NCBI GenBank assembly: GCA_028712095.1
Contig: JAQTQU010000008.1
Coordinates: 1-37,817 of the forward strand
DNA length: 37,817 bases
Direction: 5' to 3'
From: Candidatus Peribacteraceae bacterium
Lineage (GTDB): Bacteria; Patescibacteriota; Gracilibacteria; Peribacterales; Peribacteraceae
The position numbers were made by a program, and so were the translations under genes. Of this stretch, positions 1-37,817 are shown piece after piece. The notes under the pieces were generated by a model. That model made no database searches, was not told where the DNA came from, and saw only the letters and a program-made list of their open reading frames with translations. Each line of letters starts with the position of its first letter. Position 1 is the stretch's first letter.

Positions 1-2
1 TT

Positions 3-362
3 GCGGCGCTCGCGCTCTTCTGTACGGCGGTTCTCCTGAGCAACCTCGTTCGCATTCAGGATCAGGAACGGTACGCAGCCACGTACACGCAGCAATTCGG
101 CCGGGTGCGCGACGCGTACGTCAGCGATCTGCACGCGCTCCTCGCACGAACGTGGGGCACGCAGGTCGTCACCATACGCGACACACTGCTGGGCACCGTG
201 ACCGGCAACGATTACGCCGCGCATAACGTGTATCCCTCGCACCTGGCAAGCATCTACCTCACGGCCGATGAGCTCGCGTCGTTTCGCTTTCTCCCCGACG
301 GGGTGCCGGCGGATTGCGGAGTGACGTACACCGGTGCGCTCTGGCCGCCGGTGCGCCGATAG
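3..362 (+). CDS. C-terminal part of a membrane-anchored protein (5' truncated by window edge)
   Basis: Frame open from position 3 (AALALFCTAVLLSNLVRIQDQ..., TM-like segment) to TAG at 360-362. Confidence 0.6.
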   Translation, partial: AALALFCTAVLLSNLVRIQDQERYAATYTQQFGRVRDAYVSDLHALLARTWGTQVVTIRDTLLGTVTGNDYAAHNVYPSHLASIYLTADELASFRFLPDGVPADCGVTYTGALWPPVRR

Positions 363-436
363 CCATTGTCTCTCGCTGCGCGTTCTTGCAGAGACCATTG
401 ACGTGCTCACAGGGTTTGGCAGACTGGATCAGACAC

Positions 437-1246
437 ATGCCCGCACCCTACAGGATCCCCACGCCCAAGTTGCTCTACGTGCACGAGAACCTGCTGCCGC
501 ACGTCCGCAGCCGTTTCGGCATCGATTCCTACGAGTACCAGCTGGCGACGGATTTCATCGCGCACATTGCGGCCGAGAAGAACGTGCGCATGGGCACGCT
601 CGAGGAGCAACTCGGTTCGCTGTATCTGCAGTTCTTTCCGCCGCCCGGCACCTTCGACGTGACTCTCGGGTTCGGCCGCAAGGGCGAGATCCTCGCGCGG
701 ATGCTCAACAGACGCTGGGGGTGTTTCCCCCACATCCACCGTCTCGATATCACGCGCTACGAGCAGACGGACGGCAGTCATGTGCTGAAGAGCAAGTCCG
801 ATGTTTCGATTGAGGAGCAGATCAAGCGCGCGGTCACGTCCAAGTCACTCGCCATCGTGGATGACGTGCTCTTCACGGGGTTCACCGCGTTCTCGATCTT
901 GAATCTGCTGCCGCGCCACATGTGCGACTGCATCCACCTCTTCTTCACCCGCGGAATGGAAGTGACCCGCAAGAGCTTAGAAGAGAAAGGCCACCGCGCG
1001 GCGGTGGGGGTGTGCCTGAAGGGCAAGATCGAAGTGGATGTCAGCACGATTTCCTCGATGAATTTAGTCTCGAAGGGCGCCATCCACACGCCCACGGAAG
1101 GGGATATTTCGTATGCGCAGCGGCAGGAGTGGGTGGAGGCGTGGTTCCCGGCGCGCACCAAGCGCATCCTCGATCTGGCGCACGCCATCACGGATCTGGT
1201 GAAATCGTTCGAGCCCACGTCAGAGACGGAGGAGACGATTGTCTAA
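437..1246 (+). CDS. Phosphoribosyltransferase-like protein
   Basis: ORF 314..1246; likely start MPAPYRIPTPK at 437. Contains LAIVDDVLFTGFTA, resembling the type I PRTase PRPP-binding motif. Confidence 0.6.
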   Translation: MPAPYRIPTPKLLYVHENLLPHVRSRFGIDSYEYQLATDFIAHIAAEKNVRMGTLEEQLGSLYLQFFPPPGTFDVTLGFGRKGEILARMLNRRWGCFPHIHRLDITRYEQTDGSHVLKSKSDVSIEEQIKRAVTSKSLAIVDDVLFTGFTAFSILNLLPRHMCDCIHLFFTRGMEVTRKSLEEKGHRAAVGVCLKGKIEVDVSTISSMNLVSKGAIHTPTEGDISYAQRQEWVEAWFPARTKRILDLAHAITDLVKSFEPTSETEETIV

Positions 1247-1247
1247 A

Positions 1248-1293
1248 ATGACCCGCAGGATCCGAACATCGCGTTCGGGGTTCCTGCGGGTGG
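1248..1293 (+). terminator. Hairpin after the PRTase-like gene
   Basis: ACCCGCAGGATCCGAA...TTCGGGGTTCCTGCGGGT inverted repeat directly after the stop; no clear U-tract. Confidence 0.45.
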
Positions 1294-1311
1294 TCCTGCA
1301 AGAGCAGTGGT

Positions 1312-1641
1312 TCACCATCTGTTCCACGAGATGCCCCATGTCTCGCTCGCAGACTTGCGGGGAGGCGGGGACGGCGTCGGGGTGAACGGTGCATGGGCGG
1401 GCAGGGGCAGAATCTTTCCCTGCGCAAGAGAGTCGTCGAGCCAATGCTTCAGACGATGCCTCTCATCTCGATCCATTGCTCGGAGGATCTCTGTGATCCC
1501 CTCAATGTCCGGACGGCCCGGCAGCCCGAATCTTGTCTGTGCGTCCACGGGGACGGTGCCGCCGTTGAGTGCTCTGCAGAAGGTCTGCAGGCTCTCGCGG
1601 GTCTTGTCCACGTGGTCGCGTTTCACAACCTGTGACCTCAT
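1312..1641 (-). CDS. Hypothetical protein
   Basis: ORF 1312..1761; plausible start MRSQVVKRDHVDKTRESLQTF. Confidence 0.4.
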   Translation of the reverse strand: MRSQVVKRDHVDKTRESLQTFCRALNGGTVPVDAQTRFGLPGRPDIEGITEILRAMDRDERHRLKHWLDDSLAQGKILPLPAHAPFTPTPSPPPRKSASETWGISWNRW

Positions 1642-1876
1642 AGACACTCCTTCGCAACAAAAGGAAAGGGATGGAAACCACTCACGCTCTGCTCTTTCGT
1701 AGATTGTTCCACAAAAATGCAGGGAACGAGTGGCGCATACATGTGAAAGATCGCGAAGCATTGTGGAACGTTTCTGTGAAATTTCAAGGAGTTACCGGTA
1801 TTTCTGAGCATGGAAAACAGGAGTGACGCAGCATGTGCACCACCCCCGTATCCCCTCCGTCGTTTCGGAGTCCGTG

Positions 1877-2233
1877 TCATGCCGTCGCGGGAGCGACCGG
1901 CTTTCTGAGCACAACGCACGCATCCTGCGGGCAGTTACGGACATGGTAGACGTACCAGAGAATCCGGTAGTCGCCCAGATCGATGGAGCGGATGACCGCG
2001 AAGGCGCCTTCGGAACAAACGGGCGGAAAGAGATCCACCCAGTTGTTGCTCTGGCGTTCCCACGCGGACAGAACGCTATCCACCGTGATAGCCGGCCGAA
2101 ATTTCACCGGGATGGTCTGTGAACCGCCATCCTTGATGATGCCGAATGTCCCGAGCAGTTCATGCTCGTCCTGCATGAGGCGGAGCCAGTGTTTCGCGTT
2201 CGGCCAGGTCAGCGTCTCGTCGCGGATCAACAT
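1877..2233 (-). CDS. Hypothetical protein (118 aa)
   Basis: Start MLIRDETLTWPNAKHW preceded by AAGGAGACCTTTCG (SD). Confidence 0.6.
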   Translation of the reverse strand: MLIRDETLTWPNAKHWLRLMQDEHELLGTFGIIKDGGSQTIPVKFRPAITVDSVLSAWERQSNNWVDLFPPVCSEGAFAVIRSIDLGDYRILWYVYHVRNCPQDACVVLRKPVAPATA

Positions 2234-2409
2234 CGAAAGGTCTCCTTGAAGAAGAGTAGGGAGGGGAACCGGCCCCTCCGTTTGGTAAACAAAAGGACCA
2301 GATGACTCCCTACGAGAGCAGTGATGTGAAGGAACGGCGAAAGTGCCAAAGCATACCTGACCGCACAGGGCCGTCACAGTACATTCCGGATTCTTTGCCG
2401 AGAAGGCAC

Positions 2410-2793
2410 TTACACCAGCTGCGACCCGTACAAGAGCAGCCCGCCCAGAGCGATAGCCACAATGCCGAGGATCGGACGGATCGACGCATCGTTGAGCATG
2501 CGCTCCGACAGGCCCTTGAGCACATCGGGCTTCCATGCGGCCGTGAGTCCCTTGACGAGCCCCAGCCACGCGACGATGCGGATCAGCCCTGCGGGGTCGG
2601 TACCGATGCTGTAGTCCGCACGGAGCGTGAGGACGGTGAGTACGACGATCAGGGCGCCCGAGCAGCGCATGTGCAAAGTATTACTGATGAACTCCTGCAC
2701 GAAGGCGGCCGTGGCGTCACCTTTGACGAGCATGGGAATGCCGACGAGCAAAACCAGAATGCCGGTGATTTGGGCAAATGTTTGGAGTTCCAT
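2410..2793 (-). CDS. Small integral membrane protein
   Basis: MELQTFAQITGILVLLVGIPMLV...; several hydrophobic segments. Confidence 0.65.
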   Translation of the reverse strand: MELQTFAQITGILVLLVGIPMLVKGDATAAFVQEFISNTLHMRCSGALIVVLTVLTLRADYSIGTDPAGLIRIVAWLGLVKGLTAAWKPDVLKGLSERMLNDASIRPILGIVAIALGGLLLYGSQLV

Positions 2794-2881
2794 GATTGGC
2801 CAGTCTACCTCATGGCGACCGTGATGGAAGCCCGATCTTCTTCCGTTGTATGGGAGAGGCGGAATGCGGTAGAGTAGTGCC

Positions 2882-3448
2882 ATGTTCACTTTTCTGAAGC
2901 GTCTCATTCTCTTTCTCCTCGTTCTCGCGTTGATCCTGGGGGTTGGTTTCATGCTCCGGCAGCGCTTCTCCTCACCGTCGCCCTCCGCCGTTCCAGAGCC
3001 CTCCGATCTCGGTGAGCCCGTTATGCCCCCGCCCACTCCGGTATCCGATGGTCTGCCGCCCGCTTCACCCGAAGCATCGTCCGCCGTGCCGACCGTCAAT
3101 GACGGTTCCCCCGAAGGCGTCTTCCGCGAGGCGCTGCAGGCCTTCTACGAAGCGCAGACGTACGAGCAGTACAAGGCCGCGACACTCCGCTACGCGGATA
3201 GCGCTGTCGTGCAGCAGGCGCTCGCGACGCCGGATGATGAGATCACTCCGCAACAGAAAGAGCAGATGCTCCTCGCAGTAAAAATGATCCTGCCCGTTCC
3301 GGATAGCGTCGGGACGGTCCGTACGGAGATGGTCGGCGATGCGGCGACGCTGACCGTGACGGTACAGGGATCGGACAAGCCGCTCACCGTTACTCTCGTT
3401 CGCGAGGACGGCGCCTGGAAGTGGCACCAGCTGCGCGTGGGGGCGTAG
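2882..3448 (+). CDS. N-terminally membrane-anchored protein with Pro-rich linker and small C-terminal domain
   Basis: MFTFLKRLILFLLVLALILGVGFML TM/signal anchor, SPSPSAVPEPS linker, C-terminal region resembling DUF4878-like folds. Confidence 0.65.
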   Translation: MFTFLKRLILFLLVLALILGVGFMLRQRFSSPSPSAVPEPSDLGEPVMPPPTPVSDGLPPASPEASSAVPTVNDGSPEGVFREALQAFYEAQTYEQYKAATLRYADSAVVQQALATPDDEITPQQKEQMLLAVKMILPVPDSVGTVRTEMVGDAATLTVTVQGSDKPLTVTLVREDGAWKWHQLRVGA

Positions 3449-3585
3449 GAACCGTTTGCCGGAACTGCCGCATCTGCCGGCGGGCAGGGCTCACCATGAC
3501 ACGTTTTTCTCTGTCCTTTCTATCGGTACATTGGAGCTGATTATTCATGACTGGGAGGCAACAAAACGCTACATTCCCTCCCTCT

Positions 3586-4464
3586 ATGGACCTCCGCGAA
3601 ACGCTCGCTTCCGGCCGTGTCCTCCTCCTCGATGGCGCCATGGGAACAGAGCTTGCCAAAGTGAAGCCCGGTCTGCAGGGGAACCTGAGCGCCAACCTCA
3701 CACATCCCGTACAGGTGGCCAGCATCCATGCGAAGTACCTGCGTGCAGGCAGTCAGGGCATCACCACCAATACGTTTCAGCTGAGTGCGCTCACGCCCGA
3801 GCAGGAGCGCCAGCAGGTTGATTTGGACCGCATGAATAAAACGGGTGTTGCTCTGGCGAGGAATGTGGCCCGCGATGATTACTACGTTCTGGGGGGACTG
3901 GGTCCTACCGGGCGGCTCTTTGGCTTGGACGCGTGCATGACGGACGACGCAGTCCGCGCCGCGTATCTGGCGCAGGCTCGTAGCCTCACCGCTTCCGGTG
4001 CAGTGGATGGCCTGATCATCGAGACGATGACGAGCCTGCGCGAAGCACTGCTCGCTCTCGATGCCTGTCGCGAGGTGACCGACAAGCCCGTGATCGTCTC
4101 GATGTCTTACTACACCATGAACAGGGATATCCGGACGATGAATGGCGAAACCGCGGCGGAGTGCGCGCAAAAGCTTACGGAGATGGGAGCGGACTCAGTA
4201 GGTACCAATTGCAGCAAGTTTTTGATGCATGAGATGGCACAGGTGGTCGCGGCCATGAGAGCAGCCGTCGAGAAGGTGCCGATCATCGCACAGCCCAATG
4301 CCGGCCAGCCGCACGGGGTTCAATCAACCTACGATATGAGTCCGGAGCAGTTTGCAGATGGAGTGGAGCAGTGCATCAAGGCAGGTGCGACGGTGGTGGG
4401 TGGGTGTTGCGGGGCGGGGCCGGAGTGGATGAGGGAGGTTAAGAAGAGGGTAGAAAAAATGTGA
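3586..4464 (+). CDS. Homocysteine S-methyltransferase family protein
   Basis: LLLDGAMGTEL, TNTFQL, LGGLGPTGRL and C-terminal VVGGCCGAGPE (GGCCG Zn-thiolate motif). ORF extends to 3547. Confidence 0.85.
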   Translation: MDLRETLASGRVLLLDGAMGTELAKVKPGLQGNLSANLTHPVQVASIHAKYLRAGSQGITTNTFQLSALTPEQERQQVDLDRMNKTGVALARNVARDDYYVLGGLGPTGRLFGLDACMTDDAVRAAYLAQARSLTASGAVDGLIIETMTSLREALLALDACREVTDKPVIVSMSYYTMNRDIRTMNGETAAECAQKLTEMGADSVGTNCSKFLMHEMAQVVAAMRAAVEKVPIIAQPNAGQPHGVQSTYDMSPEQFADGVEQCIKAGATVVGGCCGAGPEWMREVKKRVEKM

Positions 4465-4548
4465 TGAGAAATGCCAAAGAATAGGTGTTGAAGTGTAAGA
4501 AATAGGTATTTACAGGCATCGCATGTTTGCTAGAATAAAAGTACTTTC

Positions 4549-4583
4549 TCCCTGCCCGACTTGCCGCAAGGCCTCGTGCAGGG
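4549..4583. repeat. Palindromic intergenic element / bidirectional terminator candidate
   Basis: CCCTGCCCGACTTGCCGCAAGGCCTCGTGCAGGG; CCCTGC/GCAGGG outer stem and TTGC/GCAA inner stem between convergent genes. Confidence 0.5.
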
Positions 4584-4940
4584 TTATTGGTATTGTTCCA
4601 GATACGCAGCTATGCGCCTCTGGTCTTCCCTGGGCTTCTCATTTTTTGGATAGAGCTCAATAACAATGAATTCGATGGATTGCTTGTGTCGCGCATAGAC
4701 GATGCGCAATTTGTTTCCTCTCAGTGAAACACAGGGAATACGGGCCTTATACAGAGAGAAGGATGATGTAATCTTAAGGAGGGCATAGTTCTTGTTCGAT
4801 GCGGGAAAGCTTTTGTCCGCCTCCAGTTTCAACGTGAATTTGCAGAAGCGCTCCAGATCAGCGGGGAGTGTCCGGTACTTCTTCTGTAGCCTGTCAAAAT
4901 CATGTTCCGCAGGGCCGAAGAAACTATAATTCGTCATCAT
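4584..4940 (-). CDS. Candidate RelE/ParE-like toxin of a PanAT toxin-antitoxin pair
   Basis: MMTNYSFFGPAEHDFDRL...LRIVYARHKQSIEFIVIELYPKNEKPREDQRRIAAYL; start codon overlaps the 3' end of the upstream Panacea gene by 17 nt. Confidence 0.6.
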   Translation of the reverse strand: MMTNYSFFGPAEHDFDRLQKKYRTLPADLERFCKFTLKLEADKSFPASNKNYALLKITSSFSLYKARIPCVSLRGNKLRIVYARHKQSIEFIVIELYPKNEKPREDQRRIAAYLEQYQ

Positions 4941-5712
4941 CACGAACAGAAAATGCCGCATCGCGGAAGAAGACGGATTCGTAATCGATGATTTCATGCA
5001 TATCGTGTACCTTCCACGGAACATCCATGTGCGCAATTGCGCTGATTTCTTTTGCTCCGTATTGGCTGTAGCGACGCAGGACATCATCAATCATTGCAAT
5101 CTCATTTGCACTAAGACCATTGAGCTTGGGCTTTTGGAGAGGAAAGAATTTTATCTGCTCCATTTCGTAGTATTTTCCATGCACTTCCTGCAGTTCGCCA
5201 TTTTCTTTCATTTGCTGCACTATCGCTTCGAATTCCACTGGAAGGGGGCCATATGCTTCTTTTCGATATGTCGCACCAATTAGCTGCTCCTCGTACTTCT
5301 CATAAAAGTCAAAATCGATAAAGTAGAGCAATTTGAAGAGCACGGTTTTGCCCACATTGGGGAAAGCCCCTACTTTGCCCAAAACATAGAGAAGGACTTC
5401 CTTAAACTTCTCCACATTCTCCGGCTTCACGGTGATCTGCGGACGCGGATCGCGATCCTGGGGCACATCTCTGGACTGCACCTTGGATTGCTTTCTGAAC
5501 ATAACATCCTTGGCGGCTGGAAGTTTGCCGAGAGAAAGAGTATCTACAGAAATGCCAAAGAGCTCGGCGCATGTACGTGCCTGTGCCAGCTTAAGATCCG
5601 CTTCGCCCTGCTCTACCTTGGCAAGGTGCTGACGCGATACACCAATAGCTTCTGCAAGCTTCTCCTGCGTGAAACCATGCTTTGCCCGCAAAACGGTGAG
5701 GATATGAGGCAT
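4924..5712 (-). CDS. HTH (Xre-type) plus Panacea/DUF4065 domain antitoxin
   Basis: N-term LRAKHGFTQEKLAEAIGVSRQHLAKVEQGEADLKL (HTH_3); C-term VGKTVLFKLLYFIDFDFYEKYEEQLIGATYRKEAYGPLPVEFEAIVQQM (DUF4065). Confidence 0.8.
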   Translation of the reverse strand: MPHILTVLRAKHGFTQEKLAEAIGVSRQHLAKVEQGEADLKLAQARTCAELFGISVDTLSLGKLPAAKDVMFRKQSKVQSRDVPQDRDPRPQITVKPENVEKFKEVLLYVLGKVGAFPNVGKTVLFKLLYFIDFDFYEKYEEQLIGATYRKEAYGPLPVEFEAIVQQMKENGELQEVHGKYYEMEQIKFFPLQKPKLNGLSANEIAMIDDVLRRYSQYGAKEISAIAHMDVPWKVHDMHEIIDYESVFFRDAAFSVRDDDEL

Positions 5713-5738
5713 GTTGAGAGAGGGGAGAAATTACCTTC

Positions 5739-5766
5739 ATTATAGATTTGTTATAGATGTAGTCAA
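5739..5766 (-). promoter_or_regulatory. Promoter of PanAT operon
   Basis: Minus strand TTGACT-N16-TATAAT; a TTATAGAT direct repeat overlaps it (TTATAGATTTGTTATAGATG). Confidence 0.55.
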
Positions 5767-5770
5767 TAAT

Positions 5771-5799
5771 TTGTTGTTGACGTTAACATTGTGTATAAT
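5771..5799 (+). promoter_or_regulatory. Divergent promoter toward the DUF2188 unit
   Basis: TTGTTG-N17-TATAAT ending 7 nt before ATG 5807. Confidence 0.5.
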
Positions 5800-5806
5800 G
5801 ACAACC

Positions 5807-5962
5807 ATGACAGATTTCTATAAAATTATCGCATACAGACCGAAAAAACGCTTTTATTCCAACCTTGCGTTTAATCGGCCCGAATCTCTTTGGACGGGGA
5901 TTCGACCGTACTCTAGCCAAGTTTTGGCGGGATTGGGACATTGTTCTTTTCCCATACTGTGA
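5807..5962 (+). CDS. Small ORF (51 aa), possibly leaderless, coupled to DUF2188 gene
   Basis: MTDFYKIIAYRPKKRFYSNLAFNRPESLWTGI...; stop overlaps next start as TGATG. Confidence 0.35.
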   Translation: MTDFYKIIAYRPKKRFYSNLAFNRPESLWTGIRPYSSQVLAGLGHCSFPIL

Positions 5963-6195
5963 TGCATTCGAAGAAGCCAACGCAGACTTGGGTCAGTCCT
6001 CGTGACAGCGACTGGATTGTTCATCATCCACACGGCAAGCGTGCCTCTGGGATATTTGATGACAAGGCAGATGCAGTCGACTTTGGACGACAAGTCTCGA
6101 AACATCTCAAAACGGAGTTCATCGTGCAAAAAGGTAACGGAAAAATTCAGTTCAAAGACTCACACGGCAACGACCCACCCAAAATAAAAGGCTAA
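5962..6195 (+). CDS. DUF2188 domain protein
   Basis: WVSPRDSDWIVHHPHGKRASGIFDDKADAVDFGRQVSKHLKTEFIVQKGNGKIQFKDSHGNDPPKIKG matches the DUF2188 pattern (W.V..., KG..F..K.SyGNDP). Confidence 0.75.
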   Translation: MHSKKPTQTWVSPRDSDWIVHHPHGKRASGIFDDKADAVDFGRQVSKHLKTEFIVQKGNGKIQFKDSHGNDPPKIKG

Positions 6196-6269
6196 ATTAC
6201 TTGAGAAAATGGAGTCGGCGTTCCGGCTCCATTTTCATGTGATGAGTTTGGATACTTCGTACTAAGAAG

Positions 6270-9191
6270 TTATTTTTTTAGCGACTCAATAAGATCAATC
6301 TCCTCCTTCGTCAGCCCATACAACTCATACACCAACTCATCAATCTTCCGGTCGGTCGTCTTGATCTGTCGCTTAAGGGAGGCTTGCTCGTGGGGGGTCT
6401 TGGAAAGATTAAATCCCTTCTGGAGTCTCATCATCGCTGCCACAAAATCGGTGATTTGATCATGCAGCTGCCGGTTGTGTTGATTACCAAAATCAATTAT
6501 TTTGATGGGAAGTTTCTCCACATTTGTCTTTTTCACTTCTGCAAGAGCCTCTCCCTGTTCTGGATTTAGGGACTGGTAGTACCAATTCATCAATTTGGAA
6601 TTGATTAGACCTAAGACAAAATAGGCATTAACTTTGTCATTGTTTGGAACAAGAACATGCATATTATTCAGGCATAGATATTTTTGATCATCTATTGCCG
6701 CAACAAGGCTGTCTCCCGTCTGTCTCATAAAAATTTTGAGCGGTGCGTCAAAGTTTGCTGCTTGTCTTGGTTCAGCCAACCAAGGGCCAAATTTCAAGTA
6801 TCTCATCTCAATAGGACTGAGCACGTAGCGATTGATATCCTTACCTCTCAAATATCTTCTGTAATCACTACCTTTCTTAGTCTCACTATCAAAAATTCGA
6901 TTATCCACATCTTCTCTTGATTGCGGCGGTGTCCCTTTACCAGTTTGGTATGGTTTAATTCCAACATTAATTTCAAAGAACATATTCAGGCCTTCGGAAT
7001 CCTTAAGAATTTTGTTCTGAAGTTTTTCATCTTCTTCAGTTAGAAAAATGTTTATTGGCTCACCCTCAAGAGAGGCCCACTTCTTTTGTTTATGCTTCAG
7101 TTCTCTAATTACAGCCAATTCATTTCTCGTGTTTACGCCCTCCACTATTCTCGTTGTTGCTTCAGAATTTATCGGCCGCCCTTTTTGTAGGATTATTATC
7201 TCGGTATCAACCGTGACTTTCGGGAAGATCTTGAAGAGAAAATGAACGATTTCAATAATCTTCGAATTCTCAATAATGAATTTTCTCAGCTTTTTCTGGA
7301 GAAGGTTAGTTAACCAAGGATTAGGGATAATCATCCCAAAGTAGCCATTTTTGTCCAAAAGAGTGTGGACGGCCAATTCTAAAAACAGTAGATAACTATC
7401 GAGTTGATAATTTTGATGCTTAAACTTTGAAATAAGATACTGCTTAATTCCTTCCCCTAAGGAAGCCCCATACGGTGGATTCCCGATCACTGCGTCAAAG
7501 CCTGGGGTCGTTCGCTTGAAAACCTGCGGAAAAGCTGACTCCCAATCAAAGACATTGATGCGCTGGCGGTCTGTATCCTCCGTATTGAGCAGCGTCTGCT
7601 GTTCGCCGTCATAGAAATCCGGACCGATGAGGGAATTGCCGCATTGGATATTCTTTCCCAAGTCCGGCAGCACGCGCTCGCGCATACTGGAAAGTTGCTG
7701 CTGCACCGTTTGCCCAGTCTCGCCCTCTAAAACCTTGAGCAGGAGCGAGAGCTTGGTGACCTCCACGGCCTGCGGGTCTATGTCTACGCCGAAGATATTG
7801 TTGAGCAGGATGCGTTTGCGTTCCGTGGTAGTAAGCCGCCACTGCGGGCCGCCTTCAGAGGAGGGGATAACGAGGGAATACATTTCTTTCTTCCACTTCT
7901 TGGGATCGTGCTCCGCGTAGTACTGGATATGCCAATCGAGGAGTAGCTGATACGCGCCGAGCAGGAAGGAGCCAGAACCACACGCAGGGTCCACTATCTT
8001 CAGTTCCGTAACTTGCTTGGGGGTCTTGCCTTCGAGCAGCTTGCCCAGCGTATGCTCCACGATGTAATCCACGATGTATTTGGGTGTGTAGTAGACGCCA
8101 CCCGCCTTGCGGACTTCCGGTTTCTCCTCCACCTTGGCGTGGTGTCCCTCGGTCAGCCGGATCACCTTGCCCAGGAATTGCTCATACACCTGACCCAGGA
8201 TTTCGGAAGAGATGACGGAAAAGGCGTAGGGGCTCTCAGGCGGATAGAGACAAGCAATGATTTCCTTCAGTACACCATCATCGATGATGATATGCGGCGT
8301 GACAGTATCCGGCGGCTCGCCTTGCCCCCTCTCTTCTTTGAAATGGAAGAGGCCGGAGTTGTAGCGTGCGTCCGCCTCGCGAAAAAGCTCTGTCAGACGT
8401 TCGTAAATCCCCGAACCATTCAACTCTGCCTGCAGACGCCCATAGGTCTCGAGGCCGCGATCTTCGCAGATGCGCAGGAAGATGATGCGATCAATGGTCT
8501 GCTGGACCGCATAGTTCATTTCTTGCTGGCCGAGACTGGTATTGCGCGTGGCAATGTTCTTAGCGAGAAGCTCCCTCCAGTGCTCGATCTCCTTTAAAAA
8601 CTCATCATCCACCTCCTGCGTGCCGCGTCTCTTTTCACCTGCATACTTATCGAAGGAGCCTTTGAGTACAGCTTCCTTCGAGAAGATCGCCGCAATCTCA
8701 TCCCAGCGTTCGGCATATTCTTCAAAGGTGCAGAAGAAAATTCGCGCCGTAGAGGCTTTGTCAGCTTTGTGTGGCCGGATGCGGCAGTCATAGATCGCAA
8801 ACTCCTCGAAGTCCGTGAGAATGGAGAGGGGAAGTTTGGCGGACCACGCGTAGCGGCGCAGCTGAAGAGCGGGTGTCGGTTCGCCTTTAATATCCACAGA
8901 AGGCTTCTTGGCTTCCACAAAAAATTTACGATCGCGACCGATCCGCATGCAGTAGTCCGGTGCCTTCATAGCATCTCCAATACGGATGGCGTCTTCATGA
9001 ATAACTTCTTTGTAAGCCTCAGCATGACCTTGAGTATTGCGAACATCCCAGCCCAGTGCTTCGAGTAGTGGGTCCAGAAATTCGACACGCAATTGTGCTT
9101 CTTTGTAATGAGAAGACTTCAGCTCTTCACGCTTTCGCTTGAAGTGCTCCACGAGCGTGAGGATTTCCTTTGGGGCGGGCATTGACTGCAT
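6270..9191 (-). CDS. Type IIG restriction-modification enzyme (Eco57I-like: nuclease + m6A methyltransferase + specificity region)
   Basis: N-term APDYCMRIGRDRKFFVEAKKP (PD-(D/E)xK-like), VDPACGSGSFLLGAY (motif I), FDAVIGNPPYG (motif IV), TaqI-like C-terminal specificity region. Confidence 0.9.
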   Translation of the reverse strand: MQSMPAPKEILTLVEHFKRKREELKSSHYKEAQLRVEFLDPLLEALGWDVRNTQGHAEAYKEVIHEDAIRIGDAMKAPDYCMRIGRDRKFFVEAKKPSVDIKGEPTPALQLRRYAWSAKLPLSILTDFEEFAIYDCRIRPHKADKASTARIFFCTFEEYAERWDEIAAIFSKEAVLKGSFDKYAGEKRRGTQEVDDEFLKEIEHWRELLAKNIATRNTSLGQQEMNYAVQQTIDRIIFLRICEDRGLETYGRLQAELNGSGIYERLTELFREADARYNSGLFHFKEERGQGEPPDTVTPHIIIDDGVLKEIIACLYPPESPYAFSVISSEILGQVYEQFLGKVIRLTEGHHAKVEEKPEVRKAGGVYYTPKYIVDYIVEHTLGKLLEGKTPKQVTELKIVDPACGSGSFLLGAYQLLLDWHIQYYAEHDPKKWKKEMYSLVIPSSEGGPQWRLTTTERKRILLNNIFGVDIDPQAVEVTKLSLLLKVLEGETGQTVQQQLSSMRERVLPDLGKNIQCGNSLIGPDFYDGEQQTLLNTEDTDRQRINVFDWESAFPQVFKRTTPGFDAVIGNPPYGASLGEGIKQYLISKFKHQNYQLDSYLLFLELAVHTLLDKNGYFGMIIPNPWLTNLLQKKLRKFIIENSKIIEIVHFLFKIFPKVTVDTEIIILQKGRPINSEATTRIVEGVNTRNELAVIRELKHKQKKWASLEGEPINIFLTEEDEKLQNKILKDSEGLNMFFEINVGIKPYQTGKGTPPQSREDVDNRIFDSETKKGSDYRRYLRGKDINRYVLSPIEMRYLKFGPWLAEPRQAANFDAPLKIFMRQTGDSLVAAIDDQKYLCLNNMHVLVPNNDKVNAYFVLGLINSKLMNWYYQSLNPEQGEALAEVKKTNVEKLPIKIIDFGNQHNRQLHDQITDFVAAMMRLQKGFNLSKTPHEQASLKRQIKTTDRKIDELVYELYGLTKEEIDLIESLKK

Positions 9192-9238
9192 TGTAGCGCT
9201 CCTTTACTTCCCGTGGTATTTCCTATGCATCTCTTTTC

Positions 9239-9604
9239 CTACGGCAAATCCTCACAAGCTATCCCATCATCATCCCCATCAAGGCCATGCACGTCCTTTC
9301 CGGCCTTCTGCAGGCACTCTTCGTACACATCCTGCGCCTCACTGTGGGTCGCAAAGTCCGGACAATTGTAGATGTTTGTACTGCACAGAACGTTTGCCGA
9401 ACCCCTCGCCTCTGTCCGTGCTGTAGTTTTCGCCTCGGTCTTTGCTGATTTCGCTGTGCCTGACCCTCCGTGGCAGTGATACTCGCCGGTCTTCTTCACC
9501 GTATGACAGCCATTGGCATCCGTCTTGCCCGAATGCGCGTAGGCAACAGGGGAGGAGAGGAGCAGAGCTACTGCTACACCAAAGGAGAGGAAGGAGAGCT
9601 TCAT
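9239..9604 (-). CDS. Secreted protein with YHYH-type His/Cys motif and excalibur calcium-binding domain
   Basis: Signal peptide [46 protein letters not shown]-term [13 protein letters not shown]. Confidence 0.8.
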
Positions 9605-9831
9605 TACGACATGAGAGTAAGGCCGATCACCAGAGCTGTTCCCATGATGACCGCCGCAAGGATGATTGCCACGCACACATTCCCTTTCTCGATTTCCTTC
9701 CACTCATCGATGGGCGTGATCCACGTGAAAACCTTGAGCAGGATACTAAGCGAGAGCGCCATCGAGATCGCTCCGGTGAGCGCCCAGCCGAAGGTGATGA
9801 GGTATTGGAGGAGGAGGTGTGAGTAATCCAT
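9604..9831 (-). CDS. DUF350 family membrane protein
   Basis: [22 protein letters not shown]...[35 protein letters not shown] overlap with the downstream gene. Confidence 0.7.
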
Positions 9832-9932
9832 AAGGAGGATGCTATGCGCAGAGTGAAGAACTGTCTATTGGGTCATGGCGCTTGTCACTGCTCTCTCACT
9901 TGTCCAGCATTAAGTGCTAGTCTGTAATTATT

Positions 9933-10565
9933 ATGAAAAAAGTGCGTATCATGTTGTTAGAATCGGCTCTTTTCCTACTCCATCTCCTGATGGATCCTTT
10001 CGATATATTTAAGATTCAAAAACCTCAAACAACTGGCAGAGCGAATAAACCACCATTAAACATACATAGCGTAACTTTGGACAATCCGAAGCGAATTGAA
10101 TTTTTACTTCAGAGCGTCCTTGAAAAAAACCGCATGCATAACGATATTGTTACGAATCTTCGTACTCTCTACATCACGATTTTTGTTGCCATGGCAGCAT
10201 TCCTTGGAGTGAGTCTAGGGATCGCGGCTACAGCCGAATCTCCTATTTCCACAATCTTTTCAGTCACTACTTGGGTACTACTTATCAGTTTCATCGTCGG
10301 TGTATTTACTACATTGTTTGAATGGAGTTATGAGCGAAATCGTGTACGACAAGTACAAATGTGGGAAGAAATGGGGATGTATCTTCTTATTGAAGGTGAC
10401 GAAAAGCAGGGCATGGATTTTTTGCGAAAAACTATTGATGATATTTCCAAGCGACCCCATTGGGAACAACTAATCCTTTGTATATTTTTGGTCCTAAAAA
10501 ATATTTGCATATTTACTAGCTTTACTGCGCTTGTCATCATGGCTGTTGGATTATTGTTGAATTAA
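9933..10565 (+). CDS. Multi-pass membrane protein, unknown
   Basis: 210 aa, four hydrophobic segments, AT-rich relative to neighbours; no SD. Confidence 0.6.
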   Translation: MKKVRIMLLESALFLLHLLMDPFDIFKIQKPQTTGRANKPPLNIHSVTLDNPKRIEFLLQSVLEKNRMHNDIVTNLRTLYITIFVAMAAFLGVSLGIAATAESPISTIFSVTTWVLLISFIVGVFTTLFEWSYERNRVRQVQMWEEMGMYLLIEGDEKQGMDFLRKTIDDISKRPHWEQLILCIFLVLKNICIFTSFTALVIMAVGLLLN

Positions 10566-10585
10566 GAGTGCCTCTTGTCTATCAC

Positions 10586-10656
10586 TTCCTATGAACCTCT
10601 TTTTAACTGAGTGTTTGTGACGTGGGTGTAGATCTGCGTCGTACTCAGATCCTTAT
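10586..10656 (-). pseudogene. 3' remnant of a tyrosine recombinase gene
   Basis: Minus-strand translation HKDLSTTQIYTHVTNTQLKRGS* versus HKDLSTTQIYTHVTNPQLKEVHRKFHGK of the intact recombinase at 11580; one inserted A frameshifts the tail. Confidence 0.75.
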
Positions 10657-10657
10657 G

Positions 10658-10701
10658 CCCCCCTGCAGTACATGCTTCGCAGACTTAAGGGCAGGCAGCT
10701 G
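10658..10701. repeat. Direct repeat copy 1 flanking the NYN cassette
   Basis: CCCCTGCAGTACATGCTTCGCAGACTTAAGGGCAGGCAGCTG, similar to copy 2 at 11537. Confidence 0.7.
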
Positions 10702-10792
10702 ATACCTACATGCCAGTATGCAAAGAGGGGAAGCAGGAATGTTTTGGACTTTACAGAAAGGTGTACGCGTGTACACTCGTAGTATGAATTTC

Positions 10793-10821
10793 TTGAAGAG
10801 GGAAAATCGGGCGCGTACAAT
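10793..10821 (+). promoter_or_regulatory. Promoter of NYN gene
   Basis: TTGAAG-N17-TACAAT; upstream palindrome GTGTAC-GCGT-GTACAC at 10761-10776. Confidence 0.5.
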
Positions 10822-10896
10822 ACAAGTATTCCTCCCCACGGGATTCTCCCGTGGCCCCCGGGCGGCCCGAGCCCCCGGGACATTTTGTCTGTTCAC

Positions 10897-11436
10897 ATGT
10901 CTCAACGCGTAATCGCATACATAGACGGCGCAAACCTGCATAAGAGCGTTAGTGCTCTCGGATGGAAACTGAATTACCGTGTGTTTCGCCGCTGGCTGGA
11001 ACAAAAGTTCGGCGTGGAGGCCGTATACATATTTATCGGATTGGTACCTGCACAGCGCGCACTCTATCTTCGTCTCCAGGAATATGGCTACGTACTGGTC
11101 TACAAAGAAGTCACATACGACGGCGACGGCAGAGTGAAGGGTAATTGTGATGCCGATCTTGTGCTCAAGGTCACTCAAGACTACTACGAAGGCCGAATTT
11201 CGCAGGCGATTCTCGTTGCGAGTGACGGCGACTACAGCAGTTTGGTTGCTTTTCTGAAGGAGAAGCACGTTTTCCGTACGTTACTTTCGCCGAGTAATAA
11301 TTGTTCGTTCCTCCTGCGAAAGCTCAATATTCCAATCGTCTACCTCAATATGCTCCGAGGGAAATTAGAGAGGAAAGACCCTTCGACAAAAAAAGCCCCC
11401 GCCACGGACGTGTCCGTGAAAGGGTCTTCTTCATAG
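10897..11436 (+). CDS. NYN domain (PIN-like, LabA/DUF88) ribonuclease-like protein
   Basis: RVIAYIDGANLHKSV...KGNCDADLVLKVTQDYYEGRISQAILVASDGDYSSLVAFLKEK; conserved acidic residues of the NYN fold. Confidence 0.85.
   Translation: MSQRVIAYIDGANLHKSVSALGWKLNYRVFRRWLEQKFGVEAVYIFIGLVPAQRALYLRLQEYGYVLVYKEVTYDGDGRVKGNCDADLVLKVTQDYYEGRISQAILVASDGDYSSLVAFLKEKHVFRTLLSPSNNCSFLLRKLNIPIVYLNMLRGKLERKDPSTKKAPATDVSVKGSSS
11375..11428 (+). terminator. Nested hairpin at the 3' end of the NYN CDS
   Basis: AAGACCCTT...AAGGGTCTT outer stem with inner CACGGAC-GT-GTCCGTG. Confidence 0.5.
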
Positions 11437-11536
11437 GGATGCTTTCAGTCTACTCCCGTTAATAGAATCATTTCAATACCTGTAATTCTATGCATATTAG
11501 CTATTAGCTGTGGTATTTGTGATGTGCTTCATTTCC

Positions 11537-11577
11537 CGCAGTACGTGCTTCGCACGACTGCAGGACAGGCAGCTGCT
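11537..11577. repeat. Direct repeat copy 2 flanking the NYN cassette
   Basis: CCCGCAGTACGTGCTTCGCACGACTGCAGGACAGGCAGCTG; folds as GCAGT(a)CGTGC-TTC-GCACGACTGC. Confidence 0.75.
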
Positions 11578-11579
11578 CT

Positions 11580-12536
11580 CTACTTTCCATGAAACTTCCT
11601 ATGAACCTCTTTTAACTGAGGATTAGTTACATGGGTGTAAATCTGTGTAGTAGATAAGTCCTTGTGGCCTAGCATTTCTTGTACTGACCTCAGGTCTGCG
11701 CCATTGCGCAGTAAATCCGTCGCGAAGGAGTGGCGCAGGGTATGCGGCGAGGGGTCACTGACGATCCCGGCCTTGATGGCGTATTTCTTCACAATGTTGT
11801 AGATGGAAATACGCGATAAGCGATACTCCTCACCCGGAGGCATGACCTCCAGCGCCTGCTCATGATTGCGGATGAAGAGAGGGGAGAGGTGATCCATGCG
11901 GCTCTCCAAATAGGCCTTGAGGGCATCGGTGGCACGATCGGAGAGGAAAACAACCCGCACTTTTCCCCGCTTGCCCCGGACGGATGTTTCGCGCGTCTGA
12001 AAGTTCATGTCTTTGCGGTTGAGGCCACGTAGTTCTGCGAGACGAAGGCCGGTCGAGAAGAAGAGCTCGAGGATCGCTTTATCCCGCTTGCCGTTACGTG
12101 TCTCGATATCGGGGGAGGCGAGTAGGCGCTCCAACTCATCGTGGAAGAGGACTTTCACCTTGCGCTGGTCCTCTTTGAAGCGCGTCACGCGGTCCGGCGG
12201 GTAGCAATCCATCTCTTCCTCCGAAATAAGATAACGCAATAAAGCCCGCAGCACCGTCAAGTAGTGGTTCTTGGACCGGACCGAAAGCTCCTGTTCGTGT
12301 GCAGTGCGGTACATGTGCAGATTACTCTTGAACATGCGGATGGTGGCTTTGTTGATTTCGGCAGGGGAGTTGAGCTTCGAAAGTTCCTGAAACAGGGTCA
12401 GTGACCGCCGGTAGGACTCGATCGTCAGCGGGGACTTGTTCTGCTCGCTTCGGAGGAAGACTAAGTAGCGTTCTATGGCTTGTTCAAGCGGAGAAACAGG
12501 CTTTGTAGGGGTTAAAGGTCGTGTGGCAGCTGGCAT
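11580..12536 (-). CDS. Tyrosine recombinase (XerC/XerD-like integrase)
   Basis: STGLRLAELRGL (Arg I), HTLRHSFATDLL (HxxR), GHKDLSTTQIYTHV (H...Y); N-terminal SAM-like core-binding domain. Confidence 0.92.
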   Translation of the reverse strand: MPAATRPLTPTKPVSPLEQAIERYLVFLRSEQNKSPLTIESYRRSLTLFQELSKLNSPAEINKATIRMFKSNLHMYRTAHEQELSVRSKNHYLTVLRALLRYLISEEEMDCYPPDRVTRFKEDQRKVKVLFHDELERLLASPDIETRNGKRDKAILELFFSTGLRLAELRGLNRKDMNFQTRETSVRGKRGKVRVVFLSDRATDALKAYLESRMDHLSPLFIRNHEQALEVMPPGEEYRLSRISIYNIVKKYAIKAGIVSDPSPHTLRHSFATDLLRNGADLRSVQEMLGHKDLSTTQIYTHVTNPQLKEVHRKFHGK

Positions 12537-12673
12537 AGGCTTCTGAAGGGGGATGATCCGATGTCCTAAGTCCTAATTCCTAAGTCCTCACCATTCTCCC
12601 TTCGTCTCGTCTTCATTCAAGGGAGGGGAGACGGTTATCCACATCTCTCCCGATTAACATAATGCATTTTATG

Positions 12674-13471
12674 TTAATAAATCAATTGACAGACCAAATG
12701 ATCTGATTTTGTGATCAACAAGCCAAGAACGTCTGGTTCCATCGTGTCGGGGATGTCATGTTGTGAAATCTCATCGATGGGATACACGTGCGTAATGAGC
12801 ATGTAGTAGAGCAGGGCTGCGACTTCCCTGCCGATACTTTTGACCTCGAAGTACCAGGGGGCCTCGAGGTCGCTTGGGAGGGTACGGATGTCCTCCCACC
12901 CCTGCCGACCGGCCAGGTAGGCGATGCGCGCAAGGTGATAGCGATCCGATATGCCAATAATAACGCTGCAGGAGCCGGTGAGCGGGCGGCTATTCAACAG
13001 GTTCTCCCACGTGGAGCGCGCGGATTCCTCGAGCGTCAAATCCCCTGCCAAAATACCGTCCTGTAGGGCAACATCGCGCATCACCTCCGCTTCACTCGCC
13101 ACACCGACTCCCCCCTTGCCACCGCTCAAAATTATGTGTTGTAACACACCTTCGCGGTAGAGACGTGCGGCCGTTCCCACACGGCGTGAAATGCCCGGTC
13201 CCGGCAGCGCGCCCCGATGCACCGCTGCTCCGAATACCAGTGCACACACGGTGGCGCCACTCCCCTGCCCCACATCGGCCTCGCGCTTCCCCGCGGAAAC
13301 ATCACTCAGCGCCGCACGCAGCGTTGTATGACCATCCGTCGTCTGCAGCTGCGCCGTTCCTCCAAACCCCATGACCACCATCGACGTGAGCGCCACAAGC
13401 AGCAGTGCTCCTGCCGATGCGAGGGCAAGCGTGGTTTTTGTGAAGAGCCGTAATCCGCGTGAGAAGCTCAT
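12674..13471 (-). CDS. YdcF-like (DUF218) membrane-anchored protein
   Basis: MSFSRGLRLFTKTTLALASAGALLLVAL anchor; CALVFGAAV...HIILSGGKGG...EARST-like ESARSTWENL. ATGA overlap with upstream gene. Confidence 0.7.
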   Translation of the reverse strand: MSFSRGLRLFTKTTLALASAGALLLVALTSMVVMGFGGTAQLQTTDGHTTLRAALSDVSAGKREADVGQGSGATVCALVFGAAVHRGALPGPGISRRVGTAARLYREGVLQHIILSGGKGGVGVASEAEVMRDVALQDGILAGDLTLEESARSTWENLLNSRPLTGSCSVIIGISDRYHLARIAYLAGRQGWEDIRTLPSDLEAPWYFEVKSIGREVAALLYYMLITHVYPIDEISQHDIPDTMEPDVLGLLITKSDHLVCQLIY

Positions 13472-15063
13472 GAAGAGAACGAGGATACAGGTTCCACGTA
13501 AATATGCGCAGGAATTGGTGGGAGTTTTGGGCTCCACGGAGGCCAGATAGAGATGTCGACCTGATCCACCTCGGGAAGGTTTTTGACAATGCGCAGGGCA
13601 TCCGCCACCGGCAGTCCCGCCACTTTCTCGCGCACTTTCTTGGCGAACTGCGCCCCGGTGGGGCTTAAGGGATCCAGCACGAACTGCTCGGTACCCGACA
13701 GGTCCACCGTGATCTTGATCCACGAGAGATCGTCGTTGTAGTCGATGACGTGCGCCACGAGGCGGTCGTACGTCAGACTGGTATCGAGCAGACGCTTCTC
13801 GGAGCGGACGTGTGCCTTGAGCTCGGCGATGAGCAGATCGAGGACGGCCCTGGTGTCGTACCCGTACGTGGTGTAGACGATGGTCCCCTCGACGGGAATG
13901 GATGTGACCTGCTGCCCGATGAATTCTGTGGGCATGACGAAATCCTCGTACGTGGTCTTCGTCAGCTCGTCGTAGTAGAGCATCTCGAGCTGCTGATCGG
14001 GATGCTGGGCATTCCAGAGCGTCTTCTCCTCATCCACCATCTGTTTGGCGGTGAGCAGGAGCTCGTTTTCCACCTGCTTGCGGGCCAGCTTGAGATCGTC
14101 TTTGGTCAGCACGGAGCGGGCGGAGGTCACCCCGCCCGAAGCCGTGACGGCGTTTTCGGCATAGACGAGCGGGCGCTCTCCTGCCGGCAGCCCCACGAAC
14201 TCCCACTTGCGTCCCGCGGGCACGTTGCCGCGCTGCCCCACGATCTGTCCGTACAGGTCCAGAGGATCGGCTTCCGCCATCACGGTGATGCGCTGGCCGG
14301 CCGGCAGCAGTACCGACTCTGCAATGCGGAAGACGATGCCTGCCTGATTCGCCAGACGCGTGCCCTGGCGGAAAGAGTACGGCTCTTTCGTCGTATTGAT
14401 CAGCGTCATCGGCACGCGGGACCCCACGCCGCTGAATTCCTGGCTGATGCGGTCGAACGTGATGGTGCGCGTCACCTTCACCTGCACAGGTTTCAGGGGC
14501 ATGGTGCGGACGCGGTCGGGCACCAGCGCCAGCGCCCCCGTCTGCACGAGGAAGATATTCACCGTGTGGGTGACGGTATCCTCCCGAGGCTTCACCCGGA
14601 TCTCGGCCGAGGGGAGCAGGCGGAACAGTACGAAAAGAAAGAGCCCCGTGCTCACCAGGATGAGGACCCAGATCCTGAGCTTGGGCAGGGAAAGAATCCC
14701 CATGCCCTGCAGCTGCGACCGCAGCGTCTGGCGCCACAGGTGGGGAGAAAATTCCCGCAGCGCCTCTTCGCGGGCGGGGTGCCCATCGAGTACGAACTTG
14801 ACCTCTTGCGTACTGGAGAGGACGCGGAACCCGTGGACGCGCGCGGCTGCAATGAGCGGTGAGCGTTTGGTGGCGACGCGTACGCGGCTGCGGATCGCCT
14901 GCAGGGATTCAAAGAACGCCCGCTGCCCGGTGCGGTCTTTGAGCAGCGGCATCTCGAGGGTCGAGAGCAGGAGCAGCAGCTCGCCGCTCGTTTCGACCGC
15001 TCGACGGACGAACGCACTCGGTGACTCCCCTTCCGTGGGGATGAGGACAATGAGGGGTTCCAT
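13468..15063 (-). CDS. Large single-TM protein with baseplate-J-like extracytoplasmic region
   Basis: TM at LRIWVLILVSTGLFLFVLFRLL; downstream repeats such as VPAGRKWEFVGLPAGERPLVYAENAVTASGGVT resemble baseplate J/gp47-like proteins common in CPR bacteria. Confidence 0.55.
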   Translation of the reverse strand: MEPLIVLIPTEGESPSAFVRRAVETSGELLLLLSTLEMPLLKDRTGQRAFFESLQAIRSRVRVATKRSPLIAAARVHGFRVLSSTQEVKFVLDGHPAREEALREFSPHLWRQTLRSQLQGMGILSLPKLRIWVLILVSTGLFLFVLFRLLPSAEIRVKPREDTVTHTVNIFLVQTGALALVPDRVRTMPLKPVQVKVTRTITFDRISQEFSGVGSRVPMTLINTTKEPYSFRQGTRLANQAGIVFRIAESVLLPAGQRITVMAEADPLDLYGQIVGQRGNVPAGRKWEFVGLPAGERPLVYAENAVTASGGVTSARSVLTKDDLKLARKQVENELLLTAKQMVDEEKTLWNAQHPDQQLEMLYYDELTKTTYEDFVMPTEFIGQQVTSIPVEGTIVYTTYGYDTRAVLDLLIAELKAHVRSEKRLLDTSLTYDRLVAHVIDYNDDLSWIKITVDLSGTEQFVLDPLSPTGAQFAKKVREKVAGLPVADALRIVKNLPEVDQVDISIWPPWSPKLPPIPAHIYVEPVSSFSS

Positions 15064-15115
15064 GAAATCAGAGGCGCTCTATTGTGACATTGTTGTAGGC
15101 CGAAGACTACCCTGC

Positions 15116-15271
15116 CTCACCCCCACCAACCCCCTCTCCCTACCTGCAACGACTCCCGCAGGGAGAGGGGGCGCACTTTTTTGATTTCATGCCTGTTCAA
15201 AAAGAAAACGTATGCCCCCTCTCCAAGGCGGGTGTGCGGTGGGTTTGGAGAGGGGGATAGGGGGTGAGGCA
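15116..15271. repeat. Nested inverted-repeat intergenic element
   Basis: CCTCACCCCC...GGGGGTGAGG enclosing CCTCTCCC...GGGAGAGG and CCCCCTCTCC...GGAGAGGGGG. Confidence 0.65.
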
Positions 15272-15283
15272 AAAATCTCCGCT

Positions 15284-16498
15284 TCACTTCTTCGCGAGCG
15301 CCCTGAATGCCGGCATCTCCTCTCCGGAGAGCATCTCGAGCATGGCCCCGCCGCCCGTGCTCACGAAGGAGTAGCCGTCCATCGGATAGTTGTAGCGTTT
15401 GTGAAAGTCAATCGTGTCCCCTCCCCCGATGATCGAAACGGCTCCCTTGGCCGTCGCTTCGCGAACAGCCTCCGCGATGCGCTTGGTGCCGTGGGAGAAG
15501 CGGTTGAGTTCGTACATACCGAGGGGGCCATTCCAGATGATCATGCCGGACTTCTCGATGATCTTTTTGTAGCGCTCAATCGTCACCTTGCCAACATCCA
15601 GAACCATCATGTCACCCATGATGTTCTCGAGCGGCAGATCCAGCTTCTCGGCTTCCTCGGTCGCCTCGGTGGCCACCACCACGTCGCGCGGAACGTGCAC
15701 GTCGGCGAGCTCGACCTTCTCACCCTCGAGCATGATCTCCTGCGCCTTCTCCATCTGCTCCTCCTCATACTTGGAGGCCCCGACTTCAAATCCCCGTGCG
15801 GCGATGAAGGTATTGGCGATACAGCCACCCAGAAGGATGTCGTCGCCTTTCTGCAGGAAAGATTTGATGACCGGGATCTTCGTCTCCATCTTCGCGCCGC
15901 TCATGATCAGCGTGACGGGGCGGCGCGGGTCCTCGAGCGCATGACCGAGTATCTCCAATTCGTGGAGGAGTTCTAAGCCGGGGTAGGCCGGGAGGAGGCG
16001 TGCGACGGCGCACGTGCTGGCCTCCTCGTACGTGTGGCAGGACGCGAAGGCTTCATTGACGTAGGCCTCGGCGAGCTTCGCCAATTCCTTCCCGAATGCG
16101 GCCTGCTCAGCGGGGTTTCCCTCCTCTGCGGGCGAGAAGCGGACATTCTCGAGGTACAGAATCTCCCCGTCCTTGAGTGCGGACGCGAGCTTCTCCACCT
16201 GCGGTCCGACGATGTCCGTCGTGTGCGTGATGGATACCCTGGGGAGGAGCGTTTTTAAGTGCTCGGCGACCGCTCTCGTCGAGAGCCTGGGATCGGGCTT
16301 GCCCTTGGGCCTGCCGACATGCGTCATGAGAATCAGGCGCGCCCCCATCTTGAGGAGGAGCTCCACCGTGGGGAGCAGTGCGCGCATCTTCTTGTCGCTC
16401 TTGAGCTTTCCGCTCGCATCCGTTTCGATGTTATGGTCGATGCGGACGAGCACGCGCTTACCCTTGAGTTTTGCGTCTTTGAGGAGGGGGTACTGCAT
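15284..16498 (-). CDS. pgk: Phosphoglycerate kinase
   Basis: THVGRPKGK, ILYLENVRFSPAEEGN, IMSGAKMETKIPVI, WNGPLGMYE, IIGGGDTID, VSTGGGAMLEML. Confidence 0.95.
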   Translation of the reverse strand: MQYPLLKDAKLKGKRVLVRIDHNIETDASGKLKSDKKMRALLPTVELLLKMGARLILMTHVGRPKGKPDPRLSTRAVAEHLKTLLPRVSITHTTDIVGPQVEKLASALKDGEILYLENVRFSPAEEGNPAEQAAFGKELAKLAEAYVNEAFASCHTYEEASTCAVARLLPAYPGLELLHELEILGHALEDPRRPVTLIMSGAKMETKIPVIKSFLQKGDDILLGGCIANTFIAARGFEVGASKYEEEQMEKAQEIMLEGEKVELADVHVPRDVVVATEATEEAEKLDLPLENIMGDMMVLDVGKVTIERYKKIIEKSGMIIWNGPLGMYELNRFSHGTKRIAEAVREATAKGAVSIIGGGDTIDFHKRYNYPMDGYSFVSTGGGAMLEMLSGEEMPAFRALAKK

Positions 16499-16608
16499 GC
16501 GAAAAGTGTACTGATTTCTGTGTGAAATTCGAGCGCACCTCATTGACACGCAATGGATTCCCATAAGAATACATCTATCGCGAACGCTACGGTGCATTCT
16601 CCAGAAAG

Positions 16609-16742
16609 AAAGGAGGTTGCCTATGCAGCGACTCGTGATCATCTAGACCCGCGCATAGCAAAGATAAGTCGCGTCCTGCTCACTGAGAGCGGCAGACGGT
16701 CTAGGAGACTCAGGGGACCCTTGCGTTCCCTGGATCTTTTTT
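16609..16742 (+). ncRNA. Putative small structured transcript with 7-aa SD-equipped ORF (MQRLVII) and terminator
   Basis: AAAGGAGG-N6-ATG CAG CGA CTC GTG ATC ATC TAG (16623-16646); terminator-like CAGGGGAC-ccttgc-GTTCCCTG-GATCTTTTTT to 16742. Confidence 0.4.
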
Positions 16743-16846
16743 CAGTGCACGCAATGTTTCAGGTCGAGGACGGTTTCGTTGACATCGTCCTGACTGGTGC
16801 CTTACCGTGCAAGCAGTAGTTTCCGGCATCTTGCCGGAGGCGAACC

Positions 16847-16892
16847 CCCGCGGGATCAACCTGGCCCCACCTTGTGGTCCCGCGGGATTTTT
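16847..16892 (+). terminator. Rho-independent terminator candidate
   Basis: CCCGCGGGA...TCCCGCGGG followed by ATTTTT. Confidence 0.6.
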
Positions 16893-16965
16893 GCGTTGAA
16901 ACGAACTACACTTTCTCGCAGTGACCGTACGTCACGGTCACACGTATCACTCGTGGAGGTGCCCT

Positions 16966-17022
16966 ATGGCTGACCAACGCATGTTGTTGGTTTCCGTCCA
17001 CCTCCCCATGCAGATGATGTAA
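16966..17022 (+). CDS. 18-aa peptide ORF MADQRMLLVSVHLPMQMM
   Basis: GTGGAGGT SD, ATG 16966, TAA 17020; SD sequestered by a hairpin; followed by a terminator. Confidence 0.4.
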   Translation: MADQRMLLVSVHLPMQMM

Positions 17023-17049
17023 GCCTGCGAGGCTGAAAATCTGCAACAA

Positions 17050-17086
17050 GGCGCGGGATGGTTTTCTTCCTTCCGCGCCAATTTTT
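17050..17086 (+). terminator. Rho-independent terminator
   Basis: GGCGCGG...CCGCGCC followed by AATTTTT. Confidence 0.7.
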
Positions 17087-17089
17087 CAT

Positions 17090-17500
17090 TCATACGTGGA
17101 CACCTTGCTCCGCCTGAGACTCTTCTTTTGAGCTCATTCCAAGGAGCACGCCGTCTTTGTTGGCAACGAACGCCACTCCTTTACCCTCCGAAGCCTTGGC
17201 GGAGGAGGGCCTCCTCCGTGCAGACGGTTCCACGCGGTCCAAGAGCGGGATGATGGCCTTCGCAAGATCCTTACCGACGATGTACCCGCGCCGGTCGAAG
17301 TGGAACATTTCGCTCAGGCGTTCGGGCAAATTCGCTTCCGTTGTCGGGTAGAGGTCCATGGAGGCGTCGATTCCCCGTTCCCGGAAGGCGGCGTTCCACT
17401 CCCGCAGGATGTTCCCGGCATCCGGCACGTGGCCGATGATGCCGTAGAGCTCGCGGTGGATGGAAGTGCGGGGCTTGGTCACTTGAGGGAGTGTAATCAT
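17090..17500 (-). CDS. Shikimate dehydrogenase substrate-binding-domain-like protein lacking the NAD(P) domain
   Basis: LYGIIGHVPDAGNILREWNAAFRERGIDASMDLYPT...GYIVGKDLAKAIIPLLDRV...GVAFVANKDGVLLG parallels the Shikimate_dh_N order; only 136 aa. Confidence 0.4.
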   Translation of the reverse strand: MITLPQVTKPRTSIHRELYGIIGHVPDAGNILREWNAAFRERGIDASMDLYPTTEANLPERLSEMFHFDRRGYIVGKDLAKAIIPLLDRVEPSARRRPSSAKASEGKGVAFVANKDGVLLGMSSKEESQAEQGVHV

Positions 17501-17504
17501 TTTT

Positions 17505-17606
17505 CCCCTCTCCCCCAACCCTCTCCCGCGTGGAGAGGGAGGTTGCATTTGTGCATCAAGAAGCATCATGAACCGGGCTTCCCTCTCCTACGGGCAGAGG
17601 GGGCAT
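17505..17606. repeat. CCCTCTCCC/GAGAGGG-type intergenic repeat
   Basis: CCCCTCTCCCCCAACCCTCTCCCGCGTGGAGAGGGAGG and CCCTCTCCTACGGGCAGAGGG. Confidence 0.5.
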
Positions 17607-17643
17607 AGCGCGAGACCTCAAGGTGAGGAACAATGCTCACGCA

Positions 17644-18729
17644 ATGTCTCCTTTCTCCATCATCTTCTGGTCCGCGTTCGCGACGTTCATCCTGACGGTC
17701 GTGCTTCACCTGTTTGCCTTGAGGTTCTTCCCCCGATGGAGCCTTCTGGATTTTCCCTGGCGCTACGGTCTTGCGCGTCCTCCCATCCCCTACCCCACCG
17801 GCATACTCGCCGTTCTCGCGTTTCTGTTCTTCTTCGTCAGCTTCGAATCCACCATTGCGCTCAAGCCGTGGTCGCTGCAGGCGTGCGGTCTCATCGCCGG
17901 TATCGTCCTCCTCACCCTCGTCACGGTGCGGGATGATCGCCGTCCCCTCCCCTCCTCGCTGCGGCTGCTCACGCAGTTTGTCGTGGCACTCGTGATTTTT
18001 CTCACAGGGACGCGTATCTACACGCTGACCAATCCCCTCGCCGCTCTCACAGGCCTCGACGTCTTGCCGCTGCACGTGCTGCAGTTGCCGATTGCCGCAC
18101 TCAACCACCCCTCTCTCATAGGGATGCTCTTTACGGTGCTGTGGCTCTCACTCACCATGAACGCCCTCAATTGGTTCGATGGCATTCGCGGGCAGGTGAG
18201 CGTGGTCTCGGTGCTGGGATTTATCACCATCGGCTTACTTTCCTTGAGCGACCGCGTGGGAGATTTCTCGCTCGGGTTGATCTCTTTTGCGCTGGCAGCG
18301 ATTGCGCTGGGTTGCCTGCTCTTCGACCGACCCGGCCCGCTGACGCTTCTCGGTGATACGGGCTCCATGTTCTTCGGGCTCATGCTGGGGGTGCTGACGA
18401 TCTTCACGGGCGGCAAAGTGGCAACGGGATTTCTGGTGCTGGGCGTGCCGCTCATTGATTCGGGTCTCGTCATCGTGCGGCGGATTCTCAAGGGCAAGTC
18501 CATATTTGAAGGCGATTCGCAGAGTGAACACTTACATCACCGTTTGTTACGAAAGGGCTGGACGGAGTGGCAGATTATCGCGCTCACGACGGCTCTGGGC
18601 GCATCGTTCGGGATTACGGCGCTCTTTCTCTCGACTACCGAAAAATTCCTTGCCGCCCTCGTACTCCTGCTGATCATGCTCCTGCTCTCGATCTATTCCG
18701 GAAAAACGGTCCAACGCCCTACCCCCTAA
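17644..18729 (+). CDS. WecA/TagO/MraY-family polyprenyl-phosphate glycosyl-1-phosphate transferase
   Basis: Multi-TM; LTMNALNWFDGIRGQ, LTLLGDTGSMFFGLMLG, SQSEHLHHRLL. Confidence 0.85.
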   Translation: MSPFSIIFWSAFATFILTVVLHLFALRFFPRWSLLDFPWRYGLARPPIPYPTGILAVLAFLFFFVSFESTIALKPWSLQACGLIAGIVLLTLVTVRDDRRPLPSSLRLLTQFVVALVIFLTGTRIYTLTNPLAALTGLDVLPLHVLQLPIAALNHPSLIGMLFTVLWLSLTMNALNWFDGIRGQVSVVSVLGFITIGLLSLSDRVGDFSLGLISFALAAIALGCLLFDRPGPLTLLGDTGSMFFGLMLGVLTIFTGGKVATGFLVLGVPLIDSGLVIVRRILKGKSIFEGDSQSEHLHHRLLRKGWTEWQIIALTTALGASFGITALFLSTTEKFLAALVLLLIMLLLSIYSGKTVQRPTP

Positions 18730-18733
18730 TCCC

Positions 18734-19078
18734 ATCCCTTCGTTCTACCACCTCATCGTCTACGTCCCCGTTGCAGCCGCGAAGTCTGTTCGTGATGCGA
18801 TGGCCGGTGCCGGAGCAGGCAGCATCGGACGCTATGACAGCTGCTCGTTCTCGTCACGCGGCACGGGGCGCTTTCGGCCGCTGAAAGGCGCGACGCCCGC
18901 GGTCGGAGCAGTCGGATCACTGGAGGAAGTCGAAGAGGAGCGCATCGAGACTGTGGTACAGGAGGATGCTCTGCAAAAAGTGCTGCAGGCTATCGTGAAG
19001 GTGCATCCCTACGAGGAACCGGCGATCCATGTGCTCAAGATGGAGGATTATCACGATCAACTTGGGCGTAGGGCGTAG
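18734..19078 (+). CDS. NIF3/YqfO-like single-domain protein (start uncertain)
   Basis: FYHLIVYVPVAAAKSVRDAMAGAGAGSIGRYDSCSFSSRGTGRFRPLKGATPAVG...KVHPYEEPAIHVLKMED; no ATG/GTG/TTG in frame before 18800. Confidence 0.65.
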   Translation: MPSFYHLIVYVPVAAAKSVRDAMAGAGAGSIGRYDSCSFSSRGTGRFRPLKGATPAVGAVGSLEEVEEERIETVVQEDALQKVLQAIVKVHPYEEPAIHVLKMEDYHDQLGRRA

Positions 19079-19143
19079 GGGGTAGGGTTCCGGAAAAACC
19101 TCTTCATGAAATCCTGCACCCTACACCCTCTTCCTACGCCCTA
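19066..19143. repeat. Inverted repeat between convergent genes
   Basis: GGGCGTAGGGCGTAGGGGGTAGGG ... CCCTACACCCTCTTCCTACGCCCTAC. Confidence 0.55.
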
Positions 19144-20613
19144 CTTTACGTACCGCATCGGCTGACTCTGCGTACCGAACGGCATGGCCTGAATGACCAG
19201 CGTGCGACGCTCGTGCGGCAGCACGCCGACCTCGGCACGGCCGTCGTGGAAATCGAGGACCGAGAGCGTATCGGGCTGAAAGTCCGCACTGCCGAACGAA
19301 GCGCGCAGCGCGATATCGCGCGTGAGCATCGGGGAGGTCACCACGTTACCGCGCGCATCGAGCAGGGTCAGGCGCACGCGCTCCCACCCGCGATCCGTGT
19401 ACGAGCCGTCGTGCGTGATTTCCACGGAAACGACAGGCGTGCCGGAAGCCTGCGGCAGGTCTTCGTCGCGGCTCACCACCACTTCACGCCGCTGCACCAC
19501 CTCCCCTGTTTCGACGGGCAGTGATGGGGAGGATGAAGAGACGGATGCCGCGGAGGCGGCGGGACGCACGGCCACGGTCGCAACACTGCGCGCCGCCGCC
19601 AGCCGTTCCGCCCTGCGCTGCGCCACGCGGGATTGGACGCGTGCGATCCACGTCTGGCTCATGACGCTGGATGCTGCAGAAGAGCTGCCCTTGCCGATCT
19701 CCGTGGCATCCACGAGCGTGACGGGCGCATAGTCCGCCTGCACGTAGAGCAGAGGGTTCACCGTAAAGGATGTTCCGCGGTCCGTGTGGAATCCGCGGTT
19801 GATCGCCTCCGTCTCAGAGTAGCCGACTGCGCGTAGCTCCTCGGCCGTGAAGGGCCAGTAGGGGTGCCAGGGGGCGTCTGCGCGGTCGATCTGAAAGTGC
19901 AGGTGGGGGCCCGTGGCGTCGCCGGTCATGCCCGACAGCGCGATCTGCTCGCCTTTTTCAACGATGTCTCCCGGATGCACGAAGGTGACGCTCAGGTGGG
20001 CGTAGTTGCTGAAGAGCACGGTCGTCTCGGAGGGCCGTGAGGGATCGGGAATATTGGGATGCCGGATGACGACGGTCTTGCCGAACCCCGTGGCGTCTTT
20101 CACCTCCTCGACAATGCCGGAAGCGATGGAGCGAACGGGCGTGCCGATGGGCACGCGGATATCCACGGCCGGATGACTGCCGGAATTCTCCTTCCCCGTT
20201 GTGTAGGATCCCATGTAGCTCACGGAGTAGACCAGTTGCGCCTGCGTGTTGCTGAGTGCGGAGGAATAGGATGGCAAAGGGATGAGCAGGCTCTGGGGCA
20301 CCTCGCGGAACGTATGATCCTGCGGGTTGCCGCCATAGGTGTTCCAGCGCAGGTAATCGGGCACGAGGGCAATAGGAGTGACTGTGCCTGTGTAGACGAT
20401 CAGACTATCATCGTCGCGTCCCATTACCGATTTCCAGAACACCTGCCATCCATGCTGACCGATCATGTTGCCCGTCACGAACGCAAGAAGCGAGAGAATC
20501 GCCACCCAGAAGGATGTGCGCTGCGCCAGGTAGTGGAACGCATGCGGCTCCACGTGCCGGTGCAGCGGAGTGGCGCCAAAGCCCAGCGTTTTTCGGGAGA
20601 CAAGATGCGTCAT
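19141..20613 (-). CDS. M23 family metallopeptidase, membrane anchored
   Basis: TM near FWVAILSLLAFVTGNMI; GSHPAVDIRVPIGTPVRSIASGIVEEV, GDATGPHLHFQID. Confidence 0.9.
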   Translation of the reverse strand: MTHLVSRKTLGFGATPLHRHVEPHAFHYLAQRTSFWVAILSLLAFVTGNMIGQHGWQVFWKSVMGRDDDSLIVYTGTVTPIALVPDYLRWNTYGGNPQDHTFREVPQSLLIPLPSYSSALSNTQAQLVYSVSYMGSYTTGKENSGSHPAVDIRVPIGTPVRSIASGIVEEVKDATGFGKTVVIRHPNIPDPSRPSETTVLFSNYAHLSVTFVHPGDIVEKGEQIALSGMTGDATGPHLHFQIDRADAPWHPYWPFTAEELRAVGYSETEAINRGFHTDRGTSFTVNPLLYVQADYAPVTLVDATEIGKGSSSAASSVMSQTWIARVQSRVAQRRAERLAAARSVATVAVRPAASAASVSSSSPSLPVETGEVVQRREVVVSRDEDLPQASGTPVVSVEITHDGSYTDRGWERVRLTLLDARGNVVTSPMLTRDIALRASFGSADFQPDTLSVLDFHDGRAEVGVLPHERRTLVIQAMPFGTQSQPMRYVK

Positions 20614-20637
20614 AGGAGTGTCTGTTTGTCTGGATCT

Positions 20638-20666
20638 ATAATAACATTTTGTTATAATTTCGTCAA
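20638..20666 (-). promoter_or_regulatory. Promoter of M23 gene overlapping the tsaE-HD start
   Basis: Minus strand TTGACG-N17-TATTAT with ATAAC-ATTTT-GTTAT palindrome at 20641-20655. Confidence 0.5.
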
Positions 20667-21820
20667 TGTCTGATTCCGTCTCTCTTTGGCTTACGGACGC
20701 CAAAATGACCCACGCTGCGGGGGCATCACTCGCGCAGTCGCTCTACCGCATTCCGGTGACGATTCTGCTGACCGGACCGCTGGGTGCCGGCAAGACCACA
20801 TTTTTGCAGGGATTGGGTGAAGGACTGGGGATCGGGCAGAGACTCACGAGCCCCACCTACGCGCTGGAGCAGCGCTACCGCACGGAACACTTCGGGGAAT
20901 TGCTGCACATCGATCTGTACCGGCTGACGCAGCACGATGCCGGCCAGCTCATCCATTCCTCGGAACGGCATCACGGCATCCGCTGCATCGAGTGGGCGGA
21001 CCGGCTGACGGTACAGCCGGACGGTGAAGCTCCACCAGCTCACGCTGGTGGTTTCTCTGACAACCGCCTTCGGCGGTCGCTCGCGGAACCCGCCGAAGCA
21101 GCTGCGGAACAATCAACGCATTCCTCCGTCGGCTTACAGCGACGGCTTCCTGCGAAGGCGGGTGAAACGATTGCCATTGCGCTGACTGAGAGACCGGATG
21201 GGGCAGGACGGGATCTGCGCGTTGCCTTTCAGGATATCGCCCTTCCCACGCTGTCACAGGTGGATGCCTGGCGGCAGGAGCTGTTTCTGCCCCACATCAT
21301 CGCGCGTCACTGCGATATGGTGGCACAGACGGCCGTACGGTTCGGCGAAGAACTGCAGAAGCGCGGCATCATCGTCCGCCTTGCGACCCTGCGGGCGGCC
21401 GGGGCGGTACACGACCTGTTGCGCTTTGTCGATTTTCACCGCGGTGCCGCGCACATCGAACGGCAGATCAATCCTGCGCATGCACGGAAATGGGCGGAGG
21501 TGAAAGCCGAGTACGCAGGACTGCATCATGAGGCGGCCGCAGCCAAATTTCTGACCGGAAAGGGATTTCCCGAACTGGCCGAGATCGTGCGCGTACACGG
21601 ACTCACGCTCGCCGATGCCACCCGCGTCACCACCGAGCAGCGTCTGCTCTACTACGCCGACAAACGCGTGAAACTGGATGACGTGGTCAGTCTGGAGGAG
21701 CGGCTGCGCGATTTTACGGCACGCTACAGCCATCAGGGCAGGCTGCGGGAATCCGATGCCTGGTACGACGAGGCGCGCAAAACGGAGCATGCGCTCTTCC
21801 CCGACGGGCCTCCGTTCTGA
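20666..21820 (+). CDS. tsaE: TsaE-like ATPase fused to an HD-like phosphohydrolase domain
   Basis: TILLTGPLGAGKTTFLQGL, TSPTYALEQRY, LLHIDLYRL, IRCIEWADRL; then HIIARHCDMVAQTAVRFGEEL...AGAVHDLLRFVDF...RLLYYADKRV. Confidence 0.8.
   Translation: MSDSVSLWLTDAKMTHAAGASLAQSLYRIPVTILLTGPLGAGKTTFLQGLGEGLGIGQRLTSPTYALEQRYRTEHFGELLHIDLYRLTQHDAGQLIHSSERHHGIRCIEWADRLTVQPDGEAPPAHAGGFSDNRLRRSLAEPAEAAAEQSTHSSVGLQRRLPAKAGETIAIALTERPDGAGRDLRVAFQDIALPTLSQVDAWRQELFLPHIIARHCDMVAQTAVRFGEELQKRGIIVRLATLRAAGAVHDLLRFVDFHRGAAHIERQINPAHARKWAEVKAEYAGLHHEAAAAKFLTGKGFPELAEIVRVHGLTLADATRVTTEQRLLYYADKRVKLDDVVSLEERLRDFTARYSHQGRLRESDAWYDEARKTEHALFPDGPPF
21032..21175. repeat. Cluster of palindromic repeats inside the tsaE-HD coding sequence
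   Basis: CCACCAGC-TCAC-GCTGGTGG (21032-21051), ACCGCC-TTC-GGCGGT (21063-21077), CCGTCG-gcttacag-CGACGG (about 21126-21145). Confidence 0.7.
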
Positions 21821-22638
21821 TGCAAACCCTCACAACATTCTTTGCATTTGCTGCGAAGTTTCTGCATGCTATCGCCATGCTCTCCTCCCCGCTGCTGCTC
21901 ACGCTGCTCAGTGTCCTCCTCGTCAGTCTTATTTCTCTGGTGGGAATTGTACTGTTCTCACTGCATGAACGCCTGATCCGGAAGTCATTGCTGCTGCTCG
22001 TAGGATTCTCTGCGGGGGCACTGCTCGGCGATGTGTTCATTCATATTTTCCCCGAGATGCTTGAAAAAGAGGGCTTCGCGTTTTCGCCGTTCCTCCTCGT
22101 TCTCGGAGGCATGCTGCTCTCCTTCGTCATCGAAAAGGTCATTCACTGGAGGCACTGCCACTGCTCCGCTCTGCCGAAAGATTCCATGCATATACATCCC
22201 GTCGGCATCATGAATCTCATCGGCGATGCCATCCATAACTTCATCGATGGTGCACTGATTGCCGGCAGTTACCTGATCAACCCGCAGATCGGTGTTGCAA
22301 CGACGATTGCGGTTGTGCTGCACGAGATTCCGCAGGAAATCGGCGACTTCGCCGTGCTCCTCTTCAGCGGATTCACAACCAAGAGGGCAACGCTCTTCAA
22401 TCTGCTCTCGGCGTGCACTGCCTTTGCGGGTGCCATTGTTGTGCTGGCAGCTGCACATTCACTCCCCTTCCTCGGCATGTACCTGCTCCCCATTGCTGCG
22501 GGGAACTTCCTCTACATTGCCGGAGCGGATCTCATGCCCGAGCTCCACAAAGAAACACGCCTCTCGCGCGCGGTCCTGCAGCTGATTGTCATCCTGCTGG
22601 GACTCAGCGTGATGCAGCTGCTCACGTTCGTCGAGTGA
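21820..22638 (+). CDS. ZIP family metal transporter
   Basis: IGDAIHNFIDGALIAGSYL and VVLHEIPQEIGDFAVLL (HxxxD/HExxxE motifs); TGATG overlap with tsaE-HD gene. Confidence 0.9.
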   Translation: MQTLTTFFAFAAKFLHAIAMLSSPLLLTLLSVLLVSLISLVGIVLFSLHERLIRKSLLLLVGFSAGALLGDVFIHIFPEMLEKEGFAFSPFLLVLGGMLLSFVIEKVIHWRHCHCSALPKDSMHIHPVGIMNLIGDAIHNFIDGALIAGSYLINPQIGVATTIAVVLHEIPQEIGDFAVLLFSGFTTKRATLFNLLSACTAFAGAIVVLAAAHSLPFLGMYLLPIAAGNFLYIAGADLMPELHKETRLSRAVLQLIVILLGLSVMQLLTFVE

Positions 22639-23056
22639 GCCATGAGTGGACTGCCGCAAGAAGCAGACCGACAGCACCGGCACACGCGAGCAGGAATGCG
22701 AGCCCCCATTGCTGCCCGAAGAGTTCCCATACCCGTTGCACGGGAATGTGCAACACCGGTGTCCAGCTGAGGAATCCGCTCAAGTGACCGATGAACGCCC
22801 CATAGAGCCACCAGCGACCGACGAAAATGCTGAAAGGTGAAAGGAGCAGGGCAATGCCTATGACAAGCAGCCACCACAGCATCACAAGCATAGATGGTCC
22901 AAACGGCAGAACATTCCAGAGCCAGATGACGACGATGTCCCCCTCCGTTCCTCCGGCAGCGAGACCGCGTTGTGTGATCAGATGGTCGGCGAACAGTGCG
23001 AAGGTAAACAAAAGAAGAGGAACCCGGTATGTTCTGCGGATCTGCATGGAAGGCAT
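22622..23056 (-). CDS. Integral membrane protein
   Basis: Several TMs; MPSMQIRRTYRVPLLLFTFALFADHLITQRGL... Confidence 0.6.
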   Translation of the reverse strand: MPSMQIRRTYRVPLLLFTFALFADHLITQRGLAAGGTEGDIVVIWLWNVLPFGPSMLVMLWWLLVIGIALLLSPFSIFVGRWWLYGAFIGHLSGFLSWTPVLHIPVQRVWELFGQQWGLAFLLACAGAVGLLLAAVHSWLTRRT

Positions 23057-23649
23057 TATAGCCTCCACGGAATCATCTCGTGGGCGACTGTCGCAAGGAA
23101 TGCGGATGTGGGAATTCCCAGAATGGCCGGAGCGGCAATCAGCAGGATCAGCGTGGCAACGAGCAGGAAGAGCAGCAGCCGTTCACCCGACGCAAGGGCG
23201 TTGCCCAGACGAACATGCAGCGTGCGCATGTGTTCGCCGACGTGCAGGAGCATCTCGAGAAACCGGTGCAGAATCTCGAATTTCGGCAGAAAAACGCCGG
23301 CAATTCTGGCAACGGACAAGTCGGCGCGCACCACCCCGCTCAGGGCGACGACGCCGATCGTGTGGTGCAGGTAGACCGAAAACGTGAGCGCCATGACGAG
23401 CAAAAAGATATCGATCAGACTTTCGCGTGCGGTGCCCTCCAGCGTGTGCTTCCAGGAGAGGTGGTGCACTTCGCGGTACTTCACAAGGTCGAGAGAGATA
23501 TGCGCGGCGATGAGCAGCGCGAACGCACCCAGATTCAGGAGTGCCGCGGCCACGACGGTCAGTACCAGGTAGCCTGCGTGAAACGCCGGAAGCTCGTCGT
23601 GTGCGTGCGCGAAGCGGCGCAGCGCGAGCAGAGCGGTGTGTGTATGCAC
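23056..23649 (-). CDS. Integral membrane protein
   Basis: 197 aa, multiple TMs; abuts the downstream membrane-protein gene. Confidence 0.6.
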   Translation of the reverse strand: MHTHTALLALRRFAHAHDELPAFHAGYLVLTVVAAALLNLGAFALLIAAHISLDLVKYREVHHLSWKHTLEGTARESLIDIFLLVMALTFSVYLHHTIGVVALSGVVRADLSVARIAGVFLPKFEILHRFLEMLLHVGEHMRTLHVRLGNALASGERLLLFLLVATLILLIAAPAILGIPTSAFLATVAHEMIPWRL

Positions 23650-23661
23650 TATTGGATATTA

Positions 23662-23692
23662 TAGAATATTTCAGTAAGTTTGTAAACTTTAC
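23662..23692 (-). promoter_or_regulatory. Promoter/operator of the membrane-protein pair
   Basis: Minus strand TTTACA-N17-TATAAT; GTAAAGTTTACAAACTTAC palindrome overlaps the -35. Confidence 0.5.
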
Positions 23693-23823
23693 CACCCCTG
23701 CCATACAGAGAAGGTGTATGCAGTACCGGTGCAAAGGACTCTATCCGCTGAAGACCGTTGAATGCACAGTGCTGTCGGGGTACTCCACCCACGTCCAGAA
23801 CGTCAATGTGCAATGTTGCAGAA

Positions 23824-25101
23824 TTATCGCCCGATGATCTGATGAACCATCTTCAGACGCTCCTTTACCTCACGCTCGAACCCGCGATCGGTCGGTTCGT
23901 AGAATGTGCGCGGCGCGACGCCAGTCGGAAAATACTCCTCCCGCACCACACCGTGTCGTGCGTCATGAGGATACTGGTAGCCTTTGTGATACCCCTGATC
24001 AGCCATTCCTTTGATCGGCGCATTGCGCAGGTGGAGAGGCACTTCGAGCAGGGCAGACGAGCGGATCACCTCCCGCGCACCGGCCATGGCACGGGTGATG
24101 GCGTTCGATTTCGGAGCCTGACTCAGGTAGATGCAGGCGTGGGCCAAAAAGAATTCCCCCTCGGGCAATCCCACGAACTCGAATGCCTGCCACGCCGCCA
24201 CGACGATTTGGAGTGCGCGGGGATCGGCATTGCCGATATCTTCGCTGGCGAAGATCGCCATGCGCCGGAAGAGGAACCGTGGTTCTTCGCCCCCCGCGAG
24301 CATCTTGAACATCCACAGCAGCGCCGCATCACAGTCGCTCCCGCGCATGCTCTTGATGAAGGCGGACACGGTGTTGTAGTGCTCCTCGCCGGTTGCATCG
24401 TAGCGCTTACCGCGCTCACGGAAGAGCGCGTCGATCTCCTTCATCGACAGGTTTTTTCCTGCCGTGAGGACGGCCATCTCGAGCAGGTTTAAGGCAATGC
24501 GCGCGTCACCGTTCGCGAGGAGGGCGATCCGTTCCATGGCTTTTTTCTCCACCTGCACTGTGCCATTGAGTCCCCGCTCATCCGTGAGCGCGCGCTTGAG
24601 GATTGCCAGCAGATCCTCCTGCGAGAGAGGGCGCAGCAACGTCACCTGCGAGCGCGAAACCAGAGCGGAATTAACTTCAAAGTACGGATTCGCAGTGGTC
24701 GCGCCGATGAGGATGACCGTGCCGCTTTCGACATACGGAAGCAGCGCATCTTGCTGGGACTTATTGAACCGGTGGATCTCGTCAATGAAGAGGACGGTGC
24801 GTTGCTTCAGGCCCGTAAATATCCGCTCGGCCTCGGCACACACTTCCCGCAGCTCTTTGACTCCGCTCAAGACCGCATTGATCTGGACGAAATGCGCTTT
24901 CGTGCGCTCTGCCACGATCTTGGCGAGTGTCGTCTTGCCCGTACCCGGAGGCCCCGAGAGGATGACAGACGAGAGCGCATCCCCCTCGATGGCCGCACGC
25001 AGCGTCGTCCCCTGCCCCATCACGTGCTCCTGTCCCACAAATTCCTCGAGGTTCCTCGGGCGGAGGCGGTAGGCCAGCGGGGCGGAATCATGTTTTGGCA
25101 T
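23824..25101 (-). CDS. rarA: Replication-associated recombination protein A (AAA+ ATPase)
   Basis: RLRPRNLEEFVGQEHVMGQG, SGPPGTGKTTLAKIVA, LFIDEIHRFNKSQQDALLP, GATTANPYFEVNSALVSR. Confidence 0.95.
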   Translation of the reverse strand: MPKHDSAPLAYRLRPRNLEEFVGQEHVMGQGTTLRAAIEGDALSSVILSGPPGTGKTTLAKIVAERTKAHFVQINAVLSGVKELREVCAEAERIFTGLKQRTVLFIDEIHRFNKSQQDALLPYVESGTVILIGATTANPYFEVNSALVSRSQVTLLRPLSQEDLLAILKRALTDERGLNGTVQVEKKAMERIALLANGDARIALNLLEMAVLTAGKNLSMKEIDALFRERGKRYDATGEEHYNTVSAFIKSMRGSDCDAALLWMFKMLAGGEEPRFLFRRMAIFASEDIGNADPRALQIVVAAWQAFEFVGLPEGEFFLAHACIYLSQAPKSNAITRAMAGAREVIRSSALLEVPLHLRNAPIKGMADQGYHKGYQYPHDARHGVVREEYFPTGVAPRTFYEPTDRGFEREVKERLKMVHQIIGR

Positions 25102-25130
25102 TGTGAGGATAGGATAACAGGTTTTGAAAC

Positions 25131-25247
25131 AGCTTCTTAGCCGATGAGCTGGTGAGCTTTTTAGGTCTTTGTTTCACCTCCACTCACGATTGTTCCAACG
25201 GACATTTCGATTCCTAAGAAGCTTAAGAAGCTCCAACCTAAGAAGCT
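25131..25247. repeat. Cluster of AGCTTCTTAG/CTAAGAAGCT 10-mers
   Basis: AGCTTCTTAG (25131), GAGCTTTTTAGG (about 25154), CTAAGAAGCT (25214), TTAAGAAGCT (25223), CTAAGAAGCT (25238). Confidence 0.65.
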
Positions 25248-25302
25248 ACTTGTACAACACGTAGCTCAGCAAGGGGAAATATGATAGAATGAAAGGAGTC
25301 TT

Positions 25303-25689
25303 ATGGCAGATTTCCTCCAAACCATCGGGCAACAGCAGCAGCTCTCTGAAGCGGCGCAAAAAAAGGCGGGACTGTCTCAGGGTGCGAAGATGGGCGAGGA
25401 GCACGAGACATTCATGAAAGAGATTCTGCGCATGCTGGACAGCAAAGAGATCGATGTCGCTCAGCCACAATCTTTTCTGAAGATGGAGGTCTATAACAGG
25501 CTCGATGAGGTGTGGAAAGGCAAGGTGGACCTTGCCCTCGTCAATATCGCAAACCTGCTCGGCCACATCGTCGAGTTCCGCCTGAGCAAGAATACACCCG
25601 ATGAAGCGCCGGAGCTGGAATCGATGATCTCCTCTCTCTGGCAGATGAAACAACGCATCGAAGACACGCATGACGTCTTTAAGTTCTGA
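25303..25689 (+). CDS. Hypothetical protein (128 aa)
   Basis: GAAAGGAGTCTT-ATG SD; helical protein MADFLQTIGQQQQLSEAAQKKAG... Confidence 0.6.
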   Translation: MADFLQTIGQQQQLSEAAQKKAGLSQGAKMGEEHETFMKEILRMLDSKEIDVAQPQSFLKMEVYNRLDEVWKGKVDLALVNIANLLGHIVEFRLSKNTPDEAPELESMISSLWQMKQRIEDTHDVFKF

Positions 25690-25704
25690 TCCCCTCCCCC
25701 ACGT

Positions 25705-25938
25705 ATGCCGAAGCCCATGAAAAATCCCGAGCAGCCGAAAGAGAATCCCACGGATCATCCGGGAGAGAGCGAGGTCAAGCAGACGGAAACACAGCCGCCC
25801 CGTCCCGAAGATGCCCCTGAGCGCGAAGTCGTCCAGGCGCGTGTCGCGGTCATCGAAAACACACGTCGTGACCTCGAAAATCTTGCGAGACGCCTGCCCC
25901 GCATCGAGGGGGCACGTCAGGATCGCTTCGTCGCCTGA
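25705..25938 (+). CDS. Small hydrophilic Pro/Glu-rich protein
   Basis: 77 aa MPKPMKNPEQPKENPTDHPGESEVKQ...; overlaps miaA 3' end tail-to-tail by 22 bp. Confidence 0.4.
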   Translation: MPKPMKNPEQPKENPTDHPGESEVKQTETQPPRPEDAPEREVVQARVAVIENTRRDLENLARRLPRIEGARQDRFVA

Positions 25939-26867
25939 GGGGTCACCCAGCGGATCCGTCCGTCCCGTTTCCACCACGTCATCTGGCGCTTGGCGTACTG
26001 GCGCGTCTGCGCCTTAATGCTCTCTTTCAGGGCATAGAGGGATGAATTTCCTTTCTGCAGGAATGCGACGATATCCCGGTACCCTACACTCGTGAGCCCT
26101 GGATCGTGCGGGGAGTAGCCGCGCTGCAGAAGATTGCTGACCTCCTCAAGCCATCCATCCGCGAACATTGCGTGCACGCGTTGCTTGATGCGCTGATGCA
26201 GTTCCGCGCGCGGAAGATCCATCCCTATGATGCACAGGTCATACGGCGATGCATGTTTCTTCTTGGCTGCATCGAGGGTACGACCAGTCGTCAGGCAGAC
26301 CTCCAGTGCGCGAAGCAGGTACACCTCGTTGCGGGAATCAATCGCAAGCGCGCCCTCGGGATCCAGCTCCTGCAGTTGCCCGTAGAGGGCTTCGGGCCCC
26401 TCGTCATCCAGACGCTGACGGAGTCGCGCGCGGAGCGACTGGTCAGTCGTCGCGACAAATGCCAGATTGTCGATGATCGCGCTCGCGTAGAGCATCGACC
26501 CTCCCACGAGAAAAGGAATATTCCCCCGGGCATGGATCTCCGCAATCACCCGCTCCGCCTCCCGTTTGTACCACGCCGCCGTCACCTCCTGCTTCGGGTC
26601 GAGCACGTCGATCAGGTGATGCGGGACGCTGCGCATTTCCGCTTTGCGAATCTTTGCCGTGCCGATATCGAGAAAGCGGTAGAGCTGCCTGGAATCAGCA
26701 TTAATGATTTCCACTCCTCTTCCCTGCGCACGGAATTCCTGCGCAATCCGAAGCGAGAGACCGGTCTTTCCGCTCGCCGTCGGGCCGACGAGGACGAGGA
26801 GCCGCCTGTTGGCATCCGACAAAAACCCTGTGATGTCCGACAGTCCTGACAGCCCCATCATCTGCAT
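25917..26867 (-). CDS. miaA: tRNA dimethylallyltransferase
   Basis: LVLVGPTASGKTGLSLRIA, IINADSRQLYRFLDIGTAK, HHLIDVLDP, PFLVGGSMLYASAI, TRQYAKRQMTWWKRD. Confidence 0.95.
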   Translation of the reverse strand: MQMMGLSGLSDITGFLSDANRRLLVLVGPTASGKTGLSLRIAQEFRAQGRGVEIINADSRQLYRFLDIGTAKIRKAEMRSVPHHLIDVLDPKQEVTAAWYKREAERVIAEIHARGNIPFLVGGSMLYASAIIDNLAFVATTDQSLRARLRQRLDDEGPEALYGQLQELDPEGALAIDSRNEVYLLRALEVCLTTGRTLDAAKKKHASPYDLCIIGMDLPRAELHQRIKQRVHAMFADGWLEEVSNLLQRGYSPHDPGLTSVGYRDIVAFLQKGNSSLYALKESIKAQTRQYAKRQMTWWKRDGRIRWVTPQATKRS

Positions 26868-27033
26868 GATAGGCCGATGAGACGCATTGCACAGAATTGT
26901 TTTGTTTACTTTACATTTCTCTGCACCATATTCCTTCTGTGGCGCCAACTGCCGTAAAACATGGAAAAGAAGTATAATTGTTAAGAGTTGAACAGGAACC
27001 TACACCCTCTCTCTTCTTCCTTCCCCTGCACAC

Positions 27034-27681
27034 ATGCATCCCCGTCTCTCCTCGATCGCCGACAAGATCGCGCGCGGCAACCTGACGCCGCAGAATTTCA
27101 TCGTCCCGACCGTGATCGAAAAGACGCAGTTCGGCGAGCGCGTGTACGACATCTACTCGCGCCTGCTCGAGGACCGTGTGGTCTTTCTCGGGACGGCGAT
27201 CAACGATGATGTGGCGAATTCCATCATCGCGCAGTTTCTGTTTTTGGAGAAAGAGAACGCCAAAAAGGACATCATTCTCTACGTGAATTCCCCCGGCGGT
27301 CAGGTGACATCCACCATGGCGATGTACGACACCATGCAGTACGTGCAGCCGGATATTTCGACGGTGTGTCTGGGCATGGCGGCCAGCGGCGGCGCGATCA
27401 TCCTGATGGGAGGCGCCAAGGGAAAGCGTTTCGCGCTCGAGCACTCCGAAATCATGATTCACCAGCCGCTCGGCGGCGCGGAGGGGCAGGCCACCGATAT
27501 CGCGATTCATGCCGACCACATCATTCAGACCAAGAAGATTCTGAACGAAATGATCGCGCGGCACACCGGCAAGACTCTGGAGCAGGTAACCGCCGACACC
27601 GAACGCGACAAATTTCTCTCGGCGCAGGAAGCACTCAAGTACGGTCTCATCGACCGTATCCTGACGAAGAAACCCGTCTAG
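27034..27681 (+). CDS. clpP: ATP-dependent Clp protease proteolytic subunit
   Basis: RIVFLG-like [48 protein letters not shown] (Ser), [11 protein letters not shown] (His), [18 protein letters not shown]. Confidence 0.96.
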
Positions 27682-27718
27682 GACGAGGCCGCCCAAAGCA
27701 TCGCGGTGTCAGGCAGTG

Positions 27719-28162
27719 CTATTTCTTTACTGCAGCAGTCGGACAATTGCCGCAGTCGCAGCAGCAGCCCGTGACCTTGGTGATGACAATGAGTGCAATG
27801 AGCCAGATGAGCGCGTTGATGGCGGGAGGCATGGTCTCGGCAAGCGGCAGCCCCGAGAGGACGGACTTGAGCAGCATGCCCGCCGGAATGGAGCCGATGG
27901 CAATGCTCGATGCCCAGAGCGCGATATCGGTGAACAGGCCGAGTACCAGCAGCGCTCCCCCGATGATCATCAGGGCCGGCAGGATGTACGCCCAGAGCGT
28001 GCCCAGAAACGACAGTGCGGCAAGGTCCTCGCTGACCATACCCGCAAAGGATTCAAAGCTCATGTAGTGCACAAGCCCGACGAAGACAAGCGAAGCCCCG
28101 AAGCTCAGACGCGCGACGGTGCCGACGATGCAGAGAGGACAGTGTGGCAGTCTGATTTGCAT
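27719..28162 (-). CDS. DoxX-like membrane protein with Cys-rich C-terminal tail
   Basis: RLSFGASLVFVGLVHYMSF..., four TMs, tail KVTGCCCDCGNCPTAAVKK. Confidence 0.65.
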   Translation of the reverse strand: MQIRLPHCPLCIVGTVARLSFGASLVFVGLVHYMSFESFAGMVSEDLAALSFLGTLWAYILPALMIIGGALLVLGLFTDIALWASSIAIGSIPAGMLLKSVLSGLPLAETMPPAINALIWLIALIVITKVTGCCCDCGNCPTAAVKK

Positions 28163-28295
28163 GAATGAGAGTGGAAGGAAACGGAGTGCAGTATGGAACG
28201 GACACCGGACTTGTACAATAGATTTGTTCACAATGAGCGTAATTCTGCAAGGCAAATCTGGGATCTGAACGGTCCGCCACCCTACAATCGTCCCG

Positions 28296-29390
28296 ATGTT
28301 CACCGTAAGAGCGCACTCCCCTCTCGGACGGCGCGGCACTCTGAAAACGGCACACGGAACGATCCAAACTCCATTCTTCTTCCCTGTCGGTACCGCAGGT
28401 GCCATGCGCGGACTCACACATAGGGATCTCAAGGATCTGGGGGCGCAGGTTCTGCTTTGCAATACCTATCACCTCCACCTCCATCCCGGCGAAGACACAG
28501 TGGCAGCCGCAGGAGGATTACATTCATACATTGGCTGGGACCGGCCGATTCTGACGGATAGCGGCGGTTATCAGGTATTCTCGCTGAAGGGACTGAGACA
28601 CATCAGAGACACTGGTGTGGAGTTTCGCGCGCACACCGACGGCAGCAGACACTTTCTGGGACCGAACGAGGCGACGGAAATCCAGTGGAAACTGGGTGCG
28701 GATATCATCATGTGCTTCGACGAGTGCCCGCCTTCCACCGCTTCGCGCAGGGAAATCGAGGCAGCCGTCGATCGTACACTCCAGTGGGCAAAAGCCTGCA
28801 AGCAAACTCATGAGCGACTGAAACAAACCTCTCAGGCGTCTCTCACTTCTTCCACCTCTCACCCTCTGCTCTTCGGCATCGTGCAGGGCGGACTGCATCC
28901 GGATCTGCGCAGGAAATGCGCCGAGGAACTCATGGCAATCGGCTTCGACGGCTACGCCATCGGAGGATTGGCCGTGGGGGAATCGGAAGAAGAGATGCTT
29001 TCCATTCTGCGGGAAATCACTCCCCTTCTCCCGGCGGATGCTCCCCGCTATCTCATGGGGGTGGGCGTCCTCCGTCAGCTCAAAAAATGCGTGGAACTGG
29101 GGATCGACATGTTCGACTGTGTGCTCCCGATGCGCATTGCCCGCCACGGGACGATCATCCTCTCCGACGGATCGGAAATCCGCATCACCAACACACAGTA
29201 CAAAGAGGACCACTCTCGGCTGGATGCCGATTCCCCATCCGACCTCAGCCGCACGCACTCAAAGAGTTATCTGCACCACCTCTTTAAGGTGAATGAGCGT
29301 CTGGCCGAAACCATCGCCTGCAAACAGAATCTGGGGATGACCCTGAAGATGATGCGCGAGCTACGAGCGAAAATCGAACAGTGCTCCTAG
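28296..29390 (+). CDS. tgt: tRNA-guanine transglycosylase
   Basis: TPFFFPVGTAGAMRGLTHRDL, LCNTYHLHLHPGEDTVAAAGGLH, ILTDSGGYQVFSL, LFGIVQGGLHPDLR, GIDMFDCVLPMRIARHG. Confidence 0.93.
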   Translation: MFTVRAHSPLGRRGTLKTAHGTIQTPFFFPVGTAGAMRGLTHRDLKDLGAQVLLCNTYHLHLHPGEDTVAAAGGLHSYIGWDRPILTDSGGYQVFSLKGLRHIRDTGVEFRAHTDGSRHFLGPNEATEIQWKLGADIIMCFDECPPSTASRREIEAAVDRTLQWAKACKQTHERLKQTSQASLTSSTSHPLLFGIVQGGLHPDLRRKCAEELMAIGFDGYAIGGLAVGESEEEMLSILREITPLLPADAPRYLMGVGVLRQLKKCVELGIDMFDCVLPMRIARHGTIILSDGSEIRITNTQYKEDHSRLDADSPSDLSRTHSKSYLHHLFKVNERLAETIACKQNLGMTLKMMRELRAKIEQCS

Positions 29391-29899
29391 CCCGCAGAAT
29401 CGATCACTTCAGCTATTTCCATGGCCCGCCTCGCCTCCTGCTGTCTCAGGGTGATTTCCGCATCGGATGCGCGACTGATGTCGGCAATCTTCAGAATAAA
29501 TTCCGCCGTCCGCCGATCGAGGCCCTGACCACTCTTATCGATCACAAGTCCCATCGGATCTCCGGGCTTGCCTGTTGTGAGATACGGCTCAAGTTTCGGA
29601 CGCAGGAGAGCAGTCCGTGCAATGTTGAGTGTCATTTCCAATAGTTCGATATTCTCGCTTGTAATGGGCTTTTTGCATGTACCCAATGCAATTCCTGCCA
29701 GACCCTGTTCAAGACCATCCACCCGATCCCCAGGAAACAAGGATGCGTCGAACTCCTTCACTTGTTTCATGGTTAAACCATTTGCATTGGCAATGACAGC
29801 TTCACGAAGCAAAGACTGATAAGCTTCAAAACCGCCGCAGGCTTCCAGCGGATTGATCGTCGCAGAATCTGATTGATCAGAATGTTCAATAGTACTCAT
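29387..29899 (-). CDS. Hypothetical protein
   Basis: ORF 29387..29920, plausible start MSTIEHSDQSDSATINPLEACGG; convergent with tgt. Confidence 0.55.
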   Translation of the reverse strand: MSTIEHSDQSDSATINPLEACGGFEAYQSLLREAVIANANGLTMKQVKEFDASLFPGDRVDGLEQGLAGIALGTCKKPITSENIELLEMTLNIARTALLRPKLEPYLTTGKPGDPMGLVIDKSGQGLDRRTAEFILKIADISRASDAEITLRQQEARRAMEIAEVIDSAG

Positions 29900-29980
29900 G
29901 GGCATGGTATAAGCGCACAATCCGCCGAGGTCAAGACTCCATAAAACACCTGTTCGGTACCTTCAATCGCTTTGATTTCC

Positions 29981-30295
29981 TTAAGCAGAGATCTTCGTCA
30001 CCTCGATCTCCGTAAACCCCTGACGGTGGCCGTGCAGACGGCGCTAGCGCTTGCGGCGGCGCATCTTGTAGACGCGGATTTTGTCGCCCTTGCCGTGAGC
30101 GAGCACCTCTGCCTCGACGGAAGCTCCGGACAGCACGGGCGTGCCGACACTGACATCGTCCTCGGTTTTTGCAGTGAGGAGGACATCTTTGAACGTTACA
30201 GAACTCCCCGGCTCCTGATCGAGCGAAGGCACCTTCAGTTTCATCCCCTCCTCCACTTTCTCCTGAAAGCCGGCGATCTTCACAACCGCAAACAT
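29981..30295 (-). CDS. rplU: Ribosomal protein bL21 with in-frame UAG at codon 84 (30044-30046)
   Basis: MFAVVKIAGFQEKVEEGMKLKVPSL...IRVYKMRRRKR[TAG]RRLHGHRQGFTEIEVTKISA-TAA; spans expected bL21 length (104 codons) when read through the TAG. Confidence 0.85.
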
Positions 30296-30342
30296 GACCG
30301 CGGCAGTGTACGGAATGCCCGGACACAGGGCAAGAAGAATCC

Positions 30343-31074
30343 TCAGTCAGTCGTGATGAACCGCTCCTCCTCCTCTCTCTGGGTTTGCATGCGCATTTGG
30401 CTCAACTGAAGATACCGGGCCATCTGCTCCACGGCAGCTTCGGGGGGGATATTCTTGCGAACGAATTGTGCGCCCACGGACGCGGCGGTATCAGCGAGGC
30501 AGTCATCAGAGGAAAAAATGACGGGAGGGACTCCCGCCTTGCGGAGATCACCCTGAAGCTGCTCCAGCACTTTGTGGCCCTTTTCCGTATGACCGGCGTA
30601 CTCAAAGGACGGCAGCATCTCCAGATGCTCGTCGACGATCAGCAAATGCGGCTGCGGACACCGCCGTAATCTCTGATGAAAATTTTCGGCAATTTGTTCC
30701 ACTGTCTCTCCATGGTAGAAGATGCGCTCGACCCTGCGGCGTGTTGCCAGCGTAAGATCGGTGAGAAACGGCAGATAACACTGCGAGGTATCATCGAGGT
30801 AGAGCACTTTCGCCCCATAAAGTGCTTCAACCCCTTTGAGCTCTCCGAGCTTCATACGCACAGCCTTGTGCGTCGGTGGCCGCAGCGGAGGAAGAAATTT
30901 CCGCCATACAGGTCGTTGTTTATACAACTCCTTCAGAAGACTCTGCAGTTTCTGTATTTCACCCGGACTGACCCCGCTCTCCTGGGCATCACGCTCCGTG
31001 ACCGGACGCCCCCGGTATGGGAGCTGTTCCATGATGAATTGACGCGATTCTCCCCTCATGGACACTGCCGTCAA
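30343..31074 (-). CDS. Protein with C-terminal receiver-like domain
   Basis: HLLIVDEHLEMLPSFEYAGHTEKGHKVLEQLQGDLRKAGVPPVIFSSDDCLADTAASVGAQFVRKNIPPEAAVEQMARYL resembles a response-regulator receiver fold. Start uncertain (31074, 31059 or 31032). Confidence 0.55.
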   Translation of the reverse strand: MTAVSMRGESRQFIMEQLPYRGRPVTERDAQESGVSPGEIQKLQSLLKELYKQRPVWRKFLPPLRPPTHKAVRMKLGELKGVEALYGAKVLYLDDTSQCYLPFLTDLTLATRRRVERIFYHGETVEQIAENFHQRLRRCPQPHLLIVDEHLEMLPSFEYAGHTEKGHKVLEQLQGDLRKAGVPPVIFSSDDCLADTAASVGAQFVRKNIPPEAAVEQMARYLQLSQMRMQTQREEEERFITTD

Positions 31075-31080
31075 GGGGAA

Positions 31081-32877
31081 TTATGCAGTTGCGAACGCCC
31101 GGGAGAGTGCAACGGCGCTGTTGATCAGTCCAACGTGGGTAAACGCCTGCGGAAAATTGCCCAGAAAGGACTTGGATTTCGGATCAATTTCCTCCGCGAA
31201 GAGCCCGAGATGATTGGCGCTGCGGATGAGCTCCTCGAAATGCTCCCGTGCCTGATCGGAGCGGCCGGCGGCGAGCAACGCCTCCACCATCCAGAAACTG
31301 CAGAGGCCGAACGCCCCCTCCTCTCTGCGGTGCGCGCTCGAACGATAGACGAAGGGACCGTCGCTGAGTTCGCGCAGCAGAACATCGAGCGTCGAGAGCG
31401 CCTTGGGGTCATCGGGCGGGAGGAACCCCAGCAGAGGGAAGAGCAGTGCCGTGGCATCGAGCTCGTCGGAGCCGAAGGACTGTGTGAAGGCGTCGAGACG
31501 CGGATTCCATCCCTGCTCCAGCACCGTGGTCCGGACGGCATCCCGCTCCTGCCGCCAATGATCCAGATCCACCTGCCAGCCATGGGTTTCGGCCAGACGG
31601 ATACCGTGATCGATGGCCACCCAGCACATGACTTTGGAGTACGTGTACTGACGGGGCGGCGTGCGCATCTCCCAGATACCATGATCGGGCTCCTTCCAGA
31701 TTTCGCAGACGTACTCCACGATATCGCGCAAAACCCCGCTCAGCGACTGATCCACCTTCGGTTGCAGTTCTTCCGCCAGGAATACGGTGCGCAGAACCTC
31801 ACCGTAGATATCGGCCTGCCGCTGCGTCGACGCGGCGTTGCCGATGCGCACCGGACGGGAATCCGCACAGCCGCGCAGGTGCGATAGTTCCTGTTCCGGC
31901 ATCAGCGAGGCGGCATGCAACGGATAGAGCACCTGCAGATCGGCCGGGCGGCGTCCGCCTGTCAGCAGGAGTTCCGTGAGCCAGTCGAGAAATTCACGGG
32001 CATCGAAGAAGTGCCCGATCGAACAGAGAGCCTGCACCGTGAACGAGGTGTCGCGGATCCAGTTGAACCGGTAATCCCAGTTGTGCGAACCACCGATGAT
32101 CTCGGGAAGCGACGTCGTGGCCGCGGCGGCAATGCCTTTTCCTCCTGCGAGAATTTTGAGCGTGACGCACGAACGGTCCACGATCTGCTGCCATGCAGGC
32201 AACAGGTGGCAGCACCGGTCCCGGCCCGTGGCGATCCAGCGCTGCCAGTACTCGCAGGTACGCTCGTAGCTGCGCATGGCAGGAGGAACATCCGAGCGCT
32301 CGACAGACCCGTACGTGCAAATGAACGTCAGGGATTGTCCGGAGCGGAGCCGGGCATGCCCGGTCATGCCCTGCGGTGAAGGCGCAAGGGGCAGTGACGT
32401 ATGCAGACGCAGCTGATCGGATGCACCCGCAACGACGATGCTGCCGTCGGGCGCGGCTTCGAGCGCGGTTGCGTCGCGTCCGTAGTTCAGACGCGGGTTG
32501 AAACACACCGTCATCTCCACGGTTCCTTTCGTACAGCGCACAAAGCGATACAGAGCGGGAAACGTATGATGCTCCTCTTCCTCCGAACTGAAGCCTCCCA
32601 TGTGCATCCAATCGGTCAGCTCAACGACACCCGTCTCCGTCGTAAAGGTCGTCCGCAGAATGGCAGTCAAGTCGACGTACTCCTGACGGGTGGTCGTGGC
32701 ACCAGCCGGATGGATGGAAAAAAACCCGCCGCGCTCAGCGTCCAGCATTGAGGCGAACACACTGGGCGAATCGAGACGCGGCAGACAGCACCAGTCAATG
32801 GTGCCGTCGGTGCGCACGAGCGCGCAGCTGCCGAGGTTGCCGATGAATCCGTGCTGCTCGATCGAGACAAAGTCCAT
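31081..32877 (-). CDS. GH15 family glycoside hydrolase (glucoamylase/trehalase-like)
   Basis: HGFIGNLGSCALVRTDGTIDWCCLPRLDSPSVFASMLD, GSHNWDYRFNWIRDTSFTVQAL, YSKVMCWVAIDHGIRLAE. Confidence 0.9.
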   Translation of the reverse strand: MDFVSIEQHGFIGNLGSCALVRTDGTIDWCCLPRLDSPSVFASMLDAERGGFFSIHPAGATTTRQEYVDLTAILRTTFTTETGVVELTDWMHMGGFSSEEEEHHTFPALYRFVRCTKGTVEMTVCFNPRLNYGRDATALEAAPDGSIVVAGASDQLRLHTSLPLAPSPQGMTGHARLRSGQSLTFICTYGSVERSDVPPAMRSYERTCEYWQRWIATGRDRCCHLLPAWQQIVDRSCVTLKILAGGKGIAAAATTSLPEIIGGSHNWDYRFNWIRDTSFTVQALCSIGHFFDAREFLDWLTELLLTGGRRPADLQVLYPLHAASLMPEQELSHLRGCADSRPVRIGNAASTQRQADIYGEVLRTVFLAEELQPKVDQSLSGVLRDIVEYVCEIWKEPDHGIWEMRTPPRQYTYSKVMCWVAIDHGIRLAETHGWQVDLDHWRQERDAVRTTVLEQGWNPRLDAFTQSFGSDELDATALLFPLLGFLPPDDPKALSTLDVLLRELSDGPFVYRSSAHRREEGAFGLCSFWMVEALLAAGRSDQAREHFEELIRSANHLGLFAEEIDPKSKSFLGNFPQAFTHVGLINSAVALSRAFATA

Positions 32878-32994
32878 ACGGGCACAGCCTACGAATCAGC
32901 AGCGCTTTGAGGAAAGGAAACGCATTGCACGATCGAAAAATAATGCCCCAGATGCTTCCGGAAACAGACATCCGGACTTACCATAGTCCCATCA

Positions 32995-35256
32995 ATGCGA
33001 CTCTCTCTCCGGTTTCTCATCCCGCTCGCGCTCGTCCTGGGATTGGTGGCGTATGCCGTTGTCCCGCTCGCAAACCGCATGATGGTGAGCTGGTTTGTGA
33101 ATGATCTGGATCTGCGCAGTAAAATCATCGCGGAGGCAGTCGATAACTATTTACTGGAAGTCTCGCCGAACAAAAGCCAACTGGTCATCACCGCCAAGGT
33201 GCAGAATTTTTTCAAGCGGGTGATGCTTGACGAACGCGTGTACGCGCTCGGCTTCTGCGACGCGACCGGGCAGAAATTGCTCTTCAAAACGGACAAATTC
33301 CCACAGATTATCTCGTGCGAACCCGTGGGGACGGAAACGCACGTCACCGAAGTACTCGACCAGCCGCGCGGCCCGCTGCATATCGCGTACCACGTGGTGC
33401 GCGGCACGGGATCGGTGCTCGGGGAGCTTGTGCTGATTCATGATATGAGCTTCGTGCAGAGCCGCAGTGCCGCGACGCGTCTGTACATCATGTACTTCTT
33501 CGCGGCGCTCGCCGCCATCATTGCCATCATCACCGTGCTGATCGCGCAGATGAGTTTGCGGGGATGGGAATCGGGTCTGCGCTCCCTGTTGCGTGGCGAG
33601 GGGCTCTTTAAACCTTTCTCCCCCACCGGGGCCCCCCGCGAGCTGCAGCCCATCGTCAAGGATCTGCGCGATCTCATCCGCGACCTCGAAACGGACCGCA
33701 GATTGCGCGATGAGAGCCAGATTACGTGGAACGCGCGCACGCTCAAAGAGCTGCTGCACAAGGAACTTGCCGGTGACGAAGTGATCGTCGTCTCGAACCG
33801 CGAACCGTATCTGAACTATTTTGGGGAAGACGGAACCATTCAGACGCAGACGCCGGCGGCAGGTCCCGTCACCGCGCTGGAACCGATCATGCGCGCCTGT
33901 TCCGGTACGTGGATCGCCCATGGCGGCGGTGCTGCGGACCATGAAACCGTGGATGCCCGGGATCACCTGCGCATCCCCCCCGATCATCCGCGCTACACGC
34001 TGCGTCGCGTATGGCTGACACCGGAGGAGGAGAAGGGCTACTACTACGGTTTCGCGAACGAAGGACTCTGGCCGCTCTGCCACATCGCCCACGTCCGCCC
34101 GACGTTCCGCAGTGATGACTGGGAGCAGTACGTGCGCGTGAACGAAAAGTTCGCCAAGGTGGTCGCGCAGGAGGCCAAAACCCGCGATCCCGTCATCCTC
34201 GTGCAGGATTACCACTTCGCGCTGCTCCCGCGCATCCTCCGGCGCCATCTGCCGCAGGCCACCATCATCATGTTCTGGCACATTCCGTGGCCGAACCCCG
34301 AATCCTTCGGCATCTGCCCGTGGGGTCAGGAGGTGCTGGACGGATTGCTCGGCAGCAACATCGTGGGCTTTCACACGCGCTTCCACTGCTTAAACTTCAT
34401 GGAGACGATGGACCGGTTCGTCGAATGCCGTGTCGACCGCGAACACTCCACGATCTCCTACCGCCGCAAACTCACGGCGGTGAATCACTACCCCATTTCG
34501 ATTGAGTTCCCGGGGCGCCTGATGCGGCAGGCCACGCCGGTGCCCGAAGCGCGTGCCCAGATCCGCAACCGATACGCTCTGCCCGCGGACTGCCGCATCG
34601 GCATCGGCGTGGACCGCTTCGACTACACGAAGGGCATCATGGAAAAATTCCTCGCCGTCGAGCGCCTGCTGGAACTTTCGCCCGAATGGATCGGCCGTTT
34701 CAGTTTTATTCAGATCGCCGCCCCCACACGCACGCGTATTGAAGAGTACACGGAATTCAGCAACGAGACTTCGTCACTCGCCCAGCGCATCAACGCGAAG
34801 TTCGCCCATACGGGCGTACCGCCGATCATCCTATTGGCCGAGCATCACGAGGCCGAGGATATTCTGGATCACTACCGCGCTGCGGATCTGTGCTTCGTGA
34901 ACAGTCTGCACGACGGCATGAATTTGGTTGCAAAGGAATTCGTCGCGGCGCGTGATGACGAGCGGGGCGCGCTCATCCTGAGTCAGTTCACCGGTGCCGC
35001 ACGCGATCTGCCCGAAGCGCTCATTGTGAATCCCTACCACATCGATCAGTGCGCGCAGGAGTTACACCGCGCTCTCACCATGCCGGAGAGCGAGCAGCGT
35101 GACCGGCTGAGGAGCATGCGCGGTGTCCTGAAGGAATTTAACGTCTTCCGCTGGGCGGGGCGCATGCTCATCGACGCCGCGCGCGTCCGGCAGCGCAACC
35201 GCTTCCTCGCGCGGGTCGCGGCCACGCCGTGGTATTCTTCGTTCCTGCCCAAATGA
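32995..35256 (+). CDS. otsA: Trehalose-6-phosphate synthase (GT20) with N-terminal two-TM extracytoplasmic sensor-like region
   Basis: N-term TM LRFLIPLALVLGLVAYAVVPL, about 130-aa extracytoplasmic segment, TM LYIMYFFAALAAIIAIITVLIAQM; catalytic VVSNREPYL, FWHIPWPNPESF, GVDRFDYTKGI, HDGMNLVAKEFVAAR. Confidence 0.92.
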   Translation: MRLSLRFLIPLALVLGLVAYAVVPLANRMMVSWFVNDLDLRSKIIAEAVDNYLLEVSPNKSQLVITAKVQNFFKRVMLDERVYALGFCDATGQKLLFKTDKFPQIISCEPVGTETHVTEVLDQPRGPLHIAYHVVRGTGSVLGELVLIHDMSFVQSRSAATRLYIMYFFAALAAIIAIITVLIAQMSLRGWESGLRSLLRGEGLFKPFSPTGAPRELQPIVKDLRDLIRDLETDRRLRDESQITWNARTLKELLHKELAGDEVIVVSNREPYLNYFGEDGTIQTQTPAAGPVTALEPIMRACSGTWIAHGGGAADHETVDARDHLRIPPDHPRYTLRRVWLTPEEEKGYYYGFANEGLWPLCHIAHVRPTFRSDDWEQYVRVNEKFAKVVAQEAKTRDPVILVQDYHFALLPRILRRHLPQATIIMFWHIPWPNPESFGICPWGQEVLDGLLGSNIVGFHTRFHCLNFMETMDRFVECRVDREHSTISYRRKLTAVNHYPISIEFPGRLMRQATPVPEARAQIRNRYALPADCRIGIGVDRFDYTKGIMEKFLAVERLLELSPEWIGRFSFIQIAAPTRTRIEEYTEFSNETSSLAQRINAKFAHTGVPPIILLAEHHEAEDILDHYRAADLCFVNSLHDGMNLVAKEFVAARDDERGALILSQFTGAARDLPEALIVNPYHIDQCAQELHRALTMPESEQRDRLRSMRGVLKEFNVFRWAGRMLIDAARVRQRNRFLARVAATPWYSSFLPK

Positions 35257-36062
35257 AGCCACTTGCGTCCCCTGCCGGGCGCACTGCTCTCCGTTCCTTC
35301 CTCAGGCGGCGGCCGCTCATTGCACTGGATTTTGACGGAACCCTCGTCGCGCTGCGCAAGCATCCGGATCTCGTCCGCCTTTCCGCGAACATGCTGACAC
35401 TCTTGCAGCAATTGAGTACGCATATGCCCGTGGCGGTGATTTCAGGTCGCAGTCTCAAGGATCTCCGCGCGCATATTCCTGAGAAAAAGATCCTGCTCAT
35501 CGGAAACCACGGACTCGAGGGCCTGCCCTTCTCAATTGCCCTGCGTCGTTCACAGCGCAGGGATAATGCGTCCAATGTGCTGCAGATCCGTGCGCTCCTC
35601 CGCACACTGCACTCCTGTCCGGACTGCCGGCTCGAAAATAAAACATTCTCCGCCACGCTCCATTTTCCCCGCGAGTCACAGCGTGGTGCTCTTCTGCGCC
35701 AACTGCGGCGTATGCACTGGAAGACTGCATCCCCTCCCCGGCTGATGAACGGTCGGCTCTGCATCAACGTGCTTCCTGCACGTGCGCTGAACAAAGGCAG
35801 TGCGCTCAAGACACTCCTCACACTGACAGGAAGGAGTTGTGCCATTTTCATCGGTGACGACACGACGGATGAGGATGTGTTTGCTCTCAATGATCGGAGA
35901 ATTCTGGGGATCACGATCGGCAGAAGCCCCTCACGCGCTTCCTTCGCTCTTCCCTCTCAGCGAGCTGTGCCGCAGTTTCTGCAGACATGTTTGCAATCTG
36001 CAGGCCGACAGGAACGTACGAGAAAGCCACCCCATAGAAACCGAAATCGCCGGGTGGTATGA
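35253..36062 (+). CDS. otsB: Trehalose-6-phosphate phosphatase (HAD)
   Basis: LIALDFDGTLVAL, VAVISGRSLKDL, GNHGLEG, FIGDDTTDEDVF; ATGA overlap with otsA. Confidence 0.9.
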   Translation: MKPLASPAGRTALRSFLRRRPLIALDFDGTLVALRKHPDLVRLSANMLTLLQQLSTHMPVAVISGRSLKDLRAHIPEKKILLIGNHGLEGLPFSIALRRSQRRDNASNVLQIRALLRTLHSCPDCRLENKTFSATLHFPRESQRGALLRQLRRMHWKTASPPRLMNGRLCINVLPARALNKGSALKTLLTLTGRSCAIFIGDDTTDEDVFALNDRRILGITIGRSPSRASFALPSQRAVPQFLQTCLQSAGRQERTRKPPHRNRNRRVV

Positions 36063-36074
36063 TTTCCCGCGCGT

Positions 36075-36150
36075 TGGGGAGTCGCCACCCTCCTTCGCCC
36101 CCCGCCTTCGCTCGGCGCTACGGAAGGGCAAGAGTGGTAAGGCACTCTGC
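36075..36150 (+). pseudogene. tRNA-Gln 5'-half-like fragment interrupted by a palindromic element
   Basis: TGGGGAGTCGCCA (36075-36087), 45-bp insert, AGTGGTAAGGCA (36133-36144), exact matches to the intact tRNA at 36173; no anticodon arm follows. Confidence 0.5.
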
Positions 36151-36172
36151 AACGGATCGTTTCCTTCATCGT

Positions 36173-36242
<70 letters not shown>

Positions 36243-36247
<5 letters not shown>

Positions 36248-36376
36248 CGTCAGCTTAAGCTGACGTGGCCAGCCACTTTACTCAACAACAATGAAAATCC
36301 CGACAGTTCGAAAATAGTGACTCTTCGCAAATCATCCACCAGCCCCAGCCACGTCAGCTTAAGCTGACGTGGCCAG
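36243..36376. repeat. Two copies of a 24-bp perfect palindrome downstream of tRNA-Gln
   Basis: AGCCACGTCAGCTTAAGCTGACGTGGCCAGCCA occurs twice (about 36243 and 36350). Confidence 0.85.
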
Positions 36377-36533
36377 CCATCCGGCTTCGCCTGCGGGCTA
36401 CGCCGTGATTTGCACCAATCTGATTCTCTCATTAAGCCGGATGCCACTGCGTAGTTCGAGCGAAGCGAGAACGAAGCCGGACAGTTTGAAAATCGTCATG
36501 CTCCGCAAATCATGTACCGGCCCCATTCAGCAT
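36299..36533. repeat. Imperfect direct repeat, about 50 bp
   Basis: CCGACAGTTCGAAAATAGTGACTCTTCGCAAATCATCCACCAGCCCCA versus CCGGACAGTTTGAAAATCGTCATGCTCCGCAAATCATGTACCGGCCCCA. Confidence 0.65.
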
Positions 36534-36862
36534 ATTTCGCGTCAAAAATCGTCCCTCATATGCATTTTCCTCAAATCGTCCAATAAGTATTGGATGTTTG
36601 TGTTATTCGGCAATCTGAGCTTTATTCAGGTGGCAGACAATTCCCGGAGCCATTGCACGGTTCGGCTGAGTATTTACTGTTCAATCAAGAAATTGACAAG
36701 AGTGTTAAATATTATTCACAGACAAAGAGAAAATGCCTTCTTTTAAATGAAATCTCTTTCATTGACTGTTGGGAGATTCGTTGACATTAAGACCCATTAA
36801 AGTAGGATTCCATCCTTTATGCTTATTGTCCACCTTCCACCACCCTCTTCCCCCCTGCCGCT

Positions 36863-37817
36863 ATGGCAAAAATAGAGTACGCGAAGAAACCCTTTGCGGT
36901 CATTGTGCTGTCTCTGCTCCTGCTCTCGCAGCCGGGAGTTTCGTCAATGATCACTGCCATCTCCGTCAATGCGCAGAGTGCCACAAGCGGACAGAATGAA
37001 CAGTACCCTCACCCATCTCAGTGCAATGGTGCCAATTGGAACATAGGAACGCCCGATGGCCTCGTATGCACCTCAAGCGTTACGACGGCAAGCGCTCTGG
37101 AAAAAGACGCGCAAGCCACAAGCATTTTCGGTTCCTCCAGCCGTCTGAAGCCTGATCTCGCATCTCTCAACCAGTTCTGCAAACAATACACGGGGGATAA
37201 CACTTCCTATGCTACGTATGGCCGTGTGCATAATTATTGCAACCGTTGCGATCAGAGAATCGCCTGGTGGAGCACCAATACATGGAATGTGCAACAAGCA
37301 TGCTACGGTACGTTGAATGTGCAAAATGTCCGGTGTGCGACTGGTTGTTCGTATGCTGCCTGCAACGATGGCTTGGACAACGACGGAGACGGTGCCACTG
37401 ACTATCCGGCGGACTTCTCCTGCTCCGGCCCCACGGATAACGATGAAACGAACCCCAAGGCCCAATGTCAGGACGGGATCGACAATGACGGGAACGGGTA
37501 CACGGACTATCCGTCAGACACGGGATGCTCGAGCAGGCAGGACAACACCGAGAGCGGCGGACAGCAGTTGTACCAGTGCAACGATGGCTTGGACAACGAC
37601 GGAGACGGTGCCACTGACTATCCCAATGACTTCAGCTGTAGTTCTGCGACCGACAACGACGAAACCAATCCCAAGGCCCAATGTCAGGATGGGATCGACA
37701 ATGACGGGAACGGGTACACGGACTATCCGTCAGACACGGGATGCTCGAGCAGGCAGGACAACACCGAGAGCGGCGGACAGCAGTTGTACCAGTGCAACGA
37801 TGGCTTGGACAACGACG
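36863..37817 (+). CDS. Secreted Cys-rich surface protein with tandem DNDGDG calcium-binding-like repeats (3' truncated by window edge)
   Basis: Signal peptide-like KKPFAVIVLSLLLLSQPGVSS; repeats CNDGLDNDGDGATDYPxDFSCSxxTDNDETNPKAQCQDGIDNDGNGYTDYPSDTGCSSRQDNTESGGQQLYQ. Absent from ORF track because no stop lies in the window. Confidence 0.85.
   Translation, partial: MAKIEYAKKPFAVIVLSLLLLSQPGVSSMITAISVNAQSATSGQNEQYPHPSQCNGANWNIGTPDGLVCTSSVTTASALEKDAQATSIFGSSSRLKPDLASLNQFCKQYTGDNTSYATYGRVHNYCNRCDQRIAWWSTNTWNVQQACYGTLNVQNVRCATGCSYAACNDGLDNDGDGATDYPADFSCSGPTDNDETNPKAQCQDGIDNDGNGYTDYPSDTGCSSRQDNTESGGQQLYQCNDGLDNDGDGATDYPNDFSCSSATDNDETNPKAQCQDGIDNDGNGYTDYPSDTGCSSRQDNTESGGQQLYQCNDGLDND
37361..37817 (+). 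repeat. 216-bp tandem repeat (72 aa), two full copies plus a partial third
   Basis: TGCAACGATGGCTTGGACAACGACG at 37361, 37577 and 37793. Confidence 0.9.

Follow-up and report, generated by a model that had tools for sequence, protein, structure and literature searches.

A TsaE-HD fusion protein conserved in Peribacteria: domain architecture, an in-frame palindromic insert and a predicted phosphohydrolase half

The fusion gene and its domains

The window analysed here is a stretch of 37,817 nucleotides from an uncultured member of the Peribacteria, an ultra-small bacterium with a genome of 1.25 Mb (97.7% complete). A single frame without internal stops encodes a protein of 384 aa in which a complete TsaE domain continues into an HD-type domain (Table 1), as had been proposed by a sequence-only reading of the window. 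The N-terminal half matched the Pfam TsaE family (PF02367) over residues 10-115 (E 5.7e-25, 88.2 bits against a cut-off of 26.6) and passed the NCBIfam model TIGR00150 (75.1 bits against 60.1). The motifs of TsaE (Walker A GxxGxGKT, the Asp, and the Glu-Trp pair) were all present and invariant among the 37 aligned sequences. An AlphaFold2 model of the full protein, built from this alignment, reached a pLDDT of 86.2, and Foldseek matched its first half to solved TsaE/YdiB structures with E ~1e-8 (5np9, YdiB of B. subtilis, and 6n9a, the TsaBDE complex of T. maritima). The protein shares with TsaE, YjeE, and YdiB a complete P-loop domain, and differs from them in the C-terminal HD domain and, in this genome, in an insert placed before the last beta hairpin. 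The end of the TsaE domain, previously put near residue 120, had to be moved: TsaE runs to residue 188, with its hairpin (168-188) following a 46-aa insert (122-167).

The Pfam HD family (PF01966) matched residues 213-333 with 21 bits in the whole protein, against a cut-off of 22, which was passed when the HD half was searched alone (24.4 bits). A model of this half had a pLDDT of 90.6, and its first solved match by Foldseek was 3ccg of Clostridium acetobutylicum (E 1.2e-3, TM 0.5), entitled "predicted HD superfamily hydrolase involved in NAD metabolism", which we take to be YqeK; Foldseek matches were modest, with TM of about 0.5. The H...HD...D ligands and the all-helical fold that characterize the HD superfamily were recovered by the alignment, PF01966, and the model.

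The fusion is the only TsaE of its genome, in which TsaB, TsaC, and TsaD are encoded elsewhere. By inspection, the remaining HD proteins look like RNase Y, RelA/SpoT, a CCA-adding enzyme, a dGTPase-like protein, and a small protein of the alarmone-hydrolase kind, and a profile search of this genome with TIGR00488 (YqeK) gave no matches. Next to the fusion lies a divergent gene for an M23 peptidase, whose listed TTG start would overlap TsaE by 38 nt; the true start is probably farther inside the M23 gene.

Table 1. Features of the TsaE-HD locus, in positions of the window
Feature	Position	Strand	Evidence and remarks
M23 peptidase gene, divergent, conserved locus-marking neighbour	19141..20703	-	Pfam Peptidase_M23
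TsaE-HD fusion gene, 384 aa	20666..21820	+	single ORF; orthologous fusion, with 72 of the 74 family genomes matching
P-loop domain of TsaE together with the insert, residues 1-188	20666..21229	+	Pfam PF02367, TIGR00150, Foldseek matches 5np9 (YdiB) and 6n9a (TsaBDE of T. maritima)
Walker A GPLGAGKT, residues 37-44	20774..20797	+	G37, G40, G42, K43, T44 invariant, 37-sequence alignment
D83, Walker B-type Asp within HIDLYRL	20912..20914	+	invariant, 37-sequence alignment
E109-W110, TsaE Glu-Trp pair	20990..20995	+	invariant, 37-sequence alignment
Mobile palindromic element in frame	21024..21166	+	138-bp unit 21029-21166 (46 codons, residues 122-167); GTGAA copies 21024-21028 and 21162-21166
TsaE C-terminal beta hairpin, residues 168-188, 3' of the insert	21167..21229	+	model strands 168-175 and 182-188
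HD phosphohydrolase domain (predicted), residues 196-384	21251..21817	+	Pfam HD 24.4 bits; NF045665 HD part 1.4e-21; Foldseek top match 3ccg
H215, first metal ligand	21308..21310	+	invariant, 31 HD sequences
H249-D250, HD dyad	21410..21415	+	invariant, 31 HD sequences
H288, ligand of predicted second metal	21527..21529	+	nearly invariant; D in two sampled f4 sequences
H311, ligand of predicted second metal	21596..21598	+	nearly invariant; Q in two sampled f4 sequences
D332, last metal ligand (YADKRV)	21659..21661	+	invariant, 31 HD sequences

A mobile palindromic repeat inside TsaE

The fusion protein of this genome is 46 aa longer than those of its congeners, and the extra residues are those of the insert, for which the full-protein model had a pLDDT below 50 (residues 125-163). 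The corresponding DNA element was missing from the TsaE of four congeners, and the empty site in the congener G001 reads GGTGAA. Three further copies were found elsewhere in the same genome (97%; 99% over part; 70%), and outside of it there was one copy in G003 and one diverged copy in G002. Full-length copies are bounded by GTGAA, and the element folds as several hairpins. The linker of TsaE is, therefore, an in-frame insertion of a mobile palindromic repeat, which the gene survives because the reading frame of the element is open there. A search against Rfam matched only a tRNA, so that the repeat corresponds to no known RNA family. Two copies directly abut TGA stop codons, one after a malic enzyme-like ORF of the same genome (L036, 1665-1812) and the other after a SecD-like ORF of G003 (L039, 1941-2086; both ORFs named by inspection), and their placement suggests a preference for GTGAA targets.

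Like the palindromic elements of Rickettsia (RPE), this element is short, palindromic, mobile, present in multiple copies, tolerated in frame within a protein loop, and missing from orthologues. It differs from RPE and REP in its sequence, its length of 138 bp, its few copies, its GTGAA flanks, and its Peribacteria host. REP families carry a GTAG/CGTC tag at one end (PMC3733652), whereas the element described here has GTGAA ends instead. A literature search found no report of such elements in Peribacteria. That the insert is tolerated shows that essential proteins of Peribacteria are being reshaped by short mobile repeats, as is known best from Rickettsia.

The TsaB gene of the same genome (L176, G000:C22:15653-16396) also has a palindromic insert in frame, but a different one. 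Among the TsaB orthologues of the genus (L237-L241), the loop in question holds yet other inserts in G004 and G002, another loop holds one in G003, and G001 has none. These TsaB insertions are similar to that of TsaE and independent of it, and likewise recall the elements of Rickettsia; in this genus, protein loops seem to be frequent targets of palindromic repeats. The TsaE of G018 also has an in-frame palindromic insert of its own, in a different loop (L025, 1289-1327). A match to a Y1-type transposase lies within a 983-codon open frame of the same genome as the window (L234, G000:C39:10468-10809), with a fragment on contig C3. It is possible that this enzyme mobilises the palindromic repeats; no copy of the element was found on its contig to link the two. 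Elsewhere in the window, two copies of a 46-nt palindrome (CCACGTCAGCTTAAGCTGACGTGG) are found at and just after a tRNA-Gln gene (36230-36379), and tandem 216-nt repeats occupy positions 37361-37817 within a long ORF that continues past the end of the contig, their CNDGxDNDGDG-like units resembling calcium-binding surface repeats.

Fused and split states across the class

In a class-wide survey, matches were retrieved from 72 of the 74 genomes of the window's own family (Peribacteria). Nearly all of them cover the profile from end to end in a single frame of about 335-345 aa; one TAG interrupts the frame in G229, and that of G012 is truncated. A wider scan of genome collections returned, among the matches listed, mostly plain TsaE, and one more fused match (L070, Candidatus Peribacteria, Candidatus Peregrinibacteriota). 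Outside the own family, TsaE-HD was encoded by a single ORF in families f9, f11, f15, f2, and f12 (TGA read as Gly in the latter) and in some members of f4, f28, f32, and f34. Other members of these last four families, together with the sampled members of f29, f30, and f31, have two genes in the same TsaE-HD order, which overlap or lie within about 50 nt of each other (a 4-nt overlap in L161, L164, and L165). In-frame TGA codons were observed within the TsaE/HD genes of some relatives of the same class; they are expected there, as this Gracilibacteria-type class includes TGA-recoding lineages.

The divergent M23 gene adjoins TsaE in all sampled loci of the own family and in most of those sampled from other families, both fused and split. 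Since the same neighbour is present in either state, the TsaE-HD locus is orthologous across families, and the separate genes of the sister families are an alternate state of one conserved pair. The sequence-only reading had named relatives with two genes and an intervening stop as evidence against a fusion: such relatives do exist in several sister families, but the own family is not among them. A tree of the concatenated domains called for at least five changes between the fused and split states, four of them forced by well-supported branches. Pairwise dN/dS among congeners was about 0.1-0.25 for both halves, with lower values for HD; thus both halves are under purifying selection. The TsaE-HD partnership is real and class-wide.

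In f10, f14, f19, and other families of the class, TsaE alone was matched and an HD gene was not detected. Since these families keep TsaE, the HD half is accessory and dispensable for t6A rather than a core step. Among 380 genomes of the phylum, all HD homologues outside the class occur in short frames of about 180-275 aa. Those of other Patescibacteria are stand-alone proteins of about 170-235 aa, and no TsaE was found within roughly 2 kb on each side of the 18 such loci that were fetched. The closest HD homologues outside the class, L208 and L209 (f52), are stand-alone genes without a TsaE within about 2 kb and would be a good control for autonomous HD function. A literature search found no report of TsaE or YjeE joined to an HD domain, nor of Trm56 with HD; as far as the literature and databases searched show, TsaE-HD is a new domain architecture.

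Metal ligands and possible role of the HD half

The diiron site of YqeK is formed by H21, H50, D51, and D127, plus H83 and H109 (PMC8177086), and the H-HD-H-H-D ligands of the HD half are the same set, including, except in f4, the additional pair of histidines for the second metal (H288 and H311). Two HD partners of TsaE in f4 (L158 and L167) have lost both of these (H288 to D, H311 to Q) and, judging by these substitutions, may now be one-metal enzymes. YqeK (COG1713, TIGR00488; an Ap4A hydrolase, including NadD-YqeK) is thus alike in its six ligands and in having the nearest solved fold, 3ccg. On the other hand, the HD half is not a YqeK orthologue: TIGR00488 matched only 2 of the 31 HD sequences, weakly (17.9 bits, the score of one member, against 70.15), and the half is also longer, has TsaE as its partner, and carries a YADKRV..D.VVSLEER motif after the last Asp. 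Its nearest profiles were instead those of the HD parts of a DVU_1551-type NTP transferase (NF045665) and of the archaeal tRNA C56 methyltransferase Trm56 (NF009343), whose partners are an NTP transferase and a SPOUT tRNA methyltransferase, respectively. The HD part of NF045665 was matched by all 31 HD sequences, with a score for this part only of 77 bits against a cut-off of 315, short of membership in the full family. NF009343 was matched by eight sequences (those inspected matched within its C-terminal HD part), TIGR00295 by 28, TIGR00277 (HDIG) by 18, and the C-terminal part of NadD-YqeK by seven. The earlier suggestion that this half resembles small phosphohydrolases is thus well supported by the profile matches, the modelled fold, the conservation of the metal ligands, and the linkage to TsaE throughout the class.

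TsaE with ATP binds the TsaD-TsaB dimer, ATP hydrolysis resets the dimer, and TsaE is positioned where TC-AMP is used (PMC9654439). In the TsaD-TsaB-TsaE complex, which places t6A on tRNA, the TsaE half would accordingly serve as the ATP-driven switch, and the fusion would put a two-metal phosphohydrolase beside a site handling ATP, TC-AMP, AMP, and ADP. The substrates of HD proteins are not readable from sequence (PMC8177086), and we infer the catalysis, the substrate, and any t6A effect of the HD half. In the NadD-YqeK of mycoplasmas, where HD is likewise fused to a nucleotide-using housekeeping enzyme, the HD part is a diphosphatase with a proposed role in proofreading NAD synthesis, and Ap4A activity is found in the wider family (PMC9426524). 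Because of this analogy, the HD half would most likely hydrolyse an adenine nucleotide product or by-product, either a dinucleotide, for example Ap4A, or an adenylate formed off the pathway. A nucleotide substrate, with a role in clean-up or regulation of t6A synthesis, is plausible, and the maintenance of fused or touching TsaE-HD genes across the class suggests that the HD half is coupled to this synthesis for clean-up or regulation, held beside an enzyme that turns over ATP, TC-AMP, and AMP. We therefore favor, at a probability of roughly 0.55, a bifunctional protein that would combine the sole TsaE with a predicted YqeK-like two-metal phosphohydrolase clearing an adenine nucleotide product or by-product near the t6A complex.

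Compaction and translational coupling of an ancestral TsaE-HD pair with unrelated activities, inherited vertically, is a tentative alternative. The orthologous locus with its constant M23 neighbour means that the linkage could be inertia, overlapping genes are favored in reduced genomes, and no TsaE was found near the HD relatives fetched from outside the class; however, the TsaE-HD order was kept through five fusion/fission changes across strongly diverged families, and the HD half is under strong constraint. A bolder version of the favored reading, in which the HD half would be a dedicated quality-control hydrolase of t6A, bound to TsaD-TsaB via TsaE and destroying TC-AMP-derived or mis-charged adenylates or the Ap4A of the pathway, is rather doubtful; if true, it would represent a proofreading step, confined to one candidate-phylum lineage, for a tRNA modification that is nearly universal. 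Editing or destruction of the t6A intermediate itself (TC-AMP or a mis-made adenylate), in the manner proposed for the diphosphatase of NadD-YqeK in NAD synthesis (PMC9426524), would agree with the position of TsaE at the site of TC-AMP use (PMC9654439), yet TC-AMP decomposes by itself and class families without a detectable HD manage, which makes this unlikely.

We consider quite unlikely a catalytically silent HD module that binds tRNA or a nucleotide signal and tunes TsaE: regulatory HD domains exist, two f4 sequences lack two of the ligands, and a relative of the subfamily belongs to a tRNA-modifying enzyme, archaeal Trm56, but the core ligands H, HD, and D are invariant in all 31 sequences. 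The HD fold would also suit a hydrolase of (p)ppGpp, a substrate that the sequence-only reading had suggested for assay; such an enzyme would couple t6A to the stringent response. This is very improbable, as the matching profiles were the NTP-transferase HD part, TIGR00295, and HDIG rather than RelA/SpoT families, and proteins of the RelA/SpoT type and a small HD alarmone-hydrolase-like type are encoded separately in this genome. Finally, the two genes seen in sister families might have pointed to a pair joined by sequencing or assembly error; such an artefact, or a chance fusion, is ruled out by the same fusion in about 70 independent genomes of the family.

Under the favored bifunctional reading, the joining of a phosphohydrolase to a factor of tRNA modification in reduced genomes points to a nucleotide activity linked to t6A. 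Since archaeal Trm56 and an NTP transferase carry HD domains of the same subfamily, one assay could assign the function of the wider family.
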